Source of the DNA: an uncultured Pelagibacteraceae bacterium
Lineage (GTDB): Bacteria; Pseudomonadota; Alphaproteobacteria; Pelagibacterales; Pelagibacteraceae
Direction of reading: 5' to 3'
Assembly: GCA_902542235.1 (NCBI GenBank)
Contig: CACBTT010000006.1
Span: 1 to 64,000 of the forward strand
Length of the DNA: 64,000 nucleotides
The notes below the pieces were generated by a model. It was not told where the DNA came from, ran no database searches, and saw only the letters and a program-made list of their open reading frames with translations. The number at the start of each line of letters is the position of its first letter. Position 1 is the stretch's first letter. A program made the translations under genes and the position numbers. Positions 1 to 64,000 of the stretch are shown piece by piece.

Positions 1-1
1 A

Positions 2-1654
2 ATTCAGAAGTTGAGTGATAAAGGTGTTAGCATCTCAGCTAGTCCATTAGAGGAAAAAATGCCTTCATTATTAGGAATACTTCTTTCCTGGTTCCCAATG
101 CTTTTATTAATTGCCGTATGGATTTTCTTTATGAGACAAATGCAAGGAGGAAAAGGTGGAGCCATGGGCTTTGGAAGATCAAAAGCAAAAATGATGAATG
201 AAGTAAAAGGTAAAGTGACTTTTAATGATGTTGCTGGTGTTGAAGAGGCTAAAGAAGAAGTAGAAGAAGTAGTAGAATTTTTAAAAGATCCAAGAAAATT
301 CAGTAGGCTAGGTGGAAAGATACCTAGAGGATGTTTATTAGTGGGTCCCCCAGGTACAGGAAAAACATTATTAGCAAGAGCAATTGCTGGAGAGGCCGGA
401 GTTCCATTCTTTACGATTTCTGGATCAGATTTTGTTGAAATGTTTGTCGGTGTTGGAGCTTCAAGAGTCAGAGATATGTTTGAACAAGGTAAAAAACATT
501 CTCCATGTATAATCTTCATTGACGAAATTGATGCTGTAGGGAGAAGTAGGGGTGCAGGTCTTGGTGGCGGAAATGACGAAAGAGAGCAAACTCTTAATCA
601 GCTATTAGTTGAGATGGATGGTTTTGATACTAATGAAGGTGTAATTATTATTGCTGCTACTAATAGACCGGATGTGTTAGATCCAGCCCTTTTAAGACCA
701 GGAAGATTTGATAGACAAGTTGTTGTTTCAAATCCAGATCTAATTGGGAGAGAAAAGATTTTAAAGGTCCACGCAAAGAAAATATCAATGGCACCCGACG
801 TTAATTTAAGAACAGTAGCAAGAGGAACACCTGGATTTTCTGGAGCAGATTTAGCAAACCTCGTAAATGAGGCTGCATTGTTGGCTGCAAGAAAAAATAA
901 AAGGATTGTGACATATCAAGAATTTGAGGAAGCCAAAGATAAAGTAATGATGGGATCTGAAAGAAGATCTATGGTTATGTCAGAAGAAGAGAAAAAATTA
1001 ACTGCTTATCATGAGGCTGGACATGCAATTGTTACAATTAATGAAAAGGCTGCTTATCCAATACATAAAGCAACAATAATACCAAGAGGAAGAGCTCTAG
1101 GAATGGTTATGCAATTACCTGAAAGAGATGAAGTCTCTCAAACAAGAGAACAACTTCATGCACAAATGGCTATAGCAATGGGCGGAAGAGTTGCGGAAGA
1201 AATAATTTTTGGAGATGACAAAGTAACTACAGGAGCTGCAAGCGATATTGAACAAGCTACTAAAAGAGCAAGAGCTATGGTTATGAGAGCTGGTCTAAGT
1301 AAAGAGATGGGACCAGTTGCTTATGGTGAAAATGAAGAAGAGGTATTTTTAGGAAGGTCTGTTGCAAGACAGCAAAATATGTCTGAGGAAACAGCTAGAA
1401 AAGTAGATAGCGAAATTAGAAAGTTTGTTGATATGGGTTACGAGAGAGCAAGAAAAGTATTGACCGAAAAAATTGATGATCTGCATAAACTAGCAAAAGC
1501 CTTACTTACTTATGAAACCTTAACAGGTGCTGAAATTGAAGATTTAATAAATAAAAATATATATCCTAAGAATAAAGAAGATCTCAAAGTTGAAGATGAC
1601 GATCAAAGCTCAGCACTTGGTTCAATGGGCCTAAAACCAAAGATAGTGCACTAA
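2..1654 (+). CDS. ftsH: ATP-dependent zinc metalloprotease FtsH (5' end outside window)
   Basis: Walker [12 protein letters not shown]+ SRH region, HEAGH zinc motif; reading frame is open to the window start. Confidence 0.97.
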
Positions 1655-1660
1655 GCGTTA

Positions 1661-2710
1661 ATGAATAAATATTACACTAGAGCGTGTAATTTTTATCACG
1701 GAACAATATCAAAGACATACATTAAAAAAAAAAAATCTATTCCTCTCAATGGTTATAATCATATTTCTTTTGATAAATTAGAAATCATTGACAGAAAAAA
1801 AAACAAAATAATCAATATTAAAGATATTAGTAAACTTTCAACCAAATTAAAAAAAAAAGTTAATAGAGATTTAAAAAATATAAAAAAAAAGAAAATTTTT
1901 AAAAAAATAAATTTATCCGATATCCCTATTTTGATGGGTATAGTTAATTTAACACCAGATAGTTTCTCGGATGGTGGTAAATATAATAAAAAAAATTTAG
2001 CTTTAAAACATGTAAATAAATTATTATCAAATGGCGCAAAGATAATAGACGTTGGTGGAGAATCTACAAGACCAGGTGCAAAAGATATTAATCCTAGAAA
2101 AGAGTGGGATAGAATAAAGTTTATCTTAAAAATTTTAAAAAATAAAAAAAGTTTTGTTTCATTGGATACTAGAAAAAGCTTTGTTATGGATAAAGCTTCC
2201 AAAATAAAAGTAGATCTTATAAATGATGTGTCTGGACTAAGTTATGATCCTGAGACTATAAATTATTTAAAAAAAACAAAAAAACCTTTTGTTATTCATC
2301 ACATGAAAGGAACACCAAAAAATATGCAACTAAAACCATCGTACAATAATGTATTGCTTGATATTTATGATTTCTTTGAAAATAAATTAAAATACTTAAG
2401 AAACGAAGGTATTAAGCATAATAATATTATATTAGATCCAGGTATCGGATTTGGAAAAAATTTGAAACATAATATTACTCTTTTAAAGAATATTTCTATT
2501 TTTCATTCATTAGGCCTTCCTGTAATGTTGGGCTTGTCCAGAAAAAGATTTATTAAGGATATTTCAAGAGAAAATGATACTAAAGAAAGGATTGGTGGAA
2601 CTGTATCCTCATGCATTCAAGCATACCTTCAAGGAGTTCAAATTCTAAGGGTTCATGATATTAAAGAAATTAATCAAGCATTTAAAGTATTTAAAGAATT
2701 ACAAAACTAA
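1661..2710 (+). CDS. folP: Dihydropteroate synthase with a lysine-rich N-terminal extension
   Basis: MGIVNLTPDSFSDGG, DVGGESTRPGA and LDPGIGFGK motifs. Confidence 0.95.
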   Translation: MNKYYTRACNFYHGTISKTYIKKKKSIPLNGYNHISFDKLEIIDRKKNKIINIKDISKLSTKLKKKVNRDLKNIKKKKIFKKINLSDIPILMGIVNLTPDSFSDGGKYNKKNLALKHVNKLLSNGAKIIDVGGESTRPGAKDINPRKEWDRIKFILKILKNKKSFVSLDTRKSFVMDKASKIKVDLINDVSGLSYDPETINYLKKTKKPFVIHHMKGTPKNMQLKPSYNNVLLDIYDFFENKLKYLRNEGIKHNNIILDPGIGFGKNLKHNITLLKNISIFHSLGLPVMLGLSRKRFIKDISRENDTKERIGGTVSSCIQAYLQGVQILRVHDIKEINQAFKVFKELQN

Positions 2711-2712
2711 AA

Positions 2713-4044
2713 ATGATTAAAAAATATTTTGGAACAGATGGAATTAGAGGAAAAGTTAATGGATCTAAGATAAATGGAGAAATGTTTTTCAAATTTGGCT
2801 TAGCAGCGGGAACATACTTTAAAAATTTAAAAAAAAGTAAACAAACAGCAATAATTGCAAAAGACACTAGATTATCAGGATATACGCTTGAACCAGCTTT
2901 AGTATCTGGATTGGCATCAGCAGGAATGCATATTTATACTTTGGGACCTCTACCAACAAATGGTTTAGCGATGCTAACAAAAAAAATGAGAGCTAATATG
3001 GGTATAATGATTACAGCATCTCATAATCCATATCACGACAATGGATTAAAGTTATTTGGACCTGATGGACTTAAATTATCTGATAGAATTGAGAAGAAAA
3101 TTGAAAAGCTAATTGATTCAAAGATTACTAAAAATCTATCAAAACCAATAGAATTAGGGAGAGTTAAAAGATTAGAGGATGCTAATGAAAATTATATAAA
3201 AATATTAAAACAAAATTTTCCATCCTCTTTCAGTTTAAAAGGCATTAAAATTGCTTTAGACTGTGCTAACGGTGCCGGTTATAAAGCTGGACCTGATTTA
3301 TTTAAATCATTAGGTGCTAAAGTATATGACACTGGCACATCTCCCAATGGTTTAAATATAAATCTTAAATCTGGATCTACTTACCCAAGTAAAATTTGTC
3401 AAATGACAAAAAAAAATAAAGCTCATATAGGTATCTCATTGGATGGAGATGCTGACAGAATAATTGTCTGTGATGAAAAAGGAAAGATTATTGATGGAGA
3501 TAAAATTCTTGCAATGTTAGGTGAGAGATGGAAAAGAAAAAAAATTTTAAAAGGAGGCGTCATTGGTACATTAATGTCAAATTATGGTTTAGAAAATTTT
3601 TTTAAAAAAAATGGAATTAAATTTTTAAGATCAGATGTGGGAGATAGATATGTAAAAGAAAAAATGAAAAAAAATAAATTTAATTTAGGGGGGGAACAGT
3701 CTGGTCATATAATTCTTGGAAAGTTTGCGACAACGGGTGATGGTTTATTAGTCGCACTAGAAATCCTTTTCTCTTTAAGAAAAACAAAAAAAGCAAGTGA
3801 GCTTTTTAACAAATTTAAACCCACCCCTCAAATATTAGAAAATATAGAGGTTAAAGACAAATCAATTATTAATTCGCCAAAATGCAAAAAAGCAATTAAC
3901 GAAGCAAATAAAATAATTAAAAACAGAGGTAGAATTTTAGTTAGAAAATCTGGTACTGAACCAAAAATAAGAATTATGAGCGAGTCAGAGGATTCAAATT
4001 TAAATAAAATGTGTGTTAACATAATTAAAAAATCTATTCAGTAA
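2713..4044 (+). CDS. glmM: Phosphoglucosamine mutase
   Basis: YFGTDGIRG start, TASHNP active site, DGDADR metal loop. Confidence 0.96.
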   Translation: MIKKYFGTDGIRGKVNGSKINGEMFFKFGLAAGTYFKNLKKSKQTAIIAKDTRLSGYTLEPALVSGLASAGMHIYTLGPLPTNGLAMLTKKMRANMGIMITASHNPYHDNGLKLFGPDGLKLSDRIEKKIEKLIDSKITKNLSKPIELGRVKRLEDANENYIKILKQNFPSSFSLKGIKIALDCANGAGYKAGPDLFKSLGAKVYDTGTSPNGLNINLKSGSTYPSKICQMTKKNKAHIGISLDGDADRIIVCDEKGKIIDGDKILAMLGERWKRKKILKGGVIGTLMSNYGLENFFKKNGIKFLRSDVGDRYVKEKMKKNKFNLGGEQSGHIILGKFATTGDGLLVALEILFSLRKTKKASELFNKFKPTPQILENIEVKDKSIINSPKCKKAINEANKIIKNRGRILVRKSGTEPKIRIMSESEDSNLNKMCVNIIKKSIQ

Positions 4045-4045
4045 A

Positions 4046-4858
4046 TTGAAAATCAAATCTAAAATATTAATTATTGCAGGATCAGACTCCTCTGGAGGAG
4101 CGGGCATCCAAGCAGATATTAAATCAGTTACTTCTCTTGGCTCTTTCGCTATGACAGCAATAACAGCAGTTACATCTCAGAATACTACTGGTGTAATGTC
4201 TATAATACCAATGTGTAGTAAAGAAATCTCTAATCAAATTGAATTTACGTCAAAAGATATCAGGCCAGATTCAGTAAAGATAGGAATGCTGCATTCTACT
4301 GAGGTTATAAATTCAGTATTAAAATCAATAAAAAAATCAAAATTAAAAAAAATAATATTAGATCCTGTTATGGTGGCTAAAGGTGGAACTAAGCTTATAG
4401 ACAATAAAGCAATTTTAGTATTGAAAAAAAAACTAATAAAAAAAGTTGATTTAATAACACCAAATATTCCTGAAGCTGAAATACTTACAAAAATAAAAAT
4501 TAAATCTATAACAGATATGAAAAATGCTGCCAAAATATTATTAGATTTAGGTGCTAAGAATGTTTTAATTAAAGGTGGTCATTTAAGCTCTAAAAAATTA
4601 AAAGATATTTTTGTAAATAAAAAAGAAACTGCAATATTTGTTAATAAAAAAATTGATACAAAAAATACTCACGGAACTGGATGTACATTATCAAGTGCAA
4701 TTGCAACATATTATGGATGTGGAAAAACTCTAAAGAAATCTTGTGAGTTAGGTATTAGATATGTAAACAATGCCATTAAAACAAGACCAAACTTTGGAAA
4801 AGGAAATGGACCAATTAACCATTTAAATAGTTTTACTATAGAAAAGAAATTTAGATGA
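4046..4858 (+). CDS. thiD: Hydroxymethylpyrimidine/phosphomethylpyrimidine kinase (TTG start)
   Basis: [18 protein letters not shown] and DPVMVAKGG motifs; [14 protein letters not shown]. Confidence 0.95.
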
Positions 4859-6144
4859 ATAATGTAGTTGTTGTTGGATCGCAGTGGGGAGATGAAGGAA
4901 AAGGTAAGATAGTTGATTGGTTGTCAAGCGAAGCAGACGTAGTTGTAAGATTCCAAGGAGGACATAATGCTGGTCATACCCTAGTCATAGATGGTGTTAC
5001 TTATAAACTGAGATTGTTACCATCTGGGATTGTCAGAAAAAATAAAATTTCTATTATAGGAAATGGAGTTGTAGTAGATCCATGGGCGTTGCTAGATGAA
5101 ATCGAGGAAGCTAAATCTAAAGCTGTAGAAATCAATGAAAATAATCTGATCTTATCAGAGGCTGCAACACTAATTTTACCATTTCATAAAGAGATGGATG
5201 AAATAAGAGAAGACTCTGCTGGTAAATCAAAAATTGGAACTACAAGAAGAGGAATTGGCCCAGCTTATGAAGATAAAGTAGGACGAAGATCTATAAGAGT
5301 AATGGACCTTGCATCCAAAAAAAATCTAGAAAATCGATTATCACTAGTACTTGAACATCATAATGCTATCCGAAAAGGATTGGGTAAGCCAATATATGAA
5401 AAAGATAAACTAATTGGAGAATTATTAAAAATAGCTCCAAATATTTTAAAATATTCAGCTCCTGTTTGGAGAAAGATAGATCAATTTAAATCAGAAAATA
5501 AAAAAATATTATTTGAAGGAGCTCAAGGAATATTACTTGATGTGGATCATGGGACATATCCATATGTAACTTCATCCAATACGGTTGCAGCTTCAGCAGC
5601 AACAGGATCTGGATGCGGTCCAAATTCAATAAATTATGTGTTAGGAATTACAAAAGCATATACAACAAGGGTAGGTGAAGGACCTTTCCCAACAGAATTA
5701 ACAGATGATATTGGTAATCATTTAGGTGAAAAGGGATATGAATTTGGAACTGTAACTAGTAGAAAAAGAAGATGTGGCTGGTTTGATGGAGTTCTAGTGA
5801 GACAAACTATAAAGATTTCAGGCATTAATGGTATAGCATTAACAAAATTAGATGTATTAGACGAACTTGATGAAATAAATCTTTGCGTAGCTTACGAATT
5901 AAATGGAAAAGAAATAGATTATTTCCCTGCTGCCGTTGAAGATCAATTAAATGTCAAACCAGTATATAAAACATTCAAAGGCTGGAAATCTAAAACCCAA
6001 GGTATTAAAAAATTTGATGATTTACCTAATAATGCAAAAATTTATGTAAAAGCTATTGAAGAGTTTATTGAGACGAAAATATCCAGTATTTCAACAAGCC
6101 CAGAGAGAAAAGATACTATTCTTTTAATAGATCCATTTAATTAA
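4855..6144 (+). CDS. purA: Adenylosuccinate synthetase
   Basis: [36 protein letters not shown] motifs. Confidence 0.98.
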
Positions 6145-6192
6145 TATTAGAATTAATTTAATTAACTATAAAATCCATCATATACTAGTAAT

Positions 6193-7998
6193 ATGATCAA
6201 TAAATATATTCACATATTTATTATTTTTTTTGTTATTTTAATCAATCCTAAGCACGTATTCGCTGTTGATTTATCATCAACTACACCTGCAGATAATGCA
6301 ACACAGATTGCAGTGAATACCGGAATAGAACTCGTGTGGCTAGCATCAGGGTCTGTATCTGCAAATAACGGAAATGTAATTTTAAAAAAAACATCAGATG
6401 ACAGTACTGTTGAAACTTTTTCAACTAATGGAATGTTTTTAGCTATGAGTCTGTCTGCTCCGGCAACAGTTACAGCTACATTTTCTTTATCATCAAATTT
6501 AGATGAGGATACTGAATATTATATCCTAGTAGATAGTTCAGCATTTAATAATTTTGATGGTATTTCAAGTAAAACAGAATTAAATTTTAAAACAGTAGAT
6601 AATAATAATCCCACTTTAACATCTACTTCGCCATCTGATGATACATCTAATGTTAGTGTATCATCAAATATAGTTCTTACATTTAATGAAGCTGTAGATG
6701 CCGAAAGTGGAAATATTGATATAATAAATACATCAACAGGCGAAGCGATAGAGATTGATGTAACAGGATCTTTATTATCTGGAAGTGGAACAACTGAAAT
6801 TACTATTAATCCATCATCTGACTTAGAAAATGACACATCCTATCACGTAAAAATAGACTCAACAGCATTTGATGATGCAGTTGGAAACTCTTACGCTGGT
6901 ATTTCAAACACAACAACTTTAAATTTTACTACTGCAAAAGGACAAATTTTTAACGATACTGTAAAAACTTTAGTAAAAAATCAAACAACAGCTTCAATTC
7001 AATCAATGACACAGTCATTAAATAGAGTAAATAGTCGATTAAATTTTATAAGACCAATTCAAAATAGCAACACTTCAAAAAATAAAATAGCATTAAATTT
7101 TAACGACCCGTATGCAAACAAATTAGTTGATGCTTTAACCGCCAACTTAATAAAATACGAAAAAAAACAGAGAAAATTTGCTTTTTGGAGTGAAGGTAAT
7201 CTTTCTTTTGGTAGAATAAACAATAAAGGTAAAGACTTAGGTCAAGATCTTAGCACCAAAGGTTTTACAGTAGGATTTGATAAAAAAATTACAGATCTAA
7301 AAACTATAGGTTTAGCATTAAATCAATCTGAGCAAGAAACTCAAATTGGAAGTAATGATGCACATATGGATGCAACAGCAAAATCTTTATTAATCTATGG
7401 AAGTAACCAATTTTTTGAAAATCGATATTTCGAGGCTGCCATTGGATTTGGAGAAACAGGAATCGATATCAATAGAAAAGTATCTGGAGGAAATAATAAA
7501 GGCCTTAGAGATGGAAAACAATTATTTGGAAGCTTCACTTACTTGTACGAACCATTAGAACAAAAAGAAAATAAAAACTTAAATTACTATTCTAGGATAG
7601 ATTTGGGTTATACGAAATTAGATGATTACATTGAAAGTGGTGATGGTGATTCAATTAATTACAATGATCAAAATATAAAAAGTTCGTCATTATCTTTTGG
7701 ATTTAATTTTTCAAATATATTAGAGATAGATCAAGGATATATTACACCTTTGATACAGTTTGAAATTGGTAAAAATAAAACAATAAATTCACTATCAGAA
7801 GCTTATTATGTAAATGATTCTTCAACTATTTATGCTAATGCAATATCTGATCAAAATACATCACATGCAAAGCTAACCCTTGGAATAGGGGCTACGTTGG
7901 AAGATGGTTTAAATATAAGTTTCATGGTCGATCATTATAGAAATGATAACGAAGCATTTAATACCAGTTTAACTGCAAATATTAGAAAAGAATTTTAA
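6193..7998 (+). CDS. Secreted/outer-membrane protein: signal peptide, two Big_5/SbsA-like Ig repeats, autotransporter-like beta-barrel
   Basis: N-terminal hydrophobic signal; two repeats of the type TSPSD..VSVSSNIVLTFNEAV; C-terminal amphipathic strands ending in Phe. Confidence 0.7.
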   Translation: MINKYIHIFIIFFVILINPKHVFAVDLSSTTPADNATQIAVNTGIELVWLASGSVSANNGNVILKKTSDDSTVETFSTNGMFLAMSLSAPATVTATFSLSSNLDEDTEYYILVDSSAFNNFDGISSKTELNFKTVDNNNPTLTSTSPSDDTSNVSVSSNIVLTFNEAVDAESGNIDIINTSTGEAIEIDVTGSLLSGSGTTEITINPSSDLENDTSYHVKIDSTAFDDAVGNSYAGISNTTTLNFTTAKGQIFNDTVKTLVKNQTTASIQSMTQSLNRVNSRLNFIRPIQNSNTSKNKIALNFNDPYANKLVDALTANLIKYEKKQRKFAFWSEGNLSFGRINNKGKDLGQDLSTKGFTVGFDKKITDLKTIGLALNQSEQETQIGSNDAHMDATAKSLLIYGSNQFFENRYFEAAIGFGETGIDINRKVSGGNNKGLRDGKQLFGSFTYLYEPLEQKENKNLNYYSRIDLGYTKLDDYIESGDGDSINYNDQNIKSSSLSFGFNFSNILEIDQGYITPLIQFEIGKNKTINSLSEAYYVNDSSTIYANAISDQNTSHAKLTLGIGATLEDGLNISFMVDHYRNDNEAFNTSLTANIRKEF

Positions 7999-8003
7999 TT
8001 AGC

Positions 8004-8894
8004 TTAATTAGCTGGTAGTAGATTTTTTGATTTAGCAGAGTTCAGCATATGTTTTTGAAGTTTTTCAAAAGCTTTATTTTCAATTTGTCTTATTCTTTCT
8101 CTGCTTATTTTGAATTTTTTACTTAAGTCCTCTAAAGTTATAGGATCATCTGTCAATCTTCTAGAGTAAAGAATTTCTTTTTCTCTTTCATTTAAAATTT
8201 TAATAGAATCCTGAAGAAGATCTTTTCGTTGTTCCATTTCTTCATTTTGTGCAAATTTAAGTTCTTGATCCATATCATTGTCTACAACCCAATCTTGCCA
8301 TTCATCACCATCTTCTCCAATAGGTGCATTTAAAGACTGTTCTTTTCCTGATAGCCTTCTATTCATAGATACTACCTCTTGTTCACTAACATCTAATCTG
8401 TTTGCTATATCTTTTACATGTTCATCACGTAAGTCACCCTCAGTTCTAGGTGCAATTTGATTTTTTAACTTCTTCAAGTTGAAAAAAAGCTTTTTTTGAG
8501 CTGTTGTAGTTCCAATTTTTACTAAGCTCCATGATCTTAGAATGTATTCTTGAATAGAAGCTTTAATCCACCACATTGCATAAGTTGCAAGTCTAAAACC
8601 TTTTTCTGGTTCAAATTTTTTAACAGCTTGCATTAAACCTACGTTACCTTCTGAAATCATTTCATTAAGAGGCAAACCATAGCCTTTGTAACCCATCGCT
8701 ATTTTAGCAACTAATCTTAAATGACTTGTAACAAGTTTTTCAGCTGATTTAACATTTCCTGTAGTTTGCCAATTTTTAGCAAGCATATATTCTTCTTCTG
8801 CATCTAGCATAGGAAACTTTTTTATCTGAGCTAGATATGCTGCTAAGCCACCTTCATTTGAAAGAGTTGGCAAATTGTATGTATTATTACTCAT
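8004..8894 (-). CDS. rpoH: RNA polymerase heat-shock sigma factor (sigma-32 family)
   Basis: Region 2 (GLMQAVKKFEPEKGFRLATYAMWWIKASIQEYILRSWSLVKIGTT) and region 4 HTH (SRERIRQIENKA). Confidence 0.95.
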   Translation of the reverse strand: MSNNTYNLPTLSNEGGLAAYLAQIKKFPMLDAEEEYMLAKNWQTTGNVKSAEKLVTSHLRLVAKIAMGYKGYGLPLNEMISEGNVGLMQAVKKFEPEKGFRLATYAMWWIKASIQEYILRSWSLVKIGTTTAQKKLFFNLKKLKNQIAPRTEGDLRDEHVKDIANRLDVSEQEVVSMNRRLSGKEQSLNAPIGEDGDEWQDWVVDNDMDQELKFAQNEEMEQRKDLLQDSIKILNEREKEILYSRRLTDDPITLEDLSKKFKISRERIRQIENKAFEKLQKHMLNSAKSKNLLPAN

Positions 8895-8937
8895 CGGAAG
8901 TATTTATTTAATAGACAAATTTTTTTTTACAATGGTT

Positions 8938-9918
8938 TTATTTACTTAATTTTCTTAGTTTTTTTAAGATATCATTTAATTCATTTGGGATATTTGATGA
9001 AAATTCTAATCTTTTACCTGTCCCCGGATGGTCAAAACCTAGCTGTTTTGCGTGTAAAAATTGTCTCTCAAGATTTAAAATTTTATTATTAAGATCTTCA
9101 TCAATATTTTTAAATTTTTTAAATTTCTTTTTATATTTTTTATCTCCAAGAATATTATTACCTTTGTATGACATATGAACTCTTATTTGATGAGTTCTAC
9201 CAGTTTCTAATTTGCATTGAATAAAACTAAGAGTTGGAACTTTGTCATTCTCAAAAAGTTCTAAAGTTTCGTAATGTGTAATTGCTTTTTTACCTTTGCT
9301 AGATGACACTTCCATCATTTGCCTATTTTTTGAACTTCTAGTTATGAATGTTTCAATTGTTCCTTTTTGAGGTCTTAATTTTCCCCATATTAAAGTTTGA
9401 TAAACTCTTGTTATAGTGTGTTCAGAAAACTGAATTGATAATTTTTCATGTGTTGGATTATTTTTTGCAATTACAATTAATCCTGATGTATCTTTATCAA
9501 TTCTATGAACTATACCAGGCCTAAGTTCATCTCCCATGTTAGATAAATTTTTACTATCATAATTCATTAATGCGTTAACTATCGTATTATCATAATTACC
9601 AGCACCAGGATGCATTGAAATTCCAGAAGGTTTGTCAATTACGATTAAGTCTTCATCTTCATAAACTATATTTAGTTTAAACTCATAAGGTTTTAAGTTT
9701 TGTTTCTTAGGTTCAACAATTTCAAGTTCAATTTTGTCATATAGTTTAGTTTTAATTGAAGGGTCTAGGATAATTCTCTCATTAATTTTTAATTTACTAT
9801 CTAGTATTAAATTTTTTACTCTACTTCTACTTAAGCTTTTATCATGATTTGCTAATATCGTGTCTACTCTCTTGTTATTATTGTCTTCTTTAATAATAAA
9901 ATTGATGATATTTTTCAT
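8938..9918 (-). CDS. rluD: RluA/RluD-family 23S rRNA pseudouridine synthase
   Basis: S4-like N-terminus; HRIDKDTSGLIVIAK catalytic motif; GRTHQIRVH. Confidence 0.9.
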   Translation of the reverse strand: MKNIINFIIKEDNNNKRVDTILANHDKSLSRSRVKNLILDSKLKINERIILDPSIKTKLYDKIELEIVEPKKQNLKPYEFKLNIVYEDEDLIVIDKPSGISMHPGAGNYDNTIVNALMNYDSKNLSNMGDELRPGIVHRIDKDTSGLIVIAKNNPTHEKLSIQFSEHTITRVYQTLIWGKLRPQKGTIETFITRSSKNRQMMEVSSSKGKKAITHYETLELFENDKVPTLSFIQCKLETGRTHQIRVHMSYKGNNILGDKKYKKKFKKFKNIDEDLNNKILNLERQFLHAKQLGFDHPGTGKRLEFSSNIPNELNDILKKLRKLSK

Positions 9919-9941
9919 AAACTATTATATTAAATTATTAT

Positions 9942-10018
9942 GCGCTCGTAGCTCAACTGGATAGAGCGCCAGATTTCGGCTCTGGAGGTTCAGGGTTCGA
10001 CTCCTTGCGGGCGCACCA
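9942..10018 (+). tRNA. tRNA-Arg (anticodon TCG)
   Basis: Cloverleaf: GCGCTCG...CGGGCGC acceptor stem plus encoded ACCA, anticodon loop TTTCGGC, T-loop GTTCGACTC. Confidence 0.95.
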
Positions 10019-10810
10019 CTATTCACCCATATTAATAAGAGTCCCTTTATTTTTTGCGACATTGAATGAATAATAGAATAATACAATCGATAATACAAAG
10101 TAAACCCCATTCCACAAGAATGCATAATAGATATTTTGAATATCTACAGTTTGATTGATCAAAATATTTCTTGCCTCTTCAAAAATATATACCAATGGTA
10201 ATAAGTAAGCTATTTTCTGAAACACTTCTGGTAATATTTCAATTGGATAATAAATGCATCCAAATGGAGCTAATAAAAACATTGTAGACCATGCTATATT
10301 TTCAAAAGAGGGCCCATATCTCAATAGACCAGCAGATACCAGGATGCCAAGTGTTATTCCAAATAAATATAGGCTCAAAAATAAAAAAAACAAAAATATT
10401 CCTAAATCTAAAATTGAAATTCCGAATAATGGAGAAGTTAAAAGCACTGCTGGTATTAAACCTATAAGAGCTCTAATTAATGCTGTAGCAACAAGTGAAG
10501 TTAATATTTCACCAATTTTCATTGGCGCAATAAATAAATTTGTAAAGTTTCTACTCCAAATCTCTTCAAGAAATAGCATATTAAATCCAATACTTGTTCT
10601 AAAAAGAAAATCATAAAGGATTGCACAAGTTAATATTACTCCAACTGCATTATTATAATATGTTGTATGTGTAGCAAAAAAATTTGAGATAAATCCCCAC
10701 AAAGTAATTTGAATAGTCGGCCAATAAACAAGATCTAAAACTCTTGGGAAAGATCTAGTAATTAAATAAAAATGTCTTAGAAAAAGACCATACATTCTAG
10801 TTAAGCTCAT
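10019..10810 (-). CDS. ABC-2 type transporter permease
   Basis: Six-TM hydrophobic protein next to an ABC ATPase; ABC-2 permease-like composition. Confidence 0.85.
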   Translation of the reverse strand: MSLTRMYGLFLRHFYLITRSFPRVLDLVYWPTIQITLWGFISNFFATHTTYYNNAVGVILTCAILYDFLFRTSIGFNMLFLEEIWSRNFTNLFIAPMKIGEILTSLVATALIRALIGLIPAVLLTSPLFGISILDLGIFLFFLFLSLYLFGITLGILVSAGLLRYGPSFENIAWSTMFLLAPFGCIYYPIEILPEVFQKIAYLLPLVYIFEEARNILINQTVDIQNIYYAFLWNGVYFVLSIVLFYYSFNVAKNKGTLINMGE

Positions 10811-11534
10811 TTTTGCTCCTTGATAATTTTAAAAAAACTTCCTCTAGGTTATTTCTGCCATGTTTATTGATTAATTCCTCAGGATTTCCTTCATCGATAA
10901 TAATTCCATCCTTCATCATTAGAATTGACTTACAAAGCCTAGTGACTTCATTCATATTATGAGAGGCAAGAAGTATAGATATTTTTTTTTCTTTTTTATA
11001 ATCTTCCAAAAATGATCTAACAAAATCACCTACTTCTGGATCTAATGATGCAGTTGGCTCATCTAATAGTAATACTTTTGGCTCGTTGATCAATGCTTTT
11101 GCCAAACTTACTCTATTTTTTTGTCCAGATGATAATTCACCAGTAATACTATCAAGCAATCTTTCTAATCTTAATTTTTCTGATAAAAATTCAATCCTTT
11201 CATTAATATTATTTATTTTATATAATTTTCCATAAACAGTTAGATTTTGTTTGACTGTAAGTTTTTTTGGTAATTCAATATATGGAGATATGAAGTTAAT
11301 TTGTTCCAATATTTCAATTCTATTACTCTCCAATTTTTGACCATTTATAAAAATTTCTCCACTAGTTGGTTTTAAAAGTCCCAATAACATGCCTATCGTC
11401 GTTGTTTTACCCGAACCATTGGGACCTAACAGGCCTAAAATTTCGTCTTCTTTTATGTTAAAGCTTATACCTTTGACAGCCTCATTCTTTCCATAATTTT
11501 TTTTTATATTTTTAACTTCCACTAAATTTTTCAT
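10797..11534 (-). CDS. ABC transporter ATP-binding protein
   Basis: Walker A GPNGSGKTT, signature LSSGQKNR, Walker B LLLDEPTASLDP. Confidence 0.95.
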   Translation of the reverse strand: MKNLVEVKNIKKNYGKNEAVKGISFNIKEDEILGLLGPNGSGKTTTIGMLLGLLKPTSGEIFINGQKLESNRIEILEQINFISPYIELPKKLTVKQNLTVYGKLYKINNINERIEFLSEKLRLERLLDSITGELSSGQKNRVSLAKALINEPKVLLLDEPTASLDPEVGDFVRSFLEDYKKEKKISILLASHNMNEVTRLCKSILMMKDGIIIDEGNPEELINKHGRNNLEEVFLKLSRSKNELN

Positions 11535-12466
11535 TTTTTTGATGCTCTAAAAAGTCTATCGTTTATTACTAATCCAAAGTTTTGGTTTGGTATTCTTTGT
11601 ACAGCTATTTTTTTGTAACCTAACTTCTTTATTTTTCTTAATGTTTTATATAAATTTTTAACACTCTCCACTAGATTATTTGTCTTACTTAAGTAAAAAT
11701 AATTCTTATTATTTTCTTTTTTTTTCTTAATTAGGATAAAAGCCTCATCTTTTTTTATTTTAACTGCGTTTAATCTAATGGGTATACCTGGTGAATAATG
11801 AATTCTTCCTCTACCTGGAGAATTTATTTTGCTTTTTGCAAACAATTTAGTTTTTAAATTTGTTTTTAATTTTTTATTTAATATAGAAATATCTAAACCA
11901 CCTAATCTTAAAATTTGGGGTTTTTTTACTAAACTTATTATCGTAGATTCAACGCCAACTTTTGATCTTCCGCCTTCTAAAATTAATTTAATTTTTTTTC
12001 CAAATTCATCATATACATCATCTTTTGTCACTGGACTTATCCCTTCAGAGATATTTGCACTTGGTGCTGCTAAAGGATATTTTAAAGATTTTAGCAATAT
12101 TCTAGCAGTTCGGTGACTTGGAAATCTTACACCTAATGTATTTTTATTATTAGTAACGTTTTTTGAAATTTTACTTTCATTTTTTAGTTTTAATATAAAT
12201 GTAATTGGCCCAGGGCATAATGAATTATAAAGTTTATAAAACAAAGTATTAGTCACACAATCTTTTTCCAAATCTTTAATATTGTAATAATGAACTATTA
12301 AGGGATTATGAGCAGGCCTTCCTTTTAATTTAAATATTCTTTTGGTAGCTTTATCAGAATAGGCATTAGCTGCTAATCCATAGACAGTTTCCGTAGGTAT
12401 TCCAATACATTCGTGATTATTTAAATATTTTACTGCTTTTTTAATATTTGAATCATTAATTTTCAT
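11531..12466 (-). CDS. tsaC: L-threonylcarbamoyladenylate synthase (Sua5/YrdC/YwlC)
   Basis: IPTETVYGLAANA, KGRPAHNPLIVH, PSANISEGISPV motifs; C-terminal Sua5-type domain. Confidence 0.9.
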   Translation of the reverse strand: MKINDSNIKKAVKYLNNHECIGIPTETVYGLAANAYSDKATKRIFKLKGRPAHNPLIVHYYNIKDLEKDCVTNTLFYKLYNSLCPGPITFILKLKNESKISKNVTNNKNTLGVRFPSHRTARILLKSLKYPLAAPSANISEGISPVTKDDVYDEFGKKIKLILEGGRSKVGVESTIISLVKKPQILRLGGLDISILNKKLKTNLKTKLFAKSKINSPGRGRIHYSPGIPIRLNAVKIKKDEAFILIKKKKENNKNYFYLSKTNNLVESVKNLYKTLRKIKKLGYKKIAVQRIPNQNFGLVINDRLFRASKK

Positions 12467-12491
12467 ATAATATTACAAATTATTATATGAA
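12462..12491. promoter_or_regulatory. Symmetric divergent promoter of tsaC and xseB
   Basis: 11-bp inverted repeat TTCATATAATA-(8 nt)-TATTATATGAA; TATAAT on + at 12466-12471 and on - at 12487-12482; only 20 bp between the two ATGs. Confidence 0.6.
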
Positions 12492-12723
12492 TGAAAAAAT
12501 TTTGCCAGATGATATTGAATCAAAATCTTTGAGCGAACTCACAGATATAGCAGATCGTTTAATACAAGAATTGGAGAGTAAAAAAAATTTGGAAGAATTT
12601 ATTGATGATTATCAATATTTAATAAAGTTAAATAATCTAATAGAGAAAAAATTTCAAAAGGACTCAAAAAATATATCTGAAAGTACCAAGCTAAAAATTG
12701 AAGAATTAACATCAAAAAAATGA
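12487..12723 (+). CDS. xseB: Exodeoxyribonuclease VII small subunit-like
   Basis: Short acidic helical protein directly upstream of ispA and dxs; xseB-ispA-dxs is a common order. Confidence 0.7.
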   Translation: MNEKILPDDIESKSLSELTDIADRLIQELESKKNLEEFIDDYQYLIKLNNLIEKKFQKDSKNISESTKLKIEELTSKK

Positions 12724-13589
12724 AAAAAAAATTATTGAGAACTGTTAATGCAGTAAATAAATTTTTAAAAAATTACTTAGCAAAACAAAAAAAAACAGAT
12801 CTAATTATACCTATTAAGTATGGTTTATTTCCTGGAGGAAAAAAAATAAGATCTAAGCTTATTTTTGATGTTGGAAAAATTTTTAATGTAGAGGAAAAAT
12901 ATCTTTTATATTTAAGTTCAGCCGTTGAATGTATACACGCTTATTCACTAATACATGATGATTTACCTTGTATGGATGATGATGATATTAGAAGAGGTAA
13001 ACTAACTACACATAAAAAATTTGGAGAATCAACGGCGGTCTTAGCTGGCAACTCCCTTTTGACATTAGCTTTTGAAATTTTATCTGATCCAAAGTTCAGC
13101 ATAAATAACAATAAAAAAATAACTTTAATAAATCTAATATCTCAATCATCAGGACACCAAGGAATAGCTGGAGGTCAATTTCTGGATTTAAATTATGAAA
13201 GAAAAAAAATTTCTAAACAAAAAATTATAGATATGGAGATTAAAAAGACCGGAAAATTATTTTCATTCAGCTGTTTGTCTCCAGTTATTTTGACAAATAA
13301 AAAAGATCAAATAAAAAAATTCTCAGTTATTGGGGAAAAAATTGGTTTACTTTTTCAAATTGCAGATGATTTAATTGATTATAGCAGTACGTCAAAAACT
13401 GCAGGAAAAAAAACAAATAAAGATTCTAAAAGGGGAAAAGCAACATTAATAAGTTTACTAGGATATAAAAATGCTATTAAATATGCATCAAAACTAAAAA
13501 ATGAAATATTTAATAACTTAGCTGGATATGGAAATAATGCTAGTGATTTAAAAGAGACAATTGAATTTATAATAAATAGAAATAAATAA
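12720..13589 (+). CDS. ispA: Farnesyl diphosphate synthase / polyprenyl synthetase
   Basis: DDLPCMDDDDIRRG (FARM) and QIADDLID (SARM). Confidence 0.92.
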   Translation: MKKKLLRTVNAVNKFLKNYLAKQKKTDLIIPIKYGLFPGGKKIRSKLIFDVGKIFNVEEKYLLYLSSAVECIHAYSLIHDDLPCMDDDDIRRGKLTTHKKFGESTAVLAGNSLLTLAFEILSDPKFSINNNKKITLINLISQSSGHQGIAGGQFLDLNYERKKISKQKIIDMEIKKTGKLFSFSCLSPVILTNKKDQIKKFSVIGEKIGLLFQIADDLIDYSSTSKTAGKKTNKDSKRGKATLISLLGYKNAIKYASKLKNEIFNNLAGYGNNASDLKETIEFIINRNK

Positions 13590-15500
13590 ATGCAGAATTA
13601 TAAATATTTAAATAATATTAATTTTCCTTCAGATATAAAAAAACTCAATAATGAAGAATTAAAAGTTCTATCAGATGAAGTAAGAAGTGAAATGATTGAT
13701 GCTGTCTCAAAAACAGGTGGTCATCTAGGTGCAGGTTTAGGTGTTGTAGAATTAACAGTAGCACTTCATCATGTTTTTGACACCCCAAAAGACAAGTTGA
13801 TATGGGATGTTGGTCATCAATCATACCCTCATAAAATTTTAACAGGAAGAAAAAATAAAATAAGAACTTTAAGACAAGGAAGTGGATTATCTGGTTTTAC
13901 AAAGCGATCAGAAAGTGAATTTGACCCCTTTGGTGCAGCTCATAGTTCTACTTCTATTTCTGCTGGACTTGGCATCGCAACAGCAAATAAATTATCAAAT
14001 AAATCAGATCAGGTTATAGCAGTTATTGGTGACGGTGCCATGAGTGCAGGAATGGCATATGAAGCTATGAATAATGCCGGGGACTCAAAAACAAAAATGA
14101 TCGTAATTTTGAATGACAATGATATGTCAATTGCAAAACCAGTTGGCGCAATGAAATCTTATCTTGCTAAAATTTTTTCAGGTAAAATTTATTTTAGTTT
14201 CAGAGAAACAGTTAGAATGATTATTTCATCCTTTTCAAAAAGATTTAGCAAAAAGGCTGGAAAGGCTGAAGATTTTTTGAGATCGGCTGTCACAGGGGGT
14301 ACATTATTTAATTCGTTAGGTTTTTATTATGTTGGTCCAATTGATGGTCATGATTTAGATGTTTTATTGCCAATTTTAAAAAATGCTAAAGAAAGTAATC
14401 ATAATGGTCCAATACTAATTCATATAAAAACTCAAAAAGGCAAAGGATATAGTTTTGCTGAAAAATCAGATGATAAGTATCACGGAGTTACAAAATTTGA
14501 TGTTCAAACTGGAGTTCAACAAAAATCAACAACCAAGGCTCCTGCTTTTACAAAGGTATTTGCAAATACGTTAATTGAGCATGCAAAGAAAGACAGTAAA
14601 ATTGTAGGTATAACTGCAGCTATGCCGTCTGGGACAGGAATGGACGCATTTAGTAAAATTTTCTCAGATAGAACTTTTGATGTTGGAATTGCTGAACAAC
14701 ATGCTGTTACTTTTGCTGCAGGTTTAGCCACAGAAGGTTATAAGCCTTATGCTGCAATTTATTCAACATTTTTACAAAGAGCTTATGATCAGGTAGTTCA
14801 TGACGTTGCAATTCAAAGTTTACCAGTAAGATTTGCAATTGATAGAGCTGGTTTAGTCGGTGCCGATGGTGCGACTCATGCAGGTTCTTTTGATATTACA
14901 TATTTATCAACTTTACCCAATTTTATTGTTATGGCAGCAAGTGATGAGGCAGAATTAGTAAGAATGGTTAATACGTCAGTAGATATTAATAATCAACCAT
15001 GTGCATTTAGATATCCAAGGGGAAGTGGAGTAGGTTTAGAATTACCAGATATCAATGAAAAAATTGATATTGGAAAAGGAAGAGTTATAAGAGAAGGAAA
15101 GAAAGTTGCTTTAGTAAGTTTTGGAAACAGATTAAAAGAATGTTTATTGGCTGAAGAAAGCTTAAAAAAAATGGGAATTAATCCCACAATTATAGATGCT
15201 AGATTTGCAAAACCTTTGGATGAAAATCTCATATGGCAAGTTGCAATAAATCATGAAGTACTAATTACATTGGAAGAAGGTTCTATTGGAGGTTTTGGAG
15301 CTCATGTAAATCATTTTTTAAATGAAAAGAATTTATTAGATAATAATTTAAAATTTAGATCAATGATTTTGCCTGATAAATTTTTAGACCAAGATAAACC
15401 AGAAGAAATGTATAAAGAAGCTGGTTTAGATGCTAAATCTATTGAAGCGAAGGTTTTAGAAACTTTAAATTCTAAAGTTGTAATTAAAAAAACGAATTAA
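13590..15500 (+). CDS. dxs: 1-deoxy-D-xylulose-5-phosphate synthase
   Basis: [41 protein letters not shown] motifs. Confidence 0.97.
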
Positions 15501-16582
15501 TAGCCACATTGAGCTTTATTCATTAAGTAGTGATCAAGGATTACGCAATGCATCATTGCTTCACCTATAGGTACAGCCCTAATACCTACGCAAGGATCAT
15601 GTCTACCTGTGACTGAAATTGAAGTATTTTTTCCGAATTTATTAATTGTTTTTCTTTGAGAAAGAATTGAAGAAGTTGGTTTTACCGCATATGAAACTAT
15701 TATTTCTTGTCCACTAGAAATTCCTCCAAGAATTCCTCCAGCATTATTTGATTTAAATTTTGTTTTCTTTCCTTTTTGAGACATTTCATCAGAATTTTGT
15801 TCACCAGAGAGTTGAGCAGAGTTCATTCCTGATCCTATGTTTACTCCTTTTACAGCGTTAATACTCATCATAGCAGATGCTAAATCCATATCTAATTTAG
15901 AATAAATTGGAGCTCCCAATCCGACAGGTACACCTCTTGCTCTAACTTCAATAATAGCTCCGCATGATGAGCCAGCTTTTCTTATTCCAAGTAAATATTT
16001 TTCCCATAATTTTAAAACTGTTTTATCAGGACAAAATAGAGGATTTTTTGTAATGAATTTGTCATTCCATTTTTCTATATCACATCCTAGTATTCCTAAT
16101 TGTGTTACTGCTCCAATCACACTATATTTTTTTCCGATAATTTTTTTCAAAACTTGTTTTGCTATTGCCCCTGCTGCTACTCTTGATGCAGTCTCTCTTG
16201 CTGACTGTCTGCCTCCACCTCTATAATCCCTAATTCCATATTTTTTAAAATATGTGTAATCAGCATGACCAGGTCTAAATTTATCTTTAATATTTTTATA
16301 ATCCTTAGAACGCATATCTTTATTGAAGATAATCATTGAGATAGGCGTACCAGTTGTTTTGCCCTCAAATGTTCCTGATAAAATTTCCACTTTATCATCC
16401 TCTTTTCTTTGAGTTGTGAATTTAGACTGACCAGGCTTTCTTTTATTTAATTCTAACTGAATGTCTTTGATATTAAGCTTAATATTTGGAGGACATCCAT
16501 CAACAACACATCCTATTGCTGGACCGTGAGACTCACCCCATGTAGTAAATCGAAAAAATTTTCCAAATGTATTAAAAGACAT
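15497..16582 (-). CDS. aroC: Chorismate synthase
   Basis: [53 protein letters not shown]. Confidence 0.97.
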
Positions 16583-16614
16583 TATATTATTATATAAATT
16601 ATTTTGGTTAAATT

Positions 16615-17238
16615 ATGAACGAAAAAAATTCTTTAGGATTAGATAAATGCTTTCTTGAACTCGATAATCCGATATTATTATTCACTGAATGGTATAAAGA
16701 AGCAAAGAAAACTGAAATTAATGATCCAAATGCATTAGCTCTAGGCACTATCGACAAAAGAGGTTATCCAAATGTAAGAATGGTATTGCTCAAAGACTAT
16801 GGAGAAGATGGGTTTGTTTTTTATACTAACTTTAATAGCAATAAAGGAAACTCTATAAAGCAGAATCCAAACATTTCAATGTGCTTTCATTGGAAAAGTT
16901 TACTCAGACAAATCCGTATTGTTGGTACCGCTGAAAAAGTTTCAGATGACGAAGCGGATAATTATTATAATTCCAGAAGTTATGGAAGTAGAATTGGTGC
17001 TTGGGCTTCAAATCAAAGCTCAATTTTAAAAGACAGAGAAGAACTAAACCAATCAATAAAAAAATTTAAAGATCTATATAAAGATGAAAATAATGTTCCA
17101 AGACCTGATCATTGGTCAGGCTGGAGGTTAAAACACCACGAAATTGAATTTTGGTTAGATGGTGAAAATAGAATTCACGAAAGATTAAAATATATTAAAG
17201 AAAATAACGCGTGGAAAAAAATTCTCTTATCACCTTAA
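16615..17238 (+). CDS. pdxH: Pyridoxamine 5'-phosphate oxidase
   Basis: RMVLLKDYGEDGFVFYTN, FHWKSLLRQIRI, C-terminal DGENRIHERLKY. Confidence 0.95.
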   Translation: MNEKNSLGLDKCFLELDNPILLFTEWYKEAKKTEINDPNALALGTIDKRGYPNVRMVLLKDYGEDGFVFYTNFNSNKGNSIKQNPNISMCFHWKSLLRQIRIVGTAEKVSDDEADNYYNSRSYGSRIGAWASNQSSILKDREELNQSIKKFKDLYKDENNVPRPDHWSGWRLKHHEIEFWLDGENRIHERLKYIKENNAWKKILLSP

Positions 17239-18248
17239 AATTTTCTATTAATACTAAAAGAAGTTAAATTTTTAAGTATAGTTTTTTCTTCACAATCTTG
17301 AAATATACTTAATGAATTTGATGCTAAACTTATATAGTGTTCCGCTTTTTTGTAACACTCATTAATTATATTATATCTTTTTACTAACTTAAGCACATAG
17401 TCAAATTGTTCTTTAGATCTGATATTTTGTTCAAATATTTTTTTTAAAACTAATTTTTCATCTGAAGATAATTTTTGATTTAATATAATAATTGGGAGAG
17501 TTACCTTGCCCTCAAAGAAATCTTTCCCTATCTCTTTACCAAACATTTTTAATTCTGAATTATAGTCAAGTGTGTCATCTGCAATCTGAAATGTTAATCC
17601 AAGGTTCTTTCCATAGAATTCTAGTGCATCTTTAAATTTATTGTCTTTATCAGTAATTATCGACCCAACTTTTGAAGATGCTGAAAATAAAGCTGCAGTT
17701 TTAGAAGAAATTATATTCAAATATGTTTCTTCTAACATTTCAGTGTCACCTTTATGTTGTAACTGTAAAACTTCTCCTTGAGCAATAGTTGACGATGTAG
17801 AGGATAAAAGTTTTAATACTTCAATACTTCCATCTTCAACCATCATTTCAAAACATCTACTTAATAAATAGTCCCCAACAAGAATTGATGACTGATTCCC
17901 CCAAATTTTGTTTGTAGTTTTTTTGCCTCTTCTTAAATCCGCGCTGTCAATTACATCATCATGCATAAGAGTTGCTGCGTGTATAAGTTCAACACATGCA
18001 GCTAGGTTCACATCTCTACTACCTTTTGTATATCCACACAATTTAGCACACTCCAAAGTAAGCAATGCTCTTAATTTTTTACCTCCACTAGTCATGTGGT
18101 AAGCTGTCATTTCTTTAACAAGCTCAACTTTACTATCTAATTTATAAGAAATTTTGTCTTCAACTAAACTTAGTTTTTCATCAACAGAATTTACTAAATC
18201 TGTATATGCGTTAGTTATTTGCTTTTTTAATTGAACTACTGAACCCAT
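17235..18248 (-). CDS. ispB: Octaprenyl/long-chain polyprenyl diphosphate synthase
   Basis: GGKKLRALL, LMHDDVIDSADLRRG, FQIADDTLDY. Confidence 0.9.
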   Translation of the reverse strand: MGSVVQLKKQITNAYTDLVNSVDEKLSLVEDKISYKLDSKVELVKEMTAYHMTSGGKKLRALLTLECAKLCGYTKGSRDVNLAACVELIHAATLMHDDVIDSADLRRGKKTTNKIWGNQSSILVGDYLLSRCFEMMVEDGSIEVLKLLSSTSSTIAQGEVLQLQHKGDTEMLEETYLNIISSKTAALFSASSKVGSIITDKDNKFKDALEFYGKNLGLTFQIADDTLDYNSELKMFGKEIGKDFFEGKVTLPIIILNQKLSSDEKLVLKKIFEQNIRSKEQFDYVLKLVKRYNIINECYKKAEHYISLASNSLSIFQDCEEKTILKNLTSFSINRKF

Positions 18249-18356
18249 AAATTCAAAATATTACATTAAGTTTATTAATATACTTATCAATTGACGCACC
18301 TATTTCTTCAACTATAAGTAGCTTTATAATTAAGTAAAATTTTTATAATCATTTGT

Positions 18357-19163
18357 ATGTTTTCATTTTTTAAAAAAAAAAAAATTGTTAGTCATTTAAG
18401 ACTTACCGGCGTCATAGGAAATGTTGGAAAGTTTAAACAAGGAATAGAATATTCTTCTCAAGAAGAAATGATAAAAAAAGCTTTTTCGCTAAAAAAAGCA
18501 GAGGCTGTTGCAATTTCAATTAATTCACCAGGTGGTTCACCAGTTCAATCACATCTAATATATAAATTTATTAGAGAACAGTCTAAGAAAAACAAAAAAA
18601 AAGTAATAGTTTTTGCTGAAGATGTTGCTGCATCTGGAGGCTATCTAATTGCATGCGCAGGTGATGAGATTTATGCTAATGCAAGTTCTATAATCGGTTC
18701 AATAGGAGTAATTTATTCTTCTTTTGGTTTTAAAGATTTAATTCAAAAAATAGGTGTTCAAAGAAGGGTTTATACAGCTGGAAAAAATAAAAGTACTCTA
18801 GACCCTTTTTTAGACGAGAAAGAAGAGGACATTCAAAGATTAAAAAATATTCAACTGGAACTTCACCAAGAATTTATTAATGTTGTAGAGGAAAGTAGAT
18901 CAACAAAATTAAACAAAACTGATGTAGAACTTTTTTCTGGAGAATTTTGGTCTGGCAAAACATCTTTAAAACTTGGTTTGATAGATGGAATAGGGAATGC
19001 AGAACAGATATTGAGAGAAAAATTTGGTGAAGATGTTGAAATTAAAAAATTTGAAAAGTCTAAAGGATGGCTTGCCAAAAAACTTTCGTCTTCTGAAGAC
19101 CATGCGGATAAATTGATAAGTGTTTTAGAAGAAAGATCTATTTGGCAAAAATATGGTTTCTAA
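18357..19163 (+). CDS. S49-family signal peptide peptidase (SppA/SohB-like)
   Basis: [42 protein letters not shown]. Confidence 0.9.
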
Positions 19164-20037
19164 AAAAAAAACAAAAAATCCAAAATCATTTATTTCTTTT
19201 CAGGATACAATTTTAAATCTTCAAAAGTACTGGTCAAAAAAAGGTTGCGTTATTTTACAACCTTATGATTTAGAAGTTGGAGCAGGAACATTTCACCCAG
19301 CAACAACTCTAAGATCATTAGGTTCTAAACCATGGAAAACAGCCTACGTTCAACCATCAAGAAGACCAACAGATGGAAGGTATGGAGAAAATCCTAATCG
19401 TTTGCAACATTATTATCAATTTCAAGTTTTAATAAAACCTTCACCAAAAGATATTAAAAAAATGTATCTTAATAGCCTTTCATCAGTCGGTATTAAATAC
19501 GAAGAGCACGATATCAGATTTGTAGAGGATGATTGGGAAAGTCCAACCTTAGGTGCTGCTGGTCTTGGATGGGAAGTATGGTGTGATGGTATGGAAGTTA
19601 CTCAATTTACTTATTTTCAACAAATGGCAGGCATGGAATGCAATCCAATATCTGTTGAAATTACTTATGGTTTAGAGAGATTATGTATGTTTATACAAGG
19701 TAAAAAAAATGTTTTTGATTTAATTTGGAATGATGAGGGAGTTTTATACAAAGATGTTTTTCATCAAGCTGAAAAAGAATTTTCAGCCTATAATTTTGAA
19801 TATGCAAACACAGATAAATTATTTAAAATTTTTGATATGCTCGAAGAAGAAGCAAAATCATTAATTGAAAAGAAAATTTCTCTTCCAGCATATGATCAAT
19901 GTTTAAAATCAAGTCATGTGTTCAATATTTTAGATGCTAGAGGAGTTATAAGTGTTGCTCAAAGAGCAGAATATATTGCAAGGATAAGAGATCTAACAAG
20001 AGAAATTGGAAAAATTTGGGTAGAAACACAAAATTAA
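19153..20037 (+). CDS. glyQ: Glycyl-tRNA synthetase alpha subunit
   Basis: [40 protein letters not shown]. Confidence 0.98.
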
Positions 20038-20038
20038 A

Positions 20039-22102
20039 ATGTCTGAATTTTTCCTTGAATTATTTAGTGAAGAAATACCTTCCAGATTACAAATCAATGC
20101 TAGATATGAATTAACACAAATTTTTAAAAAATTTTTTGATGATAATGAAGTTATAGTTAAAGGTAAAATTAATACTTATTCTACTCCAAATAGGCTCATT
20201 GTTCATATAAATAAGATATCTAAAGATGTAATAAAAAAAGCAGAAGAAATTAGAGGTCCTAATATAAATGCTCCAGAAAAGGCTTTGGAGGGATTTTTAA
20301 AATCCAATAAAATAAGTAAAGAAAAAGTTTTCAAAAAAAGTACTGAAAAAGGCATATTCTACTTCTACAACAAACCATCGCAAAAAATAAAAACATACGA
20401 TTTATTAAAAGAAAGTATTGCAAGTTTGCTTTTAAAAATTTCATGGAAAAAATCGATGAAATGGGGCAATCATGTTTTATATTGGGGAAGACCGTTAAAA
20501 TCAATATTAGCTTTATTTGATAAAAAAATAATTGAATTTAAATTAAACCATTTACATAGTTCAAATAAAACTTTTACAGATAAAGATCTAGAAGATGAAG
20601 TAAAAAGATTTGATGATTTTAAATCTTATATAAAATTTTTTAAACAAAAAGGAGTAACAATTGATCAAGATAAAAGAAAAGAATTTATAATTAAAGAAAT
20701 AAACAAGGCAACTAATCAAAAAAAAATTCATATAAAAGTGAATGAAAAACTTATAGAAGAAATAATAAATATTGTTGAAAAACCAAAAATTTTAGTATGT
20801 GAGTTTAATAAGAAATTTTTAGAAATTCCACAAGAAATACTTATTATAACAATGCAGCATCACCAAAAATATTTTCCTACATTTGATAGCAAAAACAAAA
20901 TAACAAATAATTTTATAGTTGTAGCAGATTGCAAGGACAAAAAGGGATTGGTTAAATTAGGAAATCAAAATGTTGTAGATGCAAGGTTGGCAGATGCAGA
21001 ATTTTTTTGGAATAGAAATAAGTCTCAAAATTTAGTTAAACAGGTGTCTAGATTGAAGCAAATTAATTATTTTAAAGGGTTGGGAAGTTATTTTGATAAA
21101 ATACAAAGAGTAAGAAAACTTAGTGGAATAATATCAGATGAACTTTTAATAAGTAAAGAAAAGATAGAAATTGCCTCCTCAATTTGCAAAGTAGATTTGA
21201 TGTCGGATTTAGTTGGAGAGTTTCCCGAATTACAAGGCGTGATGGGTGGATATTTCGCAAGAGAGCAAGGTTTTGATGAAGAAATAAGTTTAGCTGTTTC
21301 AGAGCATTACTTACCAAGTGGCATTGATAGTAAAGTTCCAAAAAAACCATACAGCATAGCATTATCGTTAAGTGACAAAATAGACTCTTTAGTTGGATTT
21401 TTTGGAATTAGTCTCAAACCAACTAGTTCAAAAGATCCTTACGCCTTAAGAAGAATGGCAATTAGTTTATTAAGGTTAATAATTGAAAATCAAAAAAAAA
21501 TAAAATTAAGAGATCTAATAAATTATTCAATAAATTTATACAAAGAACAAAATTACTCTTTTGACTCAAAATTGATAAATCATGAATTGGGAGATTTTAT
21601 TTTAGATAGATTAAAGAATTATTTAAAAGAAAAAAATATTAGGTCGGATATTATTGAATGCTCCACTAATTCTTATGGAATAGATGATTTACTAAAAATT
21701 TTTAATAAATCATTAAATTTGAATAAAAATATTAAAAAAGATTTCGGTCTTGATGTTATTGCAATTTATAAAAGATCTGCAAACATTTTAAATAGCGAAA
21801 GTAAATCAAAAACAGAAATTGTAGGTTCTGCCGATCCTGGTCTCTTTAAAAATGATTATGAAAAAAATCTTTATAAAAAAATACATGCTATAAGAAAGTA
21901 TTTTTCAAGCATAGGTAGAGACGAGGATTATGATGAAAGTCTTAAAATACTCTCAAGTGCTAAAATAGAGGTTAATGAGTTTTTTGATAATGTAATAGTT
22001 AATGATCAAGAAGAATTAATTAAAAAAAACAGACTAGAACTTTTAAAAATGTTGTGTAAAAGCTTCGATAATTATTTTAACTTTTCAAAAATAGAAGCAT
22101 AA
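20039..22102 (+). CDS. glyS: Glycyl-tRNA synthetase beta subunit
   Basis: ELFSEEIPSR, MQHHQKYFP, GYFAREQG, KDPYALRRMAISLLR. Confidence 0.97.
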   Translation: MSEFFLELFSEEIPSRLQINARYELTQIFKKFFDDNEVIVKGKINTYSTPNRLIVHINKISKDVIKKAEEIRGPNINAPEKALEGFLKSNKISKEKVFKKSTEKGIFYFYNKPSQKIKTYDLLKESIASLLLKISWKKSMKWGNHVLYWGRPLKSILALFDKKIIEFKLNHLHSSNKTFTDKDLEDEVKRFDDFKSYIKFFKQKGVTIDQDKRKEFIIKEINKATNQKKIHIKVNEKLIEEIINIVEKPKILVCEFNKKFLEIPQEILIITMQHHQKYFPTFDSKNKITNNFIVVADCKDKKGLVKLGNQNVVDARLADAEFFWNRNKSQNLVKQVSRLKQINYFKGLGSYFDKIQRVRKLSGIISDELLISKEKIEIASSICKVDLMSDLVGEFPELQGVMGGYFAREQGFDEEISLAVSEHYLPSGIDSKVPKKPYSIALSLSDKIDSLVGFFGISLKPTSSKDPYALRRMAISLLRLIIENQKKIKLRDLINYSINLYKEQNYSFDSKLINHELGDFILDRLKNYLKEKNIRSDIIECSTNSYGIDDLLKIFNKSLNLNKNIKKDFGLDVIAIYKRSANILNSESKSKTEIVGSADPGLFKNDYEKNLYKKIHAIRKYFSSIGRDEDYDESLKILSSAKIEVNEFFDNVIVNDQEELIKKNRLELLKMLCKSFDNYFNFSKIEA

Positions 22103-24766
22103 ATGCCAAAATTAGTTTTTAATTTTAAATCTAAAGACACAATAAAAATAAAAAACCCAAAAAATATTTTAGGAGGCAAAGGTGCAAATTTATCAGAAAT
22201 GGGAAGGATGGGTTTACCTGTCCCACCTGGATTTACGATTTCTACTGAAGTTTGTGATTTATTTTATAAAAATAAAAAGAAATTAAAGCCTAAAATTATT
22301 AATGAAATAAATAGAGAGTTAAAAAATATTGAAAAAGATTCTGGTAAAAAATTTGGAGATTTGAAAAATCCTTTGTTGTTATCTGTAAGATCTGGCGCGA
22401 GAGTATCCATGCCAGGAATGATGGATACTATTTTAAATCTTGGACTAAATGACAAAACTGTGATTGCTTTAGCAAATAAAACTTCAAATATGAGATTTGC
22501 AAAAGATAGTTATAGAAGATTTATACAAATGTATGCAAATGTTGTTATGGGTGTTGAAAGTTATAATTTTGAAGAATTAATTGAAAATTACAAACTTACA
22601 AAAGGTGTTTTGCTAGACACTGATTTGGATGAAGATGATTGGGATGGATTGATTGAAGACTTTAAAAATATTGTAAAAGAAAAAACAAAAAAAAATTTTC
22701 CTCAAAATATTAATGATCAATTACTAGGTGCAATTAGCGCAGTATTTTTGTCATGGGAGAGTAACAGAGCAAAGGTTTATAGAAAATTAAATCATATCCC
22801 TTCAGAGTGGGGAACTGCAGTAAATGTTCAGTCCATGGTTTTTGGTAATATGGGTGATGATTGTGCGACAGGCGTTGTATTTACACGTAATCCATCAAAT
22901 GGAATTAATGAAATCTATGGCGAATATTTAATAAATGCTCAAGGAGAAGATGTTGTTGCAGGGACAAGGACGCCCCAACATATAACTAAGAAAGCTAGAA
23001 AAGATGCAAAAGAAACATTTCTTTCAATGGAAGAGTCTATGCCTAGAGTTTATAAAAATCTAAAAAATATTCTTATAAAGCTGGAGAAACATTATAAAGA
23101 TATGCAGGATGTGGAGTTCACAGTCGAAAATAATAAGTTATGGATGTTGCAAACTAGATCAGGAAAAAGAACTGCAAAATCATCAGTCAAAATTGCTGTC
23201 GATATGGAAAGAGAAAAACTCATCACTAAAAAAGAGGCTGTGCTTAGAGTACAACCAAATTCATTAGATACTTTGCTTCATCCAACTTTAGATGAAACAG
23301 CAAATTTAGAAGTAATAGCTAAAGGCCTTCCTGCTTCTCCAGGAGCAGCTAGTGGAAAAGTAGTATTTACATCCGATGAGGCTGAAAGATTAAATGGAAT
23401 GATGCAAAATACAATCCTAGTAAGAGTAGAAACATCACCTGAAGATATCAATGGTATGCATGCAGCTAAAGGAATTCTTACTGCAAGAGGAGGGATGACC
23501 AGCCATGCTGCAGTAGTTGCAAGAGGAATGGGTAGACCTTGTGTATCTGGCTCAAGCGAAATAGAAATAGATTACCAAAATAAAATTTTTAAAACAAAAA
23601 ATAATGAAATTAAAGAGGGTGATTTAATTACAATTGATGGATCAACTGGTAGAATTATAAAAGGAGAGGTTAAAACTGTTAAACCCGAAATTTCGGGAGA
23701 TTTTTCTAAACTTATGAGCTGGGCTGACAAATTTAGAAAACTAAAAATTAGAACTAATTCTGAAACACCTCTTGATAGTAAAACTGCTAGAGAATTTGGA
23801 GCTGAAGGAATAGGTCTTTGTAGAACAGAACATATGTTTTTTGATGAAGAGAGAATTTTATCTGTAAGAGAAATGATTTTATCAAAATCAAAAGAAGATA
23901 GGGCTAGTGCTTTAAAGAAACTTCTACCTTTTCAAAAAAAGGATTTTATTGATATCTTTAAAATTATGAATGGTCTACCTGTTACAGTTAGATTATTAGA
24001 TCCACCACTTCATGAATTTTTACCGAAAAATCAAAAAGAAATTAGCGATGTAGCAAATGCTTTAAACATCAAAAGTTCTGAATTAGAGGGTAGAATAACA
24101 GAACTTCATGAACAAAATCCAATGCTTGGTCATAGAGGTTGTAGATTAGGTATATCATTCCCAGAAATATATGAGATGCAGTGTACTGCGATTTTTCATG
24201 CATTAGTTGAATGTAAAAAACTAAAGATAAAATCTATTATTCCAGAGATCATGATACCTTTGGTATCAACTGAAGCAGAAATAAAAATAATGAAAGATTT
24301 AGTAATTAGAGTTGCAAAAGAAGTTGAAAATAAAACTAAAACAAAACTAAATTTTTTAGTAGGTACAATGATTGAGCTCCCAAGAGCAGCAATCAAAGCA
24401 GATGATATATCTAGACATGCAGAATTCTTTAGTTTTGGTACAAATGATTTGACGCAAACAACTTTTGGAATTAGCAGAGATGATAGTGGTAAGTTTTTAA
24501 ATGATTATATTGATAATAAAATTTTTGATGTTGATCCATTTGTTTCTATAGACGAAGGAGTTGGGGATTTGATAGAAATGGCAACAAAAAAAGGTAGAAA
24601 AATTAACAAAAAAATTAAACTTGGTATATGTGGTGAGCACGGAGGTGATCCTAAAAGTATCGACTTTTGTGCACGTGCTGGTTTAGATTATGTATCTTGT
24701 TCACCTTATAGAGTACCTGTTGCAAGACTTGCTGCTGCTCAAGCTCAATTAAAAAAATTAAATTAA
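22103..24766 (+). CDS. ppdK: Pyruvate, phosphate dikinase
   Basis: GGKGANLSEMGRMGLPVPPGFTIST, GGMTSHAAVVARGMGRPCVSG, C-terminal PEP-utilising motifs. Confidence 0.98.
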   Translation: MPKLVFNFKSKDTIKIKNPKNILGGKGANLSEMGRMGLPVPPGFTISTEVCDLFYKNKKKLKPKIINEINRELKNIEKDSGKKFGDLKNPLLLSVRSGARVSMPGMMDTILNLGLNDKTVIALANKTSNMRFAKDSYRRFIQMYANVVMGVESYNFEELIENYKLTKGVLLDTDLDEDDWDGLIEDFKNIVKEKTKKNFPQNINDQLLGAISAVFLSWESNRAKVYRKLNHIPSEWGTAVNVQSMVFGNMGDDCATGVVFTRNPSNGINEIYGEYLINAQGEDVVAGTRTPQHITKKARKDAKETFLSMEESMPRVYKNLKNILIKLEKHYKDMQDVEFTVENNKLWMLQTRSGKRTAKSSVKIAVDMEREKLITKKEAVLRVQPNSLDTLLHPTLDETANLEVIAKGLPASPGAASGKVVFTSDEAERLNGMMQNTILVRVETSPEDINGMHAAKGILTARGGMTSHAAVVARGMGRPCVSGSSEIEIDYQNKIFKTKNNEIKEGDLITIDGSTGRIIKGEVKTVKPEISGDFSKLMSWADKFRKLKIRTNSETPLDSKTAREFGAEGIGLCRTEHMFFDEERILSVREMILSKSKEDRASALKKLLPFQKKDFIDIFKIMNGLPVTVRLLDPPLHEFLPKNQKEISDVANALNIKSSELEGRITELHEQNPMLGHRGCRLGISFPEIYEMQCTAIFHALVECKKLKIKSIIPEIMIPLVSTEAEIKIMKDLVIRVAKEVENKTKTKLNFLVGTMIELPRAAIKADDISRHAEFFSFGTNDLTQTTFGISRDDSGKFLNDYIDNKIFDVDPFVSIDEGVGDLIEMATKKGRKINKKIKLGICGEHGGDPKSIDFCARAGLDYVSCSPYRVPVARLAAAQAQLKKLN

Positions 24767-24769
24767 ATT

Positions 24770-25606
24770 TTATATTTCCAATTTTAAGTCTAATGCATCC
24801 ATTGAGTGAGTTAAAGATCCTACAGAAATTCTATCTACACCAGTAGAGGAAATATTTTTAACATTGTTTAAGTTAATTCCTCCTGATGCTTCAGTTTCAT
24901 AAAATTTACCAGACATTTTGATTGCTTTTTTTAAATTTTTTGAATTCATATTATCTAATAAAATTCTATCAAATTTCAGACCCAATATTCTCTTTAACTG
25001 AGATAAATTATCAACCTCTACTGTAATTTTTTTTCTTCCCTTATTTTTTATAGCTTTTTGAATTAAATTTTCAAAATTTTTTTCAGAACTTATGTGATTA
25101 TCTTTTATTAAGTATTCATCACTCAAGTTAAATCTGTGGTTTGTTCCACCACCTAATTTAACAGCATATTTTTGGATCACTCTAAGATTTGGTATCGTTT
25201 TTCTTGTACAGCAAATTTTAGTTTTTTTTCCTACCTTTTTTACAAACATATTTGTTTTTGTTGCTATTCCAGAAATATGAGAAACAAAGTTTAATGCCAC
25301 TCTTTCTCCAGTTAAAATATTTTTTAGGTCACCATCAATAGTCGCAACTACCTCGCCTTTTTTAATTCTAGATCCATCTTTTTTTTTATTTTTAAATTTT
25401 ATTTTTTTATCAATTAATTTAAAAGTTTCTTTTGCAAATTCTATACCTCCCAAAATACCTTTTTGGTTACTTATCATTTTTACTTTCTTTTTAATATTTT
25501 TATTAATTAATTCTGAAGTAATATCGCCTGATGGATATAAGTCCTCATTCAAAGCTAATTTACATGAAGATTTTATAAAATTTTTACTTAATTGAATTTT
25601 AGTCAC
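24770..25606 (-). CDS. nadC: Nicotinate-nucleotide pyrophosphorylase
   Basis: EDLYPSGDITSELI, GERVALNFVSHISGIAT, GGGTNHRFNLSDEYLIKDNH. Confidence 0.95.
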   Translation of the reverse strand: MTKIQLSKNFIKSSCKLALNEDLYPSGDITSELINKNIKKKVKMISNQKGILGGIEFAKETFKLIDKKIKFKNKKKDGSRIKKGEVVATIDGDLKNILTGERVALNFVSHISGIATKTNMFVKKVGKKTKICCTRKTIPNLRVIQKYAVKLGGGTNHRFNLSDEYLIKDNHISSEKNFENLIQKAIKNKGRKKITVEVDNLSQLKRILGLKFDRILLDNMNSKNLKKAIKMSGKFYETEASGGINLNNVKNISSTGVDRISVGSLTHSMDALDLKLEI

Positions 25607-25611
25607 AGATT

Positions 25612-26601
25612 TTATCTGCCTATTTCTGCCATTCTCTCTACTGATTTTCTTGCTTTTTGAATTGTCTCATTGTCCATAATTAATTCGTTAGTTTCATTTT
25701 CTAAACAATCTAATATTTTAGGCAAAGTAATTCTTTTCATATGAGGACAAAGATTGCATGGTCTAATAAATTCAACATTTGGATTATCAATTTGGACATT
25801 GTCACTCATCGAGCATTCTGTGACCATCATAACTTTTTCTGGCTGATTATCTCTCACATATTTAATCATTCCACTCGTAGAGCCTGCAAAATCAGATGCT
25901 TGTATTACATCAGGAGGACATTCGGGATGTGCTATTATTTTTATGCCTGGATTAGCTTTTCTAATATCATTAATTTCTTGATCATTGAATTGTTCATGCA
26001 CTTCACAAGTTCCCTTCCAAGAAATAATTTCTATATCAGTTTGTGATGCCACATATTTAGCTAAAAAATCATCAGGTAAAAATATTACTTTTTTTACTCC
26101 TAATGACTCTACAATTTTTACTGCATTTGCAGAAGTACAACAAACATCAGTTTCAGCTTTAACATCAGCAGATGTATTTACATACGAGACCACTGGAACA
26201 CCAGGATATTGTTTTTTTAGATTTCTAACATCATCACCCGTTATAGATGAAGACAATGAGCAGCCTGCTTGCATATCTGGCAGTAAAACTTTTTTTTCAG
26301 GACTCATTAGTTTTGCAGTTTCAGCCATAAAATGAACACCACACATTACAATTATATCTGCTTTTGTTTTTGCAGCCTTTACCGCTAACGCTAAAGAGTC
26401 TGCAGAAAAATCTGAAATGCCGTGATAAATTTCTGGTGTTTGATAATTGTGAGCAAGAATTACTGCGTTCTTCTCTTTTTTTAATTTATTAATTTTATAA
26501 ATATATGGTGCATGTGTAGCCCATTCTATCTCTGGGATTTTTTTTGATACTTTATTATAAATTGAGTTTGTTGCTTTTTTTATTTCACTGGTAAATTCCA
26601 T
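25612..26601 (-). CDS. nadA: Quinolinate synthase A
   Basis: AHNYQTPEIYHGISDFSADSLALA, conserved Cys motifs, C-terminal CNLCPHMKRITL. Confidence 0.96.
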   Translation of the reverse strand: MEFTSEIKKATNSIYNKVSKKIPEIEWATHAPYIYKINKLKKEKNAVILAHNYQTPEIYHGISDFSADSLALAVKAAKTKADIIVMCGVHFMAETAKLMSPEKKVLLPDMQAGCSLSSSITGDDVRNLKKQYPGVPVVSYVNTSADVKAETDVCCTSANAVKIVESLGVKKVIFLPDDFLAKYVASQTDIEIISWKGTCEVHEQFNDQEINDIRKANPGIKIIAHPECPPDVIQASDFAGSTSGMIKYVRDNQPEKVMMVTECSMSDNVQIDNPNVEFIRPCNLCPHMKRITLPKILDCLENETNELIMDNETIQKARKSVERMAEIGR

Positions 26602-26659
26602 AAAAAAAACTTATCAACTTGAAATGGAATTGTCATTCATTTAATCTGCCGCATAACAT

Positions 26660-26745
26660 GCGGTCATGCTGAAACTGGTAGACAGGCACGGTTGAGGGCC
26701 GTGTGGGCCTAGCCCATGAGAGTTCGATTCTCTCTGACCGCACCA
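26660..26745 (+). tRNA. tRNA-Leu (anticodon GAG)
   Basis: 86-nt type II cloverleaf: GCGGTCA...TGACCGC acceptor stem, anticodon loop TTGAGGG, variable arm, GTTCGATTC T-loop, encoded ACCA. Confidence 0.95.
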
Positions 26746-26763
26746 AAAACAAATATTATTTTT

Positions 26764-26793
26764 AGGGGCGTTCTGTTGCCAGGTGCCCCAAAC
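26764..26793. repeat. Distal copy of 30-bp direct repeat (candidate att site)
   Basis: AGGGGCGTTCTGTTGCCAGGTGCCCCAAAC identical to 28668-28697. Confidence 0.9.
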
Positions 26794-26894
26794 AATATAG
26801 TCTTTTTCCTGATTTATTGAGGAAAAAATGTGTTAATTTATTACTCTTCGACGCCACTGTGACGCCACAAGTATTGTGATAGGATAAAAATAAT

Positions 26895-27605
26895 ATGATT
26901 TTCGGTTTAGGCTATAATCCTGAGAATGACGCTAGATTTATTATTGAAAAATTAAGAGATCTCGAAAAAACTTTTTATAATAAACTTGTCGACCAAAGGG
27001 GGCTTTATGAAAAAGATTTATCAGAATATTTTGACTCAGATAAAATAATTTGGAAAAAAAAAAGTATTGATACGAAAGCTAGAATAACTTCCAAAAATGA
27101 AAATAAATTTTGGTGGAAGTATGAAGAAAACGAAAAATTTGAATTTCATATATTAGCATCATTAGGATTTGTATTTAGGTGTATTTCATTTGATATGGAA
27201 GGATTTGAGGCAACACTTGATTATGATAAATTTCATAAAAGTATGGAATTTGGATTAAGGGAGTATCAAATTGACTTTATGGACAGAAGTAAAAAAGAGT
27301 CTTCAAATGCAAAGAAATTGGCTAGAAAAATTTTAGACCTTGATAATCAATTTATAGATAATTCAAAAAAACATTTGCCTGAAAATTTAAAGAAAAAAAA
27401 AAGAAAGAAGAAAGTAAAATATTACGTTCATCCAATTGATGCTCTAGATCCAGGTTTAGATAAAAATGAAATAAAAAATAGAAAATGGAATGAAAGAATG
27501 ATTGGAATTTATATGTTATTTCTTATTGTAGTTTGTTTTTTAATTCCTGCTTATGATATAATATCTGAGATGATTAGATGCAGAAGTGTTTGGTTAAAAT
27601 GTTAA
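26895..27605 (+). CDS. Hypothetical protein with C-terminal TM segment, inside tmRNA-associated insert
   Basis: 236-aa ORF; Lys-rich central region; hydrophobic GIYMLFLIVVCFLIPAYDII; no family recognised. Confidence 0.65.
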   Translation: MIFGLGYNPENDARFIIEKLRDLEKTFYNKLVDQRGLYEKDLSEYFDSDKIIWKKKSIDTKARITSKNENKFWWKYEENEKFEFHILASLGFVFRCISFDMEGFEATLDYDKFHKSMEFGLREYQIDFMDRSKKESSNAKKLARKILDLDNQFIDNSKKHLPENLKKKKRKKKVKYYVHPIDALDPGLDKNEIKNRKWNERMIGIYMLFLIVVCFLIPAYDIISEMIRCRSVWLKC

Positions 27606-27618
27606 ATAAAATTAATCA

Positions 27619-28605
27619 ATGAGGAGTAAAGAGTTTAATAAAGTAAAGCCTTATTGTTATGAAATAACCAGAAATAAGGATGGAAAAAAATATTTTGGAG
27701 TTAGATGGTCAAATATAGCTCATAATAGACCTCCAATTTATGATTTAGGTAAAAGTTATTTTACTAGTCGACCTTCTTTAAGTTCAGATTTTAGAAAAAA
27801 TAAAAAAGCTTATAAAATAAAATTTGTTTATACTTTTGACACAATAGAAGAGGCTAGAGATTATGAATTAAAATTTAATAAAAAAATTCTTAAAAATAAC
27901 AAATGGTTAAATACCTCTGCTTTTCCACAAATAATACATACAGATGAGTCTAAAAAAAAATTAAGAGTTATAAAATTAGGTTCAAAATTAACAAAAGAAA
28001 CGAGAAAGAAAATATCCAAGTCTAATACGGGAAAAAAACATAGAAAAGAAACAATTAAAAAAATGAAAGACGCTCAATTAGGAGACAAACATTGGGCTTT
28101 TGGATTAAAAGGTAAAGACAATCCAAACTATGGAAAAAAACATTCTGAAGAATTTAAAAAAAGACGAAGTCAGGTTTCTAGAGATGTATGGTTAAGACCA
28201 GGCGTAAGGGAAAAAATCAAAAAATCTATGAAAGGCAGAATACCTTGGAATAAAGGAAAAACTAATATTTATTCACCAGATGTTTTAAAAAAAATGTCAC
28301 TAGCGAAAAAAAATAAACCTAGTCCTCACATCGGAAAAAAAATGTCTGAAAGTGCAAAAAGAAAAATGAAAATTGCTTGGATTGAAAGAAGAAAAAGAGG
28401 AGTTAGTGAAGAAACTAGAAAAAAATTATCAAAAGCTTTTAGTGGAAAAAACCATCCACTTTATGGATTAAAAGGAAAGAAAAATCCAAATTATGGTAGA
28501 AAAAATTCTACTAGTACAAAAAAAAGAATGTCAATCTCTGCAAAAATTGCTTGGACATCAGAGAGAAAAGCAAATGTTAGTAGAAACAGAACTTTAAAAG
28601 TTTAG
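27619..28605 (+). CDS. GIY-YIG/NUMOD3-type putative homing endonuclease
   Basis: N-terminal YEITRNKDGKKYFGVR resembling GIY-YIG core; repeated NUMOD3-like (K)GKxNPNYGkkhSee blocks. Confidence 0.75.
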   Translation: MRSKEFNKVKPYCYEITRNKDGKKYFGVRWSNIAHNRPPIYDLGKSYFTSRPSLSSDFRKNKKAYKIKFVYTFDTIEEARDYELKFNKKILKNNKWLNTSAFPQIIHTDESKKKLRVIKLGSKLTKETRKKISKSNTGKKHRKETIKKMKDAQLGDKHWAFGLKGKDNPNYGKKHSEEFKKRRSQVSRDVWLRPGVREKIKKSMKGRIPWNKGKTNIYSPDVLKKMSLAKKNKPSPHIGKKMSESAKRKMKIAWIERRKRGVSEETRKKLSKAFSGKNHPLYGLKGKKNPNYGRKNSTSTKKRMSISAKIAWTSERKANVSRNRTLKV

Positions 28606-28667
28606 ACGCCACTACGACACCGAAAAACACAAAATTGAGTTATCCAAAATGATAATAGAGGATTTTA

Positions 28668-28697
28668 AGGGGCGTTCTGTTGCCAGGTGCCCCAAAC
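28668..28697. repeat. Proximal copy of 30-bp direct repeat, at the 3' end of the tmRNA gene (minus strand)
   Basis: Identical to 26764-26793; folds as GGGGC...GCCCC hairpin. Confidence 0.9.
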
Positions 28698-28915
28698 CCC
28701 GTAACTTAATTAATAAATTAATTAAGCTGCAAGTGCGTAACTTTCGTTAGCATTTATAAATTAGTCCTTCACGGCGGAACAATACCGAACGAAAGAATAA
28801 CTTTTAGTCATCCGTCGATCCTAATTCACCCCCATAAGTTGAAAATGGTGGAGGTGGTGGGTACTGCCCCCACGTCCGTAATGGTTATTACGAAATTCGT
28901 TTATCGTCATAGTTG
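28668..28915 (-). ncRNA. ssrA: Circularly permuted (two-piece, alphaproteobacterial) tmRNA
   Basis: Read on minus: acceptor piece ends ...GTGGGGGCAGTACCCACCACCTCCACCA (3' A at 28846), 12-nt spacer TTTTCAACTTAT, coding piece starts GGGGGTGAATTAGGATCGACGG (28833). GGGGGTG pairs with CACCTCC including a G3.U wobble. Tag frame 28751-28722 = GCT AAC GAA AGT TAC GCA CTT GCA GCT TAA (ANESYALAA*). Outer boundaries approximate. Confidence 0.93.
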
Positions 28916-28969
28916 GAAAACCAACATTAATAATATAAAACCAAATTCAATAGATTCAATAAATTATTC

Positions 28970-29917
28970 ATGAAGTTAACCAACGAACAAATAAAAGAAA
29001 TAAAAGACCAGCAATCTCAGCAAAATTCTACAAAAAGAGTAACAGCTCCAGAACTTGAAAAAATTCTGTACGATGCAATTCCAATATTAGACCACGGTTT
29101 TATAAGAGTTGTTGACTATATGGGTGATGATACTTCCGTAGTTCAATCAGCTAGAGTTTCTTATGGAAAAGGCACAAAAAAAGTTTCAACAGATGCTGGT
29201 TTAATAAAATATTTGATGAGACATTGGCACAGTACTCCTTTTGAAATGTGTGAAATAAAATATCATGTAAAGCTACCTATATTTATAGCAAGACAATGGA
29301 TTAGACATAGAACAGCAAATGTAAATGAATACTCTGCAAGATACTCGATTTTAGATAAAGAATTTTATCTACCGGAGCCGCAACATCTTGCCGCTCAATC
29401 ACAGAGTAATAGACAAGGTAGAGGTGACATTTTAGATGGAGAAAAAGCAAAAAAAGTTTTGAATTTATTAAAAGGAGATGCTGAACAAACTTATAATAAT
29501 TATGAAACCATGCTTAATGAAAGATATGATGGATCAACTATAGATGAAAATGCCGTAGGTTTAGCAAGAGAGCTTGCTAGAATGAACTTAACATTAAATA
29601 CTTATACTCAATGGTATTGGAAAACAGATTTATTAAATCTTATGAATTTTTTGAGGCTCAGAGCTGATCATCATGCTCAGTACGAGATTAGAGCTTATGC
29701 TGATGCTATGCTTGATACTGTTAAAAAATGGGTACCAATAACTTATGAAGCTTTTATGGATTATAGGGTTGGTGGAACAGAAGTTTCTGCAAAAGGAAAA
29801 ATTATTATTCAAAAACTTATAAAAGGTGAAAATGTTTCTATCGATGACACAGGTTTATCGAAAAGAGAATGGAACGAACTTATGGAAGCTTTTGATCTTA
29901 AAGATAAATTGATTTAA
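28970..29917 (+). CDS. thyX: FAD-dependent thymidylate synthase
   Basis: [15 protein letters not shown] (RHRx7S ThyX motif). Confidence 0.95.
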
Positions 29918-30722
29918 TTTTTTCGGCAAACTTAAAATATATTTTTGATACCTCGTGATCTGGTTTGCTTTCTACTATTGGTGAACCCAAATCGCCTTGC
30001 TTTCCAACTTCAGGATCAATTGGTATTTCTCCCATAAAATCTTTTTTAAATTCTTCAGCAGTCTTTTTTACGCCACCTTCACCGAATATTGCATATTTTT
30101 TTCCATCATCTCCAACGAAATGACTCATATTATCTATAAGTCCTAATATTTTTACTTTAAGTTTATCGAACATCCTTATTCCACGTTTTACATCCTGTAA
30201 GGCTATTTCTTGTGGTGTAGATATAATAATTACTCCATCCACGTTAATCTCTTGCGCAAAAGTCAATTGCGTATCTCCAGTTCCTGGTGGCATATCAACA
30301 ATTAAAAAATCTAAATTTTCCCACAAAACTTTTTGTGTAAAAGTTTTTATCGCAGAAATAACCATGGGACCCCGCCAAATCATTGGTGTTTGTTCCTCTG
30401 TTAAAAATCCTATGGACATACATTGTATTCCATATTTTAAAATAGGCTTTAATTTTTGCCCATCACTTTCAGGCTTTTCACTTATTGAGAATAATTTTGG
30501 CAACGATGGTCCATATATATCTGCGTCAAGCAAACCAACATTTAAGCCCATTTTTTTTAATGCCAAAGCAAGATTCGAGGCAAATGTCGACTTTCCTACT
30601 CCTCCTTTTGCACTTGATATTGCAATTGTAAACTTTGTTCCAATAATTGGGTTCCTTCTAAAGGTTTTTGGCTCAGTTTTTGCCTTTGTTGTGTCACTTA
30701 AACCTACTTTTTTTTCGTCCAT
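29898..30722 (-). CDS. mrp: Mrp/ApbC/NBP35-family Fe-S carrier P-loop ATPase
   Basis: [40 protein letters not shown]. Confidence 0.93.
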
Positions 30723-30776
30723 AATTTACCATTATCTTGTTTTTACTAATAAAGACACTATATAGAGTGTCGTATT

Positions 30777-31868
30777 ATGAGCGATTTCAGAAATCAAAGC
30801 CCATGGGGATCGCCTCCGGGAGGGGGTGGTAGTGGAAATGGTGGATTTAGAAAAGGTCCCACTCCCCCAAATATTGATGAAGTTATAAGCAAACTACAAT
30901 CAATAATAAATAGATATTTAGGTGGTGGTAAAGGTGGTGCTAAGCCAATAATAATTGGTCTAATAATTCTACTAATTGTTTGGACTTTAAGTGGTCTTTA
31001 TAGAGTTTTACCTGATGAACAAGGCGTTGTATTAAGATTTGGAAAATTTGTTAAAACTACTCAACCTGGATTAAATTATCATCTTCCTTTTCCAATAGAA
31101 AATGTACTAACCCCTAAGGTCACAAAAGTTAATCGAATGGATATTGGATTTAGGTCAGAAAGAGATAGCGGATTTTCCTCAGGCGGAGTTGCAGATGTTC
31201 CAGAAGAAAGTTTAATGTTAACAGGTGATGAAAACATAGTTAACATAGATTTTTCAGTATTTTGGGTAATTAAAGATGCTGGTAATTTTTTATTCAAAAT
31301 TCAAGATCCAGAAGGAACAGTTAAAGCAGCTGCTGAAACAGCGATGAGAGAGGTTATCGCAAGATCTGATATTCAACCAATTCTGACTGAAGGTAGATCT
31401 CTCATAGAAGCTGATACTCAAGAAATAATTCAAAAAATTTTAGATGAATACACAAGTGGAATTCAAATTACGCAAGTTCAAACTCAAAAAGCTGATCCAC
31501 CAGACCAAGTTATTGATGCATTTAGAGATGTCCAGGCAGCAAGAGCTGATATGGAAAGATCTAAAAACGAAGCAGAAGCATATGCCAATGATGTAATACC
31601 AAGAGCAAGAGGAGAAGCAGCGAAAATTCTACAAGCCGCTGAAGCTTATAAAAAAGAAGTTGTTGCTAAGGCTGAAGGAGAAGCAAGTAGATTTTTATCA
31701 ATTTATAATGAGTATGCAAAAGCTAAAAAAGTAACTCAAGAAAGAATGTATCTTGAGACAATGGAAGAGGTATTAGCTGATATTAATAAAATAATAATCG
31801 ACAAAAATTCAGGTGAAGGTGTAGTGCCTTATCTGCCATTACAAGAATTAAAGACAGGAACTAATTAA
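30777..31868 (+). CDS. hflK: FtsH protease regulator HflK
   Basis: Gly-rich N-terminus, TM, SPFH domain with GVVLRFGKFVKTTQPGLNYHLPFP; followed by hflC. Confidence 0.95.
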   Translation: MSDFRNQSPWGSPPGGGGSGNGGFRKGPTPPNIDEVISKLQSIINRYLGGGKGGAKPIIIGLIILLIVWTLSGLYRVLPDEQGVVLRFGKFVKTTQPGLNYHLPFPIENVLTPKVTKVNRMDIGFRSERDSGFSSGGVADVPEESLMLTGDENIVNIDFSVFWVIKDAGNFLFKIQDPEGTVKAAAETAMREVIARSDIQPILTEGRSLIEADTQEIIQKILDEYTSGIQITQVQTQKADPPDQVIDAFRDVQAARADMERSKNEAEAYANDVIPRARGEAAKILQAAEAYKKEVVAKAEGEASRFLSIYNEYAKAKKVTQERMYLETMEEVLADINKIIIDKNSGEGVVPYLPLQELKTGTN

Positions 31869-31869
31869 A

Positions 31870-32739
31870 ATGAAAGCTGGAAAATTTTTATTACCAATAA
31901 TAATACTAATCGCTGCAACAATTTACTTTTCAGTTTTTATAGTAAAAGAGGTTAATCAAGCAATAGTACTTCAATTTGGTGATCCTAAAAGAATTATATC
32001 AAAACCAGGAATTAATTTTAAAATTCCATTCATACAAAACGTTGTATTCTTAGACAAAAGAATTTTAAATCTCGATACACCGCCAGAAGAGGTCATTGCA
32101 TCAGATCAAAAAAGGTTAATAGTTGATGCATTTGCTAGGTTTCAAATAATTGATCCTCTTAAATTTTATATATCAGTTGGAAATGAGAGAGTTGCAAGAT
32201 CAAGACTGGCAACAATTATAAATTCAAGAATAAGAAACGTTCTTGGTCAACAAGAACTGCAAACACTTTTATCAGAAGATAGAACAAAACAAATGTCTCT
32301 AATTCAAGAAGGTGTAAACAATGAAGCAGAAAATTTTGGTATTAGTATTGTTGATGTAAGAATTAAAAGAGCAGATCTTCCTCAAGCGAACAGTGATGCA
32401 ATTTTTAGAAGAATGCAAACTGAAAGGGAAAGAGAGGCAAAGGAATTTAGAGCAAAAGGCGCAGAGATGGCAGTAACAATTACGTCAACTGCTGACAAAG
32501 AAGTAACCGTTATACTTGCAGATGCACAAAAAAAATCTGAAATTATGAAGGGTGAAGGTGATGGTTTGAAAAATAAGATTTTTGCTGATGCCTTTGGACA
32601 AGACCCTGAATTTTTTGCTTTTTACAGAGCTATGCAAGCATATCAAAAAGCTTTAATTGGTGGAGAAACTTCAATGATACTTTCACCAGATAGTGAATTT
32701 TTTAAATTTTTTGGAAATATTGATCAAAAAGTAGAGTAA
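31870..32739 (+). CDS. hflC: FtsH protease regulator HflC
   Basis: SPFH domain; VNQAIVLQFGDPKRIISKPGINFKIPF; adjacent to hflK. Confidence 0.95.
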   Translation: MKAGKFLLPIIILIAATIYFSVFIVKEVNQAIVLQFGDPKRIISKPGINFKIPFIQNVVFLDKRILNLDTPPEEVIASDQKRLIVDAFARFQIIDPLKFYISVGNERVARSRLATIINSRIRNVLGQQELQTLLSEDRTKQMSLIQEGVNNEAENFGISIVDVRIKRADLPQANSDAIFRRMQTEREREAKEFRAKGAEMAVTITSTADKEVTVILADAQKKSEIMKGEGDGLKNKIFADAFGQDPEFFAFYRAMQAYQKALIGGETSMILSPDSEFFKFFGNIDQKVE

Positions 32740-32744
32740 TTTTA

Positions 32745-32930
32745 ATGAAAGAATTGATCATTGCATTTGGTCTATTTCTTTTTATTGAAGGTATTCTTTA
32801 CGCCATATTTCCATCAAAAATGAAAAATATGATAATGAAATTAAAAGAAGCCACTGATAATCAACTAAGAATTGGTGGGTTAATATTTGCAGTGATAGGT
32901 TTTTTTATTATTTGGTACTTAAAAAGATGA
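32745..32930 (+). CDS. Small two-TM protein, DUF2065-like
   Basis: 61 aa, two hydrophobic helices, located between hflC and degP. Confidence 0.75.
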   Translation: MKELIIAFGLFLFIEGILYAIFPSKMKNMIMKLKEATDNQLRIGGLIFAVIGFFIIWYLKR

Positions 32931-34330
32931 GATACATAAAGATTTTACTACTAATATTATTTTCAATTAATATCCAAAATACTTCCAGCGCAGCAAATAT
33001 GCCTGCGTCTTTTGCAGATCTAGCTGAAAAATTAATGCCGTCAGTAGTAAATATCTCGACTACAACAACAATAACAACAAGGTCTAATCCATTTCCATTT
33101 GAATTTCCTCCAGGATCTCCTTTTGAAGATATGTTCAAAGATTATGGAACTCCTCAAAAGAGACAGACAAGTGCACTAGGATCAGGGTTTATTATTGATG
33201 AAAAAGGAATTGTTATTACAAATAATCACGTGATACAGGGTGCAGAGGATGTTTTTGTCAGAGTTAATGGTGAAAAAAATATAAAGGCAAAAGTAATTGG
33301 AGCTGATCCTGGTATGGATTTGGCAGTGCTTCAAATAGAGTCAGATCAGAAATTTACACCAGTTAAATTTGGAGACTCTGATACTGCAAGAATTGGTGAT
33401 TGGGTTATTGCAATTGGAAATCCATTTGGCTTAGGTGGAACGGTTACTGCAGGAATAATCTCAGCAAGAAATAGAAGTATTGGTCTTTCAAGGTATGAAG
33501 ACTACATTCAAACTGATGCATCAATTAACCAAGGTAATTCAGGAGGTCCATTGTTTAACATTAATGGTGATGTAGTTGGAATTAATACAGCAATATTAGG
33601 TCAATCGGGTTCAATTGGAATTGGTTTTGCAATTCCCTCCAACAGTGCACAAAAAGTAATTAATCAATTAATTGAATTTGGTGAAACTAAAAGAGGATGG
33701 TTAGGTGTAAGAATCCAAACGGTAACAAAAGACATTGCAGATGTTGAAAAATTAGATGAACCAAGAGGAGCACTTGTTGCTAGTGTAGCTGAAAATAGTC
33801 CATCAGATAAAGGAGGAATTAAAGCTGGAGATATAATTTTAGAATTTGATGGTAAAAAAATTAATGAAATGAGTGAGCTTCCGAGAATTGTTGCAGAAAC
33901 TAAAGTTGGAAAAAAAGTAAAACTAAAAGTGTGGAGAAATAAACGTGAAATAACTAAAGAAATTATACTTGGAAGATTAGAGACATCTGAAGACTTTAAA
34001 TCGCAAGGTTTAGTCACAGAAAAACCTAAAGAAGATGCAATAGATGGTTTGAAAATAAAAGTTAGATTGCTAAACAAAGATGACATTAAAGAAAGAAATT
34101 TACCAAAAAATACAACAGGATTAGTTATCACAGAAATCGATAAAGATAGCCCAGTTAACTATCTTCAAGTAAATAATATCATTGTTGAAGCACAAAAGAA
34201 AAAGATCAACACCGTTGGTGATCTAGATAACATTGTAAAACTAGCTCTAAAAAGTAATGATAAAAGTTTACTTATTGCAATTTACAATAATAATAACCAA
34301 AGACGATATATTGGTGTTAAACTAAATTAA
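32927..34330 (+). CDS. degP: DegP/DegQ-family periplasmic serine protease with PDZ domains
   Basis: ITNNHVI, DPGMDLAVLQ, QGNSGGPLFNINGDVVGIN triad; start chosen at MRYIKILLL signal peptide. Confidence 0.93.
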   Translation: MRYIKILLLILFSINIQNTSSAANMPASFADLAEKLMPSVVNISTTTTITTRSNPFPFEFPPGSPFEDMFKDYGTPQKRQTSALGSGFIIDEKGIVITNNHVIQGAEDVFVRVNGEKNIKAKVIGADPGMDLAVLQIESDQKFTPVKFGDSDTARIGDWVIAIGNPFGLGGTVTAGIISARNRSIGLSRYEDYIQTDASINQGNSGGPLFNINGDVVGINTAILGQSGSIGIGFAIPSNSAQKVINQLIEFGETKRGWLGVRIQTVTKDIADVEKLDEPRGALVASVAENSPSDKGGIKAGDIILEFDGKKINEMSELPRIVAETKVGKKVKLKVWRNKREITKEIILGRLETSEDFKSQGLVTEKPKEDAIDGLKIKVRLLNKDDIKERNLPKNTTGLVITEIDKDSPVNYLQVNNIIVEAQKKKINTVGDLDNIVKLALKSNDKSLLIAIYNNNNQRRYIGVKLN

Positions 34331-35250
34331 TGGACTTAAAGTCCAAAATAATTCTTATTTCAGGACCAACAGCATCTGGAAAATCAAAATTTGCTATTCA
34401 GCTTGCAAAAAAAATAAATGGAGAAGTTATAAATGCAGATAGTATGCAAATATTTAAAGAATTAAAAATTCTTACAGCAAGACCACAACTAAATGATTTA
34501 AAAAATATAAAACATCATTTATATGGATTTAAAAGTGTAAAGGACAATTATTCTACAGGAAATTGGCTTAAGGATGCAAAGTTAAAAATTAATAATATTA
34601 GAAAAAAAAATAAAATTCCAATTCTTGTTGGTGGCACTGGTTTATATTTTAAAGCGATTATTGACGGTATAGTTAAAATTCCTGATATTCCAATTACTAT
34701 GCGAAACAGAATAAGAAAAAGACAATTAAAAATAGGACAGACTAAATTTTATTCTGAGCTTATTAAACTAGACTCACTTTGCAAAAAAAAAATTAATCAA
34801 AATGACACTCAAAGATCAATAAGAGCCTATGAGGTAAAAAAGTTTACAAACAAATCTTTGTTTGATTGGTATAGTGACACATACCCTGATTTTACTAAAG
34901 ATAGTTTTATTAAGTTACATATCGATTATCCTAGAGAGAAATTAACAGAAAGAATTTCTTTAAGAACAAATGAAATGTTGAGAGATGGAGCAATTAAAGA
35001 AGCTGAGAGATTTTATAAATTAAGAGTAAAGAAAGATTTATCATCTAATAAAGTCATTGGTCTAAGTGAGATTAAAGAATATCTGGACAAAAGAATAGAT
35101 CTAAGAGAACTGAAAGAAAAAATATCAATAAAAACAAGGCAATATGCCAAGAGACAATCTACTTGGGCAAGAGGGCAGATGTCTGATTGGCAAAAAATAA
35201 AATTTAATAGACTTGAAATATTTTTAAAAAAATTTCCTAAATCTTCATAG
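34330..35250 (+). CDS. miaA: tRNA dimethylallyltransferase
   Basis: ISGPTASGKSKFAIQLA, NADSMQIF, VGGTGLYFKA. Confidence 0.95.
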   Translation: MDLKSKIILISGPTASGKSKFAIQLAKKINGEVINADSMQIFKELKILTARPQLNDLKNIKHHLYGFKSVKDNYSTGNWLKDAKLKINNIRKKNKIPILVGGTGLYFKAIIDGIVKIPDIPITMRNRIRKRQLKIGQTKFYSELIKLDSLCKKKINQNDTQRSIRAYEVKKFTNKSLFDWYSDTYPDFTKDSFIKLHIDYPREKLTERISLRTNEMLRDGAIKEAERFYKLRVKKDLSSNKVIGLSEIKEYLDKRIDLRELKEKISIKTRQYAKRQSTWARGQMSDWQKIKFNRLEIFLKKFPKSS

Positions 35251-35291
35251 ATAGCTTGACCTTTTAGCACAACTTCAGCTAGATTGTCTGA

Positions 35292-37058
35292 ATGTCAAAA
35301 TTATACTCGGGTGCTGAAATTGTATTTAAGTGTATGGAGGATCAAAATGTTGATCATATTTTTGGTTATCCTGGAGGAGCAGTCCTACCAATTTATGACG
35401 AATTACAAAATTTTAAATCAATTAAACATATTTTAGTTAGACATGAACAAGGTGCAGGTCATGCCGCTGAAGGGTATGCAAGATCTTCCGGCAAACCAGG
35501 TGTTATTTTAGTGACCTCAGGACCAGGAGCAACAAATGTAGTAACAGCTTTAACTGATGCTTACATGGATTCTATTCCATTAGTTTGTATTTCTGGACAA
35601 GTTCCAACTCATTTAATTGGTACAGATGCATTTCAAGAATGTGATACAACTGGAATAACTAGGCCTTGCACTAAACATAATTGGTTAGTCAAAGATATAA
35701 ATGATTTAGCTAGTACCATACATAAAGCATTTGAAGTAGCAACTACTGGTAGACCAGGACCAGTTTTAGTAGATATACCAAAAGATATTCAGTTTCAAAA
35801 AACAAAATATAAGAAACCTAAAAAAGAAAAAAAATTAAATGGAAAATCTCATAATCATTTTAATCAAAATAGTATTGATCAATTAATTGATTTAATGAGT
35901 AAATCTTCAAAACCTATTTTTTATACTGGTGGGGGAGTGATTAATTCTGGACCTAAGGCAAGCGAACTTCTAAGAGAACTTGTTTATTCAACAGGCTTTC
36001 CAATTACATCAACTTTACAGGGATTAGGATCTTTTCCAGGTGATGATAATCAATTTTTGGGAATGTTAGGTATGCATGGAACTTATGAAGCAAATAATGC
36101 AATGCACGACTGTGATTTAATGATTAACATTGGTGCGCGTTTTGACGATAGGATAACAGGTAAAATAGATGAATTTTCACCAAATTCAAAAAAAGTTCAT
36201 ATTGACATAGATCCGTCATCTATAAATAAAAATGTTAAAGTTGATTTAGCTATTGTAGGAGATGTAAAAACTGTTCTTTCATCTACTTTAAAAAGTTTAA
36301 AACAAAAAAAATCAAAATTTTTAAAATCAAATAAACAAAAGACTTCTAGGTGGTGGGAAAAAATTCAAAAATGGAGATCGGTTAGATCCTTAGATTATGT
36401 CGGAAGTGAAGAGACTATAAAACCTCAGTATGCTATTGAAAGATTATATGAATTAACTAAAGATAAAGATTCCTATATCACAACTGAGGTAGGACAGCAT
36501 CAGATGTGGGCCGCACAACATTATAAATTTAATAAACCAAATCGTTGGATGACATCTGGTGGTTTAGGAACTATGGGTTATGGTTTACCAGCAGCTGTAG
36601 GCGTTCAAGTAGCTCATCCAAAAAAATTAGTTATCGATATTGCTGGAGAGGCTTCAGTATTAATGACAATTCAAGAAATGTCTACTGCAGTACAATATAA
36701 TCTTCCAATTAAAATTTTTATATTGAATAATCAGTATATGGGAATGGTTAGACAATGGCAGGAACTACTTCATGACAAAAATTACTCAGAAAGTTACACT
36801 GCTGCGTTACCAGATTTTGTTAAATTAGCAGAAGCATATAATTGTGTAGGTATACGTGCAAAAACACCAGAGGAGTTAGACGATAAAATTATTGAAATGT
36901 TGAATACAGATAGACCCGTAATATTTGATTGTATGGTTGATAAAGTAGAAAACTGTTTTCCAATGATACCATCAGGAAAGCCTCATAATCAGATGATTTT
37001 AGGGCCTAAAGATCAAGAAAATAAGAAAATTACTGGCAAAGGTAAGTCTTTAGTTTAA
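35292..37058 (+). CDS. ilvB: Acetolactate synthase large subunit
   Basis: FGYPGGAVLPIYD, RHEQGAGHAAEGYARSSGKPG; followed by ilvH. Confidence 0.97.
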   Translation: MSKLYSGAEIVFKCMEDQNVDHIFGYPGGAVLPIYDELQNFKSIKHILVRHEQGAGHAAEGYARSSGKPGVILVTSGPGATNVVTALTDAYMDSIPLVCISGQVPTHLIGTDAFQECDTTGITRPCTKHNWLVKDINDLASTIHKAFEVATTGRPGPVLVDIPKDIQFQKTKYKKPKKEKKLNGKSHNHFNQNSIDQLIDLMSKSSKPIFYTGGGVINSGPKASELLRELVYSTGFPITSTLQGLGSFPGDDNQFLGMLGMHGTYEANNAMHDCDLMINIGARFDDRITGKIDEFSPNSKKVHIDIDPSSINKNVKVDLAIVGDVKTVLSSTLKSLKQKKSKFLKSNKQKTSRWWEKIQKWRSVRSLDYVGSEETIKPQYAIERLYELTKDKDSYITTEVGQHQMWAAQHYKFNKPNRWMTSGGLGTMGYGLPAAVGVQVAHPKKLVIDIAGEASVLMTIQEMSTAVQYNLPIKIFILNNQYMGMVRQWQELLHDKNYSESYTAALPDFVKLAEAYNCVGIRAKTPEELDDKIIEMLNTDRPVIFDCMVDKVENCFPMIPSGKPHNQMILGPKDQENKKITGKGKSLV

Positions 37059-37606
37059 TGCCTAATTCAAAATCAGCGTATAGTTTTTCAAATAAAAAAG
37101 AGAAATTTGATACACATATAATAGTCGTTTGGGTAGACAATGAAGCTGGTGTATTAGCTAGAGTGGTCGGTCTATTTTCTGGCAGAGGTTATAATATTGA
37201 ATCTTTAGCAGTTGCTCAAGTTGATGAAAAGTTAAAGATATCAAGAATAACAATTGTAACTACAGGAACACCACAAGTTGTTAATCAAATTAAACTTCAA
37301 TTAAGAAAACTTGTGCCTGTTCATAAAGTTGCAGATTTTAAAAGAGAAGATAAAGCAGTCATCTTTAAGGAGATGGCTTTATTTAAAATTGTTGGCCCAA
37401 ATAACAAACTAGAGGGTGCATTGAAAGCTTGCAAAAAATATAATCCTGTATTACTAGACAAAACGAAAAAATCGAATGTTATTCAAATAACAGCTTTAAG
37501 AAGAGAAATAGACAAAATGTCAAACGAATTAAAAAAATTTGGATTGGTAAGTGTTTCAAGAACAGGAGCCGTTGCTATGACAAGAGGTGCAGATATATTT
37601 AAATAA
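37058..37606 (+). CDS. ilvH: Acetolactate synthase small subunit
   Basis: ACT domain VDNEAGVLARVVGLFSGRGYNIESLAV. Confidence 0.96.
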   Translation: MPNSKSAYSFSNKKEKFDTHIIVVWVDNEAGVLARVVGLFSGRGYNIESLAVAQVDEKLKISRITIVTTGTPQVVNQIKLQLRKLVPVHKVADFKREDKAVIFKEMALFKIVGPNNKLEGALKACKKYNPVLLDKTKKSNVIQITALRREIDKMSNELKKFGLVSVSRTGAVAMTRGADIFK

Positions 37607-37623
37607 TTAATTAGGAGAATTAA

Positions 37624-38649
<1,026 letters not shown>

Positions 38650-38659
38650 CTTGATGTTA

Positions 38660-38683
38660 AAATTGGGTTAAATTTCCCAATTT
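38660..38683 (+). terminator. Possible terminator downstream of ilvC
   Basis: AAATTGGG-(8 nt)-CCCAATTT stem followed by ATTTT. Confidence 0.4.
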
Positions 38684-38734
38684 ATTTTGCAATCTGAGCG
38701 AGAGCATGTATTATGCTCCAGCTAAAAAATTACA

Positions 38735-40309
38735 ATGTCAGATAAAGAAAAATTATACATATTTGATACGACAATGCGTGATGGAGAACAATCACCAGGT
38801 GCGTCTATGAGTGTTGAGGAAAAAATACAAATTTCAAGAGTATTTGACGAAATGGGAATAGACATTGTTGAAGCAGGATTTCCAATTGCTTCGCCAGGAG
38901 ACTTTGAGGCTGTATCGGAAATAAGTAAAATAATGAAAAACTCGATTCCATGTGGTCTTTCAAGAGCATTAAAAAAAGATATTGATGCTTGTCATGAGTC
39001 GTTGAAGCATGCTCCAAGATTTAGAATTCATACTTTTATTTCCACAAGCCCATTACATATGAAACATAAACTTGAAATGACAAACGAGCAGGTTCTAGAC
39101 GCAATCAAAGAAAGTGTTACTTACGCAAGAAACTTTACTGACGATGTAGAATGGTCCTGTGAGGATGGTACAAGAACTGATATGGATTTCATGTGCAAAA
39201 CTGTTGAACTTGCAATTAAATGTGGGGCTAAGACTATAAATATTCCAGATACAGTTGGATATTCTATACCCGAGGAATTTGCTAAAACAATTAAACACTT
39301 AAAAAATAATGTTCCAAACATAGATAAAGCAATATTATCTGCGCACTGTCACAATGATCTAGGCTTAGCAGTAGCAAATGCATTAGCTGGAGTATCAGAA
39401 GGTGTTAGACAAATAGAGTGCACAATTAATGGAATAGGTGAAAGAGCAGGTAATGCTGCATTAGAAGAAGTAGTTATGGCAATTAAAACAAGAAATGATT
39501 TAATGCCATATAATACAGGAATTAAAACTGAATTAATTAGCAAAGCCTCTAAAATAGTTTCAAATGCAACTGGTTTTCCAGTTCAATTTAATAAAGCAAT
39601 AGTTGGAAAAAACGCATTTGCACATGAGTCGGGAATTCATCAAGATGGTATGTTAAAGAATAGAGAAACATATGAAATTATGACACCAGAGAGTGTTGGA
39701 GTTAAAAAAACGTCGCTTGTTATGGGTAAACATTCGGGACGACATGCTTTTAAAGATAAATTATCTGACTTAGGTTACTCAGATCTTACAGATGATATTA
39801 TTCAAGCTGCTTTTGGAAAATTCAAAGTTTTAGCTGATAAAAAGAAACATATATACGATGAAGACATAGTTGCGTTAGTTGATGATAGTTTAATTGTAGA
39901 TAATAAAATAAATGCAATTAATTTAAAATCGTTAAAAGTTTTTGCGGGAACAGGCGAACCACAAAAAGCCGAAATGACATTGGATGTCTATGGTGATATT
40001 AAGAATACAACTGAAACAGGAGATGGACCAGTTGATGCAATATTTAAATGTATAAAAAAATTATATCCTCACGACGTAAAATTATCTTTATATCAAGTAC
40101 ACGCAGTAACAGAAGGTACAGATGCACAGGCAACAGTCAGCGTTAAAATTGAAGAAAACGATAGGACAACAGTAGGTCAATCCGCAGACACTGATACTTT
40201 AGTTGCATCAGCAAATGCATATTTAAATGCATTAAATAAAATGCTCATAAAACGTGAGAAAAAAGCACCATCTCAAAATATTAAACATCAAAAAGTGAAA
40301 GGAATATAA
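38735..40309 (+). CDS. leuA: 2-isopropylmalate synthase
   Basis: DTTMRDGEQSPGASM, HCHNDLGLAVANALAG, HESGIHQDG. Confidence 0.97.
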   Translation: MSDKEKLYIFDTTMRDGEQSPGASMSVEEKIQISRVFDEMGIDIVEAGFPIASPGDFEAVSEISKIMKNSIPCGLSRALKKDIDACHESLKHAPRFRIHTFISTSPLHMKHKLEMTNEQVLDAIKESVTYARNFTDDVEWSCEDGTRTDMDFMCKTVELAIKCGAKTINIPDTVGYSIPEEFAKTIKHLKNNVPNIDKAILSAHCHNDLGLAVANALAGVSEGVRQIECTINGIGERAGNAALEEVVMAIKTRNDLMPYNTGIKTELISKASKIVSNATGFPVQFNKAIVGKNAFAHESGIHQDGMLKNRETYEIMTPESVGVKKTSLVMGKHSGRHAFKDKLSDLGYSDLTDDIIQAAFGKFKVLADKKKHIYDEDIVALVDDSLIVDNKINAINLKSLKVFAGTGEPQKAEMTLDVYGDIKNTTETGDGPVDAIFKCIKKLYPHDVKLSLYQVHAVTEGTDAQATVSVKIEENDRTTVGQSADTDTLVASANAYLNALNKMLIKREKKAPSQNIKHQKVKGI

Positions 40310-40313
40310 ATAA

Positions 40314-41345
<1,032 letters not shown>

Positions 41346-41350
41346 ATATT

Positions 41351-42187
41351 ATGTCAACAGAATCGAGTAGAGATGACTTTATTATTGCTATTCGTTCTGC
41401 ATTTTTAAAAAAGGGTAATAGACAAAAATTTTCTTTATTTACTCTAATAATTATTTCTATTTTAGTTTTATCATTAGAGTATTTTAAGACAGGTCCAATC
41501 AATCAATTTAGATCTATTACAAAAGATATTATATTCAGAGGTTCATATATTGTATCAAGTCCATTCAAGTACGTAAAAGATAAATATTATCTCTTTCAAG
41601 ATCACATGAGTATGTATGATGAATATTCAGTTTTACGTGATAAAAATCTCGATCTAGATTCACTTAAAAAAGAAGTTGATTTTTATAAATCTGAAAATGC
41701 ACTACTAAAAAAATTAATTGAAGAAAGGGAATTGTTTTCAAAGGAATATATGCTTACAAAAATATTGTTAGATAAACAAAGCCCTTATTTAAAATCAGTG
41801 ATAATAAATAAAGGCCAAAAATATGGTGTAAAATTAGGTTCAGCAGTCAAGGATAGGTTATATTACATTGGAAAAGTAGTTAATGTTAATTTTTTGAGTG
41901 CAAGAGTATTATTAGCAAGCGATTTAAATAGCAAAATTCCTATTATAATTGAACCAAGCGGGATAAATGCAATACTTTCAGGCAATGGCAATGATGAATA
42001 TGCTGAGTTGGAGTACTTACCAAAAAACAATGAGATAAAAGAAAACGAAATTGTATATACATCAGGATCAGATGGTACTATTCCAGCATCTATTCCTGTT
42101 GGCAAAATAATAATGCAAGGTAATAAACATTATGTGAAGTTTTTTAGTAATTTAAATCAATTAAATTATGTACAAGTAAATAAGTAA
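41351..42187 (+). CDS. mreC: Rod shape-determining protein MreC
   Basis: N-terminal TM then coiled coil, beta domain; position between mreB and mreD. Confidence 0.93.
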   Translation: MSTESSRDDFIIAIRSAFLKKGNRQKFSLFTLIIISILVLSLEYFKTGPINQFRSITKDIIFRGSYIVSSPFKYVKDKYYLFQDHMSMYDEYSVLRDKNLDLDSLKKEVDFYKSENALLKKLIEERELFSKEYMLTKILLDKQSPYLKSVIINKGQKYGVKLGSAVKDRLYYIGKVVNVNFLSARVLLASDLNSKIPIIIEPSGINAILSGNGNDEYAELEYLPKNNEIKENEIVYTSGSDGTIPASIPVGKIIMQGNKHYVKFFSNLNQLNYVQVNK

Positions 42188-42188
42188 A

Positions 42189-42711
42189 ATGGCTAAAGGA
42201 AATTTTAAATTATATCAGTTTTTGTTAAATAGTTTTCCTCTTATTTTATTGTTTTTTTTTGCGTTAACAGGCTACTCATTATCACTAAAGTTTTTCGCAA
42301 TTAATATATCTTTTAATTTTATTCATTTAATAGTTTTTTATTGGGTTTTAAGAAAACCTGAAATGCTTGGATATGGCCTCATTTTTTTTGCTGGAATAGT
42401 CAATGATGTAGTTCAAAACTTACCAATTGGAATATCATCAATTAATTATCTCTTACTCTGTGTTATTGCATCATTTTTTAGAACAAGAACTTTAGTTCCA
42501 AATTTAATTTATGATTGGATACTTTTCTTAATTGCTATTTTAATTGTCAGTTCAATTCATTTTAGTTTATTGTCCATATTTTTTTGATGTAAATACTAAG
42601 TATGGAACATTAATGTCTACAGCTTTTTTCTCTTTTTTAATTTATCCATTGATAGCAAAATTATTTAATCAAATTTATTTACTAGGTTTAAAACAAGGAA
42701 ATGCTGAATAG
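42189..42711 (+). pseudogene. mreD: Rod shape-determining protein MreD, apparent frameshift at 42578-42584
   Basis: Frame 1 stops at 42587; skipping one T gives FFDVNTKYGTLMSTAFFSFLIYPLIAKLFNQIYLLGLKQGNAE*, ending at 42711 and overlapping the mrdA start. Confidence 0.8.
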
Positions 42712-44650
42712 AGGAAGAAATATAGAAAAAGGGCGAGTAATAACTCGTAGAATGTTTATACTTGCTGCAGCAAAAGTATTACTTTTTGCTGGTATATCTT
42801 CTAGATTATATAATTTGCAAATTTCAGATAGAGAAAAATATGAAATACTATCTGATAAAAATAGAATACGTGAATGGAAAACTCCTCCACAGAGAGGCAT
42901 AATAGTAGATAATTTCAACAAGGTTTTAGCAAGTAATGACAGAGTATTTCAATTACATTTAATTTTAGATGAAATTAAAGATTTTGACGTAACAGTATTT
43001 AAGATTAAAAACATAATTGGTTTAGATAAGTTTGAAGTAAATAAATTATATAAAAAAAAAGAAAGATTAAAACCGTGGGATACATTAGTCGTTTCAGATA
43101 ATTTAACATGGGAACAATTTTCTAAAATAAATTTATATCTACACGAACTAGAAGGCGCCAAGCCAGTATTATCAACATCTAGATTTTATCCTTATTCTAA
43201 TGATTTGGTCCATGTTGTTGGTTATGTTGGGGATGCAAGCCCTAGAGATATCGAAAAACCAGAAATTAAAGAAAATTTTGTTCCTGGGCTTAAAGTAGGA
43301 AAATATGGAATTGAAAAATCACAGGAGAAATCTTTAATAGGTAATTACGGAATTAAAAGATACGAGGTCAATGCATCAGGAAAAAGGATAAGTCAAATTG
43401 ATTACATTAAAGAAAAACAAGGAAATCAAGTAAACTTAACCATAGATATCGAAATTCAAAAATATGCCCAGGAGTTACTTAAAGGAACAGCGGGATCAAT
43501 TAGTGCAATGGATATTTATACTGGTGAAATCGTGGCTATGGCATCATCCCCAACTTATGATCCAAATAAATTCACTCATGGAATTAACCAAAAAGATTGG
43601 CAAGAAATTAGAGATAATCCTTTAAAACCACTGATAAATAAATCCATTGCTGGACTTTACTCGCCTGGATCAACTTTCAAGCCTATAGTGGCTCTTGCAG
43701 CTTTAGAATATGGAACAATTGATCCCAATAAAACAATAAGATGCAAAGGTCATAAGCATCCTTATGAACTTTATGGGATCAAATACCATTGTTGGAAAAA
43801 AGAAGGTCATGGTTACATGAAGTTGAGAAATGCCATCAAACAATCTTGTGATATCTATTTTTATGAAATGGCAAGGCTACTTGGTGTTGATAAATTGTCA
43901 ATAATTGCAAAAAGATATGGTCTTGGAACAAATGTTCTTGGAGAAATTTATAATGATGAAAAAAATGGGTTAGTTCCAAACACAAAATGGAAAAGAAATG
44001 CATTAGAACAAAGTTGGTATTTAGGAGAAACAGTAATCAATGGTATTGGACAAGGTTATATTCAAACCACACCTCTACAACTTTGTTTAATGACAGCTCA
44101 AATTGCAAACGGAGGATATAAAATAAAACCACATATCATAAAAGATAATTCGATAAGCTATAAAGATGTAATTAATAAAATTAAATTAGATCAATCCAAT
44201 TTTCCTTTGCATGAAAGAAATTATCTAGATGACATAAATGTTGAATATTATCAAAGAATGTACCACAAAAAGTCTAATATTAATTTTGTATTAGATGCAA
44301 TGTATGGTTCCACGAATGAGCAATATGGAACTTCATTCAAATCTCGTTACGACGATCCAAAGTATCAATTTGCAGGCAAAACTGGGACATCACAGGTGAG
44401 AAGAATTACTGATCTTGATAGAGAACTGGATTTAGACACTGAACAAATTGAATACAAAAAAAGAGACCATGCATTATATGTAGCTTTTGCTCCATACAAG
44501 GATCCAAGATATGCAATAAGTGTTATTATTGAACATGGAGGTTCTGGAAGTAAAGCTGCAGCACCGCTTGCAAGTAAATTAATAAAAAGAATTATTGATA
44601 GACACAAGTTGAGAGAGCAAATTAATAACGGAAATACTAGTTTAGCGTAA
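42701..44650 (+). CDS. mrdA: Penicillin-binding protein 2
   Basis: Transpeptidase SxxK motif YSPGSTFK, KTGTSQ motif, TM N-terminus; next to rodA. Confidence 0.96.
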   Translation: MLNRGRNIEKGRVITRRMFILAAAKVLLFAGISSRLYNLQISDREKYEILSDKNRIREWKTPPQRGIIVDNFNKVLASNDRVFQLHLILDEIKDFDVTVFKIKNIIGLDKFEVNKLYKKKERLKPWDTLVVSDNLTWEQFSKINLYLHELEGAKPVLSTSRFYPYSNDLVHVVGYVGDASPRDIEKPEIKENFVPGLKVGKYGIEKSQEKSLIGNYGIKRYEVNASGKRISQIDYIKEKQGNQVNLTIDIEIQKYAQELLKGTAGSISAMDIYTGEIVAMASSPTYDPNKFTHGINQKDWQEIRDNPLKPLINKSIAGLYSPGSTFKPIVALAALEYGTIDPNKTIRCKGHKHPYELYGIKYHCWKKEGHGYMKLRNAIKQSCDIYFYEMARLLGVDKLSIIAKRYGLGTNVLGEIYNDEKNGLVPNTKWKRNALEQSWYLGETVINGIGQGYIQTTPLQLCLMTAQIANGGYKIKPHIIKDNSISYKDVINKIKLDQSNFPLHERNYLDDINVEYYQRMYHKKSNINFVLDAMYGSTNEQYGTSFKSRYDDPKYQFAGKTGTSQVRRITDLDRELDLDTEQIEYKKRDHALYVAFAPYKDPRYAISVIIEHGGSGSKAAAPLASKLIKRIIDRHKLREQINNGNTSLA

Positions 44651-45780
44651 TGTTAAGAGAAAGAATACAAGCAAGCAATTATAGTTTTTTAGATAAACTA
44701 AAATCTGTCGACTATTTATTAATTTTATTAATTATTGCCATAGGATCAATTAGTGTATTTGCAATTTACTCTACCGAGGGTGGAAAATTTTCTTTTTATA
44801 CTAAAAATCATATTATTAGATTATCTGTATTTTTTAGTTTATTTTTAGTTTTATCTTTTGTGAGAGTTTCAACTTGGTATAAAAATGCTTATTTATTTTA
44901 TATTGTTGGATTAATTCTTTTAATAACTGTTTTAATTTTTGGAATTTCAGCATCTGGAGCTACTAGGTGGATAAACTTATACTTTTTAAATTTACAGCCA
45001 TCTGAGCTAATGAAGATTGCTGTTATAATATGTTTTGCAAGATATTATCATAGAATTCAAAGCTCAGATATTCAAAGCTATAAATTTTTAATTCAGCCTA
45101 TTATACTCTTAATAATTCCTTGTTATCTGGTGATACAGCAGCCAGATTTAGGGACTTCCATTTTAATTGCAGGAAGTGGTATAGCTATAATCTGGTTGGC
45201 AGGCCTAAACATAAAATACTTTGTTTATTCTGGATTATTAATATTAGTCTCCTTACCTTTTGCTATATCCATTTTAAAACCATATCAAAAATCTAGAATT
45301 TTAACTTTTTTTAATCCAGATAGAGATCCCTTAGGGGCCGGATATCAAATAATTCAATCAAAAATAGCTATTGGATCTGGTGGTTTTTTTGGAAAAGGAT
45401 ATTTAAAAGGAACTCAAAGTTATCTTGAGTTTTTACCTGAAAAACATACCGACTTTATATTTACACTTTTTTCAGAAGAGTTCGGGTTTCTTGGATCAAT
45501 TATACTTTTATTTCTATATATATTGCTAATTTATAGAATAATAAATGTTGGGCTGGTCTCTAGAAGCTTCTTTGCAAAATTATATTGTTTTGGTTTTGCT
45601 ACAGCAATTTTCTTATATGTATTTGTTAATATAGCAATGGTTTTAGGAATGCTACCAATTGTCGGCGCACCATTACCTATAATGTCTTATGGTGGATCAT
45701 CTTTATTATCTATAATGTTGGGCTTAAGCATTGTTATGAGTTGTAAAATATACAATCAGGAACAAATATCAGTATATTAG
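44650..45780 (+). CDS. rodA: Rod shape-determining protein RodA (SEDS family)
   Basis: LQPSELMKIA, QQPDLGTSILI, PLPIMSYGGSSLLSIML. Confidence 0.97.
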   Translation: MLRERIQASNYSFLDKLKSVDYLLILLIIAIGSISVFAIYSTEGGKFSFYTKNHIIRLSVFFSLFLVLSFVRVSTWYKNAYLFYIVGLILLITVLIFGISASGATRWINLYFLNLQPSELMKIAVIICFARYYHRIQSSDIQSYKFLIQPIILLIIPCYLVIQQPDLGTSILIAGSGIAIIWLAGLNIKYFVYSGLLILVSLPFAISILKPYQKSRILTFFNPDRDPLGAGYQIIQSKIAIGSGGFFGKGYLKGTQSYLEFLPEKHTDFIFTLFSEEFGFLGSIILLFLYILLIYRIINVGLVSRSFFAKLYCFGFATAIFLYVFVNIAMVLGMLPIVGAPLPIMSYGGSSLLSIMLGLSIVMSCKIYNQEQISVY

Positions 45781-47070
45781 CTACTTTCCATCTATAGCAA
45801 CAATTGTTAAATCATCTTTTTGTATGTGTCCTGCGCCAAGAATATCATCAATCATTGTTTTAAGTCTGTCGTTGATCGCTGTTGATTGATATTTTTTAAT
45901 ATAATTTTCAAAGCCTTCTGATCCTAACATTTCTCCACTTGGATTTTTTATCTCAGTAATTCCATCTGTAAAAATATACATTGAGCTATTTTCGAAAGGG
46001 ATAGTGTGTTCTGGATATTTTGTTTTTGGCATTATACCTAGTGGTGGCCCAGCTTCTGAAAAATTACTAAAAGTTCCATCAGCTGACAATATTAATGGTG
46101 GTTCATGACCTGCACTAGATAATAATAGTTCTTTTTTATTTGAGTCGTATATTCCAATTAACATAGTAACAAACATCCCTCTTGAAATAGTCTCGCATAT
46201 TTCATTATTTAATTGAAATAGTAAATTAGATGCAGAAAAATTGGTTTTACTTAAGCATCTGTACAAACTAGAAGCTTTAGACATTAAGAGTGATGACTTA
46301 ATCCCTTTTCCAGATACATCCGCAACCCCGAATCCATATTTACCATCTCCTAAATCAGAAAAATTATAAAAATCTCCAGAAACAACTTTTGCTGGTATAT
46401 TTATTCCTGAAATTGGAAAATCTTTCTCTTTATTTCTAGATAATAAAGATCTTTGAATTTCTCCTACAATTTCTACTTCTTTTTGAATTTTATTTTTTTC
46501 TACCATTTCTTTAGCCATCTTTGCATTTCTAATTGCTAAAGCTGCAGGAGCCGAAAGTGTTTCTAAAAGTTTTCTGTCATCTTCTATAAATAATTTATCT
46601 TCAGTTTTTTTATTTAAACAATGAATAACCCCAATACATTCATTTGCTGCAATTAAAGGTGAGCATAAAACTGAATATGTTGTAAAATTTGTTTTATTAT
46701 CTAAATCAAAATAAAATTCTGCTATCTCTCGAACATCCTTTCTTACATTACCAACACGAATACATTTTCTTTGCTGCACGGCTTTACCCATAACGCCATC
46801 TTTTAAGTCCAATTCATACTCATCTAAATAATCTTGATGAAGCGAAGCAATACATTCAAATTTTTTCTTTTGCTCGTTAATTAGAAAAATGTTTGCAGCT
46901 TCTGCATTCAGTCTTGCAATGATAACTCGTAATGCATTCATTAGGGTGTCGTTTAAATCAAGAGAGAGAGCAAAGTCCTGATTCATTTTTGTAACAAGTT
47001 CTAAATCGACATTAACTTGTTCAGCTTCTTTTTTAGGTTCAATCGGTTTTTTTGATTTAAATAGAAACAT
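45781..47070 (-). CDS. GAF-domain PP2C/SpoIIE-type (RsbU-like) serine phosphatase
   Basis: GAF region followed by VSGDFYNFSDLGDGKYGFGVADVSGKGIKSSLLMS, SSAGHEPPLIL, FTDGITEI. Confidence 0.88.
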   Translation of the reverse strand: MFLFKSKKPIEPKKEAEQVNVDLELVTKMNQDFALSLDLNDTLMNALRVIIARLNAEAANIFLINEQKKKFECIASLHQDYLDEYELDLKDGVMGKAVQQRKCIRVGNVRKDVREIAEFYFDLDNKTNFTTYSVLCSPLIAANECIGVIHCLNKKTEDKLFIEDDRKLLETLSAPAALAIRNAKMAKEMVEKNKIQKEVEIVGEIQRSLLSRNKEKDFPISGINIPAKVVSGDFYNFSDLGDGKYGFGVADVSGKGIKSSLLMSKASSLYRCLSKTNFSASNLLFQLNNEICETISRGMFVTMLIGIYDSNKKELLLSSAGHEPPLILSADGTFSNFSEAGPPLGIMPKTKYPEHTIPFENSSMYIFTDGITEIKNPSGEMLGSEGFENYIKKYQSTAINDRLKTMIDDILGAGHIQKDDLTIVAIDGK

Positions 47071-47238
47071 TTATTTAACTAGTATTTTAAACAATTTTTG
47101 GTAAATTTTTCAACAATGGAGATTATAATTAATACACCTAATTTATACATCCACCTTCAGGATGCCGTACTAATGGTTCAATATGTAATTGATGGATTGA
47201 TTCACATTACATCAAACATTAAATTATAGTCATATTCT

Positions 47239-48045
47239 GTGGATCTAATATTTGTAATTATTCTCGGTGGCCTTTGGGGTAGTTTTGCTAATGTTTGTAT
47301 CTATAGACTACCTAAAGGCAAAGGGGTTGTATCAGGAAGATCATTTTGTCCAAACTGCAAAAAATTAATTACTTGGAAAGATAATATTCCTATAATTTCA
47401 TTTCTATTTTTAAACGGTAAATGTAGAAATTGTAAAAAAAAAATTTCACCTCAGTATTTATTAATCGAATTAATAGCTATTGTGTACTTTTTAGTGATTT
47501 ATTACTTATTTGGTATCACTATAACTACCTTGTTGTTTTTAATTTTGGGATTGTCTTTTATTATAATCTTCTTCATAGATTTAAAGCATTATATCATTCC
47601 TAATGTATTAACGTTTTCTTTAATGATTGTTGGTTTTATAAAATCTTTTGATCCAAATTTAAATCCAATTTTTCCAAATTTTATTAATTCTTTAATTGGA
47701 GGAATTTTTGGATATTTACTTATTTGGACGATAATAACATTTTATAATTCAATTAGTAAGTTAAACAGAAAACATGACTTTTTTAAAAATATATTTAGAC
47801 AAAATGAAGGTATGGGTTTGGGTGATGCAAAACTTTTATCAGTAATTGGTTTTTGGTTTGGATGGATCTCGATACCATTCGTAATATTTTTATCTTCAAT
47901 AATTGCTTTGTTATTTGTAATCCCTAGTCTAATTAAAAAATCGAAAAAACTTTCATCACAGATACCATTTGGTCCTTACATCATTATTGGCACATTGATA
48001 TATTTAATTTTTGAAAGTAATATTCAATCTGTAATTTTTTATTAA
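47239..48045 (+). CDS. pilD: Type IV prepilin peptidase (GTG start)
   Basis: GSFANVCIYRLP, CPNCKK..CRNCKK, DLKHYIIPN and GMGLGDAKLL catalytic Asp motifs. Confidence 0.95.
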   Translation: MDLIFVIILGGLWGSFANVCIYRLPKGKGVVSGRSFCPNCKKLITWKDNIPIISFLFLNGKCRNCKKKISPQYLLIELIAIVYFLVIYYLFGITITTLLFLILGLSFIIIFFIDLKHYIIPNVLTFSLMIVGFIKSFDPNLNPIFPNFINSLIGGIFGYLLIWTIITFYNSISKLNRKHDFFKNIFRQNEGMGLGDAKLLSVIGFWFGWISIPFVIFLSSIIALLFVIPSLIKKSKKLSSQIPFGPYIIIGTLIYLIFESNIQSVIFY

Positions 48046-48059
48046 TCAAAATAATTTAT

Positions 48060-48938
48060 ATGTTTGAAAATATAATATCAAATACCTCTAAAACTATAGT
48101 TGGCAATGTAGATAAAATTAAATTAACTCTAGCCGCAATCATTTCTGAAGGAAGTATTTTAATTGAAGATTATCCTGGCTCAGGAAAAACTACATTTGCT
48201 AAAGCAATTACATCAAGCTTAGGACTAAATTTTAAAAGAATTCAATTTACATCTGATTTACTGCCAAGTGATGTTCTTGGATTTAATATTTTATCAGAAG
48301 ATAAGTTAAAATTTCAGAAAGGTCCTATTTTTACAAATATTGTTTTGGCTGATGAACTAAATAGGGGAAGCCCAAAAGCTCAAAGTGCATTCTTAGAAGC
48401 AATGGAAGAAAAAAATGTTACAATAGATGGTGAAAGCCATAATTTACCAGAACCATTTTTTGTAATTGCAACTCAAAATCCTATGGATACTTCTGGAACA
48501 AGTTCTTTACCAGACTCACAGTTAGATCGATTCATGATCTCTTATTCTTTGTCTGATTTAGATCAAAATGAAAAAATTTTAATGTTAAAAAAGAATATTT
48601 CTTTCTCAAATTCTATAAGTAAAAAAATTAATTGGTCTCAAATTAATAATAAAAAAAATGAAATAACTTTAAAAGATGAAATTTATGAATATGTTGTTGA
48701 AATAGAGCAAACAATAAAAGCTTTAGGGCAAAATATATATATTTCAGCAAGGTGTATGAAGCAAATAATTGACTTAGCTAAAGGCTGGGCAATTGTTAAT
48801 GAAAAAGAGTATGTTTCTCATCAAGATATAAAAGACACAATACCTCATATTTTAAGGCACAGAATTAAGTTTTTAAATCAACAGGATAAACTTAATTATG
48901 TTAATAAAGAAATCCTTGAAAAAATTAATATTGGATAA
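48060..48938 (+). CDS. MoxR-family AAA+ ATPase
   Basis: EDYPGSGKTTFAKAI, DELNRGSPKAQSAFLEAMEE, ATQNPMDTSGTSSLPDSQLDRFM. Confidence 0.95.
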   Translation: MFENIISNTSKTIVGNVDKIKLTLAAIISEGSILIEDYPGSGKTTFAKAITSSLGLNFKRIQFTSDLLPSDVLGFNILSEDKLKFQKGPIFTNIVLADELNRGSPKAQSAFLEAMEEKNVTIDGESHNLPEPFFVIATQNPMDTSGTSSLPDSQLDRFMISYSLSDLDQNEKILMLKKNISFSNSISKKINWSQINNKKNEITLKDEIYEYVVEIEQTIKALGQNIYISARCMKQIIDLAKGWAIVNEKEYVSHQDIKDTIPHILRHRIKFLNQQDKLNYVNKEILEKINIG

Positions 48939-49852
48939 TGGAAGTCCAGTCCAGACCTTTTAGCTTTAATTTCAAAAGTTTCCTTAATTTTAAAAAAGAT
49001 GCGAAAATTTATATTTATCCCAATCTTAATGGCTTAGGCTTAGGCTTATTTATTTTTTTTTGTTTTTTAATCTCAGTATTTTATGAAAATAATTCTGGAC
49101 TATTAATTTCAATAGTAATTTTCTTTGTTTTTTTTATATCATTATTCATTTCACACCAAAATATTAGTAAGCTCGATTTTATATGCAAGGAAGAGTATTT
49201 AGTTGAAGCAGAAACTGTAAATTCAATTAGTTTTCAAATCTTAAATTCGTCAAAAGAAAAAAAAATTAATATTGATATAGAATACAATAAAAAAAACGTT
49301 GGTAATTACAGTTTTAATGACAGACTTAATTTTTTTAAAATAGAGTATAAAAATAAATTTAGAGGCAAATCTTATTTTAATCCAATAACACTTAAATCGA
49401 TTTATCCCTTTGGAGTGATTCGAACTAAAGTTATTTTTAATCCAAAGAGTGAAATAATTATTTATCCAAAAAAAGTTCTTCCAAGCGACGAATTATTAAA
49501 AGAATTTAAAATAATAAATATCATTAATGCAGATGAATTTGATGGAATTGATGAATTTAAAAATGGAGATAGTTTTTCAAAAATTGCATGGAAAAAATCG
49601 ATAATTAGCGATAAGAGATATGTAAAAACTTTCAGCGATACTGAAAAATTGTCAAATCTAATTTTAGATTTAGATAAGTATCCGCATATTGAATTTGAAA
49701 AATTACTAAATTACTCATCTTATATAGTTAATTATTGTTACGAAAAAAAATTGAACTTGAAAATAAAGCATAAAGAACAAGAACTATACCTTAACGATAA
49801 CAATCATTCTTTAAATCGAATATTAAAATATTTAGCCAATGTTAAAAATTAA
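48938..49852 (+). CDS. DUF58-domain protein
   Basis: Two N-terminal TMs; D(E)FKNGDSFSKIAWKKS variant of the DUF58 motif; lies between MoxR and transglutaminase genes. Confidence 0.85.
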   Translation: MEVQSRPFSFNFKSFLNFKKDAKIYIYPNLNGLGLGLFIFFCFLISVFYENNSGLLISIVIFFVFFISLFISHQNISKLDFICKEEYLVEAETVNSISFQILNSSKEKKINIDIEYNKKNVGNYSFNDRLNFFKIEYKNKFRGKSYFNPITLKSIYPFGVIRTKVIFNPKSEIIIYPKKVLPSDELLKEFKIINIINADEFDGIDEFKNGDSFSKIAWKKSIISDKRYVKTFSDTEKLSNLILDLDKYPHIEFEKLLNYSSYIVNYCYEKKLNLKIKHKEQELYLNDNNHSLNRILKYLANVKN

Positions 49853-51734
49853 TAATTACAATTTATCAGTATTTACTTTTCTGCTTTTACTTTTGTGTAC
49901 TTTTTCACTATCAGCGGATTTAACATTAAATAATAAATTATTTTGGTTTGTTGTATTTATTTTCAATCTTCTATTTTTCCAAATTAATATAAAATTAAAA
50001 AGTTTAATCTTAGGTATTATTGCAATAGGTGCGATTTATATTCAGCTTATTTTTAATCAGTATGTGTTCTCAGAGGAATTTTTCCTAAACTGTTTAGCAA
50101 TACTATTGATCATGAAGTTTTCAGAATTAAAAAATAAAAATAACAAACTATCATTCAGCTTGATTTGTTTAATAATATCGGTTGCAAGTCTTATCAAAGG
50201 TCAAGATATACTAAGCACCTTATTAAGTTTTACTATTGTAATATTGGTCATAATAAATATGTATCTAATTCAGCAAAAGGAATTGTTAGATTTTAATATT
50301 AAAAATATATTTAAATATTTAGGATTTGGATTAAGTATTTTCCCATTTATTATTATATTTTACTTAGTTTTCCCACGTGCAGAAATAAATTTTAGACTAT
50401 TTAATCCAGCATCAAGCTCTCTTGGTATTCCAGACAGTATTAATCTTGGATCGTTCAGTGAGTTTTCAAATTCAGAAGAAGATGTTTTTACTCTTATAAA
50501 TAACAATTTTAAAAAGGAAGAACTATATTTTAGGGTTAAAATTTTTGATTACATGGAGGAAGACAAATCCTGGAGACCTTCTTCAAATTACTATTTATTT
50601 GAAAAATATAAATCATCTTTTAAAGTCAAAGATGGTAGAGAACTAAATCAAACCTACCAGATAATTTTAGAACCTTTTAAAAAGAAATGGATTCCAAGTT
50701 TAAAAAATTCAAAATTAATCTCTAATAATATTGAGATATCAGAAGATTATTTTAATCAAATTTATGTTAGCAGAGATTTAATTGATCGAAAAAAACAAAT
50801 AAGTTTTAAAAGATATAAAACTAATTTCTTTTTAGGAGAGGATTTAAAAGAATATTATACAAAAACTCCATCTAATATATCAAATAGACTTCAAAAATGG
50901 GTATTAAATAACAATACTTCAACACCGGCAGAATTTTTAAACAAGTTATACAATAATTTTTCTGATGGAACTTATTATTATAATCTAAGTCCTCAAAATT
51001 TTTCTGGTAATGATTATGAAAACTTTTTCTTTAATCTTAAAGAAGGGTATTGCGAATATTATGCTGGAACATTTGTTCTTCTTGCAAGACTTGCAAATAT
51101 ACCAAGTAGAATTGTAACAGGTTATTATGGAGGTGAATTAAATGATGTAGGAGACTTTTACAAATTTAAACAAAAAGATACTCATGCTTGGGCAGAGGTT
51201 TGGCTAAATGATAAAGGTTGGGTAAGAATAGATCCGACCAAAGCAATTCCTGACAGCAATGTCAGAAATACACTTAATAATATTTTTTCAAATGAACAAT
51301 TCTCATCAAATAGTTTGTTTTCATCTAATTTTTTTAAAAAAATGAGTTATTACTTTAATTATGCTGATTTTGTATGGACGAAGCATTTATTATCATATGA
51401 TGATAATGAACGGAAAAATTTTATTAAAGAATTGTTAAATCTTAACTTTTCTAAAATATACATTTGGATATTTATACCTTTGTTTTTATTTTTATTAATT
51501 AAATTTTTTTTCAATTTAAACAGCAAAAATATTATGAAATTTTATTTGTATTTAATTTTATTAGGAAAAAGAAAAAAATTTAAGATATTGAAATCTGATA
51601 CAATTCAACAGATTTACTTAAAGCTTCCAGAACTTCAAAAAAATAAATATAACAAATTTTTTAAAGCATTTGAGATTAATAAGTACTCAAGCACAAATAT
51701 TAGTATTGTTAAGTCTTTAAAATCAATTTTTTAG
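49839..51734 (+). CDS. TgpA-like membrane transglutaminase (DUF3488/transglutaminase core)
   Basis: Multiple N-terminal TMs; GYCEYYAGTFVLLARLANIPSRIVTGYYGGE...HAWAEVWLNDKGWVRIDPT. Confidence 0.92.
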   Translation: MLKINNYNLSVFTFLLLLLCTFSLSADLTLNNKLFWFVVFIFNLLFFQINIKLKSLILGIIAIGAIYIQLIFNQYVFSEEFFLNCLAILLIMKFSELKNKNNKLSFSLICLIISVASLIKGQDILSTLLSFTIVILVIINMYLIQQKELLDFNIKNIFKYLGFGLSIFPFIIIFYLVFPRAEINFRLFNPASSSLGIPDSINLGSFSEFSNSEEDVFTLINNNFKKEELYFRVKIFDYMEEDKSWRPSSNYYLFEKYKSSFKVKDGRELNQTYQIILEPFKKKWIPSLKNSKLISNNIEISEDYFNQIYVSRDLIDRKKQISFKRYKTNFFLGEDLKEYYTKTPSNISNRLQKWVLNNNTSTPAEFLNKLYNNFSDGTYYYNLSPQNFSGNDYENFFFNLKEGYCEYYAGTFVLLARLANIPSRIVTGYYGGELNDVGDFYKFKQKDTHAWAEVWLNDKGWVRIDPTKAIPDSNVRNTLNNIFSNEQFSSNSLFSSNFFKKMSYYFNYADFVWTKHLLSYDDNERKNFIKELLNLNFSKIYIWIFIPLFLFLLIKFFFNLNSKNIMKFYLYLILLGKRKKFKILKSDTIQQIYLKLPELQKNKYNKFFKAFEINKYSSTNISIVKSLKSIF

Positions 51735-54371
51735 TAAAAGATTTCTCTCTGTTTTGAGTTTATTATTTTCTTTGATTAATTGAATAATCATTTCTTTCAT
51801 TATTCTATTCTCCTCAACTGCTCTACCAGTTATCTCAGCCAATCTCTCATTTTCCTTAGCTAATTGTAATTGATCAAACAATTTTTCTAGTTCAGGATCA
51901 ATTGGTAGTCCCTCTATCTTCTTGTTTATATTGTTTTGAATTTTCTTAGTTAAAGAAATATTTACAGCGCTATCTTTAAGTCCATTTTGTTCATTAAATT
52001 CAAGATTAAAGTTTAGGCCAAAATTTTCATTATTTTTGCTGATATTTAAACCTGCTTTAATAGCTAAATCATCATCCATATAATGAACAGCATCTTTCCT
52101 TTCTCCGTCTGCAATTATATCTATTTTTTCACTTAAAGTTTTATTTATAGATAAGCCCGTATAAGGTTTAAGAACAAACCCATTTTCAAAAGACTTTGAA
52201 TATTCAACATTAAAACCTGTGGATAATACTTGATCTACTGCATCATCAACAGAAAGATCTCCATCTGTAAAAGATGTTAAGTAAGTAGGAAGTCTCTTTA
52301 AACCATATTTGCCGTCTACCTCAATATTTAAACTCTGACTGTTATCTATTTCAAATTCTCTTGAAGCTTTATAATTAACAGCAGCAAACTGGCCAAAATC
52401 TTCTTTTAAAATTGTCTGTTTTGTTTCAGTTTCAAGATCTAAATATTTATTTTGTGTTAATCCAACCATTGAAACAACAGAAAATTTATATTTCTCATAT
52501 CCACTTTCTTTTTTTAAACCAATAGCCAAGTTTTCACTATCTAAAGCCTCGCCATTATTAAATTTTGCTTGCTGACTAGAATAACTTAAGAACGGAGTAA
52601 AATTGTCGTCTTCAATTTTAAAGTCTCCGGTTACACCAGATGTTTGATTGCTATAAATATTATTTCTTTTTTTTATTGAATAATATCCACTAGATTTTTT
52701 TTCTTCTGAAACTGAATTAAAAATATCATTTAAATTAGATAAAAATATTTCAGATCGATACTTTTTGTTATGACTATCAATATCTAAATCTTCACCATAA
52801 ACATATAAAAAACCATTAGTTTCTGAATTATCTGCATCTGGATCACTGTTACTATCTAATATTTCATAGGTATCATTTCCACAAAGATTATTTGTGATTA
52901 CCATATTTGTCTTATTATGAATTTCTATTTTTTGATCTTTTGAAATACTGCAATCTAATGTCATGGTAGTAGTGGTACTATTTAATTCAATTTCACCAAC
53001 ATAAGTGCCTTCACCTTTAGTAACTATTTCTAATCCTGTGTTATTTGAATTTGCCATAACAATAGAATTGTCACCTCCTGAAATAGTTCCTGAATTATTA
53101 ATTGTTAAGTCATCAAAGTTTTTATTGGCGTGATAATCTCCAATTTTAATTCCGTCTGCATCACCATTAATTGCGCTAATTGTTCCAAAATTATTTAGAA
53201 CTACATTTTCACCAGCTTCTACAGATGTTGAATCGTTACCAAATCCAATTCCAAAGTGACCTGTATTATTCTCACCTGTTGATGTTATCGTTCCATGATT
53301 ATTTATGGTAAGGTTCTTTGTTCTACCAGCTCCAATAGCAGATGTTGATGATTTTATTGTTCCAGTATTGTCGATAGTTGTTCCACCAGTGTTTCTAGCT
53401 ATTTGTATTGCCGCTCCAAACGTCGACTCTATAGTTCCACTATTAGTAATGGTGTGAGCGTCGTCACTATCTCCTTGTCTATCAATAAGAATCGTGCCTG
53501 TATTAGTACCTGTATTTGTTGAGCTGATTGTTCCTGAATTTGTAAATGTAACTCCAGAGCACTCTCTACAATAAAAAGTATTCCTATCTGAAGTTATTGT
53601 TCCACGATTATCTATTGTAATATTTGATCCATTTTCAGCTAGTATACCATATCTACCTGCACTCTCGATTGTTCCTCCCTCATAATTTATAATTTCACTA
53701 TCTGTAAGATATTTTGCGATAATTGGGTTATTACCTGATGTAGATTTAATTGTTCCTCCGTCATAGTTATAAATTTTAACACCTCGACTTCGTGGGTTTC
53801 CTCCTCCTCCAGTGCCTAACAAAATTGTTCCTTGTGTTGCACTAATCATGCCGTGATTATGCAATATTACCCCAACTGCAGTAGAGCCCGAGGATGATAA
53901 ACTAGATTGACAATTATCGTTATTTCCAGCCTTATTGCACCAACCAACATTTCGACCCTCAATCGCATTTCCTGCTTCAGCGCTAATTGTGGCACCCGCA
54001 TTATTTGTGATTGTTATATTTTCTGCGTAATCTATATAAATTCCTTCATTATTGTCTGAGTTGATAGTTCCATTATTAGTTATTGTTGTATTTAAAGATG
54101 ATTGAGCATGAATTGCTTTTTGTTTATTAGTTCCATCTTCAGTTTCAATTGTTCCATCATTTGTAATCTGAACTCCAGTTTCATCCTCTAGATCAACAGC
54201 CTTATGGTCATTGTAGGTAATAGAACCAGCAGAAGTAACATTTAAAATATCATCATCTGCACAAGCTAGTTGGTTCGTTGATGCACTAGCTATTGTTGTT
54301 AAACAAGGACCAGCATAACTTATGGAACTAAATAAAAAGAATAAGACTATACTAAGTAAAATCTTTTTCAT
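51723..54371 (-). CDS. Autotransporter-like surface protein: beta-helix passenger, barrel-like region, C-terminal coiled coil
   Basis: Signal peptide; many TI(T/D)N(S/H)GTI-type repeats; barrel-like strands; terminal ~75 aa coiled-coil-like tail. Confidence 0.75.
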   Translation of the reverse strand: MKKILLSIVLFFLFSSISYAGPCLTTIASASTNQLACADDDILNVTSAGSITYNDHKAVDLEDETGVQITNDGTIETEDGTNKQKAIHAQSSLNTTITNNGTINSDNNEGIYIDYAENITITNNAGATISAEAGNAIEGRNVGWCNKAGNNDNCQSSLSSSGSTAVGVILHNHGMISATQGTILLGTGGGGNPRSRGVKIYNYDGGTIKSTSGNNPIIAKYLTDSEIINYEGGTIESAGRYGILAENGSNITIDNRGTITSDRNTFYCRECSGVTFTNSGTISSTNTGTNTGTILIDRQGDSDDAHTITNSGTIESTFGAAIQIARNTGGTTIDNTGTIKSSTSAIGAGRTKNLTINNHGTITSTGENNTGHFGIGFGNDSTSVEAGENVVLNNFGTISAINGDADGIKIGDYHANKNFDDLTINNSGTISGGDNSIVMANSNNTGLEIVTKGEGTYVGEIELNSTTTTMTLDCSISKDQKIEIHNKTNMVITNNLCGNDTYEILDSNSDPDADNSETNGFLYVYGEDLDIDSHNKKYRSEIFLSNLNDIFNSVSEEKKSSGYYSIKKRNNIYSNQTSGVTGDFKIEDDNFTPFLSYSSQQAKFNNGEALDSENLAIGLKKESGYEKYKFSVVSMVGLTQNKYLDLETETKQTILKEDFGQFAAVNYKASREFEIDNSQSLNIEVDGKYGLKRLPTYLTSFTDGDLSVDDAVDQVLSTGFNVEYSKSFENGFVLKPYTGLSINKTLSEKIDIIADGERKDAVHYMDDDLAIKAGLNISKNNENFGLNFNLEFNEQNGLKDSAVNISLTKKIQNNINKKIEGLPIDPELEKLFDQLQLAKENERLAEITGRAVEENRIMKEMIIQLIKENNKLKTERNLLLKN

Positions 54372-54386
54372 AATTAAATATTTGGA

Positions 54387-57300
54387 TTAATAATTATTTT
54401 GTCTCCAAGAACTTCTATATCCAGAGACTTGTCCTGAACCCGCTTTTATATTAATCAAATCTTTTTTCGAGCCGTCTTCACATTCTTTTCTTTTCTTAGC
54501 ATCTTTAATTTTGCTACAGTCAACTTTACCTGCAATATTTGCAAATAATGTGTCTCCAAAAGTTACAATTTTTGATAGCACACCTTGTCCAACCCAAGCA
54601 CATTTATTACTTTTACCCATTGCTTGATTTAGTTGCGATGAATTATTTGTTCCACACTCGTCATCAACCCCACAAATGTATGCATCACCTAAACTACACT
54701 TATTAACTGATTTAGTAGGTTCATATACTGGGAAGTAAACTTGGCCTTGGAACACTGTTGGTTCAGCAGTAACTTTTGCAAAATCTTTTAAATTTATATA
54801 CCAACCTTTGTCGGCATTTTCAGGACACTTAGCGCCTGTTGTGTCATCAGTTGTATTTTTACATTCGGTTATGGTGTCTGCTTTAGCTGGAGTAGCAACG
54901 TCTTTATAGTAGGGATAATCAACATCTTTAATTCCAATCATCAAGTTTTGAACACCTGAAGTAGTATCATTTATTCTCTCGTAATCACCAGTGCCCGCGA
55001 ATAACCACATAGAATTTGTTGTCTGACCAACAGTGGCATCCATTGCGTGATACATATATCTTCCATTTGCTTTTGATGAACCTGCATTAAATAAAGTTGT
55101 TGTATCGAAAATTTTAATTGTATTTCCACTGTTGTCATCGGTCATGTTTGTTAAATTTACTTTTGTAATTTTACCCTCTAAGTCGCTGACATAAACTAAA
55201 CCACCTGAATAATTTAATCCAACTGAAGTATCAGGCGTTACTAATACTACAGAAGATGGAACTGAATTAACTATGTCACTAGCAGCTGTGTCTTCAATTT
55301 GTATTCTCTTATATAAGCTTCCTGGATTTGAAAAATCCTCTAAATTTATTAATGTCAGGTTTGAACCAACGCCCTCAAATTGAGTTCCAAATCCTCCACC
55401 CATTACAGCAACATAAATGTCATCGAGTATATTCGTATCACCAGCACCAGTATTTGGTATTCTAAATATTCTTGGATCAGACCAAGTTTCACCTAATTGA
55501 CTATAATCATATTCAGGATGAGTTTGAACTCCTGTTGCTTTAGCACCAGCTTTAATAAATACCCCTAAACTTGAAGTTTCATCTGGAACATCTGGATCTG
55601 CAGCATATATCATCTCAGTTCCAAATGTAATTACAGTATCGTTACTTGAATTTGTTGATACAGAAAAATTAGTATAATTGTTTCCATTATAGATAACCGA
55701 CAGGTCTTTTTTTGTAACACCTTGCACAGGGAATGTCCAAGTTGTGCTTTTATAGCAATTTGTAGTTAAAGATGAATTACAAGCTAATTTTGTTCCTCCA
55801 CCATTGTAATTATCTGTTACATCTTGAGCTTCTTGAAATGATGCAAGTGAATAAGAATTAGAAATATAATCATAATTATAAATAACCTGATTATGATCCA
55901 CTCTGTAAACTCTATTATTAATTTTATCATTGAAAATTGACCATAAGTGTAAAGGTTTGTTTGGATTTGTAACATCTAACACACTCATTCCAGCACCCCC
56001 TCTACCATATGGAACAAAAAGAATAGTGTGCCATTTCTTCGATGTGTCTAATGGACTTCTAAAGTACATGTCATGCGCAACTATAGACCCATCAACTCCA
56101 AATATTGCATTCGATCCACCACCTTTTGGTAAATTAAGATTATTATTCATCGTCAAAGGTAAATATGGAGCAACTAATGGCGGTACAAATCCCCAAATTT
56201 CTTTTCCTGATCCTGCATCAAAAGCATGAAGAACTCCGCTATTAGAACCAGCGTAAATTATAGGATCCCTCGCACTTAAAGAATTTTTCCATGTGTCATA
56301 TCCATTAACTTTTCTAAAATATGCTTCCTGATTTGTGTTTGTAAATTCTGTATCAGCTGATGGCGCTCCAACAACAAGTAGTTGTGAGTGATATATATCT
56401 CCTAGATAAATATTTTTTCCACTTTTGGTTCTTTTCTCTGTAAGATTACAATCTCCATCATAATCAAAATAATCAGTTCCTCTAACAAAATTAATTAATC
56501 CTTTTAAGTCATCGTCTGTTCCATCCAGAACTCCTGCTGAGTTTGCACATCTTCTTAGCAAACTGGATCCACTCGCTGTATCGGTTTTTCTGTGATAGTC
56601 TATTATATCATTTTCGTATAATGCCATAACATTTCCAATCTCAGTTGCGTAAGTATCTCTAAAGTTATTATAGTCAGCTTTATAGTCTGTACCTGGAATT
56701 ACACTCCATATTTTTCTTGATCCTGGAGCTGGAACTCTCTCAGCAGCTGACCAATTGCCAGCATCTTTTTCATCAATGCTTCCATCTGGATTAACTTTTG
56801 TCCTAGTTAAAGTTCCAATCCATTCTTTATTTTGTTGGTAATCAAATTGAGCTTGATACAAAGAACCACCATCTTGAATAGTTGCAGTAATAGCAGGTGC
56901 TGTAAATGAAAGTTTTTCTGCAATTATTTCACCAATTTTTTGTTTAAGTTGAGCAGTCAAAGCTGCACCAGTTGTAGCTATAATAGCTTTTTCTGTTCCA
57001 CCTGCTTTTGCAACATCTTCAAAATATCTATATCCCCTTGAACTAATTCCAGTACCAAAAGCTATTGCAAAAGTTTTAATTTTATTATTATTATAAATAT
57101 CTTTTACAATTTTCAGTCCTCTGGTATGTGTATGACTAAACCAATCTCCGTCTCCGATTAGGATTACATAAGAATTTTGACATGGTGAATTTTTATCAAT
57201 TGGTGAAAAAGTACTGTTTTTATAGTACCTTGATGCAATTCTCATTGCAGAATCTAAGTGTGTTCCTCCACCTGGATTGACAGTTCGTATCATTTTTGCG

Positions 57301-58565
57301 ATTTGAGCAGCTCCACCTTTATATATGGGAACCTTCAGACAATTGTAATAAGTGCACGGTCTAGCATAACCTTGACCGGTTTTATGATTTCCGTGCCATC
57401 TTGTAAATCCGGATGCACCTGCAGACCAATAAGCAAAACCAAAATCTACTCCTGAAGTTAATGATGAGTCTTTAACTATTGCTTCTATAGCTTCATAAGC
57501 AGCTTGCATCCTTGTTTTTGGAGCACCACCTATAGATTTAATCCAGCCACCATTACTATCTAGCACATGAACTTGTCCATTGTTTAGATTTGCGCCTAAA
57601 AGCCTATTATTACTTTCATCCCAACCTAAACCCCAAGGATAATAAAAATATAAATTACTTGAATTTGACGCTGATTTACTTCTTCTTCCTTTTGTCCAGT
57701 TCGTAGTTGCACCATTACCTGAAGCATTTACTGTGATTTTTTTTAATCTGCTTTGATTCCATGATAGAGTAAATAAAACATTTGAATTATTTGGATCTCT
57801 CTCCAGTCCGAGATAATTACCTTCTGGAAAATAGAAATTTGTGTTGCTATTATAATAAGGACAATTACCGCCAGTTCCAGAAAATAGTTGAGCTCTATAA
57901 ATACGATTATATCGGTAATAATAAATATAGTTACCCGATACTTTAGTTCCGTAGCTATATCTTAAGTTAGTTTGTACGTTGCAGTTGTACTGCTGGTTAT
58001 TATTTAAGTTTATGGCTTTAAATCCATTACTATGCCCGACATACAACATGCCTGTACTTGGATTAATTGTCATATTGTAAGTGTATCCACCCAAATAATA
58101 CTTCGCCATACATCTTCCATCGCTTGTTCTGATTGCTACAACCGATCTCTCATAATATGCCGTCGTGTAATAAATACCGTTATATGTTTCTCCACTGTAT
58201 GAATATGATGTTCTGCAGTTGCTGTTACCTTCATATCTAGAATTTCCTTTTCCAGAAACTCCTCTATATCCAAAACCAGTATCCATCGAAGCTGTATCAT
58301 ATAAAAATTTTTTTACTCCATCTCTGTTGTATTGAGAAACAAGTATGTTACCACTGCTATCTGCATCTGCATCGTAAGGATATCTCATACTTGCTAATCC
58401 TCCGCTCATACGCCAACCCATACTTCCAGATTTATCAAGTAAGATTAAAACATTTGCTGGTACATCTCCAATTCCAGTGCCCGGTGGTAAAGCCTTAGCG
58501 AATAAATTTTCTGTAGTTAAGAATACAAATAAAAAACTAAATATTAATTTTTTTAATCTCATCAT
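54387..58565 (-). CDS. pilY1: PilY1-like type IV pilus tip/biogenesis protein
   Basis: VWA MIDAS LLDKSGSMG, HLDSAMRIAS, VILIGDGDW; C-terminal PilY beta-propeller with YAGSNSGVLHAFDAGSGKEIWGFVPP. Confidence 0.92.
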   Translation of the reverse strand: MMRLKKLIFSFLFVFLTTENLFAKALPPGTGIGDVPANVLILLDKSGSMGWRMSGGLASMRYPYDADADSSGNILVSQYNRDGVKKFLYDTASMDTGFGYRGVSGKGNSRYEGNSNCRTSYSYSGETYNGIYYTTAYYERSVVAIRTSDGRCMAKYYLGGYTYNMTINPSTGMLYVGHSNGFKAINLNNNQQYNCNVQTNLRYSYGTKVSGNYIYYYRYNRIYRAQLFSGTGGNCPYYNSNTNFYFPEGNYLGLERDPNNSNVLFTLSWNQSRLKKITVNASGNGATTNWTKGRRSKSASNSSNLYFYYPWGLGWDESNNRLLGANLNNGQVHVLDSNGGWIKSIGGAPKTRMQAAYEAIEAIVKDSSLTSGVDFGFAYWSAGASGFTRWHGNHKTGQGYARPCTYYNCLKVPIYKGGAAQIAKMIRTVNPGGGTHLDSAMRIASRYYKNSTFSPIDKNSPCQNSYVILIGDGDWFSHTHTRGLKIVKDIYNNNKIKTFAIAFGTGISSRGYRYFEDVAKAGGTEKAIIATTGAALTAQLKQKIGEIIAEKLSFTAPAITATIQDGGSLYQAQFDYQQNKEWIGTLTRTKVNPDGSIDEKDAGNWSAAERVPAPGSRKIWSVIPGTDYKADYNNFRDTYATEIGNVMALYENDIIDYHRKTDTASGSSLLRRCANSAGVLDGTDDDLKGLINFVRGTDYFDYDGDCNLTEKRTKSGKNIYLGDIYHSQLLVVGAPSADTEFTNTNQEAYFRKVNGYDTWKNSLSARDPIIYAGSNSGVLHAFDAGSGKEIWGFVPPLVAPYLPLTMNNNLNLPKGGGSNAIFGVDGSIVAHDMYFRSPLDTSKKWHTILFVPYGRGGAGMSVLDVTNPNKPLHLWSIFNDKINNRVYRVDHNQVIYNYDYISNSYSLASFQEAQDVTDNYNGGGTKLACNSSLTTNCYKSTTWTFPVQGVTKKDLSVIYNGNNYTNFSVSTNSSNDTVITFGTEMIYAADPDVPDETSSLGVFIKAGAKATGVQTHPEYDYSQLGETWSDPRIFRIPNTGAGDTNILDDIYVAVMGGGFGTQFEGVGSNLTLINLEDFSNPGSLYKRIQIEDTAASDIVNSVPSSVVLVTPDTSVGLNYSGGLVYVSDLEGKITKVNLTNMTDDNSGNTIKIFDTTTLFNAGSSKANGRYMYHAMDATVGQTTNSMWLFAGTGDYERINDTTSGVQNLMIGIKDVDYPYYKDVATPAKADTITECKNTTDDTTGAKCPENADKGWYINLKDFAKVTAEPTVFQGQVYFPVYEPTKSVNKCSLGDAYICGVDDECGTNNSSQLNQAMGKSNKCAWVGQGVLSKIVTFGDTLFANIAGKVDCSKIKDAKKRKECEDGSKKDLINIKAGSGQVSGYRSSWRQNNY

Positions 58566-59098
58566 TAATTTTTTTGCATCTCCATTTCTTTTTCTGCATA
58601 AAATTTAGATAACTTTTCATCTAATTTAGGAGTTGATAAATAAATCTGCTCATTTTTAATTCCATCATCTCCAGTTATTCTTTGGTAAACCACAAATAAA
58701 TTCGTTTTCTCAATTACTTCAATTCCTTCATATGAGTTAGGGTTTTTACCAGTATCAAATCTTTTATAATTATTTTTTACATAATTCATTAAAGTTAGTT
58801 TTTCTGAAACTAAATTTCTATCATCATTGAGCGCAACAAAATTAATTGCAATTAATTCATCGTTTAAAAATCTATACTCGATACCAACATCTTTTAATCT
58901 TTGATTTGGACAAATATCATCTGCTAATACTGGATAAACATCTAATTCTGGATATTCTAATGGAAATGGTCTTCCAGTTATCTCACGTTTTTCAAAAACT
59001 TCTTTTTTTTCACCAAATTCAACTTTTAAATCACATGCAGAATATGAGCTGACTATGGATAAGATTATAATGATAAAAGATTTTACTAATATTTTCAT
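58565..59098 (-). CDS. Hypothetical secreted protein, pilus cluster
   Basis: N-terminal signal peptide; start abuts pilY1, same operon orientation. Confidence 0.7.
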   Translation of the reverse strand: MKILVKSFIIIILSIVSSYSACDLKVEFGEKKEVFEKREITGRPFPLEYPELDVYPVLADDICPNQRLKDVGIEYRFLNDELIAINFVALNDDRNLVSEKLTLMNYVKNNYKRFDTGKNPNSYEGIEVIEKTNLFVVYQRITGDDGIKNEQIYLSTPKLDEKLSKFYAEKEMEMQKN

Positions 59099-59155
59099 AA
59101 AATAATTCTAAATATTACATTAAAATATTTTTTTTTATAAACAAATTTGCCATAT

Positions 59156-59839
59156 TTATTTCGGTAAAACAATTACACTTTCTAATGCTACTACTAAGTT
59201 AATATCATCTTTCTCTTTTTTTATGCCACATCCATAAACTCTATAAGCAACACCATCACTTCCAGTATTTCCAGCTCCTTTTTTTACGCTTGTACCTGTG
59301 CCCTTAAATGGAGCAGAGCCTACTTGCTCGATAAAATATTGATAGTAAAATTTTTTCAATTTATCTATCTCACTCTTAGGAATAGTTTTTGAGCCCATAC
59401 TGTCATCCAGAATTACTCCAAAGTTCCAACTTTCAGCAACAACGACTTTGTAGTCTTTTGGTTTGTTTACTTGAAAAGAATTATAACAAGTATCTGATTG
59501 TGATAGGTAATTATCTGAGCTCATAGATTTGGAATTATAGTTTTTTTGGGTCATATTAGATGGAAAACTTACTGTATTGTTAGGAAGATTTCTTTTACTC
59601 ATATCCCTTTGATGATTACTAATATTCCAAGGTCCAAGAGATTGATTGAGCACATATCTTTCTCCTTCAAGAAGAGCTGTTTCTGCAACATAAAAGGTTT
59701 GTTGATATTCATCACTTCGATTATTGCTTTGATGGTCTCCAGCAGAAATTACAATAAGAGCACCACCCATCAATGACATTACCAACATCAAAACTAATGA
59801 AAGAACTAGCGCAAAACCTTTTTCGTTATTATTTATCAT
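59156..59839 (-). CDS. pilX: Type IV pilus assembly protein PilX-like
   Basis: NNEKGFALVLSLVLMLVMSLMGGALIVIS N-terminus; position next to PilW. Confidence 0.8.
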   Translation of the reverse strand: MINNNEKGFALVLSLVLMLVMSLMGGALIVISAGDHQSNNRSDEYQQTFYVAETALLEGERYVLNQSLGPWNISNHQRDMSKRNLPNNTVSFPSNMTQKNYNSKSMSSDNYLSQSDTCYNSFQVNKPKDYKVVVAESWNFGVILDDSMGSKTIPKSEIDKLKKFYYQYFIEQVGSAPFKGTGTSVKKGAGNTGSDGVAYRVYGCGIKKEKDDINLVVALESVIVLPK

Positions 59840-60675
59840 TATAATGTTCCCATATTTCTTGCATGTGCAGTTACAACTATTGTTTCTCTAAAATATTTAT
59901 CATTCCTAGTTTTTTTTCTAGAAGGATTATTTAATGTAAACTTAGTTCTATCTTTATTAGATCTATAGAATTTTTTTGTTGATCTTATAGAAAGAGCTAT
60001 ATCAACAGTTTTAATTTTATATAATTTATTTTTTGTTGCATTATTTGTCGTTGGTGGAGGATTAATTAATTTACCTTCATCATCTATTGGTAAAAAAACT
60101 AAATCTTCAATATAATCTGCAACTAATTGTTTTTCATAAGTTGCATTATTTCCGTCTGTCCTAGGATTTTTCCAATTACTTCCAGACTCATCCCAAATAA
60201 CTTTAGTTTTATAAACAGCAAATGCATTGATAGGTGGAAATTTATTTCCTGGTAAAGGAGGCGCGTTTTTGTCAGGAAGTTTTGAAGGTTCACAGCTATA
60301 AGTTACTTTATATCTTTGAAAAGTATATTTTGGTGTTTTGGTTTCATCATATTTCATGTCACCATAAACAATATCTATTGTATCACATGCAGTATTAAAA
60401 TTTGATGCTTTAGTAATCAGAATTGGAACATGTTCATTTGTGGTTTTCACTGTATCACCATAATATTTAAAACCAGCGTTTCTAATGTCAGCCATTATCA
60501 TACTCAAAACTACTTTACCTTGATTAGATATCTTTGCTTTATCAGTAACTTGTGAATATGAATTATTTACAACATTATACGATGTTAACATTGCACCCAT
60601 CATTATGACGGAAATTACAATACCTAATAAAATTTCAATTAAAGTTACTCCAGATATGTTGCTTAGTTTTTTCAT
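59839..60675 (-). CDS. pilW: Type IV pilus minor pilin PilW-like
   Basis: Prepilin-type N-terminus ISGVTLIEILLGIVISVIMM; cluster context. Confidence 0.82.
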   Translation of the reverse strand: MKKLSNISGVTLIEILLGIVISVIMMGAMLTSYNVVNNSYSQVTDKAKISNQGKVVLSMIMADIRNAGFKYYGDTVKTTNEHVPILITKASNFNTACDTIDIVYGDMKYDETKTPKYTFQRYKVTYSCEPSKLPDKNAPPLPGNKFPPINAFAVYKTKVIWDESGSNWKNPRTDGNNATYEKQLVADYIEDLVFLPIDDEGKLINPPPTTNNATKNKLYKIKTVDIALSIRSTKKFYRSNKDRTKFTLNNPSRKKTRNDKYFRETIVVTAHARNMGTL

Positions 60676-61343
60676 TATCTAATTTGAAAATATAAATATC
60701 CTTTCTTGGGTTTTTTATTTCCCTGATTATCAACTCTTCCTGTACTGATATTTACTTCCATTCGACCAATTACCATTTGGTCATAAAGTCTTGTTCCATT
60801 ATAATTTTTATTATTATTGTAAGTACAAACATTACCAGAAGCGGCATTATTGCAAATGTCATATACCTTAAGTTCTTTCTTATTTTCTGCTCCCTTACAT
60901 TTTAATCTTCTTTTAGAAAATCTATTTGCCCACTTATATTTTTTAGCATCAACAGTATTGGTGAAGGTTTGAGATGTCGTAGATCCAGAATTGCAACTAG
61001 GCGCGTTCCAAGAAGTTTTTCCGCTTTTTTCTTGGGAAATTAAGTAATCAGTTAAAGAAACTTTACTTGTTGGCGATGATGCATTCTTCTCTGATATTAA
61101 ATCTTCAGCAACCATCGAAATTAGAAGGCTAGATTTGGTTCTTTCGCCTGATACATCAATTGAACGTATTGAATATTGAACCATCTGAAAAATAGCAATA
61201 AATCCTATAGCAATTATAGCAGTTGACACTAAAGCCTCTAATATGGTTATCCCCTTGTCAAATCTATTTTGTTTACATTCTTGTCCAAGCACCACTTTTA
61301 CTCCGTTTAAATTTATTAACATTTCCAAATCTTGTCCATTCAA
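60675..61343 (-). CDS. pilV: Type IV pilus minor pilin PilV-like (true start probably internal to ORF)
   Basis: FDKGITILEALVSTAIIAIGFIAIFQM prepilin motif; the ORF as called overlaps fimT by ~70 bp. Confidence 0.8.
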   Translation of the reverse strand: MNGQDLEMLINLNGVKVVLGQECKQNRFDKGITILEALVSTAIIAIGFIAIFQMVQYSIRSIDVSGERTKSSLLISMVAEDLISEKNASSPTSKVSLTDYLISQEKSGKTSWNAPSCNSGSTTSQTFTNTVDAKKYKWANRFSKRRLKCKGAENKKELKVYDICNNAASGNVCTYNNNKNYNGTRLYDQMVIGRMEVNISTGRVDNQGNKKPKKGYLYFQIR

Positions 61344-61887
61344 TCAAGTATGAATATTTTCCAGGACAACCCGAGCCACTTCGACAAATCATTATAAATT
61401 TATCCGTAACATTTGAAGAATTTTCTAAGTTGATATTTAATTGTCCATTAAAGATACCATCAGTTCCATAATTTTTTTCTCTCAAAGAAAAACAAATTGA
61501 CGATTTTTTCGTCAAGTTTGTTGCAACAGAAAAAGTTTGCTGATCAATAGTTTTAGTAAACCAATTCGCATCATTTTTACATTCTACGTCCAAACCTCTA
61601 TTCAGCCTGTCAGAAAATTTTTTTCTGTCAATTCCAACAGTAGTAACACTAGTAGATGACGTAGTACTTTCAAAAGTAATTTTTACAACTTCTAGACTTC
61701 CATTTGCTGTACGTGTATTGGCCATATTAATAGCATTTGCAATTTTTTCGGCTGCTGTTCTAACTTCCCTATCTTTTTGCCAACTCATAAAGTTAGGCAT
61801 ACCTATGGCCGAGACCAATGCTACTATTGAAATAACAACAAGTAACTCGAGTAATGTAAAACCTTTAATGTTCTGATCTTGCAGCAC
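61273..61887 (-). CDS. FimT/GspH-like minor pilin
   Basis: NIKGFTLLELLVVISIVALVSAIGMPNF prepilin motif. Confidence 0.85.
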   Translation of the reverse strand: MLQDQNIKGFTLLELLVVISIVALVSAIGMPNFMSWQKDREVRTAAEKIANAINMANTRTANGSLEVVKITFESTTSSTSVTTVGIDRKKFSDRLNRGLDVECKNDANWFTKTIDQQTFSVATNLTKKSSICFSLREKNYGTDGIFNGQLNINLENSSNVTDKFIMICRSGSGCPGKYSYLIEWTRFGNVNKFKRSKSGAWTRM

Positions 61888-62881
61888 CTGGATCTATTTT
61901 CCCTGCTTTAGCTAATTCCTCTAAAGATTTTTCCATAGTGATCATCCCATCTCTTACAGCAGTTTGCATGATACTAGGAATTTGATGAATTTTAGCTTCT
62001 CTAATTAAATTTTGTATTGGTGCTGTACATTTCATAATTTCAAAAGCACCAACTCTACCAGCGCCATCTCTTGTTTTTAATAATCTTTGTGTAACAACCA
62101 TTTTAAGAGATGTTGAAATTTGAGCTCTTATTTGTTCTTGTTGTTCGGGTGGAAATACATCTATAATTCTATTAATAGTACTAGGCGCACCACTAGTATG
62201 AAGAGTTCCAAATACTAAATGACCTGTTTCTGCAGCAGTTAATGCTAGACTAATAGTCTCTAAGTCTCTCATTTCTCCAACTAAAATTACGTCTGGATCT
62301 TCTCTAAGAGCCGCCTTTAAAGCTGCAGCAAATGTTTCTGTTTGTTTTCCAACTTCTCTATGAGAAACAATACTTTTGTTATCTTGATGAATAAATTCAA
62401 CAGGATCTTCTACAGTAATAATATTTGCAGTTCTTGTTTTATTTATTTCATTAACAATAGCTGCAAGCGTAGTTGATTTACCTGAACCAGTTGGACCTGT
62501 AACTAAAACTAGTCCTTTGTGAAAGTCGACAATATCATAAAGAGACTGAGGTAAATTAAATTGATCCATTTCAGGGATTTTACTTTCCACTCTTCTACAA
62601 ACGCATGCTGGACCTTTAATTGTTTTATAAAAGTTTGCTCTAAATCTTAATCCACTTAATGTTACTGAAGTATCTAATTCGTGCGTTTTATCAAATTTAT
62701 TTAATTCATGTTCACTACAGTTCATTGATAATAAATCTTTTATATCTTGAGCAGTAACCATTACTTCTTGAACCTTAATAATCTCACCAGTTTGTCGGTA
62801 AGCAAGAGGAGCACCAGCTCTTATGTGGAAATCAGAAATTTTTTTATTGTTTTTCGCAAGTTCTTCTAATTTTTCAAACAT
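61865..62881 (-). CDS. pilT: Type IV pilus twitching ATPase PilT
   Basis: VTGPTGSGKSTTLAAIVNEIN, REVGKQTETFAAALKAALREDPDVILVGEMRD, AAETGHLVFGTLHTSGA. Confidence 0.96.
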   Translation of the reverse strand: MFEKLEELAKNNKKISDFHIRAGAPLAYRQTGEIIKVQEVMVTAQDIKDLLSMNCSEHELNKFDKTHELDTSVTLSGLRFRANFYKTIKGPACVCRRVESKIPEMDQFNLPQSLYDIVDFHKGLVLVTGPTGSGKSTTLAAIVNEINKTRTANIITVEDPVEFIHQDNKSIVSHREVGKQTETFAAALKAALREDPDVILVGEMRDLETISLALTAAETGHLVFGTLHTSGAPSTINRIIDVFPPEQQEQIRAQISTSLKMVVTQRLLKTRDGAGRVGAFEIMKCTAPIQNLIREAKIHQIPSIMQTAVRDGMITMEKSLEELAKAGKIDPGAARSEH

Positions 62882-63007
62882 TCAATATTGATACTATAAA
62901 TATAAGTTATTTTTACTAATTTATTTCAAAAAAACTCATTATGTACTACTCGGGCTTTTTATTCTAGTAAAAGTTGAGTATATAGATAAAATTCGAAATA
63001 TAAAAAT

Positions 63008-64000
63008 ATGAAAAATCCTTTTGCAAATCTCTTTAAAAAGAAAAGTAAAGATGGTGCGCCAGATAAACCTGTGCCAAAGCCAGACGCAGGTAAAAAGAAA
63101 GAGAGTTTTTTTGGCAAACTATTAAAAAATAGATTAGGGAAATCCTCAATAAAAGGTGAAGAAATTTTAGGTGTTGAATTGACACCAAACGAAATTAGAC
63201 TTGCACAAGTATCCAGCAATAAAGCAAACCAATGGGTCTTAGATAAATTTTATGTTCATAAATTTGAAGGAGTTCCTGATGGCGGAACAGTTTTAGAAAA
63301 TCAAGACAAAATTGCTGAAGAGCTAAAGTTAGCTTTATTAAAATCAAAAGTATCAACAACCAATGCTGCAATAGCAATTCCAGTTACAAGTGCAATCATT
63401 AGGGTTGTAACCGCGCCTTTAATGACTGAAGAAGAATTGAAAAAAGCTATCGATACAGATTCACTTTGGGAAAATTTAGTTCAACTTACAGATAATTTAG
63501 CAGACTATTCAATATTTCATCAGGTAATAAATAAAGATGAAAAAGCTAATACGATGGATATCTTGTTTGTTGCCTCAAAACTTTCAGACATTAATAGTTA
63601 TACAGCAATAATTAAAAAAGGTGGATTAAACGCTGTAATCATTGATGTTAAATGTTTTGCATTAAAATCTGCAGTAGACCAAATTAATCAAATAGCTGGA
63701 TCAATTGAAGATTCAAATTTAACAGCAGTTCTAGAATTTGGACTTGATGAAAATTATGTAATGATACTTTATGAAAATAATCCGATCATAACTGACATAT
63801 TTATTAGAGCTCAAGATAGGAAAACTTTATCTGAAAGTAATAATCAAGAAGAAATGGATGCTTTAGTCAGAAGGTATATGACCCAGGTTAAACAAGCAGT
63901 TCAAGATTTTGAAACAAAATATGAAAAAAGAATTAGAAATTTAAAAGTAACATCTAATTTACCGAACGTAGAAGATTATTTAGCAAGCTTTAGAAAAAAT
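63008..64000 (+). CDS. pilM: Type IV pilus inner-membrane ATPase-like PilM (3' end outside window)
   Basis: ATG at 63008, frame open to the window end; LGVELTPNEIRLAQVS, TTNAAIAIPVTSAIIR PilM-like; pilus cluster. Confidence 0.82.
   Translation, partial: MKNPFANLFKKKSKDGAPDKPVPKPDAGKKKESFFGKLLKNRLGKSSIKGEEILGVELTPNEIRLAQVSSNKANQWVLDKFYVHKFEGVPDGGTVLENQDKIAEELKLALLKSKVSTTNAAIAIPVTSAIIRVVTAPLMTEEELKKAIDTDSLWENLVQLTDNLADYSIFHQVINKDEKANTMDILFVASKLSDINSYTAIIKKGGLNAVIIDVKCFALKSAVDQINQIAGSIEDSNLTAVLEFGLDENYVMILYENNPIITDIFIRAQDRKTLSESNNQEEMDALVRRYMTQVKQAVQDFETKYEKRIRNLKVTSNLPNVEDYLASFRKN

Follow-up and report, generated by a model that had tools for sequence, protein, structure and literature searches.

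The nearest precedent for the SAR11 cassettes described here is given by the ssrA-specific islands of Dehalococcoides, which stand in tandem at the tmRNA gene and are bounded by repeats of its 3' end (McMurdie 2011, PMC3146451). An integration module is lacking in 15 of 31 of these islands, which were proposed to be cis-mobilizable, and the system has serine recombinases (DsiA/DsiB), a 20-bp repeat, and insertion in the T-loop (PMC3146451). In SAR11, integron attC sites were sought at the hypervariable regions in a study from 2007, and none was found (PMC2217521). No earlier description of a cassette system such as the present one was found for this group in the open-access literature, although absence there is not proof.

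The locus considered here belongs to a Pelagibacter-type genome (G000; 1.03 Mb, 73% complete), of which a stretch of 64,000 nucleotides was analyzed (the window). In our reading, it very probably carries a non-autonomous, integrase-less gene cassette that is placed at the tmRNA 3' end and mobilized in trans by a tmRNA-specific tyrosine integrase of the type found in a close relative, G242. This reading was drawn from sequence without reads, and no recombination, excision, or circular junction was observed.

An element between tRNA-Leu and the tmRNA gene

The original prediction held that a 30-bp sequence is duplicated exactly in one orientation, with one copy at the 3' end of the permuted tmRNA gene and the other 18 bp from tRNA-Leu, around two ORFs and no recombinase. 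The duplication was recovered at 26764 to 26793 and 28668 to 28697 (none expected in shuffles). ARAGORN places tRNA-Leu(gag), part of the host flank, at 26660 to 26745 on the plus strand, which leaves the predicted 18 bp. The second copy falls at the tmRNA 3' end according to both ARAGORN (28631 to 28941, minus strand, permuted, tag ANESYALAA) and Rfam (RF01849 alpha_tmRNA, 28666 to 28963, minus strand, 227.9 bits), and the tmRNA gene (ssrA), the integration target, is intact. This copy forms the tmRNA-proximal attachment junction, supported by the repeat, Rfam, and the empty site described below, and contains GGGGCACCTGG-CAACAGAAC-GCCCC on the minus strand. The other, also read on the minus strand, is the distal junction, a displaced copy of the tmRNA 3' end; judged from the exact repeat and the empty site, its tRNA-side half is old host sequence and its inner half arrived with the element. 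As both copies are identical in G000, they do not reveal where in the 30 bp the crossover falls.

Only ORF1 and ORF2 lie between the copies, and neither a recombinase or integrase gene nor any replication or transfer gene was recognized inside this 1.9-kb interval in the ORF listing or with Pfam and PHROG profiles. ORF1 (26895 to 27605, plus strand, 236 aa) is an orphan with a hydrophobic C-terminal helix that profile searches assigned to no family. ORF2 (27619 to 28605, plus strand, 328 aa) is homing-endonuclease-like and has seven NUMOD3 motifs (Pfam 8e-34; phrog_314 5e-24). The NUMOD3 part of its predicted GIY-YIG/NUMOD3-like character is thereby borne out, and the GIY-YIG domain itself remains weak (residues 3 to 98, E 0.025); phage records gave only partial NUMOD3 matches. 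AlphaFold models of ORF1 and ORF2 were too poor to use (mean pLDDT of 46 and 44). The GC content is ∼23 to 30% within the element and 32 to 36% in the adjoining flanks near the tmRNA, which is weak evidence alone.

The sister genome G089 offers an empty site, without an insert and with a single 30-bp copy that is spaced from tRNA-Leu almost as in G000. Its flanks are 95.2% and 94.6% identical to those of G000 over 4.6 kb on each side, and the G000 flanks, once joined across the repeat copies, align with it end to end. Fixation of the ORFs as core sequence in all relatives would have refuted the proposed integration; instead, neither ORF has a relative in the 200 other congeneric genomes. Together with the empty site, this indicates that the 1.9-kb interval is an insertion and not core sequence. 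The predicted integration is further supported by the loci L247 and L327, where this tRNA-Leu/tmRNA junction holds two copies around different cargo. Of the criteria for Islander-type islands, a displaced end of the target gene at the far boundary is therefore fulfilled by the exact copy and the empty site, and an integrase gene within the island is not.

Core-bounded cassettes and their arm-type repeats

A 25-bp core, GGGGCACCTGGCAACAGAACGCCCC, is present in 174 of 201 congeneric genomes, with 294 copies at up to 3 mismatches; 84 genomes have at least 2 copies and 24 have at least 3. A control with the reversed core pattern gave none in any genome among those listed. Other genera within the family also have several copies of the core, which is absent from the other family sampled; its matches in phage records, all in Gordonia phages, were at chance level. 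Series of copies, all oriented alike and separated by cargo, follow the tmRNA and likewise lie 3' of rnhA and pnp, two genes identified with Pfam. The cassettes between them span 0.3 to 6 kb, and the 103 core-to-core intervals of >300 bp have a median of 923 bp; these figures are not frequencies, because the set was selected for multiple copies. Arrays stand at 30 of 120 tmRNA-type loci that were drawn from a scan of named genomes; those listed are all Pelagibacteraceae. Cargo in four loci (L034, L037, L157, and L247) includes trypsin-like proteases, a McrB_N/NOV_C protein with a possible role in defense, an endonuclease/exonuclease/phosphatase protein, and an amidohydrolase. A third, slightly diverged core copy of G000 lies 3' of rnhA on contig 5 (L033, 5055 to 5079), with no cassette recognized beside it.

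A second repeat pair, missed in the original prediction, is nested within the 30-bp pair and turns out to hold the clue to the mechanism: GACGCCACTGTGACGCCAC at 26850 to 26868 and GACGCCACTACGACACC at 28605 to 28621. In the minus-strand reading used for the arm comparison, the distal repeat is GTGGCGTCACAGTGGCGTC, with GTGGCGTC twice at a distance of 11 bp, and the tmRNA-proximal repeat is GGTGTCGTAGTGGCGTC; the two arms of the element are GGTGTCGTAGTGGCGTC and GGCGTCACAGTGGCGTC. Tandem repeats with a period near 11 bp likewise lie inside both ends of other cassettes, ∼58 to 85 bp from the left core and mostly ∼95 to 110 bp from the right one. Their sequence varies among cassettes and agrees within one cassette (TGACTCGTCCT, TGTACGGGAT, TGTCCGCACTA, CTGGTCGGCCT, TTTGGCACA, and others). 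Across 52 non-redundant cassettes, the left and right arms of the same cassette score 9.1, versus 5.9 when swapped; a second sampling of 24 cassettes gave 9.5 versus 6.1, and in neither case did any of 20,000 permutations reach the observed value. A clear arm pair is found in roughly half of the cassettes and none in the other half or so, which suggests that part of the family has probably decayed. The G000 element is among the clear cases, with an arm score of 12.4 that only 1 of 102 swapped pairs equals, and it thus has arm-type repeats that flank the core and are matched within the element.

The same arrangement of arms, just upstream of int, recurs in related elements at tRNA-Met and tRNA-Gly that carry an integrase; this supports reading the repeats as putative arm sites of a tyrosine integrase; binding and recombination are inferred, with no assay. 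The L247 cassette looks composite, since a second arm class, GGACGACTATAGGACGAC, follows immediately inward of its GTGGCGTC arms, ∼130 bp from the tmRNA-proximal core.

Movement without an integrase is shown, at the level of sequence, by a 684-bp unit with one small ORF that has no Pfam match. It is 95 to 99.6% identical across several species and occupies three kinds of locus, namely 3' of pnp (G019), at rnhA (G066), and within a tmRNA array (G025); three more genomes (G087, G189, and G080) hold further copies, complete or partial. At the left junction the order is host GGGGCACCTGG, CAACAGAAC, and element GCCCCTTAAATAA; at the right junction it is element GGGTCGGA, CAACAGAAC, and then a host half that depends on the locus. 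As read from these sequences, such junctions are those of site-specific recombination with the crossover inside CAACAGAAC, in a unit that carries no integrase. Close homologs of its cargo gene occur in at least 15 other genomes with no core nearby, and we infer from this that the cargo is probably a captured chromosomal gene.

Candidate helpers and rival explanations

Tyrosine integrases of the tmRNA type stand directly at the tmRNA core in 2 of 399 genomes, G161 and G242, and are 52% identical to each other. No helper-type integrase was present at the 120 tmRNA-type loci within the 8 kb examined per locus, and none was found in G000, of which only 73% is available. The G161 element (L145), a core-bounded unit of 6.2 kb, encodes the integrase together with a primase-like protein and is followed by another cassette. 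G242 shares 94% identity with G000 in the host flank; its integrase lies right at the tmRNA core, and the arms, TTGGCGTCATGGTGGCGTCACAAG (that is, TTGGCGTCATGGTGGCGTC arms), come just before the integrase start; the contig stops before the distal side. The G000 element ranks fourth of the 103 cassettes in its match to these arms (TGGCGTCACAGTGGCGTC, 16 of 18 bases, GTGGCGTC class). Better matches are found in L247 and L327 (exact over 24 bases) and in L177 (exact over 20 bases). L247 and L327 keep the G242 end for 108 to 119 bp at 87 to 89% identity, after which cargo replaces the integrase; in L247 the likeness extends to the ribosome-binding region of the integrase and stops at its start codon, where the cargo begins. 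Comparison of sequences thus demonstrates that the site exists in an empty state, that an insertion has taken place, that the att anatomy is conserved, that a close relative carries an integrase element which matches, and that a comparable integrase-less cassette has moved from one species and one locus to another.

Several other integrase-bearing elements were observed in SAR11. L145, L150 (G187), and L168 (G180) form a satellite family at tmRNA, tRNA-Met, or tRNA-Gly, with a tyrosine integrase, small ORFs, and a primase-like protein. Three genomes have integrases of ∼424 to 446 aa at tRNA-Leu, accompanied by phage-like genes (L146, L147, and L148), and these are likely prophages. An island between tRNA-Gly and an integrase (L166 in G124) holds a T5orf172 gene of the GIY-YIG type (2567 to 3160), where an endonuclease again appears as island cargo.

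The proposed mechanism is that the cassette has kept the DNA requirements of a lambda-type tyrosine integrase, i.e., a core with the crossover in CAACAGAAC and a tandem arm repeat ∼60 to 100 bp inside each end. The integrase of a helper element with the same tmRNA site and arm sequence, of the type in G242, would bind the cassette arms in trans and cut and join at the core, so that the 1.9-kb unit could be inserted or be excised as a circle. The tmRNA would stay intact throughout, and ORF1 and ORF2 would be cargo. That a G242-type integrase acts on the G000 cassette is inferred, as are the circular form and the way from one cell to another. The helper satellites suggest transfer in phage particles, and no data bear on the route.

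The original prediction had left open whether the element is a satellite mobilized in trans, a decayed island, or driven by its own endonuclease. Mobilization in trans fits best, given the complete cores and the arm-type repeats at both ends, which integrase-bearing elements at the same tmRNA also have. That the element is instead a fixed remnant which lost its integrase after landing is unlikely: both cores and both arm pairs are intact in G000, and comparable units without an integrase show near identity across species and in three kinds of place, which indicates that the absence of an integrase is no bar to spread. Decay nevertheless finds support in the half of the cassettes without matched arms and in L247 and L327, where the integrase was replaced or lost among relatives of the G242 element, and integrase loss in situ and mobility in trans are not exclusive. 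We give little credence to homing, in which the NUMOD3/GIY-YIG-like endonuclease would cut the empty tmRNA/tRNA-Leu junction and repair would copy the element in. ORF2 does resemble homing endonucleases, but the arms and cores match those of tyrosine-integrase elements, paired arm repeats are not expected from homing, and no endonuclease was recognized in the other cassettes that share this site and type of end.

Two further explanations do without a helper element or without integration. A resident tyrosine recombinase, encoded beside a glycosyltransferase on contig 18 of G000, could move the cassettes as the distant integrase of an integron-like system. No local integrase would then be necessary, and a PF00589 protein of ∼307 to 325 aa is present in the majority of the 155 genomes, out of 201, that gave a match, which makes it far commoner than the helpers. 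However, it has SAM-like and catalytic domains only, its best score is to XerD and far below the cut-off, and a single conserved protein leaves differing arms within one genome unexplained, whereas an integrase such as that of G242 with matching arms explains them; we therefore consider this quite improbable. Its gene (L329, 1688 to 2641), far below the cut-offs for both XerC and XerD, may correspond to the integrase that was noted in HTCC1062 within hypervariable region 2. The 30-mer could also represent a terminator-like hairpin that is dispersed, with the interval as an ordinary spacer of variable sequence, since GGGGC...GCCCC pairs and many genomes have copies 3' of rnhA and pnp. Dispersal elsewhere in the genome, named in the original prediction as a ground for refutation, is half borne out, e.g., by the copy 3' of rnhA in G000, but the copies act as attachment sites and not as terminators: stem changes are often uncompensated (e.g., GGTGC...GCCCC), and a terminator family is contradicted by the hybrid junctions and the precise empty site. 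It was rejected, and we leave it practically no weight.

Significance and comparison with known systems

SAR11 bacteria have streamlined genomes and are among the most abundant bacterial groups of the ocean. A very common cassette system that needs only ∼100-bp ends is one route by which they may gain genes. It is possible, and proposed here only tentatively, that SAR11 has an integron-like system of many small integrase-less cassettes with one core, the tmRNA 3' end, and double-arm sites of tyrosine integrases, in which the arms serve as addresses that are each read by a different helper and which supplies much of the flexible gene content at few loci. The arms, in pairing each cassette with an integrase, make the question of the helper directly testable, and the pairing could yield tools for site-specific insertion in these bacteria, which are difficult to manipulate.

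Compared with the Dehalococcoides islands, the SAR11 system has a permuted tmRNA, tyrosine integrases with paired arm sites, cassettes down to 0.3 to 1 kb, and secondary loci at rnhA and pnp. The G000 element resembles a cis-mobilizable element (CIME) in that attL and attR are kept and the integrase and transfer genes are absent. CIMEs, however, are moved in cis by accretion with a neighbor. G000 has no adjacent integrase-bearing element, so that the condition of accretion is unfulfilled there, and a cassette in G161 does adjoin one (L145); in contrast to CIMEs, a SAR11 unit without a neighboring integrase has spread over species and loci, and the arm sequence ties cassettes to particular integrases.

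With integron cassettes and CALIN arrays (PMC11389934), the SAR11 cassettes share a small size with few genes, arrays in one orientation, and an integrase located elsewhere. They differ in having double-arm sites, two ends each, instead of a single folded attC. An attC-like GTTRRRY core is absent from both strands of the 30-mer, and the candidates score 28 to 49 bits against the integron integrase model TIGR02249 (cut-off 265), with none above it. The proposed helpers L145, L150, and L168 recall phage satellites (tycheposons, VEIMEs, and PICMI) in their tyrosine integrase, primase, and tRNA or tmRNA target, whereas the cassette itself has no integrase or replication gene, both of which are present in L145. 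Like MITEs, the cassettes are non-autonomous and keep only the ends that a helper recognizes, but they rely on site-specific tyrosine recombination instead of transposition and carry genes as cargo.
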